A stretch of DNA of 64,000 bases from contig NZ_CP104203.1 of assembly GCF_025244725.1 (NCBI RefSeq), forward strand, positions 806,001-870,000, in the 5' to 3' direction. This stretch comes from Chryseobacterium oranimense. Its GTDB lineage: Bacteria > Bacteroidota > Bacteroidia > Flavobacteriales > Weeksellaceae. Of this stretch, positions 1-64,000 are shown in pieces; positions within the stretch are counted from its first letter, which is position 1, and each line of letters starts with the position of its first letter. Made by a program: the position numbers and the translations under genes. Below the pieces are notes generated by a model. That model searched no databases and was not told the DNA's origin. It saw only the letters and a list, made by a program, of their open reading frames with translations.

Positions 1-92
1 ATGAAAAGGCGAAACTGGAAAAGGGAAATTTGCTTTTTAGCCTTTTCTCGATTTTACTCATTTACTTTTCATAATAACTTCAAAATCTAAAA
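1..92. other. Window edge, no assignable gene
   Basis: Nothing recognisable is encoded here. GAAAAGGC (3-10) can pair with GCCTTTTC (40-47), which could be the tail hairpin of a gene lying upstream of the window. A 29-codon frame opens at base 1 but resembles nothing. Confidence 0.3.
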
Positions 93-95
93 GTG

Positions 96-950
96 ATGAA
101 CAACAATATCTTTCCATGTATTTTATTTAATGGAGATGCCGGAAAATCAGCAGATTTTTATTGTAAGATATTCGGCGGCAAAATAACTGCAGATACACAG
201 ATTGTTATCAATATTGAACTTTTCGGACAAACGATAATGCTTCTGAATGGTCCGGAGAAGGAGAAAAATCCTTCAGTATCGTTTATGGTGATCTGTGATA
301 CCGAAGACGAAGTGCAACAGTATTGGGATCAGCTGAAGGACGGAGGAACAGCCCTGATGGATCTCGGAACCTATCCGTGGAGTAAGAAATACGGCTGGAT
401 TCGGGACCGTTACGGAGTAACCTGGCAGTTGTTTCTTGGTGAAAAAGCAAGTGACCAGAAATTGGTGCCTACCCTTATGTTTATCCATGGGAATAACGGA
501 AAAGCTGCAGATGCCATGAAGTTTTATACCAGAATTTTCCCCAATTCAGCGATCGGAAATATCTCAAAATATAAAGATGGAGGAGAATCCGGTGAAGATC
601 CGGAACATATAATGCATGCTCATTTCACAATAAATGGGTATAGCATGTTCTGCATGGATAATTCCCATGATCATCAGTTCGATTTTAATGAAGGAATTTC
701 AATGGTGGTCATGACAGACAGTCAGGAAGAAACAGACTATTTCTGGAACAGTCTTTCCGGCGAAGGAGGAATTGAGGAAGTGTGCGGCTGGGTGAAAGAT
801 CAATACGGATTAAGCTGGCAGGTCTTTCCCAGACAATCGATGAAACTGATCAGTGATCCTGATAAAGACAAAGTAAACAAAGTGATTCAGGCTATTATGA
901 AGATGAAGAATATTATTATAAAAGATTTGGAAGAGGCTTATAATTCATAA
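96..950 (+). CDS. VOC family protein with two PhnB-like domains
   Basis: Predicted cytosolic protein of the vicinal-oxygen-chelate superfamily, PhnB/3-demethylubiquinone methyltransferase-like subgroup. Two homologous halves are visible, at about residues 3-115 and 125-250. Each starts with a FxGxAxxAxxFYxxIF-type helix (NGDAGKSADFYCKIFGG; NNGKAADAMKFYTRIFP) and ends with a GWxxDxYGxxWQ(L/V)F motif (GWIRDRYGVTWQLF; GWVKDQYGLSWQVF). This is the fused double-domain form of what is usually a single-domain protein. The substrate cannot be read from sequence. GTG at 93 directly precedes ATG at 96, and I chose the ATG. It appears monocistronic, with 91 bp to the next gene. Confidence 0.85.
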   Translation: MNNNIFPCILFNGDAGKSADFYCKIFGGKITADTQIVINIELFGQTIMLLNGPEKEKNPSVSFMVICDTEDEVQQYWDQLKDGGTALMDLGTYPWSKKYGWIRDRYGVTWQLFLGEKASDQKLVPTLMFIHGNNGKAADAMKFYTRIFPNSAIGNISKYKDGGESGEDPEHIMHAHFTINGYSMFCMDNSHDHQFDFNEGISMVVMTDSQEETDYFWNSLSGEGGIEEVCGWVKDQYGLSWQVFPRQSMKLISDPDKDKVNKVIQAIMKMKNIIIKDLEEAYNS

Positions 951-1041
951 AGTTAAAATATATATTCAGTTGTTTTAATCCACTGTTTCTCCGTTTTCTT
1001 GTTTCTTTATTCCTGTTTCGGCTTGCTGTTTGATGTGATCT

Positions 1042-1890
1042 ATGAAAGATTTGCTTATGAAAACACAGAACAAGTCACAATCCAAATCAAAAGTGCCTAA
1101 GGAAGGTCTTCTTCCTGAAATCATCAGAAACAATTATCTGGGAAGCCTGAAACTCGCCGGAAAAAAAGCAGTCATCTCAGGCGGCGACAGTGGAATAGGT
1201 CAGGCTGTAGCCGTTCACTTTGCAAGAGAAGGAGCAGATGTTGCGGTGATTTATAAAGAAAGCGATGACGATGCAAGAGAAACCCAAAAACTCGTTGAGA
1301 AAGAAGGGCAGCAATGTATTCTTATCAAAGGTGACCTCACGAAGAAAGCATTCCGGTCAAAATGTATTGATAAGATAAAAAAGACCTGGAATAACCTGGA
1401 TATTCTGGTTAATAACGCAGGAATTCACACCTCTAAAAACAGTCTTGAAAAAATCTCTGATGAACAGATTGTGGAAACTTTCAATACCAATATTATTTCC
1501 ATGATTTCTTTTACGAGGGACTTTTTACCGCTGATCGGTGAGGGTGGCCGGATTATTTGCACAACATCAGTTACAGCGTATCGGGGAAGTGATCATCTCA
1601 TTGATTATGCAGCCACTAAAGGTGCCATTTTATCTTTTATCCGCTCTCTTTCGGCTAATCTTGCTGAGAAAAAAATACTGGTCAATGGAATTGCTCCGGG
1701 CCCCATATGGACACCTCTTGTGAAAGAAACCTTTGACGATTTGTCAACATTTGGAAAAGATACTCCCCTGAAACGGGCAGGACAGCCCTCAGAAGTTGCA
1801 CCGGCCTATGTTTTCCTTGCTTCTGAGGATGCCACTTACATTACTGGCGAGGTAATTCATATCAATGGTGGAGATTTTGTAGGCGGATAA
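1042..1890 (+). CDS. SDR family oxidoreductase, YghA/general stress protein type
   Basis: Classical-type short-chain dehydrogenase of about 280 residues. The NAD(P)-binding glycine motif is SGGDSGIG (around residue 48), followed by NNAG (about 128) and the catalytic YxxxK as YAATK (about 193). The C-terminus closes with INGGDFVGG, the usual ..(V/I)DGG.. end. The extra 35-40 residue N-terminal extension before the Rossmann fold is typical of the YghA/YdaD (GSP39-like) subgroup, so a stress-related dehydrogenase is likely. Substrate unknown. A second ATG at 1060 (MKTQNKS) is an equally plausible start. Confidence 0.85.
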   Translation: MKDLLMKTQNKSQSKSKVPKEGLLPEIIRNNYLGSLKLAGKKAVISGGDSGIGQAVAVHFAREGADVAVIYKESDDDARETQKLVEKEGQQCILIKGDLTKKAFRSKCIDKIKKTWNNLDILVNNAGIHTSKNSLEKISDEQIVETFNTNIISMISFTRDFLPLIGEGGRIICTTSVTAYRGSDHLIDYAATKGAILSFIRSLSANLAEKKILVNGIAPGPIWTPLVKETFDDLSTFGKDTPLKRAGQPSEVAPAYVFLASEDATYITGEVIHINGGDFVGG

Positions 1891-1995
1891 GTAAAAACTT
1901 AGACTTTAAAGCAAGAAATCAGGACGTCTATAACTAATTTTGGAGTCTGTCATCTGAAATCGACGTCTGAAATCTAATATCTAAATAAAAAAACA

Positions 1996-2424
1996 ATGCA
2001 GAAAATATTTTTTGAAATTCAAATTGATGCAGCTCCTGAGAAAGTATGGGATGTCCTTTGGAGTGATATTACCTACAGGCAGTGGACCACTGCATTTATG
2101 GAAGGTTCCTTTTACATGGGAAGCTTTGAAGAAGGAAACATCATCAAGTTTTTTGATCCCAACAATAATGGAATGTACAGCCGTGTTGAAAAAAATATAC
2201 CCAATAAAGAAATGAAATTTCTGCACCTGGGAGAGATTTATAACGGGGTAGAAAGTGAGCAGAATTGGGGTGAAGCCACAGAAAGGTATGTTTTAGAGGA
2301 AACACCTACAGGAACCCTGTTGAAAATTGAAATCAATACACCTGAAGAGTTTAAAGATTTTTTTGAGGAAAAATTTCCAACAGCTTTGGGAATTGTAAAA
2401 AATCTTTCGGAAAACCAATTATAA
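1996..2424 (+). CDS. SRPBCC (AHSA1/START-like) domain protein
   Basis: Small soluble protein of 142 residues with the SRPBCC lipid-binding-like fold. The N-terminal strand carries the family signature INAxxxKVWDVLW, seen here as DAAPEKVWDVLWSD at residues 10-23, and the C-terminal helix reads FPTALGIVKNLSENQL. It is a clear tandem paralogue of the next gene (shared KVWDVLW near the N-terminus and GLEIVKNLSEN-type C-terminus), with a 25-bp gap, so the two are probably co-transcribed. Role unknown; family members bind hydrophobic ligands. Confidence 0.8.
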   Translation: MQKIFFEIQIDAAPEKVWDVLWSDITYRQWTTAFMEGSFYMGSFEEGNIIKFFDPNNNGMYSRVEKNIPNKEMKFLHLGEIYNGVESEQNWGEATERYVLEETPTGTLLKIEINTPEEFKDFFEEKFPTALGIVKNLSENQL

Positions 2425-2449
2425 AAGCACCAACCACAAAATCTGAAAT

Positions 2450-2893
2450 ATGGAAACCTTATCATACGAAATAGAAATCAATGCATCACCGCAGAAAGTC
2501 TGGGATGTTCTTTGGAATAGCGGTACTTATGCCGAATGGACCCGATTCTTCGGTTCAGGCTCAGAAATGAAATCCGACTGGAAAGTTGGCGGGAAAACCT
2601 ACTTCCTCAATGGAGAAGGTGAAGGAATGGTATCAACCATTGACAGCCTTGATGAACCCCATCAAATTATTTTTAAACATTTGGGAATGGTAGATAAAGA
2701 AGGTAACGAAGATACAAAGAGCAAAGAAGTAATGGAATGGAGCGGTTGTTTCGAGAAATATATTCTTATTGACCTGGAGGGAAAAACAAAGCTTCATGCA
2801 GAAGTGCAGACCGAAAAAGAATGGGAAGAACATATGAATACAGGATTTACAAAAGGACTGGAAATAGTGAAGAACCTTTCCGAAAATAAATAA
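2450..2893 (+). CDS. SRPBCC (AHSA1/START-like) domain protein, paralogue
   Basis: 147-residue SRPBCC protein. It starts METLSYEIEINASPQKVWDVLW, which matches its neighbour upstream, and ends KGLEIVKNLSENK. The two copies have diverged through the middle, so the duplication is not recent. It is the last gene of the pair and a strong hairpin terminator follows 20 bp after the stop. Ligand or partner cannot be deduced. Confidence 0.8.
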   Translation: METLSYEIEINASPQKVWDVLWNSGTYAEWTRFFGSGSEMKSDWKVGGKTYFLNGEGEGMVSTIDSLDEPHQIIFKHLGMVDKEGNEDTKSKEVMEWSGCFEKYILIDLEGKTKLHAEVQTEKEWEEHMNTGFTKGLEIVKNLSENK

Positions 2894-2913
2894 TTGTTAT
2901 TTGTATAATAATA

Positions 2914-2950
2914 AAAACCACATAGACTTTCAAAATCTGTGTGGTTTTTT
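2914..2950 (+). terminator. Rho-independent terminator after the SRPBCC pair
   Basis: AAAACCACATAGA pairs with TCTGTGTGGTTTT (one G-T pair) around an 8-base loop and runs into a T tract. Confidence 0.8.
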
Positions 2951-3014
2951 GATATATTGGGGAGAAGTGTGGTAAAATAATTTTATCTTTTCAATACAGT
3001 AAATAAATAAAAAC

Positions 3015-3473
3015 ATGAAGTTATTAACGATCCTTTTTGCAACATTTATCCTTGCTTTAGTAGGAACTTATATCGTTCAGGGAAAACCTGATTTTTTATT
3101 TTCAGGAAATCTTGGGATGGCTGTGTTTATTATATTCACAGGATTTTCCCATTTTAAATTCCAGAAAGGAATGGCAATGATGATTCCTGATTTTATCCCC
3201 GGCAAAATGTTCTGGGTATATTGTACAGGATTTCTGGAAATAGCAGCGGGAATAGGTCTGATGATCCCGTCCATAAGAGAAACTACAGCTATACTGCTGA
3301 TTATATTTTATGTTTTGGTATTTATAGCCAACATTAATTCATCCAGGAAAAATATCAATATTTTCAAAGCAGATTATACGGGGCCCGGCATGAGCTATCT
3401 TTACAGGGAACGAATTCCCATGCAGCTTATTTTAATAGCCTGGACCTGGTATTTCGGAATATATATCAATTGA
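3015..3473 (+). CDS. DoxX-like small integral membrane protein
   Basis: 152 residues with four predicted membrane helices (about 1-22, 31-47, 68-86, 90-106, with a further hydrophobic stretch at 134-150). The layout, with a conserved FxGFSHF(K)F segment after helix 2 and a loop reading MMIPDFIPGKMFWVY, fits the DoxX/DoxD-like membrane protein superfamily. Members include quinone-linked and uncharacterised proteins, so no reaction is assigned. It stands alone between two intergenic regions and has no visible signal peptide beyond its first helix. Confidence 0.65.
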   Translation: MKLLTILFATFILALVGTYIVQGKPDFLFSGNLGMAVFIIFTGFSHFKFQKGMAMMIPDFIPGKMFWVYCTGFLEIAAGIGLMIPSIRETTAILLIIFYVLVFIANINSSRKNINIFKADYTGPGMSYLYRERIPMQLILIAWTWYFGIYIN

Positions 3474-3558
3474 GAGTTCTTTAAGTTTTTTTAATTATTT
3501 GTACAAAATTTTATAATTTATGTAACATTTTGGGGAGAAAACTGTCCTATTATATATA

Positions 3559-3580
3559 AGATCTTAATTGTTTAAGATCT
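3559..3580 (+). promoter_or_regulatory. Dyad/hairpin in the leader of the S9 peptidase
   Basis: AGATCTTAA and TTAAGATCT form a perfect 9-bp inverted repeat around TTGT, ending 35 bp before the S9 peptidase ATG. It could be a 5' UTR hairpin or an operator. No poly-T follows, so it is not a terminator. Confidence 0.4.
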
Positions 3581-3615
3581 GTAATAGAGAAAATTAACCA
3601 TCCAAAATATGAATT

Positions 3616-5622
3616 ATGAATTTTAACACTAAAATATTTGGTACGGCTCAAATCGTACTGTCAGCAATTATGATCAATGCACAGACTTCAACGGCCAAGC
3701 TGCCGGGCGATCCTACACTTCCATCCACCAAAGCAAATCTTGAAAAACTGGTTTCTTATGATAAAGGAAACTTTAAATATAAGGTAGAAGACTATTTTGC
3801 AAGACCTAATGCTTCACAGTTTAAAATTTCCCCGGACGGGCAATATCTGTCCTACAAAGAAAAAGATAAGGATAAAAAGAATCATGTCTATGTAAAAGAA
3901 CTCAAAACAGGCAAAATATCCAAAGCAATCGTTGAAAAAGACGATCTTATAAAAAGCTATGGATGGCTTGGCAACAAACGTCTTTTCTTTACCCAGGACA
4001 AAGGAGGAAACGAAAATATCCACCTGTATGCTGCGGATATTGACGGGAAAAACCTCAAAGATCTCACTCCGTTTGACGGAATTACCCTGGGAACCGTAAA
4101 GCTGATAAAAGATACAGATTTTGTTGTGGTTAGCATGAATAAAAACAACAAACAGATATTTGAACCCTATAAGATCAATTTCAATACAGGTGAAATAACC
4201 CAGCTGTATGAAAATAAGGATGTGAACAGTCCTATTGATGATTATATTTTTGATAAAGATGGAAACCTCAGAGGATACACCGTTCTTGAAAACGGATTAA
4301 CGACAAAAACTTATTATAAAGACTTACAGACAGGAAAATTTAACCTCCTGAAATCCACAGACTGGAAAGATACCTTTTACATCATAGGCCTTAATGATAA
4401 TTCTAAAAATAAGGATGAAGCGTATGTGGTCACCAATCTGGACAGTGATAAATCCAGGATTGTGCTCTATGATCTGAAAAAAAATGCTTTAATCAGGGAA
4501 GTATATTCCAATCCGGTATTTGACGTGAGCTCTATAAGCCTCGCCGGTAAAAACAGGAATTACGAACTGGATTATATCAGCTATGACGGTATTAAAAACG
4601 AAACGGTTCCGGTAAGTAAATTTTATAAAGAAATTGATGACCAGCTGAAAGCTGAATTTAAAGACAAACAGTTTTCCATCGTTTCTTCGGATGACAACAA
4701 CGAGAAACTTCTGGTTTATGTAGGCAGCGACAAACTTTATGGTGCTTACTACGAATATGATACGAAAAGTAAAAGAATAAGCCTTCTTTACAACCTGATG
4801 CCACAGCTGAAAGAAGAAGATATGGCAGAAATGAGGCCTATCTTATTCAAAAGCAGGGACGGGCTCACGATTCATGGCTATATTACTCTTCCTAAAGCGG
4901 CTCTTGAAGGTAAAAAAGTACCTCTGATTGTTAATCCTCATGGAGGTCCGCAGGGAATCCGGGATCAATGGGGATTCAACCCTGAAACTCAGCTTTTTGC
5001 CAGCAGAGGATATGCAACCCTTCAGGTGAATTTCAGAATTTCAGGAGGCTATGGAAAGGAATTTCAGAAATCGGGATACAAACAGATCGGAAGAAAAGCA
5101 ATGGATGATGTGGAAGACGGGGTAAAATATGCCATTGAACAAGGCTGGATTGATAAAGATAAAATCGCTATCTATGGAGGAAGCCATGGGGGATATGCTA
5201 CGCTGATGGGGCTTATCAAGACCCCTGATCTCTATGCTTGCGGGGTTGATTATGTAGGAGTATCCAATATCTTCACCTTCTTCGATTCTTTCCCGGAATA
5301 CTGGAAACCTTATAAAGAAATGGTAAAACAGATCTGGTATGATCTGGATAACCCGGAAGAAGCAAAAATAGCTAAGGAAGTTTCCCCTGTTTTCCAGATT
5401 GATAAAATCAAGAAACCTTTATTTGTGGTGCAGGGAGCCAATGACCCAAGGGTTAACATCAATGAATCCGATCAGATTGTAAAAGCAATGCGTGCAAAAG
5501 GCTTCGAAGTTCCCTATCTGGTAAAATATGATGAAGGACACGGATTCGGAAAAGAACCGAACAGGCTGGAGCTATACAAGTATATGCTGGGCTTCTTCGC
5601 AGAGAATTTTAATAAAAAATAG
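3616..5622 (+). CDS. Secreted prolyl oligopeptidase family (S9) serine peptidase
   Basis: 668 residues. An N-terminal signal peptide ends near INAQ (about residue 22). A beta-propeller region (about 60-420) with repeated SPDG-like blades covers an alpha/beta-hydrolase domain at about 430-665. The catalytic triad is visible: Ser523 in GGSHGGY, Asp610 in GANDPRV, and His642 in DEGHGF. This is the standard arrangement of S9 peptidases (prolyl oligopeptidase, DPP4 and acylaminoacyl peptidase types) and of normal length. The probable role is cleavage of short, often proline-containing peptides in the periplasm. Exact specificity is not readable. It is monocistronic with its own leader hairpin and downstream terminator. 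Confidence 0.9.
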   Translation: MNFNTKIFGTAQIVLSAIMINAQTSTAKLPGDPTLPSTKANLEKLVSYDKGNFKYKVEDYFARPNASQFKISPDGQYLSYKEKDKDKKNHVYVKELKTGKISKAIVEKDDLIKSYGWLGNKRLFFTQDKGGNENIHLYAADIDGKNLKDLTPFDGITLGTVKLIKDTDFVVVSMNKNNKQIFEPYKINFNTGEITQLYENKDVNSPIDDYIFDKDGNLRGYTVLENGLTTKTYYKDLQTGKFNLLKSTDWKDTFYIIGLNDNSKNKDEAYVVTNLDSDKSRIVLYDLKKNALIREVYSNPVFDVSSISLAGKNRNYELDYISYDGIKNETVPVSKFYKEIDDQLKAEFKDKQFSIVSSDDNNEKLLVYVGSDKLYGAYYEYDTKSKRISLLYNLMPQLKEEDMAEMRPILFKSRDGLTIHGYITLPKAALEGKKVPLIVNPHGGPQGIRDQWGFNPETQLFASRGYATLQVNFRISGGYGKEFQKSGYKQIGRKAMDDVEDGVKYAIEQGWIDKDKIAIYGGSHGGYATLMGLIKTPDLYACGVDYVGVSNIFTFFDSFPEYWKPYKEMVKQIWYDLDNPEEAKIAKEVSPVFQIDKIKKPLFVVQGANDPRVNINESDQIVKAMRAKGFEVPYLVKYDEGHGFGKEPNRLELYKYMLGFFAENFNKK

Positions 5623-5643
5623 AATAGCTTTATAATAAACAGG

Positions 5644-5674
5644 AACGGGAAGTGTAATGCTTTCCGTTTTTTTA
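5644..5674 (+). terminator. Rho-independent terminator after S9 peptidase
   Basis: AACGGGAAG pairs with CTTTCCGTT (one G-T pair) around a short loop and is followed by seven Ts. Confidence 0.75.
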
Positions 5675-5679
5675 TAATA

Positions 5680-5721
5680 GACATCAGACATCAGACATCA
5701 GATTTTAGACTTTAGACTTTA
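5680..5721. repeat. Heptanucleotide tandem array
   Basis: Six consecutive 7-mers of the form GAYNTYA: GACATCA three times, GATTTTA once, GACTTTA twice. The block sits in an otherwise gene-free spacer between a terminator and the sigma factor gene. Related but scrambled text (GTCTGTCATCTGAAAT, GACGTCTGAAATC) lies at 1920-1985. Confidence 0.7.
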
Positions 5722-5863
5722 GATTAAGTTTTAACCCCAAAACTTTTATCCCACATCTTATACCATGTATCCCGAAACCCGTATCCCGTAACAAAAATTC
5801 ACCAATCAATAATTTTTTTTAAATTTATTAAAGTAAAACCAAAAGACAGTTCGTCATAGCAAT

Positions 5864-6442
5864 ATGGAGGTTGTCGAAGAAATAACAATGCCACAAGAGG
5901 AGAAAGCAAGTATCATCTCACAAACCGTTTCAAAGTACGGAGGAAAGCTGATGTCTTATATTCGTCCGAAAGTGAAAAACACGGAAGATGCGGAAGATAT
6001 TCTGCAGGAAGTGTGGTTTCAGTTCAGCAGTCTGACCAATCTTTCCGAGATTGTGAATGTGGGCGGCTGGCTGTACAGGGTAACTGCAAATAAGATCACA
6101 GACCGTTACCGAAAAAAGAAAACTGAAAATCTTGAAGATTTCGTTTATGAAGATGAAGACGGAAGTTTCTCTATCAAAGATATTTTATTGCTGGACGAAA
6201 GTGCCGGACCTGAAGTTAAAATGTTTCAGGATGAAATATGGAAGAAGCTTTTTGAAGCCCTGGACGAACTTCCCGAAAAACAGAGACTGGTTTATGTAGA
6301 AAATGAACTGAATGATAAAACCCTTCAGCAGATTGCTGATGAGCAGGGAGAAAATATAAAAACCATTATCAGTAGAAAGAATTATGCTGTGAAGCATTTG
6401 AGAAACAGGCTGAGAAAATTATACGAAGATTTAAATAGTTAG
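5864..6442 (+). CDS. RNA polymerase sigma-70 factor, ECF type
   Basis: 192 residues. Region 2 lies at about 25-95 (the core helix reads NTEDAEDILQEVWFQF, then NKITDRYRKKK). After an acidic linker, region 4 lies at about 125-185 (LPEKQRLVYVENELNDKTLQQIADEQGENIKTI, an HTH with the turn at IADEQG). No region 1 or 3, so an extracytoplasmic-function sigma factor. It is the first gene of a probable three-gene operon with 6456-6800 (13-bp gap) and 6892-7161, whose small membrane products might act as its regulators. No classical anti-sigma domain is seen. ATG 5888 (MPQEEK) is an alternative start. Confidence 0.9.
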   Translation: MEVVEEITMPQEEKASIISQTVSKYGGKLMSYIRPKVKNTEDAEDILQEVWFQFSSLTNLSEIVNVGGWLYRVTANKITDRYRKKKTENLEDFVYEDEDGSFSIKDILLLDESAGPEVKMFQDEIWKKLFEALDELPEKQRLVYVENELNDKTLQQIADEQGENIKTIISRKNYAVKHLRNRLRKLYEDLNS

Positions 6443-6455
6443 TAAAAAGAAAGTT

Positions 6456-6800
6456 ATGAATCATAATAAACACAAAAAAGGCTGGATTCTTTTATTCTTA
6501 TGTCCACCGTTAATTTTACTGGGAGTTACATGGATTGTCATGTCCCTTTGGAATTGTCTGCTTCCTGATATTTTGGGCGTGAAATCAATAACATACTGGC
6601 AGGCAATGGGAATATTGATTTTAAGTAAGATTCTTTTCGGAGGTTTCCATTTTGGAAAGGGTATGAGAGATTTTAAGGAAAGAAAGATGAGAGAAAAAAT
6701 GCAGCATCTGTCTCCTGAAGAAAGGGAAAAATTTAAAGAAGTCTGGAGAGAAAAATGTGCAGGCGGATTCTTTAACAGGCCCAATAAAACAAACGAATAA
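6456..6800 (+). CDS. Small two-helix membrane protein downstream of sigma factor
   Basis: 114 residues, not recognised. Two hydrophobic helices (about 9-30 and 47-63) are followed by a strongly charged, probably helical tail (residues 70-105, including LSPEEREKFKEVW). The tail resembles the end of small flavobacterial proteins that follow ECF sigma factors, and a role in controlling that sigma factor is possible but only inferred from the 13-bp spacing. The ORF on the opposite strand (6461-6784) is a shadow. Confidence 0.7.
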   Translation: MNHNKHKKGWILLFLCPPLILLGVTWIVMSLWNCLLPDILGVKSITYWQAMGILILSKILFGGFHFGKGMRDFKERKMREKMQHLSPEEREKFKEVWREKCAGGFFNRPNKTNE

Positions 6801-6813
6801 TTTGAAAATTTTA

Positions 6814-6884
6814 AAGAAGTAGTAAAGTAAATTTAAAATTCATTCGTCTATATAAAAAACAAGAAGTAGTAAAATTTAAAATTT
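6814..6884 (+). repeat. Direct repeats in operon spacer
   Basis: AAGAAGTAGTAAA followed within a few bases by ATTTAAAATT occurs at 6814-6840 and again at 6861-6884. A shortened third copy (AAGTAGTAAAA) begins at 7160. The repeat flanks the small gene 6892-7161 and suggests local duplication of a spacer. Confidence 0.55.
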
Positions 6885-6891
6885 TGAAAAA

Positions 6892-7161
6892 ATGAAAAAT
6901 TCAGCATTAAAAGGAGCTCTTGGAGCATTAGCTATTGTAGGAGTAGCATTGGCTGCTAAAAAAATAGCACAGAGAAAAAGATTTATGAAAGGTATTTTTA
7001 ACGAATACGGAATCAAAGAAAAATCACCTTTCGGTCTTGCAGATAAGATCAGAGAAATGAATGATGAGCAATATCAGGAACTGAAAGGGAAGTTCAAAAA
7101 AGAATTTGCTTCAGGATTTTGCAGAAAGAATCATAGAAATACTGCAGAAGCAGAAGCATAA
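6892..7161 (+). CDS. Small protein with N-terminal hydrophobic helix
   Basis: 89 residues, function unknown. An Ala/Gly-rich hydrophobic segment (residues 5-23, GALGALAIVGVALAAKK) is followed by a basic region and a helical, charged tail (about 45-78). It is the last gene of the sigma-factor cluster and is followed by a very strong GC-rich terminator. Codon use matches its neighbours. The context suggests a membrane-attached accessory protein. Confidence 0.65.
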   Translation: MKNSALKGALGALAIVGVALAAKKIAQRKRFMKGIFNEYGIKEKSPFGLADKIREMNDEQYQELKGKFKKEFASGFCRKNHRNTAEAEA

Positions 7162-7187
7162 GTAGTAAAAACTAAATTGAAATTGTT

Positions 7188-7233
7188 AATTCCGGCGCGG
7201 GAAGCAGAGCTTCCCGCGCCGGAATTTTTTTTA
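7188..7233 (+). terminator. Strong GC-rich terminator closing the sigma-factor operon
   Basis: A perfect stem (AATTCCGGCGCGGGAAGC with its complement, ending at 7226) encloses a three-base loop AGA and is followed by a run of Ts. It is unusually long and GC-rich for this genome. Confidence 0.9.
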
Positions 7234-7235
7234 TC

Positions 7236-7392
7236 GTCATTGCGAGGAGCACAGCGACAAAGCAATCTCAAATAATGGTGGCTTCGAGGACCTCAGCCAC
7301 CAACAGTGCAGCTTTACGAAATAGGAAACAATGTATCATAAATTTAAGCGATTGGTTGTAGATTTTAGGTGGCTGAGGTTCTCGAAGCCACC
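7236..7392. repeat. REP-like repeat cluster with 25-bp inverted pair
   Basis: Three elements share this 160-bp spacer. The first is an imperfect palindrome GTCATTGCGAGG..AGCAATCTC at 7236-7269, with a second copy at 11651. The others are GGTGGCTTCGAGGACCTCAG(CCACC) at 7277-7301 and its reverse complement with one mismatch at 7368-7392. Each 25-mer is itself a hairpin (GGTGGCT/AGCCACC). The core CTGAGsTyxTCGAAG also occurs at 58276-58290. This looks like a dispersed palindromic repeat family. Confidence 0.65.
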
Positions 7393-7483
7393 GTTGCCAT
7401 AGCTCAAAAGTTAAGAAGTGAATTCCTCCTCAAAATAAGGCTACATTTTACGCTGTAGACTAACGATAAAAAAAATAAATTCC

Positions 7484-7491
7484 TATTTTTG
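7484..7491 (+). promoter_or_regulatory. Promoter -7 box of the J-domain gene
   Basis: TATTTTTG matches the Bacteroidota TAnnTTTG box, 9 bp before the ATG, implying a very short leader. No clear TTG at the usual upstream spacing. Confidence 0.5.
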
Positions 7492-7500
7492 TAAGGCTCA

Positions 7501-8148
7501 ATGAAAGACTACTACTATTTTCTCGGGATTTCTCCGGATGCTTCAGAAGAAGACATCAAAAAAGCCTATCGAAAGCTGTCTTTAAAATATCATCCCGATA
7601 AGAATGAAAACGACGATTTTTTTGCAGGACGTTTCCGTGAAATTCAGGAAGCTTATGAAATACTAAGTGACCCGGGGAAAAGACGTACCTATGATCAGAA
7701 TTTAGAGAGTCATCAGAAAAGTTTCAGGTATAATATTCCGCCTTCTATTAAAACGTTTACGGCAAATAAAATTCATGCAAAAAAAGGGGAGGAGATCATC
7801 ATCAACTGGCAGACGAGCAATGCTGATGTGGTGAAAATACTTCCTTTCGGTCTGGAAAAACCTTTTGGAGAAAGGATATTTAAGATCACGGAATTTAAGG
7901 ATGGAAAATTTCAGTTATTGCTTCATGCAACGAATTCTCTGCTTCATAAAACTGCGGTGCAGGGAATCACTATTACTGAAGTCTTTGAGAACGAGAGCGC
8001 TCAGTTTAAAAATAGTGTGGAGGAAATGTTCAGGCCTCAGCCGAGGACACGGATCAATAGATTCGGTCAGCCCAAAATGATGATGCTGATCTGGGGAATT
8101 ATTATTTTGGCCCTGGCAATATATTTTTTATTCAGGAATTCCGGCTAG
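7501..8148 (+). CDS. Membrane-anchored J-domain (DnaJ-like) protein
   Basis: 215 residues. The J domain occupies residues 1-66 and is intact: [24 protein letters not shown] start, HPD motif in KYHPDKN, and [14 protein letters not shown] end. It should therefore stimulate an Hsp70 ATPase. There is no Gly/Phe region or Cys zinc centre, so it is not DnaJ itself. Residues about 80-150 form a beta-rich domain of unknown type, and a single hydrophobic helix at about 192-211 makes it a tail-anchored inner-membrane co-chaperone. It is convergent with the 50-residue gene at 8150-8302, with only one base between the stops and no terminator. Confidence 0.85.
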
Positions 8149-8149
8149 C

Positions 8150-8302
8150 TTAAGCCATCTTTTTTCTTCCCGGACATTTCTTGCATCTTTTTCCCTTCTT
8201 GAATTTCTTGCAGCAGGATTTTTTTTCGCAGAACATGTCTTCATTATTGAATGCGTATGCTGGAGTTAAAGGCGGTACTTTAAATGGGATAATCATATTC
8301 AT
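8150..8302 (-). CDS. 50-residue Cys/Lys-rich small protein
   Basis: Small frame found by reading the minus strand: MNMIIPFKVPPLTPAYAF, then an acidic NNEDMFCEKK and a tail with CC, C and CxxC-type spacings (five cysteines in the last 26 residues) set in lysines, ending CPGRKKMA. A perfect TAnnTTTG promoter box lies 4 bp upstream of its ATG and its stop is 1 bp from the convergent J-domain gene, both of which favour a real gene. The Cys/Lys tail resembles SEC-C-like zinc-binding tails, but no function is claimed. Confidence 0.65.
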   Translation of the reverse strand: MNMIIPFKVPPLTPAYAFNNEDMFCEKKSCCKKFKKGKRCKKCPGRKKMA

Positions 8303-8306
8303 GTTG

Positions 8307-8314
8307 CAAATATA
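8307..8314 (-). promoter_or_regulatory. Promoter -7 box of the 50-residue protein gene
   Basis: On the minus strand TATATTTG matches TAnnTTTG exactly and ends 4 bp before the ATG, so the transcript would be nearly leaderless. Confidence 0.55.
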
Positions 8315-8664
8315 TTAATTTAGAATAAATATAATTAATAAAATTTCATAAATCTTATCACCTCTGTTTATCAGTGTGTTTATAAGCTGTCCACTACCTG
8401 ATTTTAGAATCAAAACATTGTTTATTGGAAATAAATTATTCCTAAAATAATAATCAGTCTAAGCAAAAAACTAAAATTTAGACTGAATAAAATTAAAAGG
8501 CAGGTTTTTTAAACTGATTTGTTTTTTGCAATGTTAATTTAACTAAACTCTATATTAAGTCTTAAAAAGTTAAGCTTTTAGATTTTATGCAATAAATAAT
8601 TTTTATATCATTTCTTTTTTAAACAGATCTGAATTTTTCCTGTCGTTTCAGCAATTTCGGACTC
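8315..8664. other. Gene-free AT-rich spacer
   Basis: No convincing frame on either strand. One 9-bp inverted repeat (TCAGTCTAA at 8454-8462 with TTAGACTGA at 8478-8486) and the short palindrome-like GGAAATAAATTATTCC (8427-8442) are the only structure seen. Confidence 0.5.
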
Positions 8665-8695
8665 TTGTACAATCGTTTAAAAAATTGTAATTTTA
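8665..8695 (+). promoter_or_regulatory. Candidate gcvP promoter
   Basis: TTG at 8665-8667 and TAATTTTA at 8688-8695 are separated by 20 bp, the usual Bacteroidota -33/-7 spacing, with one mismatch in the TAnnTTTG box. A 36-bp leader follows. Confidence 0.5.
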
Positions 8696-8731
8696 CGAAT
8701 CTTTTTTACGAACAAAATCTAATAAATAAAA

Positions 8732-11590
8732 ATGAATACAGAACAGTTTGTGAGCCGTCACATTTCCCTTAATGAAGCCGATAAACAGGCGATGTTGGAA
8801 AAATTGGGCGTTTCAAGTATTGAAGAACTAATTTCTCAGACCATTCCTTCTTCTATCCGTTTAGAGAAAGATCTTGAGATCTCGGCACCGCTTTCAGAAT
8901 ACGAAATGCTGAACCATTCGAAAGATTTGGCATCGAAGAATACTGATTATACGAGCTACATTGGTTTTGGATATCACAATACCCTTTTACCATCAGCTAT
9001 TCAGAGAAACATCTTTGAAAACCCAAGCTGGTATACAGCGTATACTCCTTATCAGGCGGAAATCGCCCAGGGAAGACTGGAAGCTCTTCTGAATTTCCAG
9101 ACTGTAGTGTGCGATCTTACAGGCTTTGAGCTTGCGAATGCTTCTCTTCTTGATGAATCTACAGCTGCTGCTGAAGCAATGCATATGTTCTTCAACAACA
9201 GAACGAAAGATCAGAAGAAAGCAAATGCAAATAAATTCTTTGTTTCCGACCTTGTTTTACCTCAAACCGTTTCTGTTTTAAAAACCAAAGCAGAAGGTTT
9301 AGGCATCGAAATCGTGGAAGGAGATCACAAAACTCATCAGTTTGACGAAACTTATTATGGTGTTTTATTACAGTATCCTGGTAAAAACGGAATCGTTCTG
9401 GATTACACAGAAGATATTGTAGAATATAAAAAATTAGACCTGCAGGTAGTTGTTGCATGTGATCCGATGGCTTTGGTTAAATTAAAATCTCCGGCTTCAA
9501 TGGGAGCTGACTGTGCGGTTGGAACTTCACAGAGATTTGGTATTCCATTAGGTTACGGAGGTCCTCACGCAGCATTTTTCTCTTGCAGAGAAGATTATAA
9601 AAGAGATATTCCGGGAAGAATTATCGGGGTTTCTCAGGATATGTACGGAAAACGTGCATTAAGAATGGCGCTTCAGACCAGAGAGCAGCACATTAAAAGA
9701 GAAAGAGCCACTTCCAATATCTGTACAGCGCAGGTACTTCTTGCTGTAATGGCAGGGATGTATGCCGTTTATCATGGTCCTAAAGGATTAAACTATATTG
9801 CTGATCAGATCCACTTTAAGGCAAATGCTTTGAAAAACGGACTTAGTGCATTAGGATATCAGGTTGTTGAAGAGCCGATCTTCGATACGGTGAAAATCAC
9901 AATGAGTGAGGATGAAAAAGGAAGATTGTCAAGAATGATGCTTGATCATAAAATTAATCTGAATTATTTCACAGAAGGCGTTGTAAGCATTGCCATCAAT
10001 GAAAGTACTACATTGGATAAATTAAATGTTCTGATGGCTTCTTTTGCTCAGTTCAAAGATAAGCAGACTTTCAAGTTAGAAATCAAAGAAGGATACAGCA
10101 TCCCTGAAGAGAATTTAAGAAAAGACGAAATTCTTACCGAGCAGGTGTTCAACAAATACCATACGGAAACAGAATTGATGCGTTACATCAAACGTCTTGA
10201 AAGAAAAGACTTATCATTAACGCACTCTATGATCTCTCTTGGTTCTTGTACGATGAAGCTGAATGCTGCTACTCAGATGTTGCCACTTTCATGGGATAAT
10301 TGGGGAGCTGTTCACCCGTTTGTACCGGTAGATCAGGCCGGAGGTTACCAGGAAATGATCAAAGAGCTTGAAAAAGATCTTGCCGAAATTACTGGTTTTG
10401 CAGGAACTTCTCTTCAGCCGAATTCAGGAGCTCAGGGAGAATATGCAGGATTAATGGTAATCAGAGAGTATCACATTTCAAGAGGTGAAGGCCACCGAAA
10501 TGTAGTACTGATCCCTCAGTCTGCACACGGAACCAACCCGGCTTCTGCAGCTATGGCAGGAATGAAAATTGTTGTCGTTAAAAACCTTGAAAGCGGGGAA
10601 ATTGATTTCGAAGATTTAAAAGCTAAAACAGAGCAGAACTCTGAGAACTTATCTTGTGTAATGATCACTTATCCGTCTACTTACGGATTCTTCGATGACA
10701 ATATTAAAGAAATTACAAGCTTGATCCACGAACACGGTGGTCAGGTATATATGGACGGTGCCAATATGAACGCTCAGGTAGGATTCACAAGTCCTGGAAA
10801 CATCGGGGCTGACGTTTGTCACCTGAATTTACACAAAACTTTCGCAATTCCTCACGGTGGCGGAGGTCCTGGAGTAGGTCCGATCTGTGTGGCTAAGCAC
10901 CTGGTTCCTTTCCTTCCTTCCAACGCGAATATCAAAATCGGTTCTAAAGATGCAATCGACGGTATTTCTGCAGCACCTTACGGTTCAGGATTGATCCTGA
11001 ATATTTCTTACTCTTACATCAAAATGTTAGGGACAGATGGATTGAAAAAAGCAACAGGACATGCGATCATGAATGCAAATTACCTGAAAGAAATTTTAGC
11101 AGAGCATTTCCCGATCTTATATTCAAACAAGAATGGAAGAGTGGCTCACGAATGTATCGTAGATTTCCGTCAGTTCAAATCTTTAGGAATTGAAGTAGCT
11201 GATGTGGCGAAGAGACTAATGGATTATGGATTCCATGCTCCTACTGTTTCTTTCCCTGTAGCAGGAACATTAATGATAGAGCCTACAGAATCTGAAAGTA
11301 AGTCTGAAATCGACCGTTTCGCAGAGGCTTTAATCTCTATCAAAAAAGAAATTGATGAGATTGCCAACGGAGAAGCAGATCAGGCGAACAACGTGCTTAA
11401 AAATGCTCCTCACACAGAACAGCTGGTAATCTCCGATTCATGGGATAAACCATACAGCAGAGAAAAGGCAGCTTATCCGCTGGAGTGGGTAAGAGACCAC
11501 AAATTCTTTGCATCTGTTTCAAGAGTAGACGAAGCTTACGGAGACAGAAACTTGGTATGTACTTGCGAGCCGATCGAAGCTTATATGTAA
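8732..11590 (+). CDS. gcvP: Glycine dehydrogenase (decarboxylating), P-protein of the glycine cleavage system
   Basis: 952 residues, the full length of a single-chain P-protein with both halves. It decarboxylates glycine with pyridoxal phosphate and transfers the aminomethyl group to lipoyl-H-protein. The PLP lysine is K702 in NLHKTFAIPHGGGGPG. SCTMKLN and GANMNAQVG segments of the C-terminal active half are present, as is the N-terminal half start FVSRHISLNEAD. The gcvT and gcvH genes are not adjacent, as is common in this phylum. It is monocistronic with its own promoter and terminator. Confidence 0.97.
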   Translation: MNTEQFVSRHISLNEADKQAMLEKLGVSSIEELISQTIPSSIRLEKDLEISAPLSEYEMLNHSKDLASKNTDYTSYIGFGYHNTLLPSAIQRNIFENPSWYTAYTPYQAEIAQGRLEALLNFQTVVCDLTGFELANASLLDESTAAAEAMHMFFNNRTKDQKKANANKFFVSDLVLPQTVSVLKTKAEGLGIEIVEGDHKTHQFDETYYGVLLQYPGKNGIVLDYTEDIVEYKKLDLQVVVACDPMALVKLKSPASMGADCAVGTSQRFGIPLGYGGPHAAFFSCREDYKRDIPGRIIGVSQDMYGKRALRMALQTREQHIKRERATSNICTAQVLLAVMAGMYAVYHGPKGLNYIADQIHFKANALKNGLSALGYQVVEEPIFDTVKITMSEDEKGRLSRMMLDHKINLNYFTEGVVSIAINESTTLDKLNVLMASFAQFKDKQTFKLEIKEGYSIPEENLRKDEILTEQVFNKYHTETELMRYIKRLERKDLSLTHSMISLGSCTMKLNAATQMLPLSWDNWGAVHPFVPVDQAGGYQEMIKELEKDLAEITGFAGTSLQPNSGAQGEYAGLMVIREYHISRGEGHRNVVLIPQSAHGTNPASAAMAGMKIVVVKNLESGEIDFEDLKAKTEQNSENLSCVMITYPSTYGFFDDNIKEITSLIHEHGGQVYMDGANMNAQVGFTSPGNIGADVCHLNLHKTFAIPHGGGGPGVGPICVAKHLVPFLPSNANIKIGSKDAIDGISAAPYGSGLILNISYSYIKMLGTDGLKKATGHAIMNANYLKEILAEHFPILYSNKNGRVAHECIVDFRQFKSLGIEVADVAKRLMDYGFHAPTVSFPVAGTLMIEPTESESKSEIDRFAEALISIKKEIDEIANGEADQANNVLKNAPHTEQLVISDSWDKPYSREKAAYPLEWVRDHKFFASVSRVDEAYGDRNLVCTCEPIEAYM

Positions 11591-11610
11591 TTAGAAATTT
11601 TCTAGAAATA

Positions 11611-11648
11611 ACAAATCCCTTTCAGTTTTGAGAGGGATTTGTGTTTTA
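11611..11648 (+). terminator. Rho-independent terminator of gcvP
   Basis: ACAAATCCCT pairs with AGGGATTTGT across a 12-base middle, then GTTTTAT follows. Confidence 0.75.
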
Positions 11649-11650
11649 TA

Positions 11651-11678
11651 GTCATTGCGAGCAAAGCGAAGCAATCTC
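11651..11678. repeat. REP-like palindromic repeat, second copy
   Basis: GTCATTGCGAGCAAAGCGAA then GCAATCTC: a shorter copy of the element at 7236-7269, folding through ATTGC/GCAAT. It lies between the gcvP terminator and the convergent XRE gene. Confidence 0.6.
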
Positions 11679-11688
11679 AAATGATTTT

Positions 11689-12099
11689 TTATTTCTTTTT
11701 AATCAGTTCTTCAAGCCTATTCATCATATCATCCTTTTCTTTTAGCATTCTTTCATAAAGAGCAATTTTTTCTTCATGAAGCTCAATGATTTTTTCAACC
11801 GGATGAAAGTTAGGATTGTATTGTACAACAGATGGTTGAGGACAATTTTCAAAAGTAATATTTGAAATGATATTGATGGCTTTCTCTTCATCAAAATTCT
11901 GAAAAGCTTCCACAGGAATTTTTAATACTTCAGAAATTTTTTGAAGAAGAGGATCTTCAATAGTTTCTTTCTGTTCCAATAATGAGACTTTCTTCTGATT
12001 CCAGTCATCACCTAAATCCAGTGCCAAAGCTTCCTGTTTGATGCCTAGCATTTCTCTGAATCTTTTAACGTTTCTTCCCTGATGTATCTTTTGTTCCAT
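11689..12099 (-). CDS. XRE-family helix-turn-helix regulator with coiled-coil tail
   Basis: 136 residues. The HTH_XRE domain covers about residues 9-65 (NVKRFREMLGIKQEALALDL, then DDWNQKKVSLLEQKETI, ending KISEVLKIPVEAF). The C-terminal 40 residues (KIIELHEEKIALYERMLKEK..) form a predicted coiled coil, probably for dimerisation. A linker containing NITFENCPQPSVVQYNPNFHP is typical of a common flavobacterial group. A TATCTTTA box (one mismatch from the consensus) lies at 12135-12142. Targets unknown. Confidence 0.8.
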   Translation of the reverse strand: MEQKIHQGRNVKRFREMLGIKQEALALDLGDDWNQKKVSLLEQKETIEDPLLQKISEVLKIPVEAFQNFDEEKAINIISNITFENCPQPSVVQYNPNFHPVEKIIELHEEKIALYERMLKEKDDMMNRLEELIKKK

Positions 12100-12235
12100 T
12101 TGTGGTTTTTAAGCTTATTTGAAGGTTTGAGTAGTAAAGATAAAAAATTGTGGTGGAAAATAGAATTTATGAATGAAGTTATTTTTTGTAAATCTGAGTA
12201 CACCCATAGCTACGCAAAGTCGGAAGACTTCCAAT

Positions 12236-12272
12236 ATAAACAAAACCACCTCCCAAAACTGAGAGGTGTTCT
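12236..12272 (-). terminator. Minus-strand terminator of the mini-lipoprotein gene
   Basis: On the minus strand AACACCTCTC pairs with GGGAGGTGGTT around AGTTTT and runs into TTTGTTT, 20 bp beyond the stop of the 57-residue gene. It supports that gene being real. Confidence 0.65.
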
Positions 12273-12293
12273 ATTATTTTCTGTCATATTCTT

Positions 12294-12467
12294 TTACCTT
12301 CTTTTAAAGCTATAGGCGAGTAAAATAGCTGCACCCATAGTAACGCAGGTTATAATTGAAATAGTTTCAATGGAGATTCCACTTTTCATCTGTGTGTTTT
12401 CTTTTTCACATGAAAAAAAGAATAATACTGCTATAAATAGACAGCCCGAGAGTAATTTTTTAATCAT
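12294..12467 (-). CDS. 57-residue mini-lipoprotein with second membrane helix
   Basis: Short minus-strand frame: MIKKLLSGCLFIAVLFFFSC is a lipoprotein-type signal with the acylation cysteine at residue 20. A short polar stretch (EKENTQMKSGISIET) follows, then a hydrophobic helix (ISIITCVTMGAAILLAYS) and a basic FKRR end. It has the same plan as the 70-residue gene at 12604-12816 and shares (I)ITCxT in the second helix, so the two are probably paralogues. It has its own terminator. Function unknown. The plus-strand frame at 12082-12315 overlaps it and looks spurious. Confidence 0.7.
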   Translation of the reverse strand: MIKKLLSGCLFIAVLFFFSCEKENTQMKSGISIETISIITCVTMGAAILLAYSFKRR

Positions 12468-12603
12468 AAATGTATTTGGTTGGTTATTAATAATTTATGA
12501 GCAAAAAAGATGCCGTGTACTCTGCTGAAACAGGAATTCTATATGTGGTAAATAGGAGATGTTTCCTGTGAAAAGTAACTCTGACTCAATTTATTACTTT
12601 CTG

Positions 12604-12816
12604 TTAGCCTTTCCGGTTAATTTTTTTCGAAATATAAAGAACAGCAAAAATACTTGCAATTGTTATACAGGTTATTAAAAAAGTAGCTTTTAACATATCG
12701 TTTTCATTCTTTGGTGCAGTTCCGGAGCAGTCGGCAAGCATCAGTGCAGCAGTGAAAAGACAGAAGAATATTCCGAGAGAATTCCGGAAAGAGAGCAAAA
12801 TATTTTGTTTCATCAT
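12604..12816 (-). CDS. 70-residue mini-lipoprotein with second membrane helix
   Basis: Starts MMKQNILLSFRNSLGIFF, with a hydrophobic signal ending at LADC (Cys30, a tolerable lipobox), then a polar linker SGTAPKNENDMLK, a second helix FLITCITIASIFAVLYI and a basic KKINRKG tail. The architecture matches the smaller neighbour at 12294-12467: lipid anchor, 10-15 residue periplasmic loop, transmembrane helix, cytoplasmic positive end. Two tandem ATGs (12816 and 12813) are possible starts. No function is known to me for this arrangement. Confidence 0.65.
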   Translation of the reverse strand: MMKQNILLSFRNSLGIFFCLFTAALMLADCSGTAPKNENDMLKATFLITCITIASIFAVLYISKKINRKG

Positions 12817-13057
12817 AGATGGTATTTGTGTACCGTAAATCTATAAATAAAACTAATCTAAACAGCTATAAATGATAAGATTAACTTTTTTAACGTAAAA
12901 TTTTTTGTGATTTTACCATAGCACGGTTGATTTAAAATCGTACTTGTCTTTTTGCGAAATAAAGATCAGTCAAATAATCATCACTGTTTAAAAATTTAAA
13001 CTTTAATAAACTTCAAAATTTCCACACGTTATACTCTCGCACTCCTAAGCTTTCATT

Positions 13058-13465
13058 TTAAATATTTTCGTCTTCCCAGATAACTGAATTTATTTTCCAA
13101 CCATTTACAGTTTTAATGTACTGAAAGAATTTATTGCCATTTCCTTCAAAATAATTACCATTAAGGTATCCACGCTTTTGATATTTGGAAGAACGCTGGG
13201 CAATATTGTTCACTATTTTTGTTTCTTCCGCCACTTCGTACTCCTCAAATTCGGTAAGTGTTCCATCTGTTAAAATTCTTTTTCTCGGAGTAATAAAGCT
13301 GTCAAGGTTATAAATTTCTTCGTTGTCTTTATCCTTTTTGATGATGATCGTTTCTTTTAAACAAATATCATCAATATTTTCAAAGCCCGGCTTTTTTCCA
13401 TTCGTATTGGAAAACAAATTAAAAAATGATTTAGTCAGTTGATTGAGCAAAAAATGATCGTCCAT
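13058..13465 (-). CDS. Small protein, possible NTF2-like fold
   Basis: 135 residues, not firmly recognised. The C-terminal half (KYQKRGYLNGNYFEGNGNKFFQYIKTVNGWKINSVIWEDEN, shown here only as its features: a beta-rich stretch ending in xxGWKINSVIWEDE) matches the last strands of NTF2/SnoaL/DUF4440-like domains. The N-terminus begins with an amphipathic helix (LLNQLTKSFFNLF), as in that fold. No catalytic residues can be pointed to. It lies upstream of, and on the same strand as, nothing closely spaced. A terminator separates it from the AAA gene. Confidence 0.6.
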   Translation of the reverse strand: MDDHFLLNQLTKSFFNLFSNTNGKKPGFENIDDICLKETIIIKKDKDNEEIYNLDSFITPRKRILTDGTLTEFEEYEVAEETKIVNNIAQRSSKYQKRGYLNGNYFEGNGNKFFQYIKTVNGWKINSVIWEDENI

Positions 13466-13543
13466 TGATGTATATTTTAATGTTTAAAATTAATAATTTT
13501 CAAATTCAAAGTAGGTTTTACTTCAATACTTACTAAATTGTAA

Positions 13544-13572
13544 AGAAAAAATCCGTTTCTGGGAAAACGGAT
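13544..13572 (-). terminator. Minus-strand terminator of the AAA ATPase gene
   Basis: Read on the minus strand, ATCCGTTT pairs with AAACGGAT around six bases and is followed by TTTTTT. It lies about 30 bp past the ATPase stop. Confidence 0.8.
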
Positions 13573-13603
13573 GTATATAATTTTAGCGATTAATTTATTT
13601 ATC

Positions 13604-14320
13604 TCAATTCTCAACTATTTTTGTTTCCAGTTCCCTTATTAAAGCATTCTTCACCACCGTAAATGCATAATCCTTCGCTTCCGCAAAAGAAATTCCATAT
13701 TGACGTTCAATATTCCTCAGGTCTTCCGGAAATTTAGACAATAGGTTGTCATAAAATTGATCCAGAAATTCCTGGGAAGGCATTTCATAATTAATTTTTA
13801 ATTGAAAACGTCTGATCAAAGCAGTATCAATAATCTCTGCGTGATTGGTGGCACACATCAGAAGCGCATTCTCGGGATAATAATCAATAAGCTGGATCAG
13901 GGTGTTCACAAGTCTTCTCATTTCACCCACGTCCTTATCGTCACTGCCTCTCGCTTTCCCGATCTGGTCCAGTTCATCCAGAAAAAGAACAGATCTTTCC
14001 CTTGCTGCTTTATCGAAAATCATTTTGATATTTTGTGAAGTCTCTCCGATACGTGAAGAAACAATATTACTGAGATTAAGGATCAGGATATTTTTACCTA
14101 ATGCATTGGCTACAGCTTTGGCGGTCATTGTTTTTCCACATCCGGAATTTCCCTGCAAAAGGATCTTATTATTGACCGGAAGCCCATATTCCTGCAGCTC
14201 CTTCACATAAGTATGCTCTTTGATAAGTTGTACCAGCTGTTCTCTGTTATGGCTGTCGAGAAATACATCGTTAAGGCTTACTTCCTCCTTGTCCTGAATG
14301 ATGAGATTATACAGATTCAT
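13604..14320 (-). CDS. Orphan AAA-family ATPase
   Basis: 238 residues, little more than one AAA module. Walker A is GNSGCGKT (about residues 56-63), Walker B VLFLDELD (about 108-115), sensor 1 is in LLMCATNH, and an arginine-finger-like IDTALIRRF follows (about 165-173). A C-terminal helical lid region ends the protein. The sequence is closest in style to the small stand-alone ATPases related to the FtsH/Vps4 classical AAA clade, with no protease or membrane domain. Such proteins usually remodel a partner protein, but no partner is evident nearby. Confidence 0.85.
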   Translation of the reverse strand: MNLYNLIIQDKEEVSLNDVFLDSHNREQLVQLIKEHTYVKELQEYGLPVNNKILLQGNSGCGKTMTAKAVANALGKNILILNLSNIVSSRIGETSQNIKMIFDKAARERSVLFLDELDQIGKARGSDDKDVGEMRRLVNTLIQLIDYYPENALLMCATNHAEIIDTALIRRFQLKINYEMPSQEFLDQFYDNLLSKFPEDLRNIERQYGISFAEAKDYAFTVVKNALIRELETKIVEN

Positions 14321-14350
14321 GTTAAAACTAAAAAGTGATTCTTATAGGCA

Positions 14351-14358
14351 CAAAGATA
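14351..14358 (-). promoter_or_regulatory. Promoter -7 box of the AAA ATPase gene
   Basis: TATCTTTG on the minus strand matches TAnnTTTG exactly, 30 bp before the ATG. Confidence 0.5.
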
Positions 14359-14419
14359 AGGCTTTATTGAATGAGGTGCCGGATAAACAAATAGACTATA
14401 TCAAATAATATTCAATGGG

Positions 14420-14610
14420 AACGGGCTTTAGCCCGTTTACAAAAAACAAACCCTCAGCTGGCTTTAGCCAAAATCCTTTAGTTCGGCAGGTAATCAACAA
14501 GAAAAGCCGAACTATTGTTCGGCTTGACTATTGGGATATATAAAATTTGCTATGAAATTCAGCTAAGAAGTTATGTTTTCCGGCTCTTTTACTCCAATGA
14601 GTAAAAGAGC
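14420..14610. repeat. Cluster of four short perfect hairpins
   Basis: Within 190 bp: AACGGGC-TTTA-GCCCGTT (14420-14437), TGGC-TTTA-GCCA (14459-14470), AAGCCGAAC-TATT-GTTCGGCTT (14504-14525) and GCTCTTTTACTC-CAAT-GAGTAAAAGAGC (14583-14610). The first two share the loop TTTA. Only the third is followed by a T-rich stretch (minus strand), so the others are not ordinary terminators. Confidence 0.65.
14500..14525 (-). terminator. Possible minus-strand terminator
   Basis: The 9-bp stem AAGCCGAAC/GTTCGGCTT with a 4-base loop is followed on the minus strand by TTCTTGTT. It could end the transcript of the 27-residue gene upstream of it. Confidence 0.45.
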
Positions 14611-14689
14611 GTCATCTGATATTTTCAGATTAAAAACATAAACAATACAATTAATATAGATGTTCTATAGGCTTTCCTTTAAATAGAAC

Positions 14690-14773
14690 TTAGTTTCTTT
14701 GTTCTCTTTTTACTGTTGCAAAATAAGAAGCGAATACTACTACACATGTTGCGATACCGATGTAAGTTACCAT
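14690..14773 (-). CDS. 27-residue single-helix membrane peptide
   Basis: Minus-strand frame reading MVTYIGIATCVVVFASYF, then ATVKREQRN and a stop. It is one clean hydrophobic helix with a strongly basic C-terminus, the plan of small inner-membrane peptides such as accessory subunits of larger complexes. Support is limited to composition, the well-defined frame and a possible downstream terminator. No promoter box stands out. Without homologues it stays a candidate. Confidence 0.4.
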   Translation of the reverse strand: MVTYIGIATCVVVFASYFATVKREQRN

Positions 14774-15481
14774 TTTTTGTTTTATTTAATTATTTGACTT
14801 TATTTTATCAATTTTCTAATTGCAATATTACTGTTTTCAAATCACGTGCCAAAGCAAATAATCATGATGTATATCAGTGTGTTATGTTGGATTATTGTTA
14901 ATTTTAAAGGTCTGTTTGTTTACAAAAAATTAATGTATTTTTATGAAATTATTAATATCTTTATTGTCTTATCTGTAAAATTTTAAAAAGTTGATAACTG
15001 TTTCAATATTTCTATATTGGACTTGATAAAACAAAAAATTAAAAATGCGATGCATAATACCTGCTTCCAACTTTGTAATCGAACGTCAGATTTTGGGAAA
15101 TGAAAGAATTATTATGTTAAGAAAACTTATTTTTCGAAACCTGATTTTGTCCTGAAATTTTTAAAACCCGACTGGTTTTGTGACATGAATTTGAAAATTT
15201 TGTCACATAATATAGAAATACTGACATATTTGAAACATTCACTGTCAAACATTTTTTAACGAAGCAATTTTTTCTTTTTATAAATGATTAATGACAATCA
15301 CTTTGAATATTTTCACTAATTTGGGATATTAATAGGTTCATTTTGCAGGATTTGTATTTCTCATTCATATACTCAGGTAGGAATCCGGATACTGTAAGAA
15401 TTCAATGATTAAATCCCACTGAAAAATAGAAAATGCTACCGATTTAGCAGTCGGTTTTTATAAGGAAAGAATGGCTTTCAT
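14774..15481. other. Gene-free AT-rich stretch
   Basis: About 700 bp without a convincing gene. An inverted repeat TGTGACA (15179-15185) with TGTCACA (15201-15207) could be a regulator site. A 36-codon frame at 15045-15155 was considered and not accepted. Confidence 0.45.
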
Positions 15482-15489
15482 TATTTTTG
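15482..15489 (+). promoter_or_regulatory. Promoter -7 box of the SMR gene
   Basis: TATTTTTG matches TAnnTTTG exactly and lies 15 bp before ATG 15505. It overlaps the TTG codon at 15487, which rules against using that TTG as the translation start. Confidence 0.55.
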
Positions 15490-15504
15490 CAGAAAATAAG
15501 CTTT

Positions 15505-15840
15505 ATGGGACGCAGTTATATATTTCTTGCCTTAGCAATTATATTCGAGATTATAGCAACCACTTTTCTTAAGAAATCTGAAGAATTTTCAAAGCTTTGG
15601 CCGTCTGTGGTTACTGTGATAGGATATGCTTCCGCTTTTTATTTCCTGAGCCTTACCCTTCGCCATATCCCTGTAGGAATAACGTATGCTATATGGTCCG
15701 GAGTAGGTATTGTTTTTATAACCATGATTGGAATTGTTGCATTTAAGCAGGTTCCGGACCTTCCGGCCATCATAGGAATTCTTTTGATCGTTATCGGGGT
15801 AATTGTTATTAATGTGTTTTCAAAAATGGGAACACACTGA
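15505..15840 (+). CDS. Small multidrug resistance (SMR/EmrE-type) efflux transporter
   Basis: 111 residues and four membrane helices, the standard SMR length. The start GRSYIFLALAIIFEIIATTF contains the membrane glutamate of helix 1 (Glu14) that binds protons and cations in EmrE. GITYAIWSGVGIVFI in helix 3 and the C-terminal IGVIVINVFS helix are also typical. It should exchange protons for lipophilic cations, guanidinium-type compounds or quaternary ammonium across the inner membrane as a dimer. The promoter box at 15482 fixes ATG 15505 as the start. Confidence 0.92.
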   Translation: MGRSYIFLALAIIFEIIATTFLKKSEEFSKLWPSVVTVIGYASAFYFLSLTLRHIPVGITYAIWSGVGIVFITMIGIVAFKQVPDLPAIIGILLIVIGVIVINVFSKMGTH

Positions 15841-15891
15841 TTTTTTTAATTAAAAAATCAGAAAACTGCAAATGTTTTTTTGTTTTATATC

Positions 15892-16326
15892 CTATTTTAA
15901 AATATGGATAGTGGATTGAAAGAAATTAAACAGGAATATCCTGTCGTAAAATATTTCAATACTGTTCTCGGCAATAAAATCTTTATGCCGGAACGTGTTG
16001 CTAACAGTATCTTCTTCCACAAAAACAAACCAGACTTCTTTAAGCTGTTTCTGTCTTTTAAATTCTTCAAAAGCATTCCAGTCGTATGGTGTGGTATGGT
16101 TAAGGTTATAGAATAAAATCCCTTTTTTAACACCGTTTTCTTCCACAATGTTAATAGGATGCTGAATGTAATTTAAAATACTGATCGGTGACTGATAGCA
16201 CTCCGCAAAGTGGTGAAGATCAATCATCTGTATCACCTTTTCTTCCTGTTGGGATTCTGTCATATAAAAACATTCTGAGGTTATTTCCTGTGTAAGTTCC
16301 TGAAAAACGGCTAATTCCATAAGCAT
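15892..16326 (-). CDS. Uncharacterised protein divergent from two-component operon
   Basis: 144 residues, not recognised. No signal peptide or membrane helix. It is a mixed alpha/beta soluble protein, rich in acidic and aromatic residues (KEVWFVFVEED, IEIFYDRIFLFNFF). It starts at ATG 16326 or 16320, just beside the 16374-16452 repeat array that separates it from the LytS/LytTR genes, so it could be co-regulated with them. It converges on the SMR gene with an AT-rich dyad (15838-15860) between. Confidence 0.65.
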   Translation of the reverse strand: MLMELAVFQELTQEITSECFYMTESQQEEKVIQMIDLHHFAECYQSPISILNYIQHPINIVEENGVKKGILFYNLNHTTPYDWNAFEEFKRQKQLKEVWFVFVEEDTVSNTFRHKDFIAENSIEIFYDRIFLFNFFQSTIHILK

Positions 16327-16373
16327 TAAAAATTCATGGCAAAGAAAGAAATAATAGCATTGCGTGAATTTTT

Positions 16374-16452
16374 TTTTATACGAAACCGCTCTTATTTTAT
16401 ACGAAATCCAACCTGGTTAAAATTGGTATAAAAAATAACAGGGTTGGTATAA
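16374..16452. promoter_or_regulatory. Candidate LytTR operator: two pairs of half-sites with 21-bp period
   Basis: TTTTATACGAAA occurs at 16374-16385 and 16395-16406, exactly 21 bp apart. TTGGTATAA occurs at 16423-16431 and 16444-16452, again 21 bp apart. The second motif is nearly the reverse complement of the first (TTATACCAA against TTATACGAA). Direct repeats with a 21-bp period are the known binding layout of LytTR regulators such as YpdB and YehT. The last site ends 28 bp before the -7 box of the kinase gene. Confidence 0.6.
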
Positions 16453-16480
16453 TATTATAAAGATTTCCTGCGTTATTCTC

Positions 16481-16488
16481 TATTTTTG
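16481..16488 (+). promoter_or_regulatory. Promoter -7 box of the two-component operon
   Basis: TATTTTTG matches TAnnTTTG exactly, 26 bp before the kinase ATG and directly downstream of the repeat array. Confidence 0.55.
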
Positions 16489-16514
16489 TTTCTAATTAAG
16501 ACTTACGGAATATA

Positions 16515-17591
16515 ATGAAATACGGACCATCAAAATTTAAGGAAACACTTGTCATGGATTTTCTGGTTGAAGATCGGTTCAAAGTCCGCAGACATCTGTT
16601 ATTCCTGGTTTTCTTTTTCTTCCTGATGTACAGCGCAAGGTTCTGGCATTGGTATTCCGGGCTTTATCAGTACTATGTTTTGTTTTTTGTATATGTTGTC
16701 CTGATTACGATGGTATACATTAATATATATGTCCTGGTGCCGAAGTTCTTCTTTAAAACAAGATATATTACCTACCTCATTTTGCTGGTGATCATGGGAG
16801 TTGCAGGGCTAAACATGATAAGCTATGGTTTTAAATTTTTCTTCGGAGATTTCAGAGTAGAAAATATTAAAAAGGAGAGTGAAAAAGCAAATCTGTATGA
16901 AGGCATATTGATGTGCATTCCGATTATCATGACAACAACTACCGTAAAACTCCTTCAAAAATGGATTACCGATACCAAAAGACTAACGGAACTCAATAAT
17001 CTCACCTTACAAATGGAGCTGAATGAACTCCGTAATCAGATCAATCCTCATTTTCTTTTCAATATGCTGAACAATGTGAAGGCGCTTACAAGAACGGATC
17101 CTGAAAAAGCATCAGCAGTTATTGTTAAGCTTTCGGAATTCTTGAGATATCAACTATATGAAAACGGAGAAGAGAAAACCCTGCTTATTTCAGAGATCGA
17201 TTTTTTATCCAATTTCCTTAACCTTGAAAAAATACGAAGGGAAAATTTTTCCTTTACTATTAATGCAGAAACAGAAAACAGAACGATAAAAAGTACTTTT
17301 ATCCCGCCGAATTTGTTTACTACTTTTGTTGAGAACGCGGTAAAACACAGTCTCGATATCAGCAGCAAAATGTGCTATGTGAAAATAGATATAAGCGTTG
17401 AAAACAAAATCCTTCATTTTACCTGCACCAATTCTATGAATCCGAGTCTGACTGTATCCAACGCCAACTACAGCGGACTGGGACTGGCCAATATTAAAAG
17501 AAGACTCGAGCTTCTCTATGGAAATACTTTCAGCCTTGAAATTACTTCCGGAGAAAAAGAATATACCGTTAATTTAAAAATTCCTGTATGA
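16515..17591 (+). CDS. Sensor histidine kinase, LytS/YehU (HisKA_7TM-less, His_kinase) type
   Basis: 358 residues. Four predicted membrane helices lie in residues 25-150, followed by a coiled linker (about 155-172) and the His_kinase domain. The phosphorylated histidine is H179 in NQINPHFLFNMLN. The ATP-binding domain follows, with the N-box in PNLFTTFVENAVKHS and a GLGLANIKRRLELLYG lid region. It has no recognisable sensor domain outside the membrane, so the signal is likely sensed in or at the membrane. Its stop overlaps the regulator start by 4 bp, so the two are translationally coupled. Confidence 0.93.
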   Translation: MKYGPSKFKETLVMDFLVEDRFKVRRHLLFLVFFFFLMYSARFWHWYSGLYQYYVLFFVYVVLITMVYINIYVLVPKFFFKTRYITYLILLVIMGVAGLNMISYGFKFFFGDFRVENIKKESEKANLYEGILMCIPIIMTTTTVKLLQKWITDTKRLTELNNLTLQMELNELRNQINPHFLFNMLNNVKALTRTDPEKASAVIVKLSEFLRYQLYENGEEKTLLISEIDFLSNFLNLEKIRRENFSFTINAETENRTIKSTFIPPNLFTTFVENAVKHSLDISSKMCYVKIDISVENKILHFTCTNSMNPSLTVSNANYSGLGLANIKRRLELLYGNTFSLEITSGEKEYTVNLKIPV

Positions 17592-18313
17592 ACTGTATTA
17601 TAGTAGATGATGAGCCGCTGGCAAGAGCAGAAATGCGTTCACTGATCAATGAAACCTCAAAGGTCGAAATCCTGGGGGAATTTTCCAATGCTCCTTCAGC
17701 ACTGGACTTTCTTAAAACCAATGAGGTAGATCTTATTTTTCTGGATATCGAAATGCCGATGGTGACCGGATTGGAATTTGCCGAAATGCTGCCCAAAAAA
17801 TCACTGATTATTTTTACCACAGCCTATTCCCAATATGCTTTAAAAAGTTACGAACTGGAAGCTGTAGACTACCTGCTGAAACCTATAGAGGCCAAAAGAC
17901 TGGAAAAAGCCATAGAGAAAGCTATTCTCTACACGGAGCTTTTGTCTAAGGATACTGTGAAAAATACGGTAGAGTCCAATACGGCAGATTTCTTATTCAT
18001 CAAGGCAGACCGGAGGTTCTATAAGATTAGTTTTTCAGATATTAAATTTATAGAAGGACTGAAAGACTATGTGGTCATCCATACCCGTCAGCAAAAACTT
18101 ATCACAGCTATGAACCTCAAAACCATCCACCAGAAAATCTTCAGGGAAACCTTTCTCCGGGTAAGCAAATCGTATGTGGTTAATCTCGATTTTATTGATT
18201 CATTTGACAATCATAATATTTATATTGATGAATTCGAAATTCCTATAGGTGAAGTATACAGATCCGAATTTTTCACAAAATATGCCGGCGGAACTCTGAA
18301 TTCGGAAGGGTAG
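17588..18313 (+). CDS. LytTR-family response regulator
   Basis: 241 residues. The receiver domain spans 1-120 with phospho-acceptor D53 (LIFLDIEMP), the acidic pair in IVDDEP near residue 5, and lysine in DYLLKPIE. The LytTR DNA-binding domain is at about 135-238 (FLFIKADRRFYKI, FLRVSKSYVVNLDFID). It pairs with the kinase encoded immediately upstream. LytTR proteins bind direct repeats about two helical turns apart, which matches the repeat array at 16374-16452, so autoregulation is a reasonable inference. It ends 1 bp from the convergent methyltransferase. Confidence 0.94.
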   Translation: MNCIIVDDEPLARAEMRSLINETSKVEILGEFSNAPSALDFLKTNEVDLIFLDIEMPMVTGLEFAEMLPKKSLIIFTTAYSQYALKSYELEAVDYLLKPIEAKRLEKAIEKAILYTELLSKDTVKNTVESNTADFLFIKADRRFYKISFSDIKFIEGLKDYVVIHTRQQKLITAMNLKTIHQKIFRETFLRVSKSYVVNLDFIDSFDNHNIYIDEFEIPIGEVYRSEFFTKYAGGTLNSEG

Positions 18314-18314
18314 A

Positions 18315-18941
18315 TTAGAGCTTTTGGCCTACAAAGTGGATAACAGAACCTGTTCCATTATGAAATAAACCCTCATTGAGCTCTATTTCTTTTTCTCCCA
18401 GCTCTCTGATACTGTAATTGGGAAAGTCTGCTCTGATCTCATCTATTGAAAATAAAGATCCGATGTCTTTGGGGCCGCCAACTTTCTCATTTTTAGCTAT
18501 ATAATCAAGGTGATTTTTACTGAATGCCTCAAAAATAATAACTCCTCCTTTACGCAGATACTGATCCAGCATCCGATGGATAGAAGACTTGATCTCTGCA
18601 GGAAAGTGTGCATAAATAAGAGCAATGACATCAAACTGTTCAGCCTGAAAATTTAAAGTTTGAAGCTCACCAACCTGGTAATCAATCGCGATATTTTGAT
18701 TTTCAGCAAACTGTAAAGCTTTATTCCTGCCTTCATTGCTGATGTCAAAAGCGAAAACTTCCCATCCTTTTGTTGCTGCAAAAACAGCATTCCTTCCTTC
18801 GCCTTCTGCAGGAAACAGGATAGTGCTGGGCTTTAATTTTTCTAACTGTTCTTTTAAATAGTTATTGGGTTCTGTTCCGTAAGCGAATTCTTCGCTGCTG
18901 TATCGGTCATTCCATCTGTCAAGCCATGGGTTTTCTGTCAT
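18315..18941 (-). CDS. Class I SAM-dependent methyltransferase, TehB/thiopurine-methyltransferase-like
   Basis: 208 residues from [10 protein letters not shown]. The N-terminal [20 protein letters not shown] is typical of the TehB-like small-molecule methyltransferases. Motif I is degenerate as [16 protein letters not shown], the acidic end of strand 2 is FAFDIS, and strand 4 is [12 protein letters not shown]. Substrate unknown; relatives methylate thiols, tellurite or nickel-related metabolites. The frame extends to an ATG at 18971, but homologous proteins start at MTENPW as a rule and I follow that. Confidence 0.82.
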
Positions 18942-19082
18942 CTTTGTAAAATTATGGGTTGGTGGTTGCAATCATGCATCAAGCAGATGCTTTAAGGCCC
19001 AAATATAAGACGATTCCTGCTTTTTCTACGAATGGAAAAAACATTGGCCAAAATAGATTCTGTAAATAAGTGAAAACAAAAA

Positions 19083-19118
19083 TTATGATAGCTTATTTAA
19101 TTATGATAGCTTATTTAA
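19083..19118. repeat. 18-bp perfect tandem duplication
   Basis: TTATGATAGCTTATTTAA is present twice in a row (19083-19100 and 19101-19118). The second copy contains the stop codon of the glycosylase gene (19115-19117), so duplication took place across the 3' end of that gene. Confidence 0.85.
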
Positions 19119-19849
19119 TAAAGCTTTTGGTCCTTTTCACAGTAAAAACTTCGTCTTTTTCCTAAGCCGGTTTGTTTTTTGACAAGTTTTTGGCCACATT
19201 CAGGACAGGTTGTTTTGGTGTGAACCAGCCAATGTTTCTTTAAAACAAATTCCCGTTTCCATTCCAGGAAGTCAAAACTGTAATTGCGAGCTTCGGCAAT
19301 CAGTTCTTTCAGTTTTTTTGGAGGGAGATTTCCAATCAGGCTTTCAGGCTGAACGCCTATTCTGAACAGGACTTCGTTTTTGATAATATTTCCCACCCCT
19401 GAAAAAATATCCTGGTCCATTAAGGCATCACAAACCATCATCTGCGGTTTGGATTTCAGTTTCTTTTCTGCTTTTTGCGGGTTCCAGGCATCGCTCATTA
19501 TATCAGCTTCCCAGTCTATCGAAGATAAAAATTCAAGATCTACCGATTTGACGGAGCAGGTGTAAAAATATAAGCTGCCGGTTTTAAAAATCAGAGACAA
19601 GCGAAGGCTTTTATCGGGCTTTGTCTGTTCATCAACACTGTAAGACCCAAACATCAGTAAATGAATACGGATAGCCTGCTGATCTAAAACAAGATACGTC
19701 TGCTTTCCAAATGTCCGGATTTCATGAAGGGTTTGTCCGGTCAGAGGCTCTTTATCAAATTTGGCATTGCCTGAAGCTTCCGTTACTTGTTTTCCGACAA
19801 ACGGCTGCAGGCTTTCTTTCATTAAAATTATGGATGGTCCTTCAGGCAT
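19115..19849 (-). CDS. Fpg/Nei-family DNA glycosylase (endonuclease VIII-like)
   Basis: 244 residues from MPEGPSI. Pro2 and Glu3 are the catalytic residues for base excision and beta/delta elimination. A catalytic lysine is likely in FGKQTYL (residue 49 region). The helix-two-turn-helix is MDQDIFSGVGNIIKNE. The C-terminal zinc finger reads CPECGQ...GKRRSFYCEKDQ, where the fourth cysteine expected in CxxCQ is Asp (GAC). The frame runs on to 19942, but an N-terminus other than MPEG would inactivate the enzyme, so 19849 is the start. Divergent from dgt. Confidence 0.88.
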   Translation of the reverse strand: MPEGPSIILMKESLQPFVGKQVTEASGNAKFDKEPLTGQTLHEIRTFGKQTYLVLDQQAIRIHLLMFGSYSVDEQTKPDKSLRLSLIFKTGSLYFYTCSVKSVDLEFLSSIDWEADIMSDAWNPQKAEKKLKSKPQMMVCDALMDQDIFSGVGNIIKNEVLFRIGVQPESLIGNLPPKKLKELIAEARNYSFDFLEWKREFVLKKHWLVHTKTTCPECGQKLVKKQTGLGKRRSFYCEKDQKLY

Positions 19850-19904
19850 GGCTTTACTTTTCAACAAAAGTTCAAATACTATTCCGTAAAAATAAAATTT
19901 GGAG

Positions 19905-19912
19905 TAATTTTG
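19905..19912 (+). promoter_or_regulatory. Promoter -7 box of dgt
   Basis: TAATTTTG matches TAnnTTTG exactly but ends only 4 bp before the first ATG, so the transcript would be leaderless or start at the second ATG (19920). Confidence 0.5.
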
Positions 19913-19916
19913 AAAA

Positions 19917-21275
19917 ATGATGAATTTAAACCAGATTTTCACGAATCAGCGTACAGGAAATAATCCGCATACCAAAGCATCCAGAACTGATTTTCAGAGA
20001 GATTTCGACAGGATTATCTTCTCTTCCGCATTCAGAAGGCTGCAGAATAAAACCCAGGTTTTCCCCCTTCCCGGAAGCGTTTTCGTACACAACAGGCTGA
20101 CGCACTCACTGGAAGTTTCGTCAGTAGGGCGAAGTTTGGGAAGTATTATCGGAGAATTTATCTTTGATACCTATAAAAATGACCTTACAGAAGATTCCAA
20201 AAACTTTTATCTTCATAATTTAGGAAATGTAATTGCCGCAGCATGTTTGTGCCATGATGTAGGAAATCCGGCTTTCGGACATTCGGGAGAAGACGCTATT
20301 GCCAGTTATTTTGAGAGGAATGAGAAAGATCTCAAACTCAAATTCAACGAAAAAGAATGGGCAGATCTTGTGAATTTTGAAGGAAATGCCAATGCTATCA
20401 GAGTTCTGGCACAACGTCAGCAGGGAAAAGATGATGGCGGAATTCAGCTTACATTTTCCACGCTTGCGAGTATTGCCAAATATCCTTGTGAAGCAGTAGC
20501 TAAGAAAAAAGGAATTATTCACAGAAAAAAATTCGGGTTTTTCCAGAACGAGAAAGATATTTTTCTGGAAATAGCAAGAAGTACCAACCTCATTCTTGAA
20601 AATGAAGAGCCTTATATTTTTAAAAGACATCCTTTTGTATGGCTGGTAGAAGCAGCAGACGATATCTGTTATAATATTATCGACATGGAAGATGCCCACA
20701 GATTGGGAATTGTCTCTACTTCAGACTGTGAAAACCTGTTTTTTGAACTGATAAAATCTGAAAGCAGCGATACGGAAAAAGTGAAAAATAAGCTGGCTTC
20801 CATTTCCAATGAAAATGAAAAAATCTCCTATCTCCGGGCAAAAGCAATCAATGCACTGATCAATAAATCTCTTGAAATTTACAAGCATAATTTTGAAACT
20901 ATCCTTCAGGGTAATCTGAACAATGGACTTTTGGATATTTATAAATCCGAGAACCGCGCTTTGCAGGATATTGAATCATTTTCCATTGAAAAGATTTATA
21001 ACCATAAAGCCGTAGTAGAAATTGAAAATGCAGGCTATAATGTAATGTACGAACTTCTCGACCATTTTATTCCATCGATTCTGAAACCTGAGGATGAAAG
21101 AAAATCTTACGATAAAAAAGCTCTGAAGCTGCTCCCAAGACAATTCGTTTACGAGGAGGGGACGGATTACCAAAAGGTGCTTGGCGTTATAGATTTCGTT
21201 TCAGGAATGACTGATAATTTTGCAACTGATCTTTACAGGAAAATTAAAGGAATTGATATCGGAATGACGGTTTAA
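19917..21275 (+). CDS. dgt: Deoxyguanosine triphosphate triphosphohydrolase (dGTPase)
   Basis: 452 residues with an HD-domain phosphohydrolase core. The N-terminal segment SRTDFQRDFDRIIFSSAFRRLQNKTQV is typical of dGTPases, followed by NRLTHSLEV (first metal His) and CLCHDVGNPAFGHSGE (HD pair), with a downstream metal Asp in VEAADDICYN. It hydrolyses dNTPs, preferably dGTP, to the nucleoside and tripolyphosphate, affecting dNTP pools and phage defence. Length fits the roughly 450-residue Bacteroidota type rather than the 505-residue E. coli form. It starts with tandem ATGs and shares a 67-bp divergent control region with the glycosylase gene. Confidence 0.93.
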   Translation: MMNLNQIFTNQRTGNNPHTKASRTDFQRDFDRIIFSSAFRRLQNKTQVFPLPGSVFVHNRLTHSLEVSSVGRSLGSIIGEFIFDTYKNDLTEDSKNFYLHNLGNVIAAACLCHDVGNPAFGHSGEDAIASYFERNEKDLKLKFNEKEWADLVNFEGNANAIRVLAQRQQGKDDGGIQLTFSTLASIAKYPCEAVAKKKGIIHRKKFGFFQNEKDIFLEIARSTNLILENEEPYIFKRHPFVWLVEAADDICYNIIDMEDAHRLGIVSTSDCENLFFELIKSESSDTEKVKNKLASISNENEKISYLRAKAINALINKSLEIYKHNFETILQGNLNNGLLDIYKSENRALQDIESFSIEKIYNHKAVVEIENAGYNVMYELLDHFIPSILKPEDERKSYDKKALKLLPRQFVYEEGTDYQKVLGVIDFVSGMTDNFATDLYRKIKGIDIGMTV

Positions 21276-21279
21276 GCTT

Positions 21280-21362
21280 AAAAGCCACAGTTGTTTTTAA
21301 CCATTAAGAAGTGAAGGGTAATTAAGGTCCAAAAAATCTTAATAACCTTAAAACTTAACAGC
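21280..21362. repeat. Degenerate intergenic repeat text
   Basis: The stretch TTAACCATTAAGAAGTGAAG, GGTAATTAAGG and CTTAATAACCTTAAAACTTAA is made of self-similar TTAAG/CTTAA pieces. It resembles other spacers in this window (51890-51975, 56400-56480) and may be a decayed dispersed element. Confidence 0.35.
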
Positions 21363-21386
21363 TTTTAATGATTCAACATAAAATAA

Positions 21387-21415
21387 AAACTCCCGGAATT
21401 TCCGGGAGTTTTTTT
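21387..21415. terminator. Bidirectional terminator between dgt and the DUF4377 lipoprotein
   Basis: AAAACTCCCGGAA pairs with TTCCGGGAGTTTT with almost no loop, flanked by A and T tracts, so it can serve both convergent genes. Confidence 0.85.
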
Positions 21416-21419
21416 GTTC

Positions 21420-21767
21420 TTATTTCTTGGTTTTAGAAACCTCTTTTATCAGTGTATATTTTATAGAAGATCCGTCAGCGGGCGGATTGGCTATCTTTTC
21501 TGTTTTTACCTTTAAAACATACTCATATCCCGGTTCATAAGTGAATCCTTCGATATTGGTATAGAAATTCGTCCAGTTTTCTGAAGCCTTTTCTTTTACC
21601 TGCAGGCATTTCATTGGGGCTACTCCTGTACAGTCTGCAGTTTCTGGTCCTACGATGAATGTTTTTTCATCAGCTCCGGCAGTGTTAGCCGTTGTGGTAC
21701 ATTGTGTCATTGCGAATAGGGCTATTGCAGGAACAGCGCTTTTTAAAATGGTTGCGATAATTTTCAT
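21420..21767 (-). CDS. DUF4377-type lipoprotein
   Basis: 115 residues. The signal peptide has a lipobox ending ALFAMTQC (Cys23), so a lipoprotein at the outer or inner membrane. The mature part fits DUF4377: FIVGPETADCTGVAPMKCLQ, two cysteines in a conserved C(T/x)G..(M)KCLQV arrangement, then YEPGYEYVLKVKTEK, ending with KYTLIKEVSK. The family is found as a single domain or joined to META domains in surface or stress-related lipoproteins. No enzyme activity is known to me. Single gene, terminator shared with dgt. Confidence 0.8.
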   Translation of the reverse strand: MKIIATILKSAVPAIALFAMTQCTTTANTAGADEKTFIVGPETADCTGVAPMKCLQVKEKASENWTNFYTNIEGFTYEPGYEYVLKVKTEKIANPPADGSSIKYTLIKEVSKTKK

Positions 21768-22157
21768 AAACTTATTTTATTGCTTAGGTCCAATTACTAT
21801 GCCGAAGTTTTTGACACAGCTTTTCTATTATTTCTGAGTTTTTAGTTATTTAATTTAAGCGTTTCCAATAATATAACTCAAGCATACAAATACTAAAAAT
21901 ACAACATGAGAATTGCAATTCAAATTGAGTATCATAAAAAATCAAAAAAGATAAAATATGTGCAGAAAGTATCAATAATCAATAACTGATTCATGAAAAT
22001 CGAGAACTCTGAATTTGTCAAAAAACAAATTGATGCAAAATAAATATGGTAACTTTTTGTAAAGCTTAACTTTAATTTTGAATTTTATAAATATTGATAA
22101 TCAGTATTTTATGTATTTTAACTAAATTATAATTTAAGTATATTATTCTTTTAATTT
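21768..22157. other. Gene-free AT-rich stretch
   Basis: No frame worth keeping on either strand. TAATTTTG at 22073-22080 matches the TAnnTTTG promoter box and points toward the palindrome at 22158-22200 without a gene between them. Confidence 0.4.
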
Positions 22158-22200
22158 GCTTTTAGTTTTCGGCGGCCGGAGGCCGCCGAAAACTAAAAGC
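22158..22200. repeat. Perfect 20-bp palindrome with three-base loop
   Basis: GCTTTTAGTTTTCGGCGGCC (22158-22177) is followed by GGA and its exact reverse complement (22181-22200). The GC-rich core stands out sharply from the AT-rich surroundings. No T tract follows on either strand, so it is not a standard terminator. Confidence 0.85.
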
Positions 22201-22338
22201 AGCCAAAATCTTTCACATTTAAATATCATAAGTCATTCATAAAAAAACCTTGATTTTTAGAAAATGAAGTGTACTTATTAACAGGAAAAATTAGGTTTAA
22301 AAAACTTAAGTGTCAAAATTTTGTAGTCAAAACAGATA

Positions 22339-22695
22339 TTAAATTAACCTCTCGGTATCTTCAGTCTCTTTTGGTTTTGGAGCTGTTCCCTTGAATTTCT
22401 GTTTACCGGTCAGCAGTTCAAAGAACAGTCTGAAGTCTGAGATTAATGACCAGAGAGGATACTTAAAAGTCGCAGGCTTGTTTTTTTCAATGATGGCATG
22501 GCTGAACCAGGCGAAACCATATCCGAAGATCGGAATATACCACAGGAAACGTTCTTTTCCTGAACTGATTACATACCAGATAACCACAAATACCAAAAGG
22601 GTTCCAATGAAGTGAAAGATTCTGGTTCCTGTTTTACTGTGTTCGGTAAGATAGAACTGATAGAATTCTCTGTACGTTTTAATTCTTTCTGACAT
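22339..22695 (-). CDS. Mpo1-like (DUF962) membrane protein
   Basis: 118 residues from MSERIKTYREF. The DUF962/YGL010w family is recognisable from FYLTEHSKTGTRIFHFIGTLL, GYGFAWFSHAIIEKNKPATFKYPLWSL and SDFRLFFELLTG. In yeast the homologue Mpo1 is an Fe(II) 2-hydroxy fatty acid dioxygenase of phytosphingosine degradation, and the two conserved histidines (EHS and SHAIIEKN) are present. A role in bacterial sphingolipid or hydroxy-fatty-acid metabolism is plausible since Bacteroidota make such lipids. The frame extends to 22755, but MSERIK is the natural start. Confidence 0.85.
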   Translation of the reverse strand: MSERIKTYREFYQFYLTEHSKTGTRIFHFIGTLLVFVVIWYVISSGKERFLWYIPIFGYGFAWFSHAIIEKNKPATFKYPLWSLISDFRLFFELLTGKQKFKGTAPKPKETEDTERLI

Positions 22696-22756
22696 GGCAA
22701 TATTAGTTAATAGTTCTGTTGGAAGATATGCAATAATTCTGCCGATTTGATGCAAA

Positions 22757-22794
22757 TGAAAAAGGCAAACTTGCCGGGTTGCAAGTTTGCCTTT
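22757..22794 (-). terminator. Minus-strand terminator of the amino acid permease
   Basis: GGCAAACTTGC pairs perfectly with GCAAGTTTGCC around six bases. On the minus strand a TTTTT tract follows, 26 bp past the permease stop. Confidence 0.8.
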
Positions 22795-22820
22795 GTTATA
22801 TAGTGTTGAAGCAGGTATTG

Positions 22821-24497
22821 TTACACTGCTTCTTTTCTTAGCTTACTGTTTCTATAGCCGTAGCAGAAATAAATGATAAGACCTAGGGCAAACCAAAGTC
22901 CGAACCAGAACCAGTTCTCATGGCTCATTCCGGTAAGAAGGTATAAGCATGAGCTTAAACCGATTAAAGGAATTAAAGAGAAATTCTTAATAAAGGCAAA
23001 GACGCACAGAACCAGATTAACTATAATGAAAACGAAAATCGAAGCTCTGAATTCACCCTCTTTAGGATCTTTCCAGTCCATTAGATTGGTAAAGAATTGC
23101 GGCTGCCATAAGTAGAAACCAATTAATCCACCGATAAAAATAATCGGGAAGATAATTTTACCGTTAATATAAGGAAGGTGGAACCTGCCTTTGATCTTCT
23201 CTTTGGCAGGAAGCATTAACACACCTGCACAAACCAGTACGAAAGCGAAGATCGTTCCGATACTTGTGAAATCGAGAATGAATGTTTTATCTGTGAAAAG
23301 GATAGGAACGCCTACCGCAATACCTGTAATAATAGTAGCAAACGAAGGGGTTTTGTATTTAGGGTGTACCGTCTTGAATTTTTCAGGCATCAATCCGTCA
23401 CGGCTCATGGCATACCAGATTCTTGGCTGTCCCATCTGAAATACCAGTAATACAGTAGTAATAGCAACAATAGCTACAAAAGAAACAACAAGTTCCATCC
23501 AGGCTACATTGGCATTCGATTTTTCGAATATAAATGAAAGCGGATCTCCGATGCCATCAAACTTCCTGTAATCCACCATTCCTGTTAAAACAAGCGTTAA
23601 AGCAATATAAATAACTGTACAAAGCACAAGAGAAATAATCATTCCTTTCGGAAGTGTCTTCTGAGGATCTTTGGTTTCTTCGGAAAGCACGCTTAATGCA
23701 TCAAAACCGATGTAGGCAAAGAAGACTCCTGAAACAGCACTCATAACCCCCGCAAAGCCGTTGGGCATAAATGAAGCTACCTGGGTTTCCGGATTTACCG
23801 GTGTCCAGTTCTCTGTATTGATATAAGAAAAACCTACAAGGATCACTAAAACAATAACCGCCAGTTTTAAAATAACCAAAGAATTGTTGAAGTTTTTACT
23901 TTCTTTTACCCCTACATAACAAAGCCATGTAATAAGCCCATTGATTACCAGTGCCGGAAGGTCAACGATAAACTTTAAGCTGCCAATCAGCGGAGCTGCT
24001 TTCCAGGCATTTAATAATTCTTTATTCTCAGAACCGTATTGAACGGCTTTTCTGGCTTCTGTATAGCTGCAGGTAAGATAATCGGGGATGTGCATGCCCA
24101 GACGTCCTAAAAAGCTGGTAAAATAATCGGACCACGAAAAGGCTACGTAAATATTCCCGAAAGAATATTCCATGATCAGTGCCCATCCTATCACCCAGGC
24201 GATCAGTTCCCCGAAACTGGCATAGGCATAAGTATATGCAGAACCTGCTGTAGGAATTCTGCTGGCAAATTCAGCATAGCATAACGCTGTAAAACCGCAG
24301 GCAAAACCACAAATTAAATACAATAGAATAACTCCGGGGCCACCCCTGAAAACCGCTTCACCTAAGCTGCTGAAACTTCCTGCTCCAATAATGGCCGCAA
24401 TACCAAAAAAAACGATATCCCAAACACCTAAAACCCTTAGAAGGCTGGTAGATGTATCTGTTTCTGAATAGTTTTTCCTTCTGAAAAGTTGATTCAT
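22821..24497 (-). CDS. APC-superfamily amino acid permease, cationic amino acid transporter type
   Basis: 558 residues, about 14 membrane helices. The first helix has the unwound substrate-binding motif of the APC fold (GIAAIIGAGSFSSLGEAV), followed by GPGVILLYLICGFACGFTALCYAEFASRIPTAGSAYTYAY, of which the PTAGSAYTY piece is diagnostic, and GFDALSVLSEETKDPQKTLPKG of the YfnA/CAT group. It would import amino acids with protons. Substrate is not fixed by sequence; the group includes arginine, lysine and branched-chain transporters. Single gene with promoter box at 24526 and a strong terminator. Confidence 0.9.
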   Translation of the reverse strand: MNQLFRRKNYSETDTSTSLLRVLGVWDIVFFGIAAIIGAGSFSSLGEAVFRGGPGVILLYLICGFACGFTALCYAEFASRIPTAGSAYTYAYASFGELIAWVIGWALIMEYSFGNIYVAFSWSDYFTSFLGRLGMHIPDYLTCSYTEARKAVQYGSENKELLNAWKAAPLIGSLKFIVDLPALVINGLITWLCYVGVKESKNFNNSLVILKLAVIVLVILVGFSYINTENWTPVNPETQVASFMPNGFAGVMSAVSGVFFAYIGFDALSVLSEETKDPQKTLPKGMIISLVLCTVIYIALTLVLTGMVDYRKFDGIGDPLSFIFEKSNANVAWMELVVSFVAIVAITTVLLVFQMGQPRIWYAMSRDGLMPEKFKTVHPKYKTPSFATIITGIAVGVPILFTDKTFILDFTSIGTIFAFVLVCAGVLMLPAKEKIKGRFHLPYINGKIIFPIIFIGGLIGFYLWQPQFFTNLMDWKDPKEGEFRASIFVFIIVNLVLCVFAFIKNFSLIPLIGLSSCLYLLTGMSHENWFWFGLWFALGLIIYFCYGYRNSKLRKEAV

Positions 24498-24525
24498 TCA
24501 ATATTTATTTGAGTTTGAAAAAAAG

Positions 24526-24533
24526 CAAATGTA
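24526..24533 (-). promoter_or_regulatory. Promoter -7 box of the permease gene
   Basis: TACATTTG on the minus strand matches TAnnTTTG exactly, 28 bp before the ATG. Confidence 0.5.
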
Positions 24534-24608
24534 ATGATTTTTTATTTTGGTGTTATCCGTCGTCTTAATATTTAGTTAAAAATGCGGAAGGTTATAAGTT
24601 AAATGCCT

Positions 24609-26849
24609 TTATTCTTGATAAATAGGTATTTCCACATAACTGTCATTGTACCATTTTATTTCCAGCGGTTCACCGGAATCTTTTATGGTCTCGTCACTTA
24701 CATCTTTTCCGGATCCGTAATTGATCTGCCAGGCAGGGGATTTATTTACACCGACCAGTAAGACCAGTTTACTTCCTTTTTCTATCTTTTTACTGATGAA
24801 TATTGAATTTTTTATAGGAATCTGCTCTATCTTTCCTGGTTCAAGGAGCTGGCGTACAGCATTGTCTTTTGCGTAGCTCGCTCTTACGATATGGGTGGAT
24901 AGCAAAAATGTTTTTCCATCAGGCTGTACCTGGTACAAATACAGATCCGTATCAAAATCTTTCTTGTTAATTGAAATATTGAAAAATCCGCCCGGGTTTC
25001 CGCTGATAATAAGGTCTTTATCCAGAACTTCACTTTCAAAGTAAATGGAGTTTGTGACTTTTACACTGTCTGTTTTGCTTACTTTATGATAAGTGTCTTT
25101 TTGATCCCTGTTTTTTAAATCGACAGTTTGTGTAAAGAAGCTTTTATCTTTTGGCTGATTAAAAACTGATGATCCATTTTTGTGGTCCTGAAGATAGAAT
25201 TTAACTGTTGAAGTATGCATATTTTCCAAAGAAGGAACGTGTTTCCATGTATTGGTATTCATGACCTGAAAATTGATCCTGTCTTTTAAAATTTCAGGTT
25301 TTTTACCATTTTTCAGGATATAATCGAACCATGAAAACGCCAGATCATCAATACTTATCCTTGCTGCAGGGTCTATCGGTCTGCCCCCAACATAAGTAAA
25401 TCCGAAACTTTGTGCCCCGCCATGATCATAAGGACCTATCACCAGATAATGATTGGCATTTTTGTTATACTGATGATGGGCTTTAAAGTAGGATAGTGCC
25501 CCAATCTGATCATCATCATAATATCCCGTAGTCGTTAAAATAGGAATATTGATGTTGGCAAAATCCTCCTTGTAAGGAACCATTTTCTGCCAGTATTCAT
25601 CATAACCCGGATGATCCAGCCACCTTTGAAATATTTTGTTGGGCTTCCCGCTTATGGTATCCAGGGCTCTGAATGATTTTCCGCTTTTGTACCATGCGGT
25701 ATTAATGGAATCCCATTTCTTAAAATTATTGAAATCCGCTTCATCAGTAAGCTTATTGTTTGTCACATAATTGATCCACTGCAGCATATAGCTCATGAAA
25801 ATATTGTTTTGGGCAGGGTAGTCTATCCCGATTCCTACAGCAACCTGCGGAACAATGGTTTTTAAGGCAGGATGCAGTTTCTTTACCGCAGCCCATTGGC
25901 TGAAACCTAAGTAACTTCCACCGATCATTCCGACTTTACCATTACTCCAGGGTTGTTTGCTTACCCAGTCGATTACCTCATAAATATCCTGTGATTCATG
26001 CTCAAAAGGATTGTTTTCATCATTGCTGTTTCTTTTGCCACGGGTATTCACAACAGCACCAACATAATTGTAAACGGCGGCTCTTTTCCCGAAATAGGTA
26101 TCGAAAGGTCCTGCATAGATGTTATTGGTAAGAATTACAGGAAGAGGAGATGTATTCTCCTTTTTTCTCACGATGGTAATCGTCAGGGTATTTCCATTTT
26201 TTGTTTTTAAATCCTTTGTTTCAGTGATGAATTTTTCCCTGTCTTTTGCTTCCACCAACTGTGTAATCTGAGGTTTAAGCCTTGAGAAGGTTTTATAATT
26301 CAGATAACTTTTGCATAAAGATAAAGCAGAGCTGTAGTCTATACTGTCCTTGTCTTTTTGTTTGCTGAGGGCTTCATTTAAAAGTTTCCGGCTGTTCTGG
26401 ACGTCTCCGTCCACCGCAGTTCCGAGTTTGGTAATCAGCTTGTCCGAAAGGCTTTCATATTTTTTATTGAATGTTTTTTGAAGAGCATCATGAAAAGATA
26501 TTTTTTCTTTTTCTTCAGTCAGCTTTGCCAGACTGTAAAATTCATAGATAATAAATTTGTTTCCTGCCATATTGTGGTCGGCAAATTCATTCCGGTAATC
26601 TGATAAAGTAGCAATAGACATTTTGTAGTCTTTGGCCAGGAGCTGCAGACGGAAAAGATTATCCGAAAATGCGAGATTGCTTGTTTTTTTTAACTTCAGC
26701 AATGGCGGTTGCGTCATCAGTTTTGTTGCGAGCAGAGGTATTTGTTTATCCAGAATAGCAGAATCAGTTACTGCTGTTTTTGGGAAATAAAATTTTTGTG
26801 CCTGCATCAGGTTTACAAAAATTAATGCTAAAAGTATTCTAATTTTCAT
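24609..26849 (-). CDS. CocE/NonD-family (S15-like) secreted hydrolase
   Basis: 746 residues. Short signal peptide ending at MQAQ (residue 18). A helical N-terminal part (about 20-200) precedes an alpha/beta-hydrolase core beginning near TITIVRKKENTSPLPVIL. The nucleophile serine is in MIGGSYLGFSQW, the acid probably lies in TTGYYDDDQ and the histidine in IGPYDHGG. The C-terminal jelly-roll domain (about 560-745) with YLYQVQPDGKTFLLSTHIVRASY is the PepX_C/CocE domain. It would cleave X-Pro dipeptides, esters or beta-lactam side chains; specificity cannot be told. Likely periplasmic. Confidence 0.87.
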   Translation of the reverse strand: MKIRILLALIFVNLMQAQKFYFPKTAVTDSAILDKQIPLLATKLMTQPPLLKLKKTSNLAFSDNLFRLQLLAKDYKMSIATLSDYRNEFADHNMAGNKFIIYEFYSLAKLTEEKEKISFHDALQKTFNKKYESLSDKLITKLGTAVDGDVQNSRKLLNEALSKQKDKDSIDYSSALSLCKSYLNYKTFSRLKPQITQLVEAKDREKFITETKDLKTKNGNTLTITIVRKKENTSPLPVILTNNIYAGPFDTYFGKRAAVYNYVGAVVNTRGKRNSNDENNPFEHESQDIYEVIDWVSKQPWSNGKVGMIGGSYLGFSQWAAVKKLHPALKTIVPQVAVGIGIDYPAQNNIFMSYMLQWINYVTNNKLTDEADFNNFKKWDSINTAWYKSGKSFRALDTISGKPNKIFQRWLDHPGYDEYWQKMVPYKEDFANINIPILTTTGYYDDDQIGALSYFKAHHQYNKNANHYLVIGPYDHGGAQSFGFTYVGGRPIDPAARISIDDLAFSWFDYILKNGKKPEILKDRINFQVMNTNTWKHVPSLENMHTSTVKFYLQDHKNGSSVFNQPKDKSFFTQTVDLKNRDQKDTYHKVSKTDSVKVTNSIYFESEVLDKDLIISGNPGGFFNISINKKDFDTDLYLYQVQPDGKTFLLSTHIVRASYAKDNAVRQLLEPGKIEQIPIKNSIFISKKIEKGSKLVLLVGVNKSPAWQINYGSGKDVSDETIKDSGEPLEIKWYNDSYVEIPIYQE

Positions 26850-27020
26850 GTAATGGTATGTTTTTAGCTGCTGTAGAATGAGGATTTAATCAAAATATTT
26901 TTTTGATAAATTCTATATTGATATCATTTCTCATATTATGATACTAAAGTAATCATTTTTTATCATCGGATAGTGAAATGTGTTCAATTGGTGTTTTGAG
27001 GTATTAAAACCTTTTAAAAC

Positions 27021-27051
27021 TTGCTTAAACAATAAGTTTTTAATATTTTCG
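27021..27051 (+). promoter_or_regulatory. Candidate promoter of the TPR/outer-membrane operon
   Basis: TTG at 27021-27023 and TATTTTCG at 27044-27051 are separated by 20 bp. The -7 box has one mismatch from TAnnTTTG. A 38-bp leader follows. Confidence 0.45.
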
Positions 27052-27089
27052 TTAACTTATATAGACTAATCTTTTTATTCAGAAAAAGA

Positions 27090-30053
27090 ATGAATTCAAA
27101 AAAAATCCTTCTCTCAGCTGCAGTGCTCTATTTCGGAATTTCCGAAGCGCAACAGTCACAGTACTTTACACAGAAAGAAAATTACAGGTTCAATCTCGCC
27201 GAAAATCTTTATCAGACTAAAATATACAATGCTTCCCAGTTCGAATATGCAAGACAGTATTTCTATAACCAGAATCTGTCCAAATCGAGGAAAGAAGCGG
27301 CGCAGTTTTTTGATAATGTGATCGGGGTGATTCTGCAGAAAAACCATGCAGAGGAAGGATTAACGGCCTTCATGAAAGAATATCCGAATTCAGCCTATTT
27401 TGCCCAGGCCAATCTTCCTTTGGCAGATTATTATCTGGCTAAAAAAGATTTCGAAAAAGCATTGGAGACGCTGAAAAAAGTAAATCAGTATCAGCTTTCC
27501 AAAGAAGAAAATACACAGTATATTCTGAAGCTGGGCTATGCCAAATTTATGATGGGCGATACCAAAGGCGCTACAGATGCTTTGGAGGAAGCCTATAAAA
27601 CTGCAGATGAATCTCAGAAAGGAGATATTGCCTATATGCTGGGCCATCTTTACTATTCAAACAGGCAGAGTGATAAAGCTTTCCAGTATTTTGATTCTGT
27701 GAAAGACCAGCCGAAATTCTCCAAGCTTGTGCGTCCTTATTATGTACAGATGTACTATAATGATAAGAACTATGATCAGGCCATTACCGAAGGAACGGCA
27801 CTTCTGAATGAGGATATTTCAGATGCCTATAAAGCGGAAGTTCATAAGATCATCGGGGAAAGTTATTTCATGAAGAATGATTACAATTCAGCGTATCCTC
27901 ATTTGAAAGATTATCTGAACGTACAGCAGAATCCTTCTGAAAATGACCTTTATGAAATGGGATTTGTAGCCGCTCAGCTGAAAAAATATGATGAAGCGGT
28001 TTCTTACTATAATCAACTTATTAACAGTAATTCAGCGCTGGCCCAGAATGCTTACTATCAGTTGGGAAATGCCTATCTGGCAGTAGATAAAAAGCAGGAA
28101 GCCCTTTCGGCATTCCGTTCTTCTTACCAGATGGATTATGATGCCAAAGTTAAAAAACTGTCGCATGAGCAGTATGCCAAACTGAGCTATGATATCGGGA
28201 ATCCGTTTGAAAGCCCTTCTGGAGTGATTCAGAGCTATATCAACAACAATCCGAATGATGCAAATGGACCGGAAATGAGATCGCTTCTTGTGAAGTCTTA
28301 CTTGTATTCCGGGAATTATAAAGAAACTCTTAACGCCATCGACAGGCTTAAAGATTCTACCCCTGAAATCAATAAAGTAGATCAGGAGGTTTCCTACTTA
28401 CTGGGTACAGAGGAATTTAACAAAGGAAATTATGACGAAGCGGAAACCTACTTCCTGAGAAGTTTGGGGTTCAATATCAATAAAGAATTTTACAACAGGG
28501 CACTGTATTGGTTAGGACAGGTATATTACCAGAAAGGAAATTATCCGTCTGCCATTACCCGTTACGAAAAACTGCTTAATGAAAATTTCCCTGAAAAACA
28601 GCAATTGCCTTATGATCTGGGCTACGCTTATTTCAAATCCAAGAAATTCGATCAGGCGCAGACTTATTTCAAGCAGTACCTGAGCAATCCTAAGCCTGAA
28701 TTTAAGAATGATGCAGAACTTCGTCTGGCAGATATCCACTATGCCAACAATGACCTGAACGAGGCTATTGCGATCTACGATAAGAATGAAGATGCCACAG
28801 ATTATACTTTATATCAGAAAGCAATGGCATTAGGGTTTAAAGGAGATACACAGGCGAAAATCAACAATTTAAAAAATCTTTTATCCAAATATCCAGATTC
28901 CGAATATTATGACGATGCTCAGTACGAAATGGGAACGGCATATGCAGACCAGGATGATTTCGCGAACTCCAATGATGCTTTTGCCAAAGTGATCAAAACA
29001 TCTTCGGATAAAGATCTTGTCGCTAATGCATCCATTTACAGAGCACAAAATTATATTGATCAGAATCAGGCTGACAAAGCGCTTTCTGAGCTTAAATCTT
29101 TAGGAGAGCAATATAAAAATACGGCTTATGCTGAAAAAATTGTTCAGGCTGCAAAACCTATCTTCACAAAGAATGGTGATGTTTCAGGATATGAAAGTTT
29201 TGCGAGAAATATAGGAGTAAATGTAGATGCCTCTGAAATTGATGAAATCAATCTTTCCACCGGAAAACAGTATTTCACTAAGAAAGATTACAAAAATGCT
29301 ATTTCTTACTACGAAAAATATTTAACGCAGAATCCTACAGGAGAAGGCCTTTATCAGGCTAAATACGAACTGGGAGAAAGCTACTACCAAACGAATAATT
29401 CTACGAAAGCACTTCTTGTACTGCAGGAAGTGGCAGCTGTACAGAACGACTATCAGGATGATGCACAGACCCGTCTTGCGCAGATCTTTACATCACAAGG
29501 CAATACGGCAGAAGCTAAAAAATATCTTGAGAACATCAGAAACTCTTCTGATATCAACATTAAGAACTACGCCAATGTGGAGCTGATGAAGATATATGCC
29601 GGTGAGAAAAATTTCTCTGAAGCTGAGAAATTAGCCAACGCAGTTATTGCCAACTCTAAAAACTCAGCTGCGGTTATTGAAACAGCGAAAGTAATTAAAG
29701 CAAGAAGCCTGATGAATTCAGGGAAAGACAAAGACGCCCAGTCGGCTTATACTTCTCTTGAAAAATCATCCAACACATCGGTTGCAGCAGAGGCGTTGTA
29801 TGCCAAAGCTTATTATCAGAACAAAGGAAAGGCATTCAAATCCTCGAACGAGACTATCTTTAAACTGGCCAATAATTATGCTTCGGAAGATTACTGGGGA
29901 GCAAAAGCTCTGGTGCTGATGGCTAAAAACTATATAGGACTGAAGGACAATTACCAAGCAAGTTATACCTGCGACCAGATCATCGAGAATTATAAAGATT
30001 TCCCGGAAATTGTAGCAGAAGCAAAAGAGGTTAAAAAGCAGATTAAAAAGTAA
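27090..30053 (+). CDS. Large periplasmic tetratricopeptide-repeat protein
   Basis: 987 residues with a signal peptide ending near SEAQ (residue 20) and then almost nothing but TPR-type helical hairpins, about 24 units. Typical repeats contain YxxGxxYxxxxxYxxAxxxF patterns, for example ALYWLGQVYYQKGNYPSAITRYEKLL in the centre and KQYFTKKDYKNAISYYEKYL near 720-740. It is a protein-protein scaffold, probably in the periplasm or attached to the outer membrane. The gene for a plugless outer-membrane barrel follows after 83 bp, which suggests a joint envelope function, but none can be named. Confidence 0.85.
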   Translation: MNSKKILLSAAVLYFGISEAQQSQYFTQKENYRFNLAENLYQTKIYNASQFEYARQYFYNQNLSKSRKEAAQFFDNVIGVILQKNHAEEGLTAFMKEYPNSAYFAQANLPLADYYLAKKDFEKALETLKKVNQYQLSKEENTQYILKLGYAKFMMGDTKGATDALEEAYKTADESQKGDIAYMLGHLYYSNRQSDKAFQYFDSVKDQPKFSKLVRPYYVQMYYNDKNYDQAITEGTALLNEDISDAYKAEVHKIIGESYFMKNDYNSAYPHLKDYLNVQQNPSENDLYEMGFVAAQLKKYDEAVSYYNQLINSNSALAQNAYYQLGNAYLAVDKKQEALSAFRSSYQMDYDAKVKKLSHEQYAKLSYDIGNPFESPSGVIQSYINNNPNDANGPEMRSLLVKSYLYSGNYKETLNAIDRLKDSTPEINKVDQEVSYLLGTEEFNKGNYDEAETYFLRSLGFNINKEFYNRALYWLGQVYYQKGNYPSAITRYEKLLNENFPEKQQLPYDLGYAYFKSKKFDQAQTYFKQYLSNPKPEFKNDAELRLADIHYANNDLNEAIAIYDKNEDATDYTLYQKAMALGFKGDTQAKINNLKNLLSKYPDSEYYDDAQYEMGTAYADQDDFANSNDAFAKVIKTSSDKDLVANASIYRAQNYIDQNQADKALSELKSLGEQYKNTAYAEKIVQAAKPIFTKNGDVSGYESFARNIGVNVDASEIDEINLSTGKQYFTKKDYKNAISYYEKYLTQNPTGEGLYQAKYELGESYYQTNNSTKALLVLQEVAAVQNDYQDDAQTRLAQIFTSQGNTAEAKKYLENIRNSSDINIKNYANVELMKIYAGEKNFSEAEKLANAVIANSKNSAAVIETAKVIKARSLMNSGKDKDAQSAYTSLEKSSNTSVAAEALYAKAYYQNKGKAFKSSNETIFKLANNYASEDYWGAKALVLMAKNYIGLKDNYQASYTCDQIIENYKDFPEIVAEAKEVKKQIKK

Positions 30054-30136
30054 ATGTACTACTGTATTCATGTACAAATGTATTCATGCAGAAATCATTA
30101 ATACGTTTTACTTAAATACTTAAATACAAAAGAAAA

Positions 30137-31906
30137 ATGAACAGAAAAATTCAATTTTTATCCATATTATTTTTAGGGTTTTCGCAGTTTGCGTTTGCCC
30201 AGATCAAGGAGGAGAAACTGATTCTTAACAAGAAGCGGGAACCGGAAGTAAAGAAGATCGAGAAGAAGAAAACCTCCGTGGAGACTATCAAAAACTATCC
30301 GCCGGAAGAGAAATCCCAGAATCCTGTAAAATATACCATTACGGATGTACCTGCGGTTTCAGATTTTAAGACTTCAACCATTCAGGGACAGGATGTGACC
30401 CCGAAATTTGAAGGTACGGCTCAAAATAATTACCTGCAGTTTGGAATGGGCAACTTCGGAAAAATTCTGGCAGATGCCAATGTATCCAAAACGCTTGACA
30501 ACAAGCTGGAAGTAGGCGCAGATTTCCATTTCCTTTCCACTTTGGGACTGAAAAAGGAATATGCGTGGGATTCCAAACAGAGCTCTACAGCAATCGGTGC
30601 TTACTTAAATTCATATGGTGAAAAAGGGAAATTCAACCTGAACGCACAGTATGGACTGGATAATAACAGATATTACGGAATTTATGCCCTAGAACCTGCC
30701 GCAGATGTAGATTTGAAGCAGAGAGTGAATCAGTTTAAGGTAAACGGATATTATGATTTTTATTCCAATGAGATTTTAAATGATGTAAGGGTAAAATCTT
30801 CTTTCCTGAAAGATCATTTTGATGCCCAGGAAAACCAGGTTTCCATTTTGGCAAACCTTTCGAAACATGCCGTGGAGATCGGAAAATCAGGAATCAATTT
30901 AAATGCAGACCTTGGAGTAGGAATAGAAGCTGTGAAATCGGAGTTTGCCATCAGGGATAAAAATTCATCCAACTTCTTCAATACTACCTTAGATCCGAAA
31001 GTGACTTTCAGAAAAGGAGATTCCTATTTAATGCTGGGATCTACATTTTCTTTCCTGAATGCTAAAAATTCCAATGATGTCATCGGAGGAGAAGTGAAAA
31101 ATAATAAGACTTATTGGTTTCCACAGGCTGAATTCCAGTTTGCCGCTGCCAAAGAATTCAAATTCTACGGAGGGGTAGACGGTGGTTTAAAGCTTAATAC
31201 ATACGGAGATCTTTTGCAGGCGAATCCATTCATTGTTTCTGACCAGTTTTTAACCCCTACAGAGACTAAATATCATTTTTACGCAGGTTTGAGAGGTGAC
31301 ATTGATGAAACTTTCAAATACGACTTCTCAGCAGGCTATGGAAAGATCAACAATATCATGTTCTTCCAGGCGAATAACCTGTTCGATAATACCTACACTC
31401 TGAACCGTTCTGCCTATAATTTTGCCAATACATTCTCTGCGGTATACGATGACGGAAATGTGAGCGACATTAAAGGTAGCGTACAGTATTTTCCTCTTGA
31501 AAACCTGACCCTGGACGCAGAATTAAAGTTTACAAAATACGATCTTAAAAATTACAAGGATATTTATAACGTTCCTTTGTTTAATGCAAGTATCGGGGCG
31601 AAATATACCATGCTGGATAAAAAACTATTGTTAGGGTTCAAAGGAATCTTCGCGAGTGATAGAACGACGAATTCTTTTGCCATTGAAGGAGTTGCCAATC
31701 CGGATATGATGTACCAGTCTACAGAAAACAGGAATGATAAAGTAGGAGGATATGCAGATTTAAACCTTTCTGCAGAATATAAGTTCCATAAGAACTTCAG
31801 TATTTTTGCCATAGGAAATAACCTTCTGAACTCGAATTACCAGACGTACAAAGGTTATAAAGTACTTGGTGCACAGATTCTGGGAGGAGTGAAAATTACT
31901 TTCTAA
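30137..31906 (+). CDS. TonB-dependent-receptor-like outer-membrane beta-barrel without plug
   Basis: 589 residues. Signal peptide ends at AFAQ (residue 21). A Lys/Glu-rich periplasmic stretch (about 22-60, KKREPEVKKIEKKKTSVE) is followed by a segment ATP-independent in character and then alternating hydrophobic strands to the C-terminus, ending in KITF, a barrel-assembly type last strand. The sequence resembles the barrel half of TonB-dependent receptors, but there is no carboxypeptidase-like domain or recognisable plug. It is the second gene after the TPR protein and is followed by a terminator. Substrate unknown. Confidence 0.75.
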   Translation: MNRKIQFLSILFLGFSQFAFAQIKEEKLILNKKREPEVKKIEKKKTSVETIKNYPPEEKSQNPVKYTITDVPAVSDFKTSTIQGQDVTPKFEGTAQNNYLQFGMGNFGKILADANVSKTLDNKLEVGADFHFLSTLGLKKEYAWDSKQSSTAIGAYLNSYGEKGKFNLNAQYGLDNNRYYGIYALEPAADVDLKQRVNQFKVNGYYDFYSNEILNDVRVKSSFLKDHFDAQENQVSILANLSKHAVEIGKSGINLNADLGVGIEAVKSEFAIRDKNSSNFFNTTLDPKVTFRKGDSYLMLGSTFSFLNAKNSNDVIGGEVKNNKTYWFPQAEFQFAAAKEFKFYGGVDGGLKLNTYGDLLQANPFIVSDQFLTPTETKYHFYAGLRGDIDETFKYDFSAGYGKINNIMFFQANNLFDNTYTLNRSAYNFANTFSAVYDDGNVSDIKGSVQYFPLENLTLDAELKFTKYDLKNYKDIYNVPLFNASIGAKYTMLDKKLLLGFKGIFASDRTTNSFAIEGVANPDMMYQSTENRNDKVGGYADLNLSAEYKFHKNFSIFAIGNNLLNSNYQTYKGYKVLGAQILGGVKITF

Positions 31907-31931
31907 ACTTTAAGATCTTTCAACAAAATAG

Positions 31932-31965
31932 AAGCCTTACATTATTCGATGTAAGGCTTTTTTAA
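31932..31965 (+). terminator. Terminator of the TPR/outer-membrane operon
   Basis: AAGCCTTACAT pairs perfectly with ATGTAAGGCTT around six bases, then TTTTT. Confidence 0.88.
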
Positions 31966-31986
31966 AGGCTTAAATATTTCTGTCCA

Positions 31987-33081
31987 TTATTTGTCTGTAG
32001 CAGTGGGCAGGACATCATTCAATAAGGTTACCAGCATTTTTCCCGGCTCTTCCCAGGGAATCAGATGGGCGGAATTCTCAAACCAGATTCCTTTTTTAGC
32101 AGGGGCTTTTACATTCTGAAGCCATGTATTGGTAGGTTCCGAAGGCGTTGTGTAATCGTGACGTCCCATGAACATAAATACAGGAATAGGGAAGTTCTTT
32201 ATGCCTTTAAAATCGACATTTAAAAATTCAGGAAGGAGTTTTCCTAAGGTGAAAAGGCTTCCTGCACCAAGGGCATCGAGGTCCTTTTCTGAATATTCCG
32301 AGAAGAGCAGAGGTGCCTGAAAATAATACCTTGAGCTATTTCTGAATGCCGTAAGGCCACCATAATATTGCGGCCATTTTCTTGCAATGATAATTCTTTC
32401 TCTTGTTATCGGCTGATTTCCCGGATAAGGTGAAATAGATTTCAATTCTTTTATAGCCGTTTCATTTTTTAAACGGGCAGCTTCTTTTAAGGCATATTCC
32501 ACACTCAAACGTTCATTGTCTCTGGTATTGATGATCTGTCCGATACCGACATACGAATAGAACAAATCAGGCCTTTTCAAAGCCGCATTCATAGAGACGA
32601 TAGTTCCCCAGCTGTGACCCATTAATATCACTTTTTTCTTTTTGTATTTTTTCTTAATGTATTCGGCCAATTCAATAGCGTCTTTTACATATTGGTCAAT
32701 ATGGATGGTATTCCCTAAATTAACGGTATCATTGATTGCATAAGTTTTTCCTGCCGCCCTCTGATCATAGTTCACTACTGTAAAATATTCCTCAACAGGT
32801 CTCTGAAACATCCACATGACCGGACTGAGAGGTGAAGCCGGACCACCATGGATGAACAGGATAATCGGATTTTCTTTATTCTGGCCTCTTACATATACCT
32901 GTTGTTTTATATTTCCTATAGTGACTGGATAGCTTTCCTGAATGCCATTGGGCGAAACTATGGAGTCGAGGTCTCTGATGATTTCTTTAGATTTAGCATA
33001 CTCATCATTAGGGGCCTTATTCTGGGCGAAAAATGTGACTGTCCAGAAAAATAAAAAAGCTGATAATATTTGATTCCTCAT
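31987..33081 (-). CDS. Secreted alpha/beta hydrolase, prolyl iminopeptidase-like (S33)
   Basis: 364 residues with a signal peptide ending at FFAQ (residue 19). The alpha/beta-hydrolase core starts at ENPIILFIHGGPASP (oxyanion HGGP), continues with VVNYDQRAAGKTY, and has the nucleophile in MGHSWGT. The acid is likely in FMFMGRHDYTTP and the histidine in ENSAHLIPWEEP. The HGGP plus DQRGxG-type signature is that of proline iminopeptidases, so removal of N-terminal proline or a related peptide reaction in the periplasm is probable. Minus strand, no close partner. Confidence 0.87.
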   Translation of the reverse strand: MRNQILSAFLFFWTVTFFAQNKAPNDEYAKSKEIIRDLDSIVSPNGIQESYPVTIGNIKQQVYVRGQNKENPIILFIHGGPASPLSPVMWMFQRPVEEYFTVVNYDQRAAGKTYAINDTVNLGNTIHIDQYVKDAIELAEYIKKKYKKKKVILMGHSWGTIVSMNAALKRPDLFYSYVGIGQIINTRDNERLSVEYALKEAARLKNETAIKELKSISPYPGNQPITRERIIIARKWPQYYGGLTAFRNSSRYYFQAPLLFSEYSEKDLDALGAGSLFTLGKLLPEFLNVDFKGIKNFPIPVFMFMGRHDYTTPSEPTNTWLQNVKAPAKKGIWFENSAHLIPWEEPGKMLVTLLNDVLPTATDK

Positions 33082-33282
33082 AATTTTATGACCTGTAAAT
33101 TCTACAATATGTTTTTCTATAAGTCCGGAATTTATTTTGATTGTTACGTATGCTTCTTTAATTAACTGAATTTTAACTATTTGTCACTGTCCCTGGCTTT
33201 TGTAGAATTTTGAGGCAGATGGGCTGTAAATGATTTTTGGAATTTAACTTTTAGCAGGCTTTATAAATTGTAAAAAAATCAG

Positions 33283-33290
33283 TATTTTCG
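33283..33290 (+). promoter_or_regulatory. Candidate promoter -7 box of tRNA-Arg
   Basis: TATTTTCG, the same one-mismatch variant as at 27044, lies about 57 bp upstream of the tRNA and is followed by CACTCGG. Confidence 0.4.
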
Positions 33291-33347
33291 CACTCGGAAT
33301 CATAGCAACGGTATTGAGATTGCTCATTATTTAGTGCTAATGAATAC

Positions 33348-33419
33348 GGCTGCATAGTTTAATGGATAGAACTTCGGATTTCGGCTCCGACAGTGAGGGT
33401 TCGAATCCTTCTGCGGTCA
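33348..33419 (+). tRNA. tRNA-Arg (anticodon TCG)
   Basis: A full cloverleaf can be folded. The acceptor stem pairs GGCTGCA with TGCGGTC (two G-U pairs) with discriminator A33419. The D arm is TAGTTTAATGGATAGAAC. The anticodon stem TCGGA/TCCGA encloses loop TTTCGGC with anticodon TCG, and the T arm is GAGGG-TTCGAAT-CCTTC. CCA is not encoded. It decodes CGA and, with wobble, other CGN arginine codons. The ORF that runs through it (33362-33613) is spurious. Confidence 0.95.
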
Positions 33420-33421
33420 CA

Positions 33422-33455
33422 AATCGCCTCTATTTAAGGGGCGATTTTATTATTT
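33422..33455 (+). terminator. Terminator directly after tRNA-Arg
   Basis: AATCGCC pairs with GGCGATT around a short AT loop and is followed by TTATTATTT. It begins 3 bp after the tRNA. Confidence 0.75.
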
Positions 33456-33573
33456 GCCCGAACATCCCGGGTAACTATTTTATTCTAAATTTCATCCTGT
33501 CCCTTTCTAAAAATCATTTACTCATCTTTGCCTTATCGCTCCCATATAAAATGAATGATAAATGTATAAATAA

Positions 33574-33614
33574 GCAAACCCCAACTCATAAGTTTAGGAA
33601 TTGGGGTTTTTAAA
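33574..33614. terminator. Hairpin terminator downstream of SDR gene
   Basis: AAACCCCAA (33576-33584) pairs with TTGGGGTTT (33601-33609), followed by Ts on the plus strand. On the minus strand it lies 19 bp past the SDR stop, though its poly-T is weaker there. Confidence 0.65.
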
Positions 33615-33632
33615 AATATGTGTTAGGAGATT

Positions 33633-34463
33633 CTAATTTCCCTGTGCAGAAGCAGCTACATCCTGCCATTCTTGCCATTCTTTTAAGCGTTTGTCATATT
33701 CTCCTTTTGTCCAGGCTAAATTGCCACTTCCAAGGAAAAAACGAAGCGGTGGATTTGGAGAATCAACCATTTTGAAAAGTGCATCCGGTGTTGCATCCGG
33801 ATTTCCACGTTGGTGATTTTTCATTTGTTCTAAAAAGCCATTTTTGAAATCGGTGTAAATATCCAGGCCTTTAAACAGGTCCGGCATTTGGCCGCTTCCA
33901 AATTCGGTAGCGTAAGCGCCAGGCTCTATAATTGTAACTTTAATTCCGAATTGTGCAATTTCCATTGCCAAACTTTCGTGGATAGCTTCAAAAGCCCATT
34001 TAGAAGAACAGTAATATCCTATAATAGGCATTGTAACATGGCCTAAATTACTGGAAGTTCCCAAAATATGACCATAACCTTGCTTGCGCAAATGCGGAAG
34101 TGCCGCTTTTATCACAAACAAAGGTCCTATTACATTAGTTTCATAAAGGGCACGAATATCTTCTGCATTGCCGTCTTCAATTGTTGAAACCATTGAAAAT
34201 CCTGCATTATTCAGTACAATATCAATTTCTCCAAAATGTGCAAAAGCTTTATCTATAGCTGTTTTTGCTTGTTCTGCATTGGTAACGTCAAGTTCCAAAG
34301 TGAGTACATTATCACCATATTTTTCTTTCAGATCGGCAATGCTCGAAAGAGTTCTTGCAGTTGCGGCAACTTTGTCGCCACGTTTTAGCGCAGCTTCTGT
34401 CCAGATACGTCCAAATCCACGGGAAGCACCAGTTATAAACCAGGTTTTGTTTGTTTTTTCCAT
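33633..34463 (-). CDS. SDR family NAD(P)-dependent oxidoreductase
   Basis: 276 residues from MEKTNKTWFITGASRGFG. The glycine motif TGASRGFG is at about 10-17, NNAG near residue 85, and catalytic YxxxK as YCSSK at about 150. The C-terminal 60 residues are variable and end with a Trp-rich helix (EWQEWQDVAASA). It belongs to the classical SDRs resembling oxidoreductases annotated as YusZ/retinol dehydrogenase-like; the substrate is unknown. The frame extends ten codons upstream to 34493 (MKNKTNKKFK), less likely as the start. Confidence 0.85.
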   Translation of the reverse strand: MEKTNKTWFITGASRGFGRIWTEAALKRGDKVAATARTLSSIADLKEKYGDNVLTLELDVTNAEQAKTAIDKAFAHFGEIDIVLNNAGFSMVSTIEDGNAEDIRALYETNVIGPLFVIKAALPHLRKQGYGHILGTSSNLGHVTMPIIGYYCSSKWAFEAIHESLAMEIAQFGIKVTIIEPGAYATEFGSGQMPDLFKGLDIYTDFKNGFLEQMKNHQRGNPDATPDALFKMVDSPNPPLRFFLGSGNLAWTKGEYDKRLKEWQEWQDVAASAQGN

Positions 34464-34704
34464 TTTAAATTTTTTGTTTGTTTTGTTTTTCAAATTCGCA
34501 GGAATATTCTGCTCAGAATAAAAGACGATTTAAAAATGATTTTACTTTTTTGGGTAAGTTTTCTTTCTTGTGATTTATAATTGATCTTCAAAACTCTATG
34601 CAATTACACAAGAATAATTTTCCAATTTAATACTTGCTGTTCAATTTCAAATTTATATCATACTAGAATTAATATGCTGAAATTTAATTCCTTGTATTGT
34701 GACG

Positions 34705-34712
34705 TATGTTTG
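34705..34712 (+). promoter_or_regulatory. Promoter -7 box of candidate small RNA A
   Basis: TATGTTTG matches TAnnTTTG exactly and lies about 90 bp upstream of the terminator-like hairpin at 34804-34833, with no plausible gene between. Confidence 0.45.
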
Positions 34713-34717
34713 AGGTA

Positions 34718-34834
34718 GTAGCCCTTAGTTTAATATTGATATCTTTATCAGGTAATACTATTTTTTCAATCTTTAATGTTTGAAAAATGTTTGCGTGTAA
34801 TGGCAGGGGGGAGAAGATATACCTCTGGTTTTTC
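34718..34834 (+). ncRNA. Candidate small RNA A (paired with copy B at 38324)
   Basis: A roughly 115-base segment between a TAnnTTTG box and a hairpin (CAGGGGG with ACCTCTG) followed by GTTTTT. It is homologous to 38324-38442: both share TTTRTCAGG, a T-rich middle, AAAARTGTTTGYGTxxTAATGGCAGGGGG and the terminal hairpin, whose stem sequence differs while still pairing. No conserved reading frame was found. The remaining leader of the 35120 gene lies downstream. Could alternatively be an attenuated leader. Confidence 0.45.
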
Positions 34835-35028
34835 AATAACAGCTTGTATTGCAATGCAATATTTTTTGCTAGCAGAACTATATTGCTGGCATTTCTTTCT
34901 TATAATGGGTATATAATTCACTTTTATACCTTACGTCAAATATGCGTCATATTCCCTGTATGTAATTTGTATTCAATCTGTTATGGATTGAAGTGTCTTT
35001 GATGTGGCATTTTTTTACTTGTGGGTTC

Positions 35029-35036
35029 TAAATTTG
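35029..35036 (+). promoter_or_regulatory. Promoter -7 box of the first fibre-like gene
   Basis: TAAATTTG matches TAnnTTTG exactly, 83 bp before ATG 35120. The flanking TTTTACTTGTGGGTTCTAAA has a counterpart at 38505-38526 (TTTTACCTGTGAATTCTAAG), where the box is degraded to TAAGTTCG. Confidence 0.5.
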
Positions 35037-35119
35037 CAGTGTCCAATTTGAACAAGAAAAAAATAAAACTTATCTCGCTTTCAAGTTGCGATTCTAATTA
35101 CACAAAAAAAATTAAACGG

Positions 35120-36364
35120 ATGAAAAAAACATTAATTCTATTGGCAACAGCCTTTACAGGTTTTGCTTTTTCGCAAGTTGGGATCAATACTCCCAATCCT
35201 AAAGCTTCATTAGATATTCAGAGTAAAGGAAATACATCTTCCACTAAAGCTATGAAAATTAACAATTCCAATAATACGGAAATGGTTACGGTTACTGATG
35301 CGGGATGGGTAGGAGTTGGAGCTGTTGTTCCAAAATCAAATTTGCAGGTTATTGGTGATGAGATGAGGCTGGGAGGACCATCTTCTCAGACAGGAACAGT
35401 GGCCAATCCAATTGTAAGGATTCACTCTAATGCTAACACAGATGATGCTGGAGGTTCTTTGTTTTTTAGCGAAAATGCTCAGGATTTTGGATATTATATT
35501 AAGCACAATACTGCTTCAGGAAATATAGGAGGAATGGATGGCTTAGCGATGGGAGCAGCACAGGCAGGGAAATATCCATACAATCCTGCAAGACCCGGGA
35601 TTTTTATTGCTGATAATCAGTATATAGGTTTGGGAACAGCAACTCCTCAAATGATGTTTCATATTGACGGAGCAAGGGATAATAATATTAATTCAGCACC
35701 CACACCCGCCCAGCAGGGAAATGATGTTGTGGTGAACGCTTCCGGAAATATTGGAATTGGTACTGTGAGCCCTGGCAATAAGCTGGATATCAGGTCCGCT
35801 GCAAATGGAGCTGTTAGAATAGTGGACGGAACCGAAGGTGCAAATAAAATATTAACGTCAGATGCCAATGGAGTGGCTACCTGGCAGAGAGCAGCTTCTA
35901 ATGTTGCTGTTGGAGCATTAGGTGCCGGCTATGATCTTCCTTTTTCTCAATTCTCTGAATACAGATATACAGGCTCTACGATTACTTTGCCACCAGGTAA
36001 GTGGATGATCACTGTTTCATTATTGATAGTGCCAAGTGGAGTTTTGACAATAAATGACTGGATCTTTGTGAGGAGCACTTTTTCAGAAGACAATTTAACA
36101 ACAATTGGGCAGGCGGGAGTTCAGTCTCCCGATGTAATAAGACCTACATTAATGAGTTTTCAAATGACCGGACCATTTGGCGGCGGACAGAAATACAATG
36201 TGGCTACCGGATCTGTACAGATCAATAATAAATCAGCGACAGCTAAAACTTACAGGTATGTGGTGGGCAATACCCAGGCCAGCAGTACAGTAACCGGTGC
36301 TCAGATAAGTAAAGTTGGAGGAAGTTGGTCTGAAAATGCCATTTACGCTATTTCTGTAAACTAA
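35120..36364 (+). CDS. Secreted fibre-like protein, QVGINTPxP family, copy 1
   Basis: 414 residues from MKKTLILLATAFTGFAFSQ. The mature protein starts QVGINTPNPKASLDI, the common start of many flavobacterial surface proteins that resemble phage tail fibres. Repeated (V/I)G(I/V)GTxxPxxxLxI units continue through the central region, forming a likely trimeric beta-structured stalk. Residues about 75-225 (QVIGDEMRLGGPSSQ through GNIGIGTVSPG) are almost the same as in the next gene, while the C-terminal 170 residues differ. No T9SS sorting domain is seen. The 33-codon GTG-initiated upstream extension is not needed. Confidence 0.8.
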   Translation: MKKTLILLATAFTGFAFSQVGINTPNPKASLDIQSKGNTSSTKAMKINNSNNTEMVTVTDAGWVGVGAVVPKSNLQVIGDEMRLGGPSSQTGTVANPIVRIHSNANTDDAGGSLFFSENAQDFGYYIKHNTASGNIGGMDGLAMGAAQAGKYPYNPARPGIFIADNQYIGLGTATPQMMFHIDGARDNNINSAPTPAQQGNDVVVNASGNIGIGTVSPGNKLDIRSAANGAVRIVDGTEGANKILTSDANGVATWQRAASNVAVGALGAGYDLPFSQFSEYRYTGSTITLPPGKWMITVSLLIVPSGVLTINDWIFVRSTFSEDNLTTIGQAGVQSPDVIRPTLMSFQMTGPFGGGQKYNVATGSVQINNKSATAKTYRYVVGNTQASSTVTGAQISKVGGSWSENAIYAISVN

Positions 36365-36598
36365 TTATTATCAATTCAACATTTTCAAAACCTTGTTTTT
36401 TTTAATACCATCCGTTTTCTCAACGAGTATTAATAATTTTTATTTGATTAATATTTAAATTGTTAAATTATCATTAATAATTATATTATTAGTGTTAATT
36501 TCAATGATAAATGTCTTTTCGATAGAAATAATCATTAATTGAGTGGTAAATTTTATGTTGAAACTAATTATATTTACGTAACCAAAAAACAAATAATC
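36365..36598. other. AT-rich spacer between the fibre-like genes
   Basis: No gene is visible. It does not resemble the leader of the first fibre-like gene, so only the coding cassette and not the promoter was shared between these two copies. Confidence 0.4.
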
Positions 36599-36670
36599 AT
36601 GAATACTCAAAAGAATGAAAAGTCTTTCTTTTTATTCTCCCTAACCGGTATTTTCTATAATCCGGAATAA
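36599..36670 (+). CDS. Possible 23-residue leader peptide
   Basis: Short frame MNTQKNEKSFFLFSLTGIFY then NPE and a stop, ending 22 bp before the start of the second fibre-like gene. A box TATATTTA (one mismatch) ending at 36576 lies upstream. It may be translated as an upstream ORF controlling the downstream gene or be chance. Confidence 0.25.
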   Translation: MNTQKNEKSFFLFSLTGIFYNPE

Positions 36671-36692
36671 TTATCACATTATATAAATAGCA

Positions 36693-38180
36693 ATGAAAAA
36701 CAAAATTATTACCTGCTTATTTATTCAAATAGGCACCTTCACATTGGCTCAGGTAGGGGTCAATACTCCGGCTCCTCAAGCAACCTTTGACATCGCAGCC
36801 AAAAACACAGCAGGAACTTCTACAGGAGTAGACGGGCTTCTGATTCCGAGAGTGGACAGGCAGAGAGCACAATCCATGACCGGAGTAGCTGCTTCTACTT
36901 TAGTGTATGTAAATAATGTGGCGACAGGGACGGCCACGGGAACAGCCATTAATATTGATGCAGTAGGGTATTACTATTTTGACAGTAATGTCTGGAATAA
37001 AATGGATTTTACAGGACAAAATATTTATAATACGAATGGTACTCTCAGCAGTAATCGTACAGTGAGCCAGACTGACAAAAATTTAGCATTCACAATTGCT
37101 GCTTCTGCAGGAACCAGCCATTTTACCGTGGATGACACGACTTTGAATGTAGATGCTGTGAATAATAGAGTCGGTATTGGGACGAACGTACCTAACAGCG
37201 ATTTACAAATTGTAGGCAATGAAGTAAGAGTAGGAGGGCCATCCTCTCAGACAGGAACGGTTGCCAATCCTGTTTTAAGAATTCATTCAAATGCAAATAC
37301 AGACGGTTCCGGAGGTTCCTTATTGTTTAGTGAGAATGCACAAAGTTTTGGATATTATATAAAGCAAAATACGGAAGGAGGAAATACATATGGTAATGAT
37401 GGTCTGGCGATAGGATCAGCACAGGCAGGGAAATATCCATACAATCCTGCAAGGCCTGGGGTTTTTGTCTCGGACGTTCAAAATATAGGTTTTGGTACAG
37501 CTACCCCACAAGCGATGTTTCATATTGACGGGGCAAGGGATAATAATATCAATTCAGCTCCAACGTCTGCTCAGCAGGCAAATGATCTGGTGGTGAATAC
37601 TTCCGGAAATGTTGGAATAGGAACTATAGCGCCTACGGAATCTTTAGATACAACGGGGAGAATAAGAGTCAGAACGACAGATGTTGCAAATGGTGCAACA
37701 GTTATTTCTCCTTTGTATGTTGATCCCAATGGAGTGGTTGTGAAAAATTCTCCATCGGCTAGATTCGGAACTCTTACCTATTTTGATTCTGGAAGTGTTG
37801 GTGCAGGTGTAACCGGACAGATTACAAATACTTTGGTAAACGGAGTCCTCTATAAAGCTATTGTATATGTGCAGGATGGTTGTGCAAATATTGGTGTTGC
37901 GGAATATTATGTATATAATCAGTCTTTAAATCTTTTTTATTCCATCAATGGGTTAGGCGGTATGTTGACAGGAGGAACGACGTCTAAATCTCCCAATTTT
38001 AATCAAGCCTCACGAAGTACAATTGTAACGACCTGGACGGGAAAAGGAAATTGTGCTGGAGGGGGAACAGGCATCGCTTTTAATTACACATTAACAGTTT
38101 CCGCGCCTGGTATATTAGAAGTTACAAATAATGGGGATACAAGTTTGAATTACAGATTGGTATTAACGGCAATCAACTAG
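36693..38180 (+). CDS. Secreted fibre-like protein, QVGVNTPxP family, copy 2
   Basis: 495 residues. Signal peptide ends FTLAQ and the mature start is VGVNTPAPQATFDI. The N-terminal 150 residues carry LLIPRVDRQRAQSM and YYYFDSNVWNKM, a segment common in this secreted family. Residues about 170-320 (LQIVGNEVRVGGPSSQ to NVGIGTIAPT) match the central cassette of the preceding gene at roughly four residues in five. The C-terminal 170 residues are a different beta-rich domain with two cysteines (QDGCAN, KGNCAGGG). Probably a surface-exposed adhesin-like or structural protein; function unknown. Confidence 0.8.
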   Translation: MKNKIITCLFIQIGTFTLAQVGVNTPAPQATFDIAAKNTAGTSTGVDGLLIPRVDRQRAQSMTGVAASTLVYVNNVATGTATGTAINIDAVGYYYFDSNVWNKMDFTGQNIYNTNGTLSSNRTVSQTDKNLAFTIAASAGTSHFTVDDTTLNVDAVNNRVGIGTNVPNSDLQIVGNEVRVGGPSSQTGTVANPVLRIHSNANTDGSGGSLLFSENAQSFGYYIKQNTEGGNTYGNDGLAIGSAQAGKYPYNPARPGVFVSDVQNIGFGTATPQAMFHIDGARDNNINSAPTSAQQANDLVVNTSGNVGIGTIAPTESLDTTGRIRVRTTDVANGATVISPLYVDPNGVVVKNSPSARFGTLTYFDSGSVGAGVTGQITNTLVNGVLYKAIVYVQDGCANIGVAEYYVYNQSLNLFYSINGLGGMLTGGTTSKSPNFNQASRSTIVTTWTGKGNCAGGGTGIAFNYTLTVSAPGILEVTNNGDTSLNYRLVLTAIN

Positions 38181-38323
38181 ACATTCAGTGCATAATTATG
38201 TGTTTTGCTTAAATAGCCCTGTTTTTTATCATGAATATTTTTGATTCCAACTTCAAATAGACATCATGCTGATTTTAATGTACTGTAATTTAACTCGTTG
38301 CGTATTGATGTGTATTTGAAGTG

Positions 38324-38442
38324 ATAGTCTTTGTTTCGAATAATAATACATTTGTCAGGAAGTAATTCTTTTTTCACTTTTTTCATCCTTAAAAAGTGTT
38401 TGTGTTTTAATGGCAGGGGGAAATTTTATTCCCCTGCTTTTC
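38324..38442 (+). ncRNA. Candidate small RNA B, diverged copy of A
   Basis: Homologous to 34718-34834 and ends in a perfect GCAGGGG/CCCCTGC hairpin followed by TTTTCT. Its promoter box is the weaker TGTATTTG (38311-38318). Compensating changes keep the terminal hairpin paired although its sequence differs from copy A. It is followed by a remnant of the fibre-gene promoter region but by no fibre gene. Confidence 0.4.
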
Positions 38443-38609
38443 TAATGAAACCTGCTGAATCTTGAGATATTATTGTAAGTAAATACCCGGTGCCAGGGTT
38501 GTCTTTTACCTGTGAATTCTAAGTTCGGAGTCTTATTCAGGCAGGAGGCAGTTGATTGAAGGAAATAATTTCTAAATATTCTACAAATTAATAGGTAAGT
38601 ACAACCGGA

Positions 38610-38828
38610 TTAACCTCAATAATAGATAAGCTTAGACATGGCACATCATTATTACAGAATGATAAGTTTGACATCTTGGATATGTTCAGACTCAATCAGA
38701 TCAAATGGTAAAAAGATTATCAAATAAAAAATAAGCTTAACAGTACAGAATTAGCTGCTCATTTCAAAGTGAGCAGAAATTCTGTTACAAGTTGGACGAA
38801 AATATTTGGCTTATGCCAGAATCCTTAA
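38610..38828 (+). pseudogene. Broken HTH gene remnant (transposase- or regulator-like)
   Basis: A single frame reads ..IDKLRHGTSLLQNDKFDIL..LNQIKW, meets a TAA at 38709-38711, then continues KDYQIKNKLNSTELAAHFKV, SRNSVTSWTKIFGLCQNP and stops at 38826. The second half is a textbook helix-turn-helix (STELAAHFKVSRNSVTSW) like those of IS transposase first ORFs. No start codon, intact partner or inverted repeats were found. Probably the decayed end of a mobile or regulatory gene. Confidence 0.4.
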
Positions 38829-38933
38829 ATAATAGATAAAAAACACATATCCGAAAAAAAATAAATTATTTATGATATAATGAGAATATCGTTATATTTA
38901 ATATACAAAAAACTATGAAATATTTTTATAAAT

Positions 38934-40370
38934 ATGCTTTCCCTCAACATGTTTCCCACTTTTAAATTTAAGATAATACTCTTATTTTTTCTCTTTCTTT
39001 TCTTATTTTTTGATGCTCAGGATTATTCTTTTCTGCCGGAACCTATGAAAACAACATCCGAATATAAAAGGAAGGGTGATTTTGAAGGAGCCTTGAAATT
39101 TAATACCCATGCACTTACAGAATCCGAAAATAATGGAGATATAAAAGAAATTATTTTGGTGTATACCAATATAGGAAGTATTCTCTGCAGTTTTAGCAAG
39201 CATAAAGAAAGCCTGGAGTATCTGGACAAGGCAAAAAAAGAATTAAGCAGCATCAGTTCTCCTTTTCTTACTGCAAATCTATATAATGAATACGGTAGAA
39301 ACTATACCCGGTTAGGGTTATTTGGGCAGTCCAATACTGCTTTTAACAAGGCGGAACAATACATCAGGAAGATATCAAATGAAAAGCAAAGAAAATTTCT
39401 TCTGTTTTATAATTATTCCTGGAAACGTACAAACTTTATAAGAGCTAAAGACGTTGATTCTTTACATCATGTTGAGAAGAAAATGCTGGCTATAATGCCC
39501 GGTACGCTGACCTATACAAGAATAGCAGATGGTTTTATTGATAAAAAGATTCATTTGGATTCTGCAGGCTATTATATGGATAAGGCGATTCTCAATTTCA
39601 ACACGGCAAGTATTTCTGAAAAAGCGGTAGCACTTTTTAGTTATGGAGATCTTTACAATGCCAAAGGAGATAAAAGAAAAGCTTTAGAATATTATTTGAA
39701 GACTGTTGATATTTTTGAGCAGACGAAAAATAAACCTGCCTTACTTACGGTATATGATACAATTTCCAGTGTTTACAAATCATTTCATGAGATTGAAAAA
39801 TCAAATGAATACCTGAGAAAATACACTGTTTTAAATGATAGTCTGAATAAAAATGAGAAAGAAGCAGTCAATCTGGCCGTTAATAAACTGATTGAACTGA
39901 ATCATGAAGAAAAAGATCAGGAGAGGAAAATATTCTATCTGATCGTTTTCTTAATTGTTACGGTCTTTATAGGGCTGACATATTTTATTCGGAAAATCTA
40001 CCTTAAAAATGAGTTGAAAAAAGATAAACTGCTTGAGAAAAAAACAATTGAAGCTGAGACCCTTAAATTAAAGGTAAATGACTCATTTGATGAAATTATA
40101 CAGCTTATGGAAAGCCGGAGCCCTCTATTTCTGAAACGTTTTAAAGAAGTATATCCCGAGTTTTATGAAAAATTGCTGAAACATACTTCTGAGCTTACAG
40201 AGCATGATATTAAGTTCAGTGCTTATCTTAGATTAAACCTGACCAATAAAGAAATCTGCCAATATGAAAACATTAGTTTGAGAGGTGTGGAGACCAAGAG
40301 GTACAGGCTTAAGAAAAAATTGAAACTGTCGCAAGATGTAGAGCTTCAGAAATGGATATTGGACCTGTAG
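38934..40370 (+). CDS. TPR - transmembrane - HTH regulator
   Basis: 478 residues. A signal/anchor helix (residues 7-27, ending FDAQ) is followed by a periplasmic TPR domain at about 35-305 with repeats such as LFSYGDLYNAKGDKRKALEYYLKTV. A membrane helix lies at about 324-343 (IFYLIVFLIVTVFIGLTYFI), then a cytoplasmic coiled coil (about 350-385), and a C-terminal LuxR/GerE-like HTH (ELTEHDIKFSAYLRLNLTNKEICQYENISLRGVETKRYRLKKKL in outline). This is a one-component membrane-bound transcription factor plan common in Bacteroidota. It may control the fibre-like genes just upstream. ATG 38949 is an alternative start. Confidence 0.88.
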   Translation: MLSLNMFPTFKFKIILLFFLFLFLFFDAQDYSFLPEPMKTTSEYKRKGDFEGALKFNTHALTESENNGDIKEIILVYTNIGSILCSFSKHKESLEYLDKAKKELSSISSPFLTANLYNEYGRNYTRLGLFGQSNTAFNKAEQYIRKISNEKQRKFLLFYNYSWKRTNFIRAKDVDSLHHVEKKMLAIMPGTLTYTRIADGFIDKKIHLDSAGYYMDKAILNFNTASISEKAVALFSYGDLYNAKGDKRKALEYYLKTVDIFEQTKNKPALLTVYDTISSVYKSFHEIEKSNEYLRKYTVLNDSLNKNEKEAVNLAVNKLIELNHEEKDQERKIFYLIVFLIVTVFIGLTYFIRKIYLKNELKKDKLLEKKTIEAETLKLKVNDSFDEIIQLMESRSPLFLKRFKEVYPEFYEKLLKHTSELTEHDIKFSAYLRLNLTNKEICQYENISLRGVETKRYRLKKKLKLSQDVELQKWILDL

Positions 40371-41035
40371 CAGAAATATATTTTAGAAACACCAGAACTA
40401 AAGAATCTGGCGTTGGGTAAGTCTTTACTGCACCGGACTTTGTATAAATAAGATTCTCCCGCATTCCCCGATTGTGGCTAAAAACCTGAACAGAATAAAT
40501 ATTGTAATTTCATTTCAGCTTCGTTTTAATTTTATTCTACCTCTTTATAAAGAGAGCCTATAAGACAAATAATGGTTTAGGGTAGTAAACATAGTGTTTT
40601 ACACATAAGGCGTGTAGTCATTTTAAAGGCTTCCGGACTTTGAATTTTCATGTTCACACTATTACATCATATTAGTATTTAAGTTGATCGTTTCGTAATT
40701 ATTTGTGGTTAGAGTATAAAAAATGGTAATTATAAACCATGATTTACTTCGTTTTTAATAATGAAAAGTGTTCTTTTTACATTTTTTTTACAACCAAAAT
40801 GAAAAAAAAATCCATTCTTCTTATCATAATATTTATTCAAAAAAAAATCATCAATTTTTGGATGTCAGGATATCGCAATTAATTGTGAATTCATGTTTTA
40901 TGAAATTGCTAAGTGTAAAATGAATGATAACCTTATCATATTTTTTATACAATTGATATCATAAAAAATCGATATGTAATGCATTGATAAGCAGTAGATA
41001 ATGAGAGATTTATTTTTTTTATTCGGATGAATTTT
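40371..41035. other. Long gene-free region upstream of the sugar locus
   Basis: About 660 bp without a gene. Palindromes are present: CTCTTTATAAAGAG at 40541-40554 and ATGATAA-CC-TTATCAT at 40924-40939, the latter about 100 bp upstream of the regulator promoter. CCAGA/TCTGG (40392-40410) is a weak hairpin after the TPR regulator. Confidence 0.45.
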
Positions 41036-41065
41036 TATATTTGTAATGTTACCAAAATGTTAACG
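41036..41065 (+). promoter_or_regulatory. Promoter and candidate operator of the sugar regulator
   Basis: TATATTTG at 41036-41043 matches TAnnTTTG exactly. Directly behind it, ATGTTACCAAAATGTTAACG (41046-41065) contains ATGTTA twice with an 11-bp period and GTTA/TAAC in inverted orientation. The site covers the expected transcription start, as an autorepressor operator would. Confidence 0.5.
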
Positions 41066-41070
41066 AACTA

Positions 41071-41796
41071 ATGAATCAGAACTTTATCCATACCTATGTC
41101 TCTGTAGATTGTGTTGTCTTTGGATTTGACCATGAAAACAGGTTGAATATATTACTTGTACAACGCCACGTTGATGATGTACCATTGGAAAAACAAATCA
41201 AACTTCCAGGCAGCTTGATTTTCAGTGACGAAGATGTAGATGATGCTGCACAAAGAGTACTTCATGAACTTACAGGGATTAAAAAAATGGTTCTCAAACA
41301 GTTCAAATGCTTTGCAGACCCTATGAGAGCAAGCAATGTACATGATATCAAATGGATGGATCAGGAATATAAGCATCATATAGACAGGATCATTACAGTG
41401 GCCTACCTTTCCCTTTGTAAAATAGATCATAAGATCAACAGCACAAAATATGATACCGTAGACTGGTACCCTGTTGATGAGGTTCCGGTACTGCCTTTTG
41501 ATCATAACAAAATTATCAATGAATCATTGATGGAGATCAGAAAATGGATTGAGTCCGATTTTTCCATTATTTTTGAGCTGCTGCCGAAAAGATTCACCAT
41601 AAGACAGCTCTATCAGCTTTACAGCGCTTTAAATGAAAAGAATATTGATATAAAGAATTTTCATAAAAAAATATCTTCATTCCCCTATATTGTTCCCTTG
41701 GATGAAATTCAAAAAGATGTATCACACCGTGCGGCAAGATATTACAGATTTGACGCTAAGATTTACAAGAAAAACAATACAAAACTTATAAAATAA
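41071..41796 (+). CDS. Nudix-type transcriptional regulator (NrtR/AraR/XylR-like) of the xylose locus
   Basis: 241 residues. An N-terminal Nudix-fold domain (about 8-150) is joined to a C-terminal winged helix (about 165-235, RFTIRQLYQLYSAL). The Nudix box is degenerate: GSLIFSDEDVDDAAQRVLHE followed by LTGI keeps the glycine and one glutamate but has RVLHEL where catalytic enzymes have REUxEE, so hydrolysis is unlikely. In Bacteroidota such proteins (for example AraR of Bacteroides thetaiotaomicron) bind sugars and repress pentose genes. Its position 15 bp before xylB makes xylose or xylulose control a strong inference. Confidence 0.85.
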   Translation: MNQNFIHTYVSVDCVVFGFDHENRLNILLVQRHVDDVPLEKQIKLPGSLIFSDEDVDDAAQRVLHELTGIKKMVLKQFKCFADPMRASNVHDIKWMDQEYKHHIDRIITVAYLSLCKIDHKINSTKYDTVDWYPVDEVPVLPFDHNKIINESLMEIRKWIESDFSIIFELLPKRFTIRQLYQLYSALNEKNIDIKNFHKKISSFPYIVPLDEIQKDVSHRAARYYRFDAKIYKKNNTKLIK

Positions 41797-41811
41797 CCCC
41801 TTCATAAAATT

Positions 41812-43296
41812 ATGTACTTACTAGGCTATGACATTGGCAGTTCTTCTGTGAAAGTTTGTCTCATCGAGGCATCCAGTGGAAAAGTGATTGCTTCTGAATT
41901 TTCTCCCAAAAAAGAAATGAAAATCACTGCTATCAATCCCGGATGGGCTGAGCAAAATCCGGTCGACTGGTGGACCAATCTGAAATTGGCACATGAAGCT
42001 GTTATGCATGAATCCGGAGTACATGCTGAAGATATTAAAGGAATCGGAATTACCTGGCAGATGCATGGTTTGATTCTGGTAGATAAGGAACAGAATCTGT
42101 TAAGACCGTCCATTATCTGGTGCGACAGCCGTGCTGTGCCTTATGGTGAAAAAGCTTTCAAAACCATAGGAGAAGAAAAATGTCTTTCTCATCTGTTGAA
42201 TTCACCGGGAAATTTTACAGCGTCAAAGCTGGCATGGGTAAAAGAAAACGAACCTGAAATTTTTGAAAAAATAGACAAAATCATGCTTCCCGGAGACTAT
42301 ATTGCCATGAGACTTTCGGGGCAGATAGGAATGACCATTGAAGGATTGTCAGAAGGGATCTTCTGGGATTTTAAAAACAACTGTATTTCAGAAGATATCA
42401 TTAACTACTATGGAATTCCGAGAAGCTTTTTCCCTGAAATTGTGCCTACATTTGGTATTCAGGCAACAGTTTCCAGAACTGCAGCTGAAGAATTAGGCTT
42501 AAAAGAAGGTACACCTATTTCATACAGGGCAGGAGACCAGCCCAACAATGCGCTTTCTCTTAATGTCTTTAATCCTGGCGAAATTGCCTCTACAGCAGGA
42601 ACTTCGGGAGTGGTCTATGGAGTTCTGGACCAGTTAGAGTATGATAAATTATCAAGGGTTAATACATTTGCCCATGTCAATTACACACCGGAACAGATCA
42701 GGCTGGGAGTTTTATTGTGCATCAACGGAACCGGTATTTTGAATTCCTGGCTAAAGCATAATTTCGCCACCTCACTTTCTTCTTACGGAGATATGAATGA
42801 TATGGCCTCACTTTCACCTATCGGGTCAAAAGGATTAAGTATTATTCCTTTCGGAAACGGAGCGGAAAGAGTTTTGGAAAATAAAGATACAAGCTGTTCT
42901 ATTCACGGAATTAACTTCAATATCCATTCAAAAGGTGATATTCTTCGCGCAGCCCAGGAAGGTATTGTATTCTCTTACGAATACGGAATGGATATCATGA
43001 GAAATATCGGGATGGATATCCAGGTGGTCCGTGCAGGAAATGCCAATATGTTTTTAAGTTCAATTTTTCGCCAGTCGCTATCCAGTGTCAGCAATGCGGT
43101 TATTGAACTTTATGATACCGATGGAGCGGTAGGAGCAGCAAGAGCTGCCGGAATGGGAATAGGATTTTATTCAGATTCCCGAGAAGCATTTTCTTCACTT
43201 GAAAAAATAGCGGTGATAGAGCCAGAACACGAAAAACAAGAACAATATTTAGAAGCTTATGCCAGATGGAAACATCATCTTAACGAAATAATCTAG
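41812..43296 (+). CDS. xylB: Xylulokinase
   Basis: 494 residues, FGGY-family kinase of normal length. Phosphate-1 motif GYDIGSSSVKV is at residues 4-14. WQMHGLI, with the substrate-binding MHG, is at about 82-88, and IWCDSRA and GDYIAMRLSG follow. The catalytic Asp is in YRAGDQPNNAL, with the ATP-binding TAGTSGVVYG after it. It phosphorylates D-xylulose to xylulose-5-phosphate, which enters the pentose phosphate pathway. It lies between the regulator (15-bp gap) and xylA. Other FGGY substrates are possible but the neighbours decide for xylulose. Confidence 0.94.
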   Translation: MYLLGYDIGSSSVKVCLIEASSGKVIASEFSPKKEMKITAINPGWAEQNPVDWWTNLKLAHEAVMHESGVHAEDIKGIGITWQMHGLILVDKEQNLLRPSIIWCDSRAVPYGEKAFKTIGEEKCLSHLLNSPGNFTASKLAWVKENEPEIFEKIDKIMLPGDYIAMRLSGQIGMTIEGLSEGIFWDFKNNCISEDIINYYGIPRSFFPEIVPTFGIQATVSRTAAEELGLKEGTPISYRAGDQPNNALSLNVFNPGEIASTAGTSGVVYGVLDQLEYDKLSRVNTFAHVNYTPEQIRLGVLLCINGTGILNSWLKHNFATSLSSYGDMNDMASLSPIGSKGLSIIPFGNGAERVLENKDTSCSIHGINFNIHSKGDILRAAQEGIVFSYEYGMDIMRNIGMDIQVVRAGNANMFLSSIFRQSLSSVSNAVIELYDTDGAVGAARAAGMGIGFYSDSREAFSSLEKIAVIEPEHEKQEQYLEAYARWKHHLNEII

Positions 43297-43322
43297 GACA
43301 ATTACAACAGTATTTTTCATCC

Positions 43323-43350
43323 TCTTACTGACTTTTTAGAATCAGTGAGA
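43323..43350 (+). other. Hairpin in the xylB-xylA spacer
   Basis: TCTTACTGA pairs with TCAGTGAGA (one G-T pair) around ten bases. There is no T tract, so it may tune message stability or processing between the two genes rather than end transcription. Confidence 0.4.
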
Positions 43351-43403
43351 AGGGAATCTCTACGCAAAAAATAAAAAAACAAATTAAAAATAATCAAATA
43401 AAT

Positions 43404-44732
43404 ATGAACACTTTAACAGGTACAAAAGAGTTTTTTACAGGTATCGAAAAAATTAAGTTTGAAGGAAAGGAAAGCAAAAATCCACTGGCATTCCGCTATT
43501 ATGATGCGGAAAAGATGGTGATGGGAAAACCTATGAAAGACTGGACCAGATTTGCAATGGCATGGTGGCATACCTTATGTGCAAACGGAAGCGATCCGTT
43601 CGGAGGACCTACCATCCACCACCCATGGGATATCGGAAATGATCCGGTAACCAGAGCAATGCACAAAATGGACGCGGGTTTTGAATTCATGTCCAAAATG
43701 GGCTTCAATTATTATTGTTTCCATGATATCGATCTGGTAGACCCTGCCAATAACTGGAAAGACTATGAGAAAAACCTTCAGACTATTGTAGAATACGCAA
43801 AACAAAAGCAGCAGGAAACAGGAATTAAGCTTTTATGGGGAACAGCGAATGTTTTCACCCATGAAAGATACATGAACGGTGCTTCTACCAACCCGAATTT
43901 TGATGTTGTAGCATGCGCAGCAACACAGGTGAAAAACTCTATAGATGCTACGATAGCACTTGGCGGTGAAAACTACGTATTCTGGGGTGGGAGAGAAGGA
44001 TATATGAGCCTTTTAAACACTGATATGAAGCGTGAAAAAGATCACCTGGCCCGTTTCCTTTCCATGTCAAGAGACTATGCACGTCAGCAAGGCTTTAAAG
44101 GAACTTTCCTGATCGAACCAAAACCGATGGAGCCTACCAAGCATCAGTATGATTACGATTCTGAAACCGTAATAGGATTCCTGAGACACTATGGATTAGA
44201 TAAAGATTTTAAATTGAATATCGAGGTAAATCACGCTACATTGGCTGGCCATACATTCGAACATGAACTTCAGGCGGCTGTTGATGCAGGTCTTTTAGGA
44301 AGCATTGATGCCAACAGAGGAGATTATCAGAACGGCTGGGATACCGATCAGTTCCCGATCGATTATTATGACATGGTTCAGGCTTGGTTGGTGCTTCTTC
44401 CGGCAGGAGGATTAGGAAATGGCGGAGTCAATTTCGATGCGAAGATCAGAAGAAATTCTATTGATGCTGAAGATTTATTTATTTCCCACATTTCAGGAAT
44501 GGATGTATTCGCCAAAGGCCTTCTTGCTGCGGCGGATATTCTTGAGAATTCGGATTACAAAAAACTGAGAACAGACCGATACGCTTCTTTTGATAATGGA
44601 AACGGAAAAGCATTCGAGGAGGGTACCCTTACACTGGAAGATCTTCAGAGAATAGCCCACGAAATCGGCGAACCACAGCCAAAAAGCGGAAAACAGGAAT
44701 TGTTTGAAGCTATCGTGAATATGTACATATAA
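43404..44732 (+). CDS. xylA: D-xylose isomerase
   Basis: 442 residues, the class II length. Catalytic His is in [12 protein letters not shown] (about residue 100). [27 protein letters not shown] (metal-binding Glu and the KPMEP signature), [11 protein letters not shown] and GSIDANRGD with the metal Asp/Glu residues follow. It converts D-xylose to D-xylulose with divalent metals in the cytosol, supplying XylB. The gene lies 107 bp after xylB and 93 bp before susC, with hairpins in both gaps. Confidence 0.97.
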
Positions 44733-44739
44733 TAAAAAG

Positions 44740-44799
44740 ATAAAAGGCTTATAAACACTAAGGATTTTTATACTCTATAATTATTAAACAGCCTTTTAT
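44740..44799 (+). other. Long-range hairpin between xylA and susC
   Basis: ATAAAAGGCT (44740-44749) and AGCCTTTTAT (44790-44799) pair perfectly over 10 bp with a 40-base loop. It might be a partial terminator or processing site that gives susC its own level of expression. Confidence 0.35.
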
Positions 44800-44825
44800 T
44801 CAATAACTAAACTAAAATAATAATT

Positions 44826-47693
44826 ATGAACCGATTTTATTTCAATAAAAGCAATAGGGCAGCATTATTTTTTGCAATGACTTTATTGCCTTCCGGCATA
44901 GCATATTCACAGGTTAAAAAAGATACGGTAGCTAAAGAAAATAAAATAGAAGAAGTTGTCGTAATCGGATATGGTACACAGAAAAAAGAAGCTGTTACCG
45001 GATCTGTTGCTTCCTTAAGTGGTAGCGCTATAAAAGAAGTACCTTCCGCCAACATTACAGAAGCAATTCAGGGCCGTCTTCCCGGAGTCGATATTGGAAG
45101 GACTTCAACAAAACCGGGAGCTGTGCAGCAGATTCGTATCAGAGGTGAACGTTCTTTAACGGGATCCAATGATCCTTTGATTGTATTGGACGGTATTCCG
45201 TTCGTTGGATCTTTGGGGGATATAAGTCCGTCAGACATTAAGACTTTGGATGTTCTTAAAGATGCTTCCGCTACTGCTATTTATGGTTCCCGTGGTGCCA
45301 ATGGAGTTATTATCATCACTACCAACAGAGGAGGAAAAGGGCAAAGAGCGAGATTTTCGTATAATGCCTATACCGGATTTCAGACTTTGTTTTCTAAATA
45401 CCCGATAATGGATGGTCCTAAGCTTGCAAAACTAAGAGCTGACGCTAATCTCTTTACAAACGGTCCGGATGAGAATAACGGAACAAATACAGATTGGCAG
45501 GATCAATATTATGGGGTTGGATTGATGATGAATCATGATGTTGCAGTTACAGGGGGAACGGAAAAAGGAGGGTATAATTTCGGGGTTGCCTATTTTCAGC
45601 AAAATGGAGTGGTGCCTTTGCAAAAATATAAAAGGCTTTCCATAAGAGGAGCTCTGGACCAGGAAATTAATTCATGGTTAAAGGTTGGGTTTTCAACGAA
45701 TTCCAATTTTTCGGTGAATGATTTTAATGGAGTAAGCGGGGCACCTGTCTTGGGGTATTCACCATTGGTAAGTCCCTATCTTGCAGACGGATCACCAAGG
45801 TTAAGAACAACATTCGCAAACGTTGACCAGACAGCTCTGCAAACAAGATCAATTTTAGAAGGTTTAGGTGATGCTTATGCAGACCGTACCAATGCTTTCA
45901 GTTCTTATAATAATTTGTATGGAGAAATTAAAATTCCAGGGGTTGAAGGTCTTAAATACAGATTAAACGTTGGTTTAACCTACAGAAACTCAAACAGTGG
46001 CTATTATCTCGGAACAGGTGCATTAAACTATCAACCGGCAACTTTATCTTCAGCAAGCATAGGCAACTCTCTGACCACACAATGGGTTTTAGAAAATCTG
46101 GTAACCTACGACAGAAGTTTTGGTAAGCATAAAATTAATGCAACAGCTTTATATTCAGCTGAGCAGACAAGGTTTAACAGCTCGTCGATTGCTGCCCGTG
46201 ATGTGCCTATTGATGCTTTTCAGTATTTCAATTTAGGTCATGCACAAGGTGAAATAACCATAGATCCTAACAACCAGGGATACTGGAGAAGAGGGCTGAT
46301 GTCTTTCATGGGAAGAGCAATGTACCAATATGATAACCGTTATATGCTGACGGCAACAGTAAGATCAGACGGTGCTTCGGTATTGGCAAAAGGGCATCAG
46401 TGGCATACTTATCCGGCAATTTCGGTAGGGTGGAATGTAGCGAATGAAAGTTTTCTCCGAAATTCGAAATACATCAATATGCTAAAGTTACGGGCTGGCT
46501 ATGGTCAGACATCCAATCAGGCTGTGGCTCCATACACCACTTTTGGTAGCTTAAGTACTACTCCTTATAATTTTGGAAGTACAAATGTTATAGGGAGTTA
46601 TGTAAATACAGCTCCAAATGCGTCTTTAGGATGGGAGTTTTCGAAAACCTGGAATTATGGTGTAGATTTCTCGATTTTTAATAAAAGAATAACAGGTACT
46701 GTAGAATATTATGTGACCAATACCGAAAAATTATTGCTGAGTAAAGGATTACCTCAATCCAGTGGATTAGGTTCAGTTACCGAGAATGTGGGTGCATCTC
46801 AGAATAAAGGTTTAGAGATATCGCTTAATGCAGTGGTGATTGATAATCCTGATGGTTTCAGCTGGGAAGTGGGAGGTAACTTATCTGCAAACAGGAATAA
46901 AATTACAGCGCTTGCTTCCGGAATGGATAGAAACGTGAACAATTTATGGTTTGTAGGTTATAATATCAATGCCCTGTACGATTATCAATACGTTGGTCTT
47001 TGGCAGCAGGGAGATCCTTATTTGAATATTCTGGAGCCACAGGTTGGGGCAGCACCGGGAATGATCAAAGTATTATATACCGGAGAATACAATGCTGATG
47101 GTACACCAAAGAGAGCAATCAATGAAGCCGACAGACAGATCATCAACACCAATCCCGATTTCATCGGTGGTTTCAATACAAGACTTGCGTATAAAAATAT
47201 AGATTTAAGCATTGTAGGCGCTTTCCAGAAAGGAGGGGTACTGATCAGTTCTATTTATGGTTCAGCCGGTTACCTTAACAGGTTAACAGGTAGAGGAAAT
47301 AACGTGGATGTAGATTACTGGACCGAGGAAAATCCTGATGTAAGATACCCGAAACCAGGTGGATTGCTAAGTGGTGACAACCCTAAATATGCCTCAACTC
47401 TTGCTCTGTTTGATGCATCTTTTGTGAAAATCAGAACAATTACCTTAGGATATAATTTTAATAAAAATGCTCTGGAGAGCTTAGGCGTTAGTAATCTTCG
47501 ACTGTATGTTACTGTACAGAATCCGTTTGTATTCGGTTCTCCTTATTACAGACATTCAGGTATGGATCCGGAGCCCAATTCAAGAGGTAATGAAAATCAG
47601 GCTGTAAACTCATATAAGGCAAATCAGCTTATTATAGGTACAAACAACCCGTCTACGAGAAATTATATGATGGGGCTAAATCTAACCTTTTAA
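44826..47693 (+). CDS. SusC/RagA-type TonB-linked outer-membrane receptor
   Basis: 955 residues. Signal peptide ends near AYSQ (residue 29). The TonB-box/plug start KIEEVVVIGYGTQKKEAVTG is followed by the plug domain (LPGVDIG, IRIRGERSLTGSNDPLIVLDG, LKDASATAIYGSRGANGVI) and the large barrel ending YMMGLNLTF. The usual carboxypeptidase-D-like N-terminal domain of about 80 residues is missing, which explains the short length. With the adjacent SusD lipoprotein it forms the import complex for xylo-oligosaccharides, judged by neighbours. Confidence 0.95.
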   Translation: MNRFYFNKSNRAALFFAMTLLPSGIAYSQVKKDTVAKENKIEEVVVIGYGTQKKEAVTGSVASLSGSAIKEVPSANITEAIQGRLPGVDIGRTSTKPGAVQQIRIRGERSLTGSNDPLIVLDGIPFVGSLGDISPSDIKTLDVLKDASATAIYGSRGANGVIIITTNRGGKGQRARFSYNAYTGFQTLFSKYPIMDGPKLAKLRADANLFTNGPDENNGTNTDWQDQYYGVGLMMNHDVAVTGGTEKGGYNFGVAYFQQNGVVPLQKYKRLSIRGALDQEINSWLKVGFSTNSNFSVNDFNGVSGAPVLGYSPLVSPYLADGSPRLRTTFANVDQTALQTRSILEGLGDAYADRTNAFSSYNNLYGEIKIPGVEGLKYRLNVGLTYRNSNSGYYLGTGALNYQPATLSSASIGNSLTTQWVLENLVTYDRSFGKHKINATALYSAEQTRFNSSSIAARDVPIDAFQYFNLGHAQGEITIDPNNQGYWRRGLMSFMGRAMYQYDNRYMLTATVRSDGASVLAKGHQWHTYPAISVGWNVANESFLRNSKYINMLKLRAGYGQTSNQAVAPYTTFGSLSTTPYNFGSTNVIGSYVNTAPNASLGWEFSKTWNYGVDFSIFNKRITGTVEYYVTNTEKLLLSKGLPQSSGLGSVTENVGASQNKGLEISLNAVVIDNPDGFSWEVGGNLSANRNKITALASGMDRNVNNLWFVGYNINALYDYQYVGLWQQGDPYLNILEPQVGAAPGMIKVLYTGEYNADGTPKRAINEADRQIINTNPDFIGGFNTRLAYKNIDLSIVGAFQKGGVLISSIYGSAGYLNRLTGRGNNVDVDYWTEENPDVRYPKPGGLLSGDNPKYASTLALFDASFVKIRTITLGYNFNKNALESLGVSNLRLYVTVQNPFVFGSPYYRHSGMDPEPNSRGNENQAVNSYKANQLIIGTNNPSTRNYMMGLNLTF

Positions 47694-47705
47694 AAATCAG
47701 AAATC

Positions 47706-49667
47706 ATGATCAATCTAAATAAAAAATTCATTGCTGCTTTATTTCTAGCTTCAGTAGCATTTACAACTACAGGTTGTAATGAGATATTGGATGAACAGCC
47801 AAGAGGAATTTATACTCCGGAAGACTTTACAACGGAAAGAGGGATATCACAGGGTGTTACGTCTTTATACAGACAGCTAAGATTGCTTTACGGAAACGGT
47901 TATTGGTTAAATGCCAATATGACGGGAACAGATGAAGCCACCTGGGGGCAGAGCGCAGACGGTAATTTTAAGGATCTTGATATGACAGGTGGTGCAGGCA
48001 GCATCAATTCCAACACCTTTCCTACAAGTATGGTATGGGGATCTGTATTTCCATCGATTAATACTGCAAATGGAATTATTCAGAACGGATCCGGGGCGGG
48101 TATAGCAGAATCACTGATTTCGGAAGCAAGATTTTTCCGTTCTTTCTATTATTTTCTGTTAGTGCAGACCTATGGAGGGGTACCTCTTGATCTGGGGTCC
48201 GGAGAACTTGCTTTTAATATCAATCCAAAAACGACTTCAGTTAGAAATACGGTTACGGAAGTATACACTAAGGCAATCTTCCCGGATTTAATTAAAGCTG
48301 TGGAAAATCTTCCTGCTAGCCCGCGGGTGAAAGGCGGAGTGACCAAAAATGTAGCCCGTTTATATTTGGCAAAAGCCTACTTAACTTATGGATGGTGGCT
48401 GCAAAACCCTAAAAGCATACCGACATATCCTGACACTCCTCGTACAGATCCTGATGGGCACAATGCACAATGGTATTTTCAGCAGGCTTATGATGTTGCT
48501 TTAGCCGCCATTAATAATCCCGGACCTTACGCATTGCAACCCACTTATTATGACGTTAATTTAGGATCAAATGACCGTAATAGTGAATGTATGCTGTACG
48601 CAGACCATACAGAAACCAGTGCTTATTTCAATGAAGGGGTAATTCAGGCAAGCTATGGGGATGGATGGTCACCGAATAATTTCGCATCCTGGATGATGAC
48701 ATGGAACTATACCAATCTTAAAAGCAGTACCTCTCCAACAACATGGACTCCGGCAAGTTCTGTACAGCGTGCAGCTTTCCAGCCGCTGGGAAGACCTTGG
48801 GTGAGAATGGCTCCTACCATAGAAGTCATTAAAAATACATTCTCAGATAAAACCAATGATTCAAGATATGACGGAACATTTACAACAGTATACCGCGGTA
48901 ACTGGGATAAAGAAGGAACCGGGCTTACCAATGTAGGAACGCTTTATAATGCCAATAATCTTCCAATACAGCCTAATGCTCCGGTTTTAACCTTTTTAAA
49001 TGACGATTCTGAGACACCAACGTATCCAACCAATGCAGGCCAAAGCGGAATCGGTGCCGGTACACTTCCGGGAAGAGCTGATTGGGTGGTTGCACCTAAC
49101 GGAATCAGCAGAATTGTGTATCCGGGGATCTGGAAAATTGGTCCTTACAGAACAGACAACGGAAATGGGTTAGGCTATCCAAATACAAGTCATACACGCC
49201 CTTTCTATGCAGCAAAATTCTCCGAACTGTATTTTATTGCAGCAGAAGCGGCTGTAAAAGGAGCGTCCGGCGCAGTGTCTGCCAGAGATTTAATTAATGT
49301 GATCCGTGCAAGAGCAGGAAAATGGCGTTGGGATAATAACGGAAATGTGACAAAAATACAGGATAACAGTGCTGCTATGATCGCAGCGACACCATCAACT
49401 ATAACGATTGATTACATCTTGGCAGAAAGATCCAGAGAATATTTTGGCGAAGGCTACAGATGGTATGATTTGGTAAGAACCCAGACCTGGGCAGATAAGG
49501 CTGCATCATACTCCATTGGGGGAGCAAATTATGGAAATCATGCGCCACAAACAGTTACCAGGACAATACAACCTTTCCACTATCTGAGACCTATCCCTCA
49601 GGGACAGCTGGATGCTATGGAAGTATCTGCAGATATTAAGGCAAAATATCAGAATCCCGGATACTAA
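47706..49667 (+). CDS. SusD/RagB-type glycan-binding lipoprotein
   Basis: 653 residues. Lipoprotein signal ends FTTTGC (Cys24), then NEILDEQPRGIYTPEDF, a typical SusD start. Helical TPR-like regions carry ARFFRSFYYFLLVQTYGGVPL, ARLYLAKAYL and, near the C-terminus, YILAERSREYFGEGYRWYDLVRTQ and YLRPIPQGQLDA, all hallmarks of SusD. It caps the SusC barrel from outside and binds the glycan. It is 12 bp downstream of susC, so co-transcribed. Slightly longer than classical SusD because of insert loops (about 330-480). Confidence 0.95.
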   Translation: MINLNKKFIAALFLASVAFTTTGCNEILDEQPRGIYTPEDFTTERGISQGVTSLYRQLRLLYGNGYWLNANMTGTDEATWGQSADGNFKDLDMTGGAGSINSNTFPTSMVWGSVFPSINTANGIIQNGSGAGIAESLISEARFFRSFYYFLLVQTYGGVPLDLGSGELAFNINPKTTSVRNTVTEVYTKAIFPDLIKAVENLPASPRVKGGVTKNVARLYLAKAYLTYGWWLQNPKSIPTYPDTPRTDPDGHNAQWYFQQAYDVALAAINNPGPYALQPTYYDVNLGSNDRNSECMLYADHTETSAYFNEGVIQASYGDGWSPNNFASWMMTWNYTNLKSSTSPTTWTPASSVQRAAFQPLGRPWVRMAPTIEVIKNTFSDKTNDSRYDGTFTTVYRGNWDKEGTGLTNVGTLYNANNLPIQPNAPVLTFLNDDSETPTYPTNAGQSGIGAGTLPGRADWVVAPNGISRIVYPGIWKIGPYRTDNGNGLGYPNTSHTRPFYAAKFSELYFIAAEAAVKGASGAVSARDLINVIRARAGKWRWDNNGNVTKIQDNSAAMIAATPSTITIDYILAERSREYFGEGYRWYDLVRTQTWADKAASYSIGGANYGNHAPQTVTRTIQPFHYLRPIPQGQLDAMEVSADIKAKYQNPGY

Positions 49668-49702
49668 TTTAAATTTTATTCTACATTCATATCAGTAACA
49701 GA

Positions 49703-49722
49703 GTAGGTGTGAAAGCACCTGC
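49703..49722 (+). other. Hairpin between susD and uxuA
   Basis: AGGTGT pairs with GCACCT (one G-T pair) around a GAAA loop, followed by GCTTTGTTTAA. It is a weak terminator-like structure and may lower read-through from susCD into the uronate genes. Confidence 0.45.
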
Positions 49723-49752
49723 TTTGTTTAACTGGGTTAAATTTTAAAAATT

Positions 49753-50928
49753 ATGGAAAAAACCTGGCGTTGGTTTGGCAAAAAAGACAAAATAAAACTC
49801 AACACGCTCCGTCAGATCGGAGTAGAAGGAATTGTTTCCGCACTGCATGATATCCCAAACGGAGAAATCTGGAATCTGGAGGCCATCAATGATTATAAGA
49901 ACTATATAGAAAGCCACGGACTTCGCTGGTCTGTTGTGGAAAGTCTTCCCGTAAGCGAAGCCATCAAATACGGAGGTGAAGACCGTGACTCTTTAATAGA
50001 AAATTATATCACAAGCCTTGAAAATCTGGGTAAAGCAGGGGTTACAACAGTTTGCTACAACTTTATGCCTGTTCTCGACTGGGCAAGAACCGACCTCTTT
50101 CACGAGTGGGAAGATGGTTCGTCCTCACTTTATTTTGACAAAGCCAAGTTTGCGTACTTCGAAATTCACATCCTTCAAAGAGAGGGAGCCGAAAGCGATT
50201 ATAATGCAGAAATCCTTCAGAAGGTAGAAGAATTAAAAAATTCCTTAACGGAAAAAGATAACAATGACATGATAGATTCAGTCATTGTAAAAACACAGGG
50301 ATTCGTGAATGGAAATATCAAAGAAGGTGAATTGAATCCTGTAGAAAAATTCAAAAGTTTATTGGCGTTATATGATGGAATCGATAAAGACAGATTACGC
50401 CAGAACATGAAATATTTCCTTGAAAAAATAATGCCTGTCTGTGAAAAATGGAATATCCAGATGTGTGTACATCCTGATGATCCACCTTTTTCATTACTCG
50501 GCTTGCCAAGAATAGTGACCAATGAGGAAGATATAGAATGGCTTCTGAATGCCGTTAATAATCCTCACAACGGATTGACGTTCTGCACAGGATCTCTAAG
50601 CGCCAACCTTCAGAATGATGTTCCAAAGCTGGCTCAGAAATTTGCTCACCGTACGAAATTTGTTCATCTGAGAAGTACAAATGTCTTTGAAAACGGAGAT
50701 TTCATAGAAGCCCATCATTTAGGAGGACGAGGTAAGCTCATTGAAGTGATCCGTGTATTTGAAAAAGAAAACCCTGGTCTCCCCATGAGAATTGACCATG
50801 GAAGGCTTTTAACAGAAGATGTTGACAAAGGATATAACCCAGGCTATTCATTTTTAGGAAGAATGCTGGCGTTAGGACAGATCGAAGGAGTAATGGCCGC
50901 AGTTCAGTCAGAATTACAGAAAAATTAA
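49753..50928 (+). CDS. uxuA: Mannonate dehydratase
   Basis: 391 residues, the normal UxuA length. MEKTWRWFGKKDKI..LRQIGVEGIVSALHDIPNGEIW is the family's N-terminus, followed by WSVVESLPVSEAIKYG, TVCYNFMPVLDWARTDL, MCVHPDDPPFSLLGLPRIV and RIDHGRLL with the metal ligands His, Cys and Asp. It dehydrates D-mannonate to 2-keto-3-deoxy-gluconate with Fe/Mn. It works between the fructuronate reductase encoded next (32-bp gap) and KdgK/Eda further on. Confidence 0.97.
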   Translation: MEKTWRWFGKKDKIKLNTLRQIGVEGIVSALHDIPNGEIWNLEAINDYKNYIESHGLRWSVVESLPVSEAIKYGGEDRDSLIENYITSLENLGKAGVTTVCYNFMPVLDWARTDLFHEWEDGSSSLYFDKAKFAYFEIHILQREGAESDYNAEILQKVEELKNSLTEKDNNDMIDSVIVKTQGFVNGNIKEGELNPVEKFKSLLALYDGIDKDRLRQNMKYFLEKIMPVCEKWNIQMCVHPDDPPFSLLGLPRIVTNEEDIEWLLNAVNNPHNGLTFCTGSLSANLQNDVPKLAQKFAHRTKFVHLRSTNVFENGDFIEAHHLGGRGKLIEVIRVFEKENPGLPMRIDHGRLLTEDVDKGYNPGYSFLGRMLALGQIEGVMAAVQSELQKN

Positions 50929-50960
50929 TCTGCGTTTGTAATAAAATAGTAAAAAGTAAA

Positions 50961-51776
50961 ATGAAAGACCTGTTTAGTATTAAAGACAAAGTAGCAGTGA
51001 TCACCGGGGCATCAGGTGTTCTGGGTGGAAGTCTGGCGAAAAGTTTCATTGATGCCGGAGCAAAAGTGGTTGTTTTGGGGAGAAATCAGGCAACATTGGA
51101 TAACAGAGTAAAAGACCTGACTGCTCTGGGTGGTGATGCACTGGCTGTGGAAGCCAATGTAATGAATATTGAAAGCCTTGAAGCCGCCTCAGAAAAAATA
51201 AAGGAAAAATATGGCAGGATTGATATTCTGCTCAACATCGCTGGTGGAAATATTCCGGAAGCTACCTTATCTCCTGACCAATCATTTTTTGATATGGATA
51301 TCAAAGGATGGAATGAAGTTACCGATCTTAATATCAATGGAACCGTTTATCCAAGCTATATTTTTGGAAAAGTAATGGGCGAGCAGGGAAGCGGAAATAT
51401 CATTAATATTTCTTCTATGGCAGCTTATTCAGCGATAACAAGAGTAGCCGGATATTCTGCAGCCAAATCGGCGATCACCAATTTTACCCAATGGCTGGCC
51501 TCTGACCTCGCATTGAAATTCGGAGATAAAATTCGTGTCAATGCCGTGGCACCAGGATTCTTCATTGGTGATCAGAACCGTGCTATTCTTTTGAATCCGG
51601 ACGGAAGCTTAACCGAAAGAAGTAAAAAAGTAATCGCCAAAACACCCATGCAGAGATTTGGCGAAGTAGAGGAACTGAATGGGGTTGTACAGTTTCTATG
51701 TTCGGATGCAGCAAGCTTTATCACAGGAGCATTGATTCCTGTGGACGGAGGTTTCAGCGCTTTCAGTGGAGTATAA
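50961..51776 (+). CDS. uxuB: SDR-type D-mannonate oxidoreductase (fructuronate reductase)
   Basis: 271 residues. Classical SDR: TGASGVLGGSLAK glycine motif at about 15-27, NIAGG near 95, ISSMAAYS and the catalytic YSAAK at about 170-174, and FITGALIPVDGGFSAFSGV at the end. It is unrelated in fold to the long-chain E. coli UxuB, but SDRs in this position next to uxuA and uxaC are the known replacement in Gram-positive bacteria and Bacteroidota. It would reduce D-fructuronate to D-mannonate with NADH. The assignment rests on context plus subfamily features, so the symbol is functional rather than orthologous. Confidence 0.88.
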   Translation: MKDLFSIKDKVAVITGASGVLGGSLAKSFIDAGAKVVVLGRNQATLDNRVKDLTALGGDALAVEANVMNIESLEAASEKIKEKYGRIDILLNIAGGNIPEATLSPDQSFFDMDIKGWNEVTDLNINGTVYPSYIFGKVMGEQGSGNIINISSMAAYSAITRVAGYSAAKSAITNFTQWLASDLALKFGDKIRVNAVAPGFFIGDQNRAILLNPDGSLTERSKKVIAKTPMQRFGEVEELNGVVQFLCSDAASFITGALIPVDGGFSAFSGV

Positions 51777-51802
51777 AAACTAATTTCTTCATATGCAGTG
51801 AG

Positions 51803-51838
51803 CAGGGCCTTAATGGTTTCATTCATGGCCCTGTTTTT
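51803..51838 (+). terminator. Terminator inside the sugar locus, after uxuB
   Basis: CAGGGCC pairs with GGCCCTG around 17 bases and is followed by TTTTT. It divides the locus into an upstream unit (regulator to uxuB) and a downstream unit starting at uxaC. Confidence 0.75.
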
Positions 51839-52019
51839 AAAATGTAGACATCTAAGTTTTGTGAAAATCTCTGATTTTCATCTTATGTGAACTTTTATGC
51901 AGAATTATTTTAAACTTTCTTAAGTGAGCTAAAGTGTTTTAAAATAAAGCTTTTGTGACTTTTGTGGTTTTGCAGAGTTTAAACAAATTAATTAAAATTC
52001 AGGATTGTAAAAGTAAATA
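51839..52019 (+). promoter_or_regulatory. Leader region of uxaC, probable own promoter
   Basis: The 180-bp gap after the terminator holds repeat-like text (GTGAGCTAAAGTGTTTTAAA, CTTTTGTGACTTTTGTGGTTTTG). No perfect TAnnTTTG box is seen, but the terminator upstream means the uxaC-exuT genes need a promoter here. Confidence 0.35.
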
Positions 52020-53438
52020 ATGAGTAATTCCATTAAAAATAAAGACGTTTTCGGAGAATTGTTTTTGCTTGAATCGGCAAAGGCAGAGAATCTGTATTTC
52101 GGTTATGCTAAAGACATGCCGGTTATTGATTACCACAATCATCTTGAGCCGGACGTTATTTCTGCCAACCAGAACTTCCGTTCTCCAACCGCAATCTGGC
52201 TGGATGGCGATCATTACAAATGGAGGGCTATGAGAAATTTTGGCATTGATGAACATTTGATCTCGGGAAAAGCCTCAGATCAGGAAAAATTCAGGAAATG
52301 GGCAGAGGTAGTGCCTTATACGCTTCGTAATCCATTATTTCACTGGACGCATCTTGAACTTAAAAATCCTTTTGGGATCAACGAATACCTGTCACCGCAA
52401 AACGCAGATGAAGTGTATTATAAGATGGATGAAAGCCTTCAGACCTCTGGTTTTCTGCCGCAATCCATTATTGAGAATTTTAAAGTAGAAGCATTGTGTA
52501 CTACGGATGATCCGGCAGATGATCTGTCTCATCATATAGCCTTAAAGACCAGTGGTTTCGCCACAGCAGTTCTTCCCGCCTTCCGCCCTGACGCCTATAT
52601 CAATATGATTAATCCCGAACAGTATCTTTCAGGAATTAAAAAGCTTGAAAAAGTCTGTGGATTTTCCATCGTATCAGCTTCTGATCTGTTGAATGCACTT
52701 CAGGACAGAATCAATTATTTTGTGGAAGCAGGAGCAAAAGTGGCTGACCATGGATTCGAATATTTTCCGGATACCACAAAATGGAATCATAGCCTTGAAA
52801 AAGAATTTTCTGAATTCCTGAAAGGTAATCTTTCAACGTTTTCCGATCCGGATGCATTATGCGGCTATTTGCTGAAAGAGCTTTGCAAAATGTATGCAGA
52901 AAAAGGATGGGTACAGCAATTTCATGTAGGAGCAACCCGAAACAACAATTCAGAAATGTTCAGAAAAATAGGTGCCAATGCAGGATATGATGCCATTGGA
53001 GAACCGTATTATGCACAGAGACTGAGCGTTTTACTGGACGGACTGAATACAGAAGGAAAACTGGCCAAAACAATTATATACAATCTGAACCCGGCATTTA
53101 ACGAAGTTTTGGCAACTCTTGCCGGAAACTTTAATGAAGGAGGAATCAAATCCAAAGTACAGTTTGGAGCAGCCTGGTGGTTCCTCGATCAACTCGACGG
53201 AATGACAAAACAGATGAATACGCTTTCCAATATCGGATTGATCAGCACGTTTGTCGGTATGCTAACCGATTCCAGAAGTCTGCTGTCATTTTCGAGACAT
53301 GATTATTTCAGAAGGCTTTTATGCAATCTTTTTGGAAGCGAGATGGAGAGAGGTCTTCTTCCCGATGATGAAAAATGGGTGGGAAAAGTCATTCAGGATA
53401 TCTGTTATCACAATACAAAAAAATATTTTGAAATCTAA
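52020..53438 (+). CDS. uxaC: Glucuronate isomerase
   Basis: 472 residues. The amidohydrolase-type start MPVIDYHNHLEPDVI has the HxH metal motif, followed by WRAMRNFGI, FHWTHLELKNPFGI, CTTDDPADDLSHH, LPAFRPDAYINM, WVQQFHVGATRNNN and a C-terminal NLFGSEMERGLLPDD. It isomerises D-glucuronate to D-fructuronate (and galacturonate to tagaturonate). It is the first step of the pathway completed by the SDR reductase, UxuA, KdgK and Eda. The stop codon lies 4 bp before kdgK, so translation may be coupled. Confidence 0.97.
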   Translation: MSNSIKNKDVFGELFLLESAKAENLYFGYAKDMPVIDYHNHLEPDVISANQNFRSPTAIWLDGDHYKWRAMRNFGIDEHLISGKASDQEKFRKWAEVVPYTLRNPLFHWTHLELKNPFGINEYLSPQNADEVYYKMDESLQTSGFLPQSIIENFKVEALCTTDDPADDLSHHIALKTSGFATAVLPAFRPDAYINMINPEQYLSGIKKLEKVCGFSIVSASDLLNALQDRINYFVEAGAKVADHGFEYFPDTTKWNHSLEKEFSEFLKGNLSTFSDPDALCGYLLKELCKMYAEKGWVQQFHVGATRNNNSEMFRKIGANAGYDAIGEPYYAQRLSVLLDGLNTEGKLAKTIIYNLNPAFNEVLATLAGNFNEGGIKSKVQFGAAWWFLDQLDGMTKQMNTLSNIGLISTFVGMLTDSRSLLSFSRHDYFRRLLCNLFGSEMERGLLPDDEKWVGKVIQDICYHNTKKYFEI

Positions 53439-53442
53439 TACC

Positions 53443-54441
53443 ATGCAGAATTCAGCTAAAATAATATGCTTCGGAGAACTGCTTCTCCATTTCGCTCCCG
53501 ATTCTGAAGGAAACTGGCTCAATGGGCAGTCTCTGAAAATTTATATCGGAGGAGCTGAATATAATGTGGCAACAGCACTTTCCCAATGGAAGAATTCTGT
53601 AAAACTGTTAACCGCTTTACCGGAGAATTTTGTAGGAAATCACCTCGAATTACAGCTTAAAAATAAAGGAATAGAGATCCTTGCAGAAAAAAATCAAGGG
53701 AGAATAGGAACATTTTACCTTTCTTCCGATGGTGATATGCAGAATGCTTCAGTGGTTTACGACCGTTTTCCGTCTGTTTTTACCCAATCGGATTTTGAAG
53801 CTTTCAGTGATGATGAAATATTTTCAGGAGTAAAATGGCTGCATATCAGTACCATTACTCCGGCATTAAGTGACAATGCATTCCGGAAATGTTTACATAT
53901 CATGAAAGAAGCTGCAACACGAAATATTACAGTATCTCTCGACCTCAATTACAGGGCATTGCTTTGGCAGAATAAGAATCCTCATATAATCAGAGAACTC
54001 ATGCCTTTTGTCAATGTTCTTATGGGAAATATCTGGTCCGCTGAGCAGTTCCTGAATATTCCTGTTGAATATGAGCTCAATGGAAATTTTGACGACGAAA
54101 ATCTCCTGAAACAGGCAGAAAAAACAGCATTGGAAATCCGGAAGCAATTTCCAAATGTAAAAAAGATAGCCAATACCTTCCGGTTTACGCATGGAGAAGA
54201 GGTGAATTATTTCGTCACTTTATGTACTGACGATCATCTTCTGGTTTCAGAACAATATAATTCAGGCAAGATTGATGAAAGGGTAGGAAGCGGTGATGCT
54301 TTTATGGCTGCCTTAATCCACGGAATTTTAAAAGGAAATCCTGAAAAACAGATTCTTGAGGATGCTGCAAAAGTTGCTTTCAAAAAGCTTTTTGTAAAAG
54401 GAGATACTATTGATGACAGCATTAATATCGAAAAATTATGA
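53443..54441 (+). CDS. kdgK: 2-keto-3-deoxygluconate kinase, PfkB family
   Basis: 332 residues from MQNSAKIICFGELLLHFAPD. PfkB/ribokinase fold: the GGAEYNVATALSQW substrate lid motif is at about 33-46, and the catalytic base Asp lies in GSGDAFMAALIHG (usual GAGD is GSGD here). It phosphorylates KDG to KDPG, which Eda then cleaves. The raw frame starts at 53299 inside uxaC, but a start at 53443 gives the correct N-terminus. The stop overlaps the eda start by 4 bp. Confidence 0.93.
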   Translation: MQNSAKIICFGELLLHFAPDSEGNWLNGQSLKIYIGGAEYNVATALSQWKNSVKLLTALPENFVGNHLELQLKNKGIEILAEKNQGRIGTFYLSSDGDMQNASVVYDRFPSVFTQSDFEAFSDDEIFSGVKWLHISTITPALSDNAFRKCLHIMKEAATRNITVSLDLNYRALLWQNKNPHIIRELMPFVNVLMGNIWSAEQFLNIPVEYELNGNFDDENLLKQAEKTALEIRKQFPNVKKIANTFRFTHGEEVNYFVTLCTDDHLLVSEQYNSGKIDERVGSGDAFMAALIHGILKGNPEKQILEDAAKVAFKKLFVKGDTIDDSINIEKL

Positions 54442-55070
54442 GTGAAATACTACAAAAAATAAAAGAACAGAAAATTGTTCCGTTGTTTTATAACGAATCA
54501 TTTGAAGTCTCAAAAAATATTATAAATGCTTTATACAATGCAGGAATCCGTGTGATAGAATATACTAACCGCGGCCATCAGGCACTGGAAAATTTCACAA
54601 AGCTGAAAGAAATTTCTCATACTGAATTTCCTGGCCTTCTGCTGGGAATCGGGACGGTGAAAAATATAAAGGAAATGGATGACTACGCCGCTGTAAAGGC
54701 AGACTTTATCATCACACCGGTTATCAGTGAAGCACTGGTAAAACATGCTCTCGAAAAAAACATCCTGCTGATTCCCGGCTGTTTTACCCCTTCCGATATC
54801 AATATTGCATATCAGAACGGTTTAAAACTGGTTAAAATATTTCCGGCTGACGCTTTAGGCAAAAACTATATCAAATCTATACAGCCTGTTTTTCCGGGAA
54901 TGAATTTCATGCCAACCGGAGGGATTAATGCAGAATTTGAAGACATTATGGATTGGTTTAATGGAGGTGCCATAGCAGCAGGCTTGGGAAGCTCACTCAT
55001 CGGAAAAGATAATAATGAGGAAGAATTGACGCTGAAAACAAAAAAATTATTACAACAACTTAATCAATAA
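54438..55070 (+). CDS. eda: KDPG/KHG aldolase
   Basis: 210 residues, class I aldolase (TIM barrel). KIVPLFYNESFE at the N-terminus, GIRVIEYTNRG, GIGTVKN, ADFIITPVIS, the Schiff-base lysine likely in LKLVKIFPAD, and MPTGGINAE all match the family. It cleaves 2-keto-3-deoxy-6-phosphogluconate to pyruvate and glyceraldehyde-3-phosphate, the end of the uronate path. It overlaps kdgK by 4 bp and is 4 bp from the transporter gene, a tight operon. Confidence 0.96.
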   Translation: MSEILQKIKEQKIVPLFYNESFEVSKNIINALYNAGIRVIEYTNRGHQALENFTKLKEISHTEFPGLLLGIGTVKNIKEMDDYAAVKADFIITPVISEALVKHALEKNILLIPGCFTPSDINIAYQNGLKLVKIFPADALGKNYIKSIQPVFPGMNFMPTGGINAEFEDIMDWFNGGAIAAGLGSSLIGKDNNEEELTLKTKKLLQQLNQ

Positions 55071-55074
55071 CTCA

Positions 55075-56349
55075 ATGCAGGCTCCTCAAAACCACAATAT
55101 AAGATGGTGGATGCTGTCCCTTGTCTTTCTCGCCACTACGATCAATTATCTTGACCGTCAGGTCATGGGTTTGCTGAAACCAGTGCTGGAAAGAGAATTC
55201 AGCTGGGATGAAAAAGATTACAGCTATATCGTCATGGCCTTTACCACGACTTATGCCATCGGTTATATGGCGATGGGACGATTTATAGACAGAGTGGGAA
55301 CCAAAATAGGATACGCCGTTTCCCTTATTGTATGGAGTCTGGCCTCAATAGGACATGGGTTTGTAAAAAGTACCATAGGATTTATTATAGCGAGAAGTAC
55401 GCTGGGAATCAGTGAAGCCGGAAACTTTCCTGCCGCCATCAAATCTGTAGCGGAATGGTTCCCTAAAAAAGAAAGAGCATTAGCAACAGGAATTTTTAAT
55501 TCAGGAGCAACGGTGGGAGCCATATTAGCACCGCTGATTGTTCCTTTCATTCTCGGACATTACGGCTGGAGACAGACTTTTGTGTGGATTGGTGCTCTGG
55601 GTATGATTTGGATTATCCTTTGGTGGAAATTCTATGCCGTACCGGAAAAAACAAAAACTCTAAGCAGGGAAGAACTGCAGTACATCAAAAGTGACCAGAA
55701 TGAAAAAGCAGAAGAAAAAAAGCAAATTCCTTTATCAGAATTACTCAAATATAAAGTGACATGGTCATTTGCCATCGGTAAAATATTAACAGACCCTATC
55801 TGGTATTTCTTCATGTTCTGGCTGCCTGCGTATTTCTCAGATGTGTTCAAAATGGATTTAACAAAACCGTCTATTCCGTTGATCATTATTTACAGCGGAA
55901 CCACGATTGGAAGCATTGGCGGAGGCTATCTCTCATCATTTCTCATCAAAAAGGGTCGGGCGATCGGGAAGGCCAGAAGCTTAACGATGTTGCTCTTTGC
56001 TTTAATGGTTGTTCCTGTCATGTTCTCAAAATATGTAGATAATATGTGGCTGATTACCCTGGTTATTGCTCTTGCTACAGCGGCACATCAGGGCTGGGGA
56101 GCGAATCTTATGACCACGGTTGGCGATCAGCTGCCCAATCATTATGTAAGCTCTGTAATAGGTTTTGGCGGAATGCTCGGTTCAGCAGCAGGAATTATTT
56201 TTCCGCTTTTTATCGGAATCGTTCTCGATGCTTTTAAAAAGTCAGGAAACATCAACGGAGGCTATAATATTATATTTTTTATAGCGGGAATATCCTATGT
56301 TACAGCCTGGGGACTGATCAAAATAATCAACAGAAAGAAAACCATTTAA
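55075..56349 (+). CDS. exuT: MFS hexuronate transporter, ExuT-like
   Basis: 424 residues, 12 membrane helices. The N-terminus RWWMLSLVFLATTINYLDRQVMG is the anion:cation symporter (ACS) family start (INYLDRQ), followed by GRFIDRVGTK in the loop 2-3 motif and LGISEAGNFPAAIKSVAEWFPKKERALATGIFNSGATVG, of which EAGNFPAAIK is characteristic of the ACS family. It would import glucuronate or galacturonate with protons across the inner membrane. The gene sits directly after eda. Other sugar acids are possible. Confidence 0.9.
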   Translation: MQAPQNHNIRWWMLSLVFLATTINYLDRQVMGLLKPVLEREFSWDEKDYSYIVMAFTTTYAIGYMAMGRFIDRVGTKIGYAVSLIVWSLASIGHGFVKSTIGFIIARSTLGISEAGNFPAAIKSVAEWFPKKERALATGIFNSGATVGAILAPLIVPFILGHYGWRQTFVWIGALGMIWIILWWKFYAVPEKTKTLSREELQYIKSDQNEKAEEKKQIPLSELLKYKVTWSFAIGKILTDPIWYFFMFWLPAYFSDVFKMDLTKPSIPLIIIYSGTTIGSIGGGYLSSFLIKKGRAIGKARSLTMLLFALMVVPVMFSKYVDNMWLITLVIALATAAHQGWGANLMTTVGDQLPNHYVSSVIGFGGMLGSAAGIIFPLFIGIVLDAFKKSGNINGGYNIIFFIAGISYVTAWGLIKIINRKKTI

Positions 56350-56369
56350 ATTATATAATGATTTGTAAT

Positions 56370-56485
56370 CATCATAATGATAAAATTGAATTCTCATTGC
56401 TGAGTGTAACGCCTTTGCGAACCTTATAAAGATAGTAGCTAAAAAAACTTGCGGACTCAGCGTTAAAAAAAGAATTTCGATAACT
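56370..56485. repeat. Repeat-like spacer between exuT and the first GH43 gene
   Basis: The text GTAACGCCTTTGCGAACCTT and AAAAAACTTGCGGACTCAGC with TTGCG repeats resembles a decayed dispersed intergenic element seen in several spacers here (21280-21362, 51890-51975). No frame is visible. The glycosidase genes probably have their own promoter further downstream, though none is clear. Confidence 0.35.
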
Positions 56486-56535
56486 AAACAGATATTAAAA
56501 ATTGTAAAACATTAAAAACTATAAAAAGAATAACA

Positions 56536-58254
56536 ATGAAACAGAATATAATGAATTTAGCTTTTTTCAGGAATAAAACCCATATCCTTGCAGCAGCAGC
56601 TTTGCTTTCTGTGACTACTGTTTCTGCCCAGACATTCTCTGATTTTACGTACCAGGGAAATGATAAAATATACAATGACAACCCTCTTAAACCGGACGAA
56701 TTCTATTCTCCTATTCTTCAGGGCTGTTATCCGGATCCCAGCATTACCAGAAAGGGAGAAGATTATTATCTCGTAAACTCTTCATTTTCAATGTTTCCGG
56801 GAGTTCCTATTTTTACATCTAAAGATCTGGTAAACTGGAAACAGATAGGACACGTATTGGACAGACCTTCACAGCTAAAAGTTGAAAAATCAGGGGTTTC
56901 GCACGGAATTTATGCGCCGGACATCAAATACAATAAGCACAACGACACTTTTTATATGATCACTACCCAGTTTGCAGGCGGTATCGGAAATATGGTCGTA
57001 AAAACAAAAGATCCTTCAAAAGGATGGAGCGAAGTTCAGAAACTTAATTTTGAGGGCATTGATCCGGCGATGTTCTTTGATGATGACGGAAAAGCGTATA
57101 TCGTTCATAACGATGCCCCGCCGCAAGGAACCGAGCAGTACAACGGCCACCGCGTTATCAAAATGTGGGACTATGATCTTGAAAAAGACCAGGTGGTGCC
57201 GGGCTCGGATAAAATTATTGTCAATGGTGGAGTTGATCTATCTCAAAAACCCATCTGGATTGAAGGTCCTCATATTTACAAAAAGAATGGTAAGTACTAT
57301 CTGATGTGTGCTGAAGGAGGAACCGGAGGTAATCACAGTGAGGTTATCTTTATGGCTGATTCTCCAAAAGGACCTTATATTCCGGCTGCCGGTAACCCGA
57401 TTCTTACACAGCGCTATTTCCCGAAAGACAGAAAAGAAAAAGTAGACTGGGCCGGTCATGCAGATCTTGTAGAAACTCCGGACGGCAAGTATTACGGAGT
57501 ATTTCTTGCCATACGCCCCAATGAGAAAAACCGGGTCAATAAAGGCCGTGAAACATTCATCCTTCCGGTGGACTGGACTGGAAAATATCCTGTCTTTCAG
57601 AACGGGCTCGTTCCTATGAAACCCAAGCTTAAATTGCCGGAAGGTACTCAGAATATGAATGGGCAGAAAGGATTTTTCCCCAATGGAAACTTCACTTATA
57701 CAGATAAGCTGACAGATAAAAACCTGGACTACCGATGGATTGCCATGCGCGGACCCCGCGAGAGTTTTATTAGCGTAACAAAAAACGGAGTAAAAGTAAA
57801 TCCTTTTGAAACCAATATTAAAGCATTGGCCCCCGTATCTGCGTTATTCCACAGATTACAGCATGAATCATTCGAAACTTCTGTAACCCTTGATTTTAAG
57901 CCCAAATCTCAAAAAGAGCTGGCCGGAATTACCTGCTATCAGAGTGAAACATTCAATTATGTTTTCGGAATCACGAAAAAGGACAAGGATTTCTACATCG
58001 TACTGGAAAGAACTGAAAAAGGAACATCAAAGCTGATCGCAAGCGAGAAAATATCTTTATCAAAGCCGGTTAAACTACTGGTTGTTGCCGATAAAGATGA
58101 ACATAGCTTTAACTACTCAACAGACGGTAACAACTATAAAAATCTTGGAGGACCCGTTTCCGGTGATATTCTTTCTACGGATGTTGCAGGAGGTTTTACA
58201 GGAAGCCTTATCGGGCTGTACAGTACTTCTTCCAATGATATTATACCGAATTAA
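56536..58254 (+). CDS. Secreted GH43 glycosidase (beta-xylosidase type), enzyme 1
   Basis: 572 residues. Signal peptide ends VSAQ (residue 32). Five-bladed propeller of GH43: catalytic base D67 in CYPDPS, pKa-modulating D176 in GIDPAMFF, and catalytic acid E243 in WIEGPHIY are all present. A C-terminal beta-sandwich (about 380-570) of the GH43_C2-like type follows, usual for beta-xylosidases. FSMFPGVPIFTSKDLVNW is a family motif of subfamilies cleaving xylose or arabinose. It would release xylose or arabinose from imported or surface xylo-oligosaccharides in the periplasm. Confidence 0.92.
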   Translation: MKQNIMNLAFFRNKTHILAAAALLSVTTVSAQTFSDFTYQGNDKIYNDNPLKPDEFYSPILQGCYPDPSITRKGEDYYLVNSSFSMFPGVPIFTSKDLVNWKQIGHVLDRPSQLKVEKSGVSHGIYAPDIKYNKHNDTFYMITTQFAGGIGNMVVKTKDPSKGWSEVQKLNFEGIDPAMFFDDDGKAYIVHNDAPPQGTEQYNGHRVIKMWDYDLEKDQVVPGSDKIIVNGGVDLSQKPIWIEGPHIYKKNGKYYLMCAEGGTGGNHSEVIFMADSPKGPYIPAAGNPILTQRYFPKDRKEKVDWAGHADLVETPDGKYYGVFLAIRPNEKNRVNKGRETFILPVDWTGKYPVFQNGLVPMKPKLKLPEGTQNMNGQKGFFPNGNFTYTDKLTDKNLDYRWIAMRGPRESFISVTKNGVKVNPFETNIKALAPVSALFHRLQHESFETSVTLDFKPKSQKELAGITCYQSETFNYVFGITKKDKDFYIVLERTEKGTSKLIASEKISLSKPVKLLVVADKDEHSFNYSTDGNNYKNLGGPVSGDILSTDVAGGFTGSLIGLYSTSSNDIIPN

Positions 58255-58272
58255 ATTAGTATTAGCAATGTC

Positions 58273-58292
58273 ACACTGAGCTCGTCGAAGTG
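58273..58292. repeat. REP-like palindrome
   Basis: ACACTGAGCTCGTCGAAGTG and T form a hairpin through ACACT/AGTGT. The core TGAGCTCGTCGAAG is related to the inner part of the repeat at 7368-7392 (TGAGGTTCTCGAAG), so both belong to one dispersed family. Confidence 0.55.
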
Positions 58293-58342
58293 TCTCCGTT
58301 TAAGATTGAAAAAGAATCAAATCAAACCAAAATATCAAAACC

Positions 58343-59950
58343 GTGACAATCAAAAAATCTTATATAGTTTCTTTATTGGGGTTTATCGGGCTGAATCTTC
58401 TCTCAGCCCAGGTAAATCCTTCCGGAAAACAGGGCACAGCATTTACCAACCCAATTATTTGGGCAGATGCACCGGATTTATCCATTACCAGAAACGGAAA
58501 TGATTTTTACCTGATCAGTACCACCATGCATCTGATGCCTGGAGCTCCCGTAATGCATTCCAAAGATCTGGTCCATTGGGAAATGTCCGGATATGTTTTT
58601 GATACGCTGAATGATAATTCAAAATATAATCTGCTGAACGGGACAGTCTATGGAAGAGGTCAATGGGCTTCTTCAATCCGCTATCACAGAGGGAAATACT
58701 ACGTTTTATTTTCTCCGAATGATGAACCTTTCAAATCTTATTTCTATGTGACTGATGATCCCGAAAAAGGAAAATGGAAACTCATCACAAGAGCGCGCCA
58801 TTTTCACGATGCTTCACTTTTTTTTGATGATGACAGAATCTACGTTTTCACCTCCAATAAAGTTTTTGAGCTGAGCCAGGATTTTAAAGAGGTTATCGGA
58901 AATCCGGATGGAACCGAAGTCTTTCAGAAAGATGATTCGGAAACCGGACTTCTGGAAGGCAACCAGATCATCAAAAGAAACGGAAAATACTACATGATGA
59001 TGATCTCGTGGCCTAAAAACGGGAAACGCCGCCAGGTCGTCTACAGATCAGATCAGGTAAAAGGTCCGTATGAGAAAAAAATAATTCTGGAAGATAATTT
59101 TTTAGGATTTTCCTATGCAGGTCAGGGCGCATTGATAGATGATGAAAACGGAAACTGGTATTCTCTTATTTTTCAGGACAGAAACGGAGTAGGACGTGTT
59201 CCGTTATTGTTGCCCGTTGAATGGAAAAACGACTGGCCGGTGTTGGGAGATAATGGGAAAGTCCCCTTGAAAGGAGAAGTTCCGCTTCCGCCATTCAAAG
59301 CGAAAAATCATCTGGTAGAAAGTGATGAGTTTTCCGGTAAAAAAATGAAAATCCAGTGGCAGTGGAATCATAATCCGGTAAACGAAGCGTGGTCTTTATC
59401 CGAAAGAAAAGGATTTCTGAGACTGAAAACCAGTAGGGTAGTAGATAACCTGTATGCAGCACCAAATACTTTAACTCAAAGGATGGAAGGTCCGGTTTCT
59501 TCAGCGGTTGTAGCAATAGATCTCAAGGGAATGAAAGATGGAGACGTTGCAGGTTTCAGTGCCTTCAACGGGGATTCCGGGATCTTATCGGTAGTAAAGG
59601 AAGGTGAAGAAAAATTCATTGTCTTTTCAACCAATGAAGTCAGTCTGGACCATAAAACAAAAGCCATTACCGGAGTTAAAAAAGAAGAGAAAAAACGGAT
59701 TCCTCTCAATTCTGATAAGGTTTTCCTGCGCATTGATGCGAATTTTAACCTTGGGAAAGATCTCGCAGATTTTTATTACAGCACTGATCAGAAGAACTGG
59801 ACAGAGATGGCAAAAGACTACAAAATGATTTTTGATTACCGGAGGTTTTTTATGGGATCCAAATTCGCGGTTTTCAATTATGCAGCAAAAAATATCGGTG
59901 GATTCGTAGATGTGGATTTCTTTAGAGTCAATAAAGCTGAACAGGAATAA
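58343..59950 (+). CDS. Secreted GH43 glycosidase, enzyme 2 (GTG start)
   Basis: 535 residues. Start is GTG 58343: MTIKKSYIVSLLGFIGLNLL then SAQ is a normal signal peptide and no in-frame ATG lies near. GH43 residues: base D45 in DAPDLS, modulator D156 in HDASLFF, acid E205 in LLEGNQI. The motif TTMHLMPGAPVMHSKDLVHW parallels enzyme 1 and a C-terminal beta-sandwich follows. Probably a second beta-xylosidase or arabinofuranosidase with different side-chain preference. A terminator follows. Confidence 0.9.
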   Translation: MTIKKSYIVSLLGFIGLNLLSAQVNPSGKQGTAFTNPIIWADAPDLSITRNGNDFYLISTTMHLMPGAPVMHSKDLVHWEMSGYVFDTLNDNSKYNLLNGTVYGRGQWASSIRYHRGKYYVLFSPNDEPFKSYFYVTDDPEKGKWKLITRARHFHDASLFFDDDRIYVFTSNKVFELSQDFKEVIGNPDGTEVFQKDDSETGLLEGNQIIKRNGKYYMMMISWPKNGKRRQVVYRSDQVKGPYEKKIILEDNFLGFSYAGQGALIDDENGNWYSLIFQDRNGVGRVPLLLPVEWKNDWPVLGDNGKVPLKGEVPLPPFKAKNHLVESDEFSGKKMKIQWQWNHNPVNEAWSLSERKGFLRLKTSRVVDNLYAAPNTLTQRMEGPVSSAVVAIDLKGMKDGDVAGFSAFNGDSGILSVVKEGEEKFIVFSTNEVSLDHKTKAITGVKKEEKKRIPLNSDKVFLRIDANFNLGKDLADFYYSTDQKNWTEMAKDYKMIFDYRRFFMGSKFAVFNYAAKNIGGFVDVDFFRVNKAEQE

Positions 59951-59961
59951 GTAAAAAGGAA

Positions 59962-59985
59962 AGGGTAATACCCTGTTATTTTTTT
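59962..59985 (+). terminator. Terminator-like hairpin after GH43 enzyme 2
   Basis: AGGGT pairs with ACCCT around AAT, followed by GTTATTTTTTT. The short stem means partial read-through into the esterase gene is likely. Confidence 0.55.
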
Positions 59986-60025
59986 ATTCAAAATAATAAG
60001 TGTTAAAACTACAAATAAAAAAATC

Positions 60026-60898
60026 ATGAATAAGTCAGTTGTATTAGCATTAGGTTTCATATTGTCCGGAGCTTTTATTTCAGCACAGGCCTTTGAAAAA
60101 AAAGCACCAGAGGATTTTGATATCGGAAAAAAAGAAATTCCACACGGAAAAATAGATACAATACAGTATGCTTCAGCAACGGTAGGTACTACACGGAAAG
60201 CTTTGGTATATACTCCCCCCGGATTTAAAAAAAGCACTCAATATCCTGTTTTATATCTGCTACACGGTATTGGCGGGGATGAAAAGGAATGGTTTAAAAA
60301 CGGAGTGCCGCAAATTATATTAGATAATCTGTATGCCAAAGGAAAACTTTCTCCCATGATTGTTGTGCTGCCTAACGGACGTGCAATGAAAGATGACAGA
60401 GCATCCGGAGATATCATGGCAAAAGATAAAGTGGAAGCTTTTGCAGTATTTGAAAAAGATCTGCTGAATGACCTGATTCCCTTTGTAGAAAAAAAATATC
60501 CGGTTAAAAAAAACAGAACTGACAGAGCAATTGCCGGACTTTCCATGGGTGGTGGACAGACCCTGAATTTCGGATTGGGAAATATAGACAGATTCGCTTG
60601 GGTAGGTGCCTTTTCGGCAGCTCCGAATACCAAAGAACCTCAACAGCTTCTTCCTGATCCCACAAAAGCTAAACAATTAAAGCTTCTCTGGATTTCCTGC
60701 GGAGATCAGGACAGGCTGATGCCCTTCAGCAAAAGAACAAGCGGATATCTTACAGACCATAAAATTCCTCATATTTTTTATGTAGAACCGGGGGGACACG
60801 ATTTTAAGGTCTGGAAAAATGATCTTTACCTGTTTTCGCAGCTTCTTTTCAAGCCTGTAAATCAGGAAGATATAAATCGCACTCTGAAATCAGAATAA
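60026..60898 (+). CDS. Secreted CE1-type esterase (feruloyl/acetylxylan esterase candidate)
   Basis: 290 residues with a signal peptide ending ISAQ (residue 21). Esterase-D/CE1 fold: YPVLYLLHGIGGDEKEWF near the oxyanion, nucleophile S173 in GLSMGGG, acid in CGDQDRLM (about 227-229) and H258 in PGGHDFKVW. Among the known activities of this family, feruloyl and acetylxylan esterase suit a glucuronoxylan or arabinoxylan locus, removing ester groups that block the GH43 enzymes. Gene lies 75 bp after enzyme 2 and 39 bp before enzyme 3. Confidence 0.87.
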   Translation: MNKSVVLALGFILSGAFISAQAFEKKAPEDFDIGKKEIPHGKIDTIQYASATVGTTRKALVYTPPGFKKSTQYPVLYLLHGIGGDEKEWFKNGVPQIILDNLYAKGKLSPMIVVLPNGRAMKDDRASGDIMAKDKVEAFAVFEKDLLNDLIPFVEKKYPVKKNRTDRAIAGLSMGGGQTLNFGLGNIDRFAWVGAFSAAPNTKEPQQLLPDPTKAKQLKLLWISCGDQDRLMPFSKRTSGYLTDHKIPHIFYVEPGGHDFKVWKNDLYLFSQLLFKPVNQEDINRTLKSE

Positions 60899-60937
60899 TC
60901 ATCAGATTAAATTTTTTTTAAATCCAATTCCCATTCT

Positions 60938-62314
60938 ATGAATATCAGTAAACTATATCTCAGCTTAATGCCATTGATAGGGTTTTCCCCAATGGGATTT
61001 TCCCAGAATCCTATCGTACAGACCAGTTATACAGCGGATCCTGCTCCCATGGTTTATAATGACAGGCTATATGTGTATACCACTCACGATGAAGATGATT
61101 CTACATGGTTTACCATGAACGACTGGAAAGTATATTCCACGAATGATATGGTCAACTGGACAGATCACGGAACAGTACTTTCCTATAAAGATTTTGACTG
61201 GGCAAAACGCGATGCCTGGGCTGCACAATGCATTGAAAGAAACGGGAAGTTTTTCATCTATGCTCCCATGTGGTCCAAAACCAATAATAAAGGCGCCATT
61301 GGTGTTGCTGTAGGCGACAGTCCGTTTGGACCCTTCCATGATCCATTGGGAAAACCTCTTGTGCAGAGCGAATGGGGAGATATTGATCCCACTGTTTTTG
61401 TGGATGATGACGGCCAGGCTCATATGTATTGGGGAAACCCTAAGCTTAAATACGTGAAACTGAATGAAGATATGATATCCTATTCCGGAAGCATCACAGA
61501 AGTTCCGATGACTGAAGAATCATTTGGTAAAAGAGAGGGAACACCTAATCCGGAAAGACCTTCAAAATATGAGGAAGGGCCCTGGCTGTACAAAAGAAAA
61601 AATCTCTATTATCTCTTCTGGCCTGGAGGTCCTCTACCCGAATTTATAGGATATTCTACCGGAAAAACAGCACAGGGACCGTGGAAATACGGCGGTATTA
61701 TCATGCCTGCAGAAGGAAAATCATTTACCAATCATCCCGGCGTTATAGACTTCCGGGGAAAAACCTATTTCTTTTATCACAATGGCGCATTGCCGGGCGG
61801 AAGCGGTTTTACAAGATCGGTAAGTCTTGAAGAGCTTACATTTAATAAAGACGGTTCTATTTCGCCATTTAAAATGACTAATGGAATTACAAAAGCTATC
61901 GCAACAGTTAATCCTTATTCGTTCAATCAGGCAGAAATGATTGCCTGGTCGGAAAATGTAAAATCCTATCAGAATAAAGAGGCTGGTGTTTTCATCAAAG
62001 CAAAGAAAAAAGGTGCGTATACCAGTGTGAAAAATGTGGACTTCGGAAAAAAAGGTGCTGGATTCTTCTCCGCAAGGGTAGGAACTACCCATAACAGTGA
62101 CGTAACAATGACCATTCATTTGGATGCTGTAAACGGCTCGGTTGCCGCTACGGTAAAAGTGCCTCTGACTGGTGGAGATGATCGTTGGGAAACAGTAAAA
62201 GTACAGATTGCTGAAAAGATAACCGGTATCCATGATCTGTATTTTGTATTCAATGGAAAAGCCTCAACAGATATTATGTACTTCGATTACTGGACCTTTC
62301 TTGAAAATAATTAA
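60938..62314 (+). CDS. Secreted GH43 with C-terminal CBM6-like domain
   Basis: 458 residues. Signal peptide ends GFSQ (residue 23). GH43 residues: base D34 in TADPAPM, modulator D150 in GDIDPTVF, acid E213 in YEEGPWLY. The catalytic domain ends near residue 325 and a CBM6-like beta-sandwich (about 325-456, YVKNVDF-type strands, [20 protein letters not shown]) follows. This architecture is usual for arabinoxylan arabinofuranohydrolases, so removal of arabinose side chains is likely. Its stop codon overlaps the start region of the GH97 gene. Confidence 0.88.
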
Positions 62315-62316
62315 TG

Positions 62317-64000
62317 ATGAGAAAAAAAGTTTTATATATTGTATTCAGCCTGCTGCTGATAAGCAAAAGCTTTGCACAGGTGGCGGAAATCACAAGTCCT
62401 GACGGTCAAATTAAGCTTCATGTCTTTTCAGAAGGAGGTAAGGTTTTGTACGATGTTACCTTTGACGGAATGATAATGCTGGAAAAATCTCCCTTAGGTC
62501 TTATAACCAATGAATCCGATTTTTCAAAGAATCTGAAATTCTCCGACAGCAAAAAAGAAGTGATTTCTAAGAAATATACCAACCGGAAAATCAAAAAATC
62601 CAATATTGATTATCACGCCAATACATTAACCGTTCGTTTTATCAATGCAGACGATTATCAGATAGGTGTTGATTTTCAGGTAAGTAACAATAATATTGCT
62701 TTCCGGTACACCATTCCTCCAATGAAAGATCGGTTAAGCATTGTTGTACAGTCAGAAATAACAGGTTACAGATTCCCGTCACAGACCACTACTTTTCTTT
62801 CACCTATGATGAAGGCGATGACAGGATTTGCCCGTACAGCACCAAGCTATGAAAGCGGTTATAAAGCAGACGCCGAGCTGGGAATATCATCTGATTATGG
62901 GTATGTTTTCCCCGGTCTGTTTCATATCGGAAATGAAGGTTGGATATTACTTTCTGAGACAGGAGTGAACAGCATGTACTGTGCTTCCCATTTGGAAACC
63001 ACAACAGAGAAAAGTCTTTATAAAGTAGCTTATCCGAACATTGCTGAAAATAACGGTTTCGGAAGTACGGGAGCAGCGGTTTCTCTTCCCGGAAAAACGC
63101 CATGGAGAACAATTACAGTAGGCAACTCTCTGAAACCCATTGTAGAAACTACCATTCCTTTTGATGTGGTAGATCCGATGTATGAGCCTTCACAGGAGTA
63201 TCAGTTCGGAAAATCTACCTGGAGCTGGATTCTTTGGCAGGACAAAAGTATGAACTATGATGATCAGGTGAAATTCATAGACCTTGCTGCTGCGCTGAAA
63301 TATCAGTTTATTCTTATGGATGCGCTTTGGGATAAAAATATAGGCAAAGACCGTATGAAAACCCTCGTTCAATATGCAAAATCGAAGAATGTCGGGGTAT
63401 TACTTTGGTATAATTCCAATGGAGCGGCCAATGATGCGCCCATGGGACCCAGAAATAAAATGAGCTCATCCGTTGAACGTAAAAAGGAAATGAAATGGCT
63501 GAAAGAAGCGGGAGTAAAAGGATTGAAAGTGGATTTCTTCGGAGGAGATAAACAGGAAACCATGCGTCTTTACGAAGATATTCTGTCGGATGCCAATGAT
63601 TACGGATTAACCATTATTTTCCATGGAGCCACTGTCCCGAGAGGTTGGGAAGTGATGTACCCGAACTATGCAGGAAGCGAAGCCGTTCTTGCTTCAGAAA
63701 TGCTTTATTTTTCAGAAGATGTACGTAAGCAGGAAGCTTTTTTTGCCACACTTCATCCTTTCATCAGAAATACAGTGGGAAGTATGGAATTCGGAGGGAC
63801 TTTCCTCAATAAATATTTAACGGAATCCAACAGGGATAAAAATAAAAGATATACCACAGACGGATTTCAGCTGGCTACAGCAGTTCTTTTTCAAAATCCC
63901 ATTCAGATGTTTGCTATAATGCCAAATAACCTTACAGATGCACCGGAATTTGAACTTGCCTTTATGAAAGAAGTCCCTACACTTTGGGATGAGACAGTCT
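62317..64000 (+). CDS. GH97 glycoside hydrolase, 3' end beyond the window
   Basis: At least 561 residues with the C-terminus missing. Signal peptide ends SFAQ (residue 20). The GH97 N-terminal beta-sandwich (about 22-270, ITSPDGQIKLHV start) is followed by the TIM barrel. GLKVDFFGGDKQE contains D406, aligned by eye with the aspartate nucleophile of retaining GH97 members; starch-acting inverting SusB types lack it. HGATVPRGW and EMLYFSEDV follow. It would hydrolyse alpha-linked sugars, most likely alpha-galactose decorations, by a retaining mechanism. ATG 62314 overlaps the previous stop and is an alternative start. Confidence 0.9.
   Translation, partial: MRKKVLYIVFSLLLISKSFAQVAEITSPDGQIKLHVFSEGGKVLYDVTFDGMIMLEKSPLGLITNESDFSKNLKFSDSKKEVISKKYTNRKIKKSNIDYHANTLTVRFINADDYQIGVDFQVSNNNIAFRYTIPPMKDRLSIVVQSEITGYRFPSQTTTFLSPMMKAMTGFARTAPSYESGYKADAELGISSDYGYVFPGLFHIGNEGWILLSETGVNSMYCASHLETTTEKSLYKVAYPNIAENNGFGSTGAAVSLPGKTPWRTITVGNSLKPIVETTIPFDVVDPMYEPSQEYQFGKSTWSWILWQDKSMNYDDQVKFIDLAAALKYQFILMDALWDKNIGKDRMKTLVQYAKSKNVGVLLWYNSNGAANDAPMGPRNKMSSSVERKKEMKWLKEAGVKGLKVDFFGGDKQETMRLYEDILSDANDYGLTIIFHGATVPRGWEVMYPNYAGSEAVLASEMLYFSEDVRKQEAFFATLHPFIRNTVGSMEFGGTFLNKYLTESNRDKNKRYTTDGFQLATAVLFQNPIQMFAIMPNNLTDAPEFELAFMKEVPTLWDETV

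Follow-up and report, generated by a model that had tools for sequence, protein, structure and literature searches.

In the genome of Chryseobacterium oranimense, the genes of a sensor kinase and a LytTR response regulator diverge from an uncharacterised gene, and the region between them (16321–16514; coordinates refer to the window, the whole stretch of 64,000 nucleotides that was analysed) contains two pairs of repeats of opposite orientation. Which protein binds these repeats, and which of the two flanking genes do they control? An earlier note on this DNA took them for the regulator's own operator and suggested that, through their orientation, they may also drive the divergent gene.

Genes flanking the repeats

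The gene at 16515–17591 (plus strand) is an open reading frame for a LytS-type sensor histidine kinase with a Pfam His_kinase domain (PF06580, 82.4 bits) and, judged by hydropathy, a hydrophobic N-terminal part. It overlaps by 4 bp the gene of the response regulator (17588–18313, plus strand), in which a Response_reg domain (PF00072, 81 bits) and a LytTR domain (PF04397, 58.4 bits) were found; all three scores lie above the cut-off. The locus thus encodes a PF06580 kinase beside a receiver–LytTR regulator, that is, a LytS/LytTR two-component system. No Pfam match to 5TM-5TMR_LYT, the sensor type of BtsS and LytS, was obtained in the sensor region of the kinase at E-values up to 0.001, where just the hydrophobic N-terminal stretch was seen. 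The regulator scored 153.2 on the NCBIfam equivalog PRK11697 (246 required for a BtsR orthologue) and 124.7 on PRK14084 (375 required for a LytR orthologue).

The divergent gene had been described as an open reading frame of 144 amino acids at 15892–16326. A gene is indeed present there, but its start is more likely at 16320, since this position is conserved in relatives. On the minus strand it would therefore encode a protein of 142 amino acids (15895–16320, the stop codon at 15892–15894 lying outside these coordinates), whose start and sequence are conserved in 30 aligned homologues. Neither a Pfam nor an NCBIfam family matched this protein. Its AF2 model had a pLDDT of 89.8, and a fold search returned a weak similarity to XisH and restriction-endonuclease-like proteins (Z up to 7.8, lowest Foldseek E-value 1.9e-3). 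These matches are too weak to assign a function; no conserved PD-(D/E)xK signature was visible by eye in the alignment, and no relative of the protein was found in viral contigs.

In 50 of the 71 named loci described below, a gene for a 326-aa protein lies near the 142-aa gene, directly downstream of it where the order was inspected. The 326-aa protein has an apparent signal peptide and an outer-membrane-like sequence, has no Pfam match, and has relatives with 37–48% identity in the cassettes of three other genomes (G053, G273 and G040). No match to it was found in our genome, nor in the C. oranimense and BLS98 loci, so the divergent operon is here reduced to the 142-aa gene. At 15487–15840 of the window, convergent to the 142-aa gene, lies a gene of the SMR (small multidrug resistance) family, at the place where many relatives have the 326-aa OMP-like gene.

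Repeats, promoter-like boxes and their conservation

When the letters of the window were read directly, TTTTATACGAAA was found twice, at 16374–16385 and 16395–16406. This left pair has the format TTATACGAA-N12-TTATACGAA (starts at 16376 and 16397) and is accompanied by a pair of opposite orientation, TTGGTATAA-N12-TTGGTATAA (starts at 16423 and 16444), the start-to-start period being exactly 21 bp in both. The left pair belongs to the minus strand and reads TTCGTATAA toward the divergent gene, with its promoter-proximal half-site at 16376–16384 and its distal half-site, 21 bp away, at 16397–16405. In the right pair, on the plus strand, the distal half-site is at 16423–16431 and the proximal one at 16444–16452. 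The coordinates, number and spacing of the half-sites given in the earlier note were thus right, as was its remark that the second pair is nearly the reverse complement of the first; one base differs (TTCGTATAA versus TTGGTATAA). LytTR sites are described as direct or inverse repeats of 9–11 bp with spacers of 11–13 bp (PMC4847170), and both pairs, as 9-N12-9, fall within this known format (PMC2766830, PMC4847170).

The right pair ends, as had been reported, 28 bp (16453–16480) before a perfect TAnnTTTG, TATTTTTG at 16481–16488 on the plus strand, the putative −7 box of the kinase–regulator operon. What had been missed is that the left pair too is followed, on the minus strand and again after 28 bp (16348–16375), by a −7-like box, TTTCTTTG at 16340–16347 (consensus TTnCTTTG), which would belong to the promoter of the divergent gene. 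The intergenic layout is thus mirror-symmetric, and both gaps are conserved.

The repeats are rare. With up to three mismatches allowed, TTATACSAA-N12-TTATACSAA matched twice in the window, both times at this locus and with no mismatch (0.41 expected), and two matches were reached in 8 of 100 shuffles of the window. A pattern search of the whole 4.37-Mb genome gave two exact matches, again both at the locus, and when the 28-bp gap and the −7 box were also required, these two were the only matches with up to two mismatches. As candidates for further targets, three sites with three mismatches were found, versus one for the reversed control, and we took them as background. This genome encodes 11 LytTR domains, and no such pairs were present upstream of nine of the ten other LytTR genes. 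Near the remaining system a different motif was seen, TGATACGAA-N12-TGATACGAA, also with a 21-bp period, at positions 582755–582784 and 587494–587523 of the genome (G000:C1, L135), in front of two operons that lie near a further kinase/LytTR pair. The −7-like boxes of this motif stand at about 19–20 bp, compared with 28 bp at the locus studied here.

Related genomes were scanned for such pairs, as the earlier note had proposed. Of 60 genomes of the genus, 34 contain an exact TTATACNAA pair, and an orthologue of the regulator (at least 76% identity) is encoded by precisely these 34. Among the matches listed in the 60 genomes, 62 of 63 map here, compared with five matches over all genomes for the reversed control. 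One extra exact site (G025, position 3596291) falls inside an open reading frame of 569 amino acids and was taken as chance. The 142-aa gene occurs in the 34 genomes and in G051 and G053, always adjoining the regulator and never separated from the cassette. Across the order, 14 of 296 scanned genomes had the exact module, and all 14 are among the 19 with a close homologue of the regulator.

A lack of conservation in orthologous intergenic regions had been named as grounds for abandoning the operator. Both pairs were kept, with at most two mismatches per pair, in all 71 named loci chosen by the divergent protein alone, and they recurred beside LytTR homologues down to about 50% identity. In 69 of the 71 loci both pairs were accompanied by both boxes at 27–29 bp, and not one of 7100 dinucleotide-preserving shuffles of these regions contained both pairs. 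The loci come from Chryseobacterium, Epilithonimonas, Myroides, Paenimyroides and one record labelled only Flavobacteriaceae, and those closest to ours are from Chryseobacterium oranimense and Chryseobacterium sp. BLS98. The sets of 60 genomes and 71 loci share some genomes and are not independent of each other, and as all loci share ancestry, their counts are not counts of independent events. The repeats are far beyond chance, and the conservation of the layout across Flavobacteriales suggests an operator code for this LytTR regulator family.

Which distances are fixed and which drift was followed in 44 loci. With ties broken toward 28, the gap between the left pair and its box is 28 bp in 42 loci (27 and 29 once each), and between the right pair and its box 28 bp in 40 and 27 in four; in the named loci, the left gap is exactly 28 bp in 70 of 71. 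Without tie-breaking, the best box on the left lies at 27–29 bp in 43 of the 44 loci (uniquely in 36), mostly with one mismatch, and on the right in all 44 (uniquely in all), with boxes perfect or near TAnnTTTG, while base shuffles place the best box there in at most 8 of 44 loci. A sigma-A −7 box is therefore found downstream of the pairs at a fixed distance; in Chryseobacterium-type loci the left box has T for A in its second position. The distance from pair to pair varies freely, from 4 to 75 bp, which points to two independent sites and not to one four-part complex. Pairwise identity is 82–93% in the half-sites, partly by construction because they were located by best match, 41–59% in the spacers and 33–48% in the 28-bp stretch.

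Proposed control of the two promoters

We consider it highly probable, from sequence and position, that 16321–16514 is a bidirectional, mirror-symmetric LytTR operator–promoter region through which both promoters are activated. The phosphorylated regulator would bind each pair of 9-bp half-sites (TTnGTATAA, N12) as a head-to-tail dimer; the right dimer would activate the kinase–regulator operon, a positive autoregulation, and the left one the divergent 142-aa gene as a single dedicated target. In Flavobacterium the sigma-A box TAnnTTTG occupies positions −12 to −5 (PMC9723704). On this scale the half-sites would occupy about −49 to −41 (proximal) and −70 to −62 (distal), and each dimer, counted from the start site of its own promoter, would extend from about −70 to −41 and adjoin RNA polymerase as an activator.

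The target promoters would carry a −7 box and, in most cases, lack the −33 TTG motif. A TTG 16–24 bp upstream of the −7 box was found in only 7 of the 44 loci on the left and 9 on the right, so that these promoters look activator-dependent; in the sil system, activation by the LytTR regulator SilA requires both repeats and their exact spacing (PMC2766830). Taken together with the repeat format, this makes activation of both promoters by the phosphorylated regulator likely. The divergent promoter is deduced mainly from its conserved position, because of the T in its box, and the fact that each pair lies 28 bp from a box of its own direction specifically supports control of both genes. The two suggestions of the earlier note, an operator of the regulator itself and an effect on the divergent gene, thus both gained support, the former also from the perfect coincidence of the sites with the LytTR orthologue in the 60 genomes.

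Activation as opposed to repression is judged here from the position of the sites only. The regulator might bind the same sites and repress both its own operon and the divergent gene until a signal relieves it, which position alone would allow, and the perfect −7 box on the kinase side could fire unaided. The sites, however, stop 28 bp short of the −7 box and leave the core promoter uncovered, the −33 TTG is missing from most of these promoters, and SilA, a LytTR activator, works through site pairs upstream of its promoter (PMC2766830); we therefore regard repression as improbable. It is very unlikely that all four half-sites serve the kinase–regulator promoter alone, with no control of the divergent gene. 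Most loci do have an imperfect divergent box, as noted, yet the left pair is oppositely oriented and keeps exactly 28 bp to that box in 70 of the 71 named loci, whereas its distance to the right pair, and hence to the kinase promoter, is not kept; in addition, in none of the 60 genus genomes searched is the divergent gene found apart from the cassette.

Since binding of the LytTR protein at this place is predicted, a different, unlinked transcription factor could also be imagined on the repeats. This seems less likely still, given that 9-N12-9 direct repeats are the LytTR format, that the sites occur in those of the 60 genomes that have the LytTR gene and are missing from the others, and that these sites also border other LytTR cassettes with otherwise unrelated genes. 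The region is AT-rich, which could favour repeats arising by chance or as an artefact of a leader or terminator, but their absence from all 7100 shuffles and their conservation over several genera make the probability of this negligible. All half-sites, moreover, lie upstream of the predicted start sites and would not be transcribed, which speaks against a leader or terminator.

Related cassettes and known LytTR systems

Beside the LytTR homologues that were examined, with identities down to about 50%, the two-pair layout recurs next to other divergent partners. The studied cassette belongs to type A, which also includes more distant copies in G051, G053 and G180 (regulator 55–58% identical) and in G315 (68%), and in some of these one half-site has decayed. 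In a second group (G016, G040, G105 and G245, the last a genome of the Flavobacterium family), the partners are a large secreted receptor and then a smaller protein; in G245 the two were identified as a TonB-dependent receptor and a DUF4249 protein. The divergent operon of G198 was read, from the starts of its protein sequences and not from a family search, as TolC–HlyD–RND efflux, and is a candidate for a signal-controlled efflux system. In G273 the kinase–regulator pair is followed by an OMP-like gene, and the divergent gene is uncharacterised. The gap to the box is 27–29 bp in these cassettes, the boxes of one side being weak in G198 and G273. Site-bearing regulators share the LytTR-domain residues R[VI]SKSY and, in most cases, MN[LI]KTI, both absent from the ten other LytTR paralogues of our genome. 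They clustered in a regulator tree, which did not establish a single origin or one clade.

Some particulars of these genomes may be added. In G198 (L183, 3163–6001, reverse complement) the efflux-like operon diverges from the kinase/LytTR pair and is accompanied by a perfect copy of the two-pair operator. In G040, a species without the studied cassette, two divergent genes (L185, 576–1592 and 1856–2425) encode a product related to the 326-aa OMP-like protein, and a second short secreted protein; a similar LytTR-type site pair lies between them, several kb from a LytTR operon. In G016 (L193, 6638–7027) a second short receiver-like open reading frame of 129 amino acids (MNCIIVTQDFLIEKS...), possibly a decayed duplicate, lies between kinase and regulator.

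With some confidence, less than for the locus itself, we propose that TTATACNAA-N12-TTATACNAA-N28-(−7 box) is a general operator code of a large Flavobacteriales LytTR subfamily, usually as mirror operators through which expression of the regulator would be tied to that of a single dedicated envelope operon on the divergent side (OMP-like, TonB receptor with DUF4249, or RND efflux).

The E. coli regulators BtsR and YpdB have target genes that encode transporters and are located away from the regulator genes. In the agr P2–P3 region of S. aureus, the LytTR regulator AgrA has direct-repeat sites between two promoters that diverge, and the operon of the regulator itself is transcribed from one of these. 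The genes and the phylum are different there, and the comparison concerns the layout. The E. coli systems BtsS/BtsR (YehU/YehT) and YpdA/YpdB, as presented in the available parts of PMC4847170 and PMC5552118, likewise consist of a LytS-type kinase and a LytTR regulator, YpdB has a direct-repeat site, and each system has dedicated targets, one of them the main one. The YpdB motif given there, GGCATTTCAT, is unrelated to TTATACNAA, and those parts describe no mirror operator that includes the regulator's own promoter (PMC4847170, PMC5552118).

The streptococcal sil locus is similar in layout, to which the comparison is confined: the DR1/DR2 sites of SilA lie between divergent operons as direct repeats with a 21-bp period (10-bp repeats, 11-bp spacer), one pair for each of the two divergent promoters of the intergenic region, and the targets are few and near the regulator (PMC2766830). 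It differs in that its divergent operons comprise transporter/autoinducer and bacteriocin-like genes, its host is Gram-positive and the regulator's own promoter, P1, lies outside the divergent promoter pair (PMC2766830). Already known, then, are the type of regulator, the 9-N12-9 format and, from sil, a LytTR site pair for each of two divergent promoters. Among the open papers searched, we found no operator for any Bacteroidota LytTR regulator. Within this scope, the TTATACNAA code, its constant 28-bp register and the recurrence of the mirror layout next to envelope operons of different kinds appear to be new for Bacteroidota.

Flavobacterial genomes can carry many LytTR regulators, whose targets could be predicted directly from a sequence code that stands in a fixed register to the promoter; if the mirror-operator code holds, regulator and target could be matched by sequence alone. 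For several cassettes that nothing else links, the code suggests roles in the envelope and in export, and the uncharacterised families of the 142-aa and 326-aa OMP-like proteins would gain a regulatory home and a testable route of induction.
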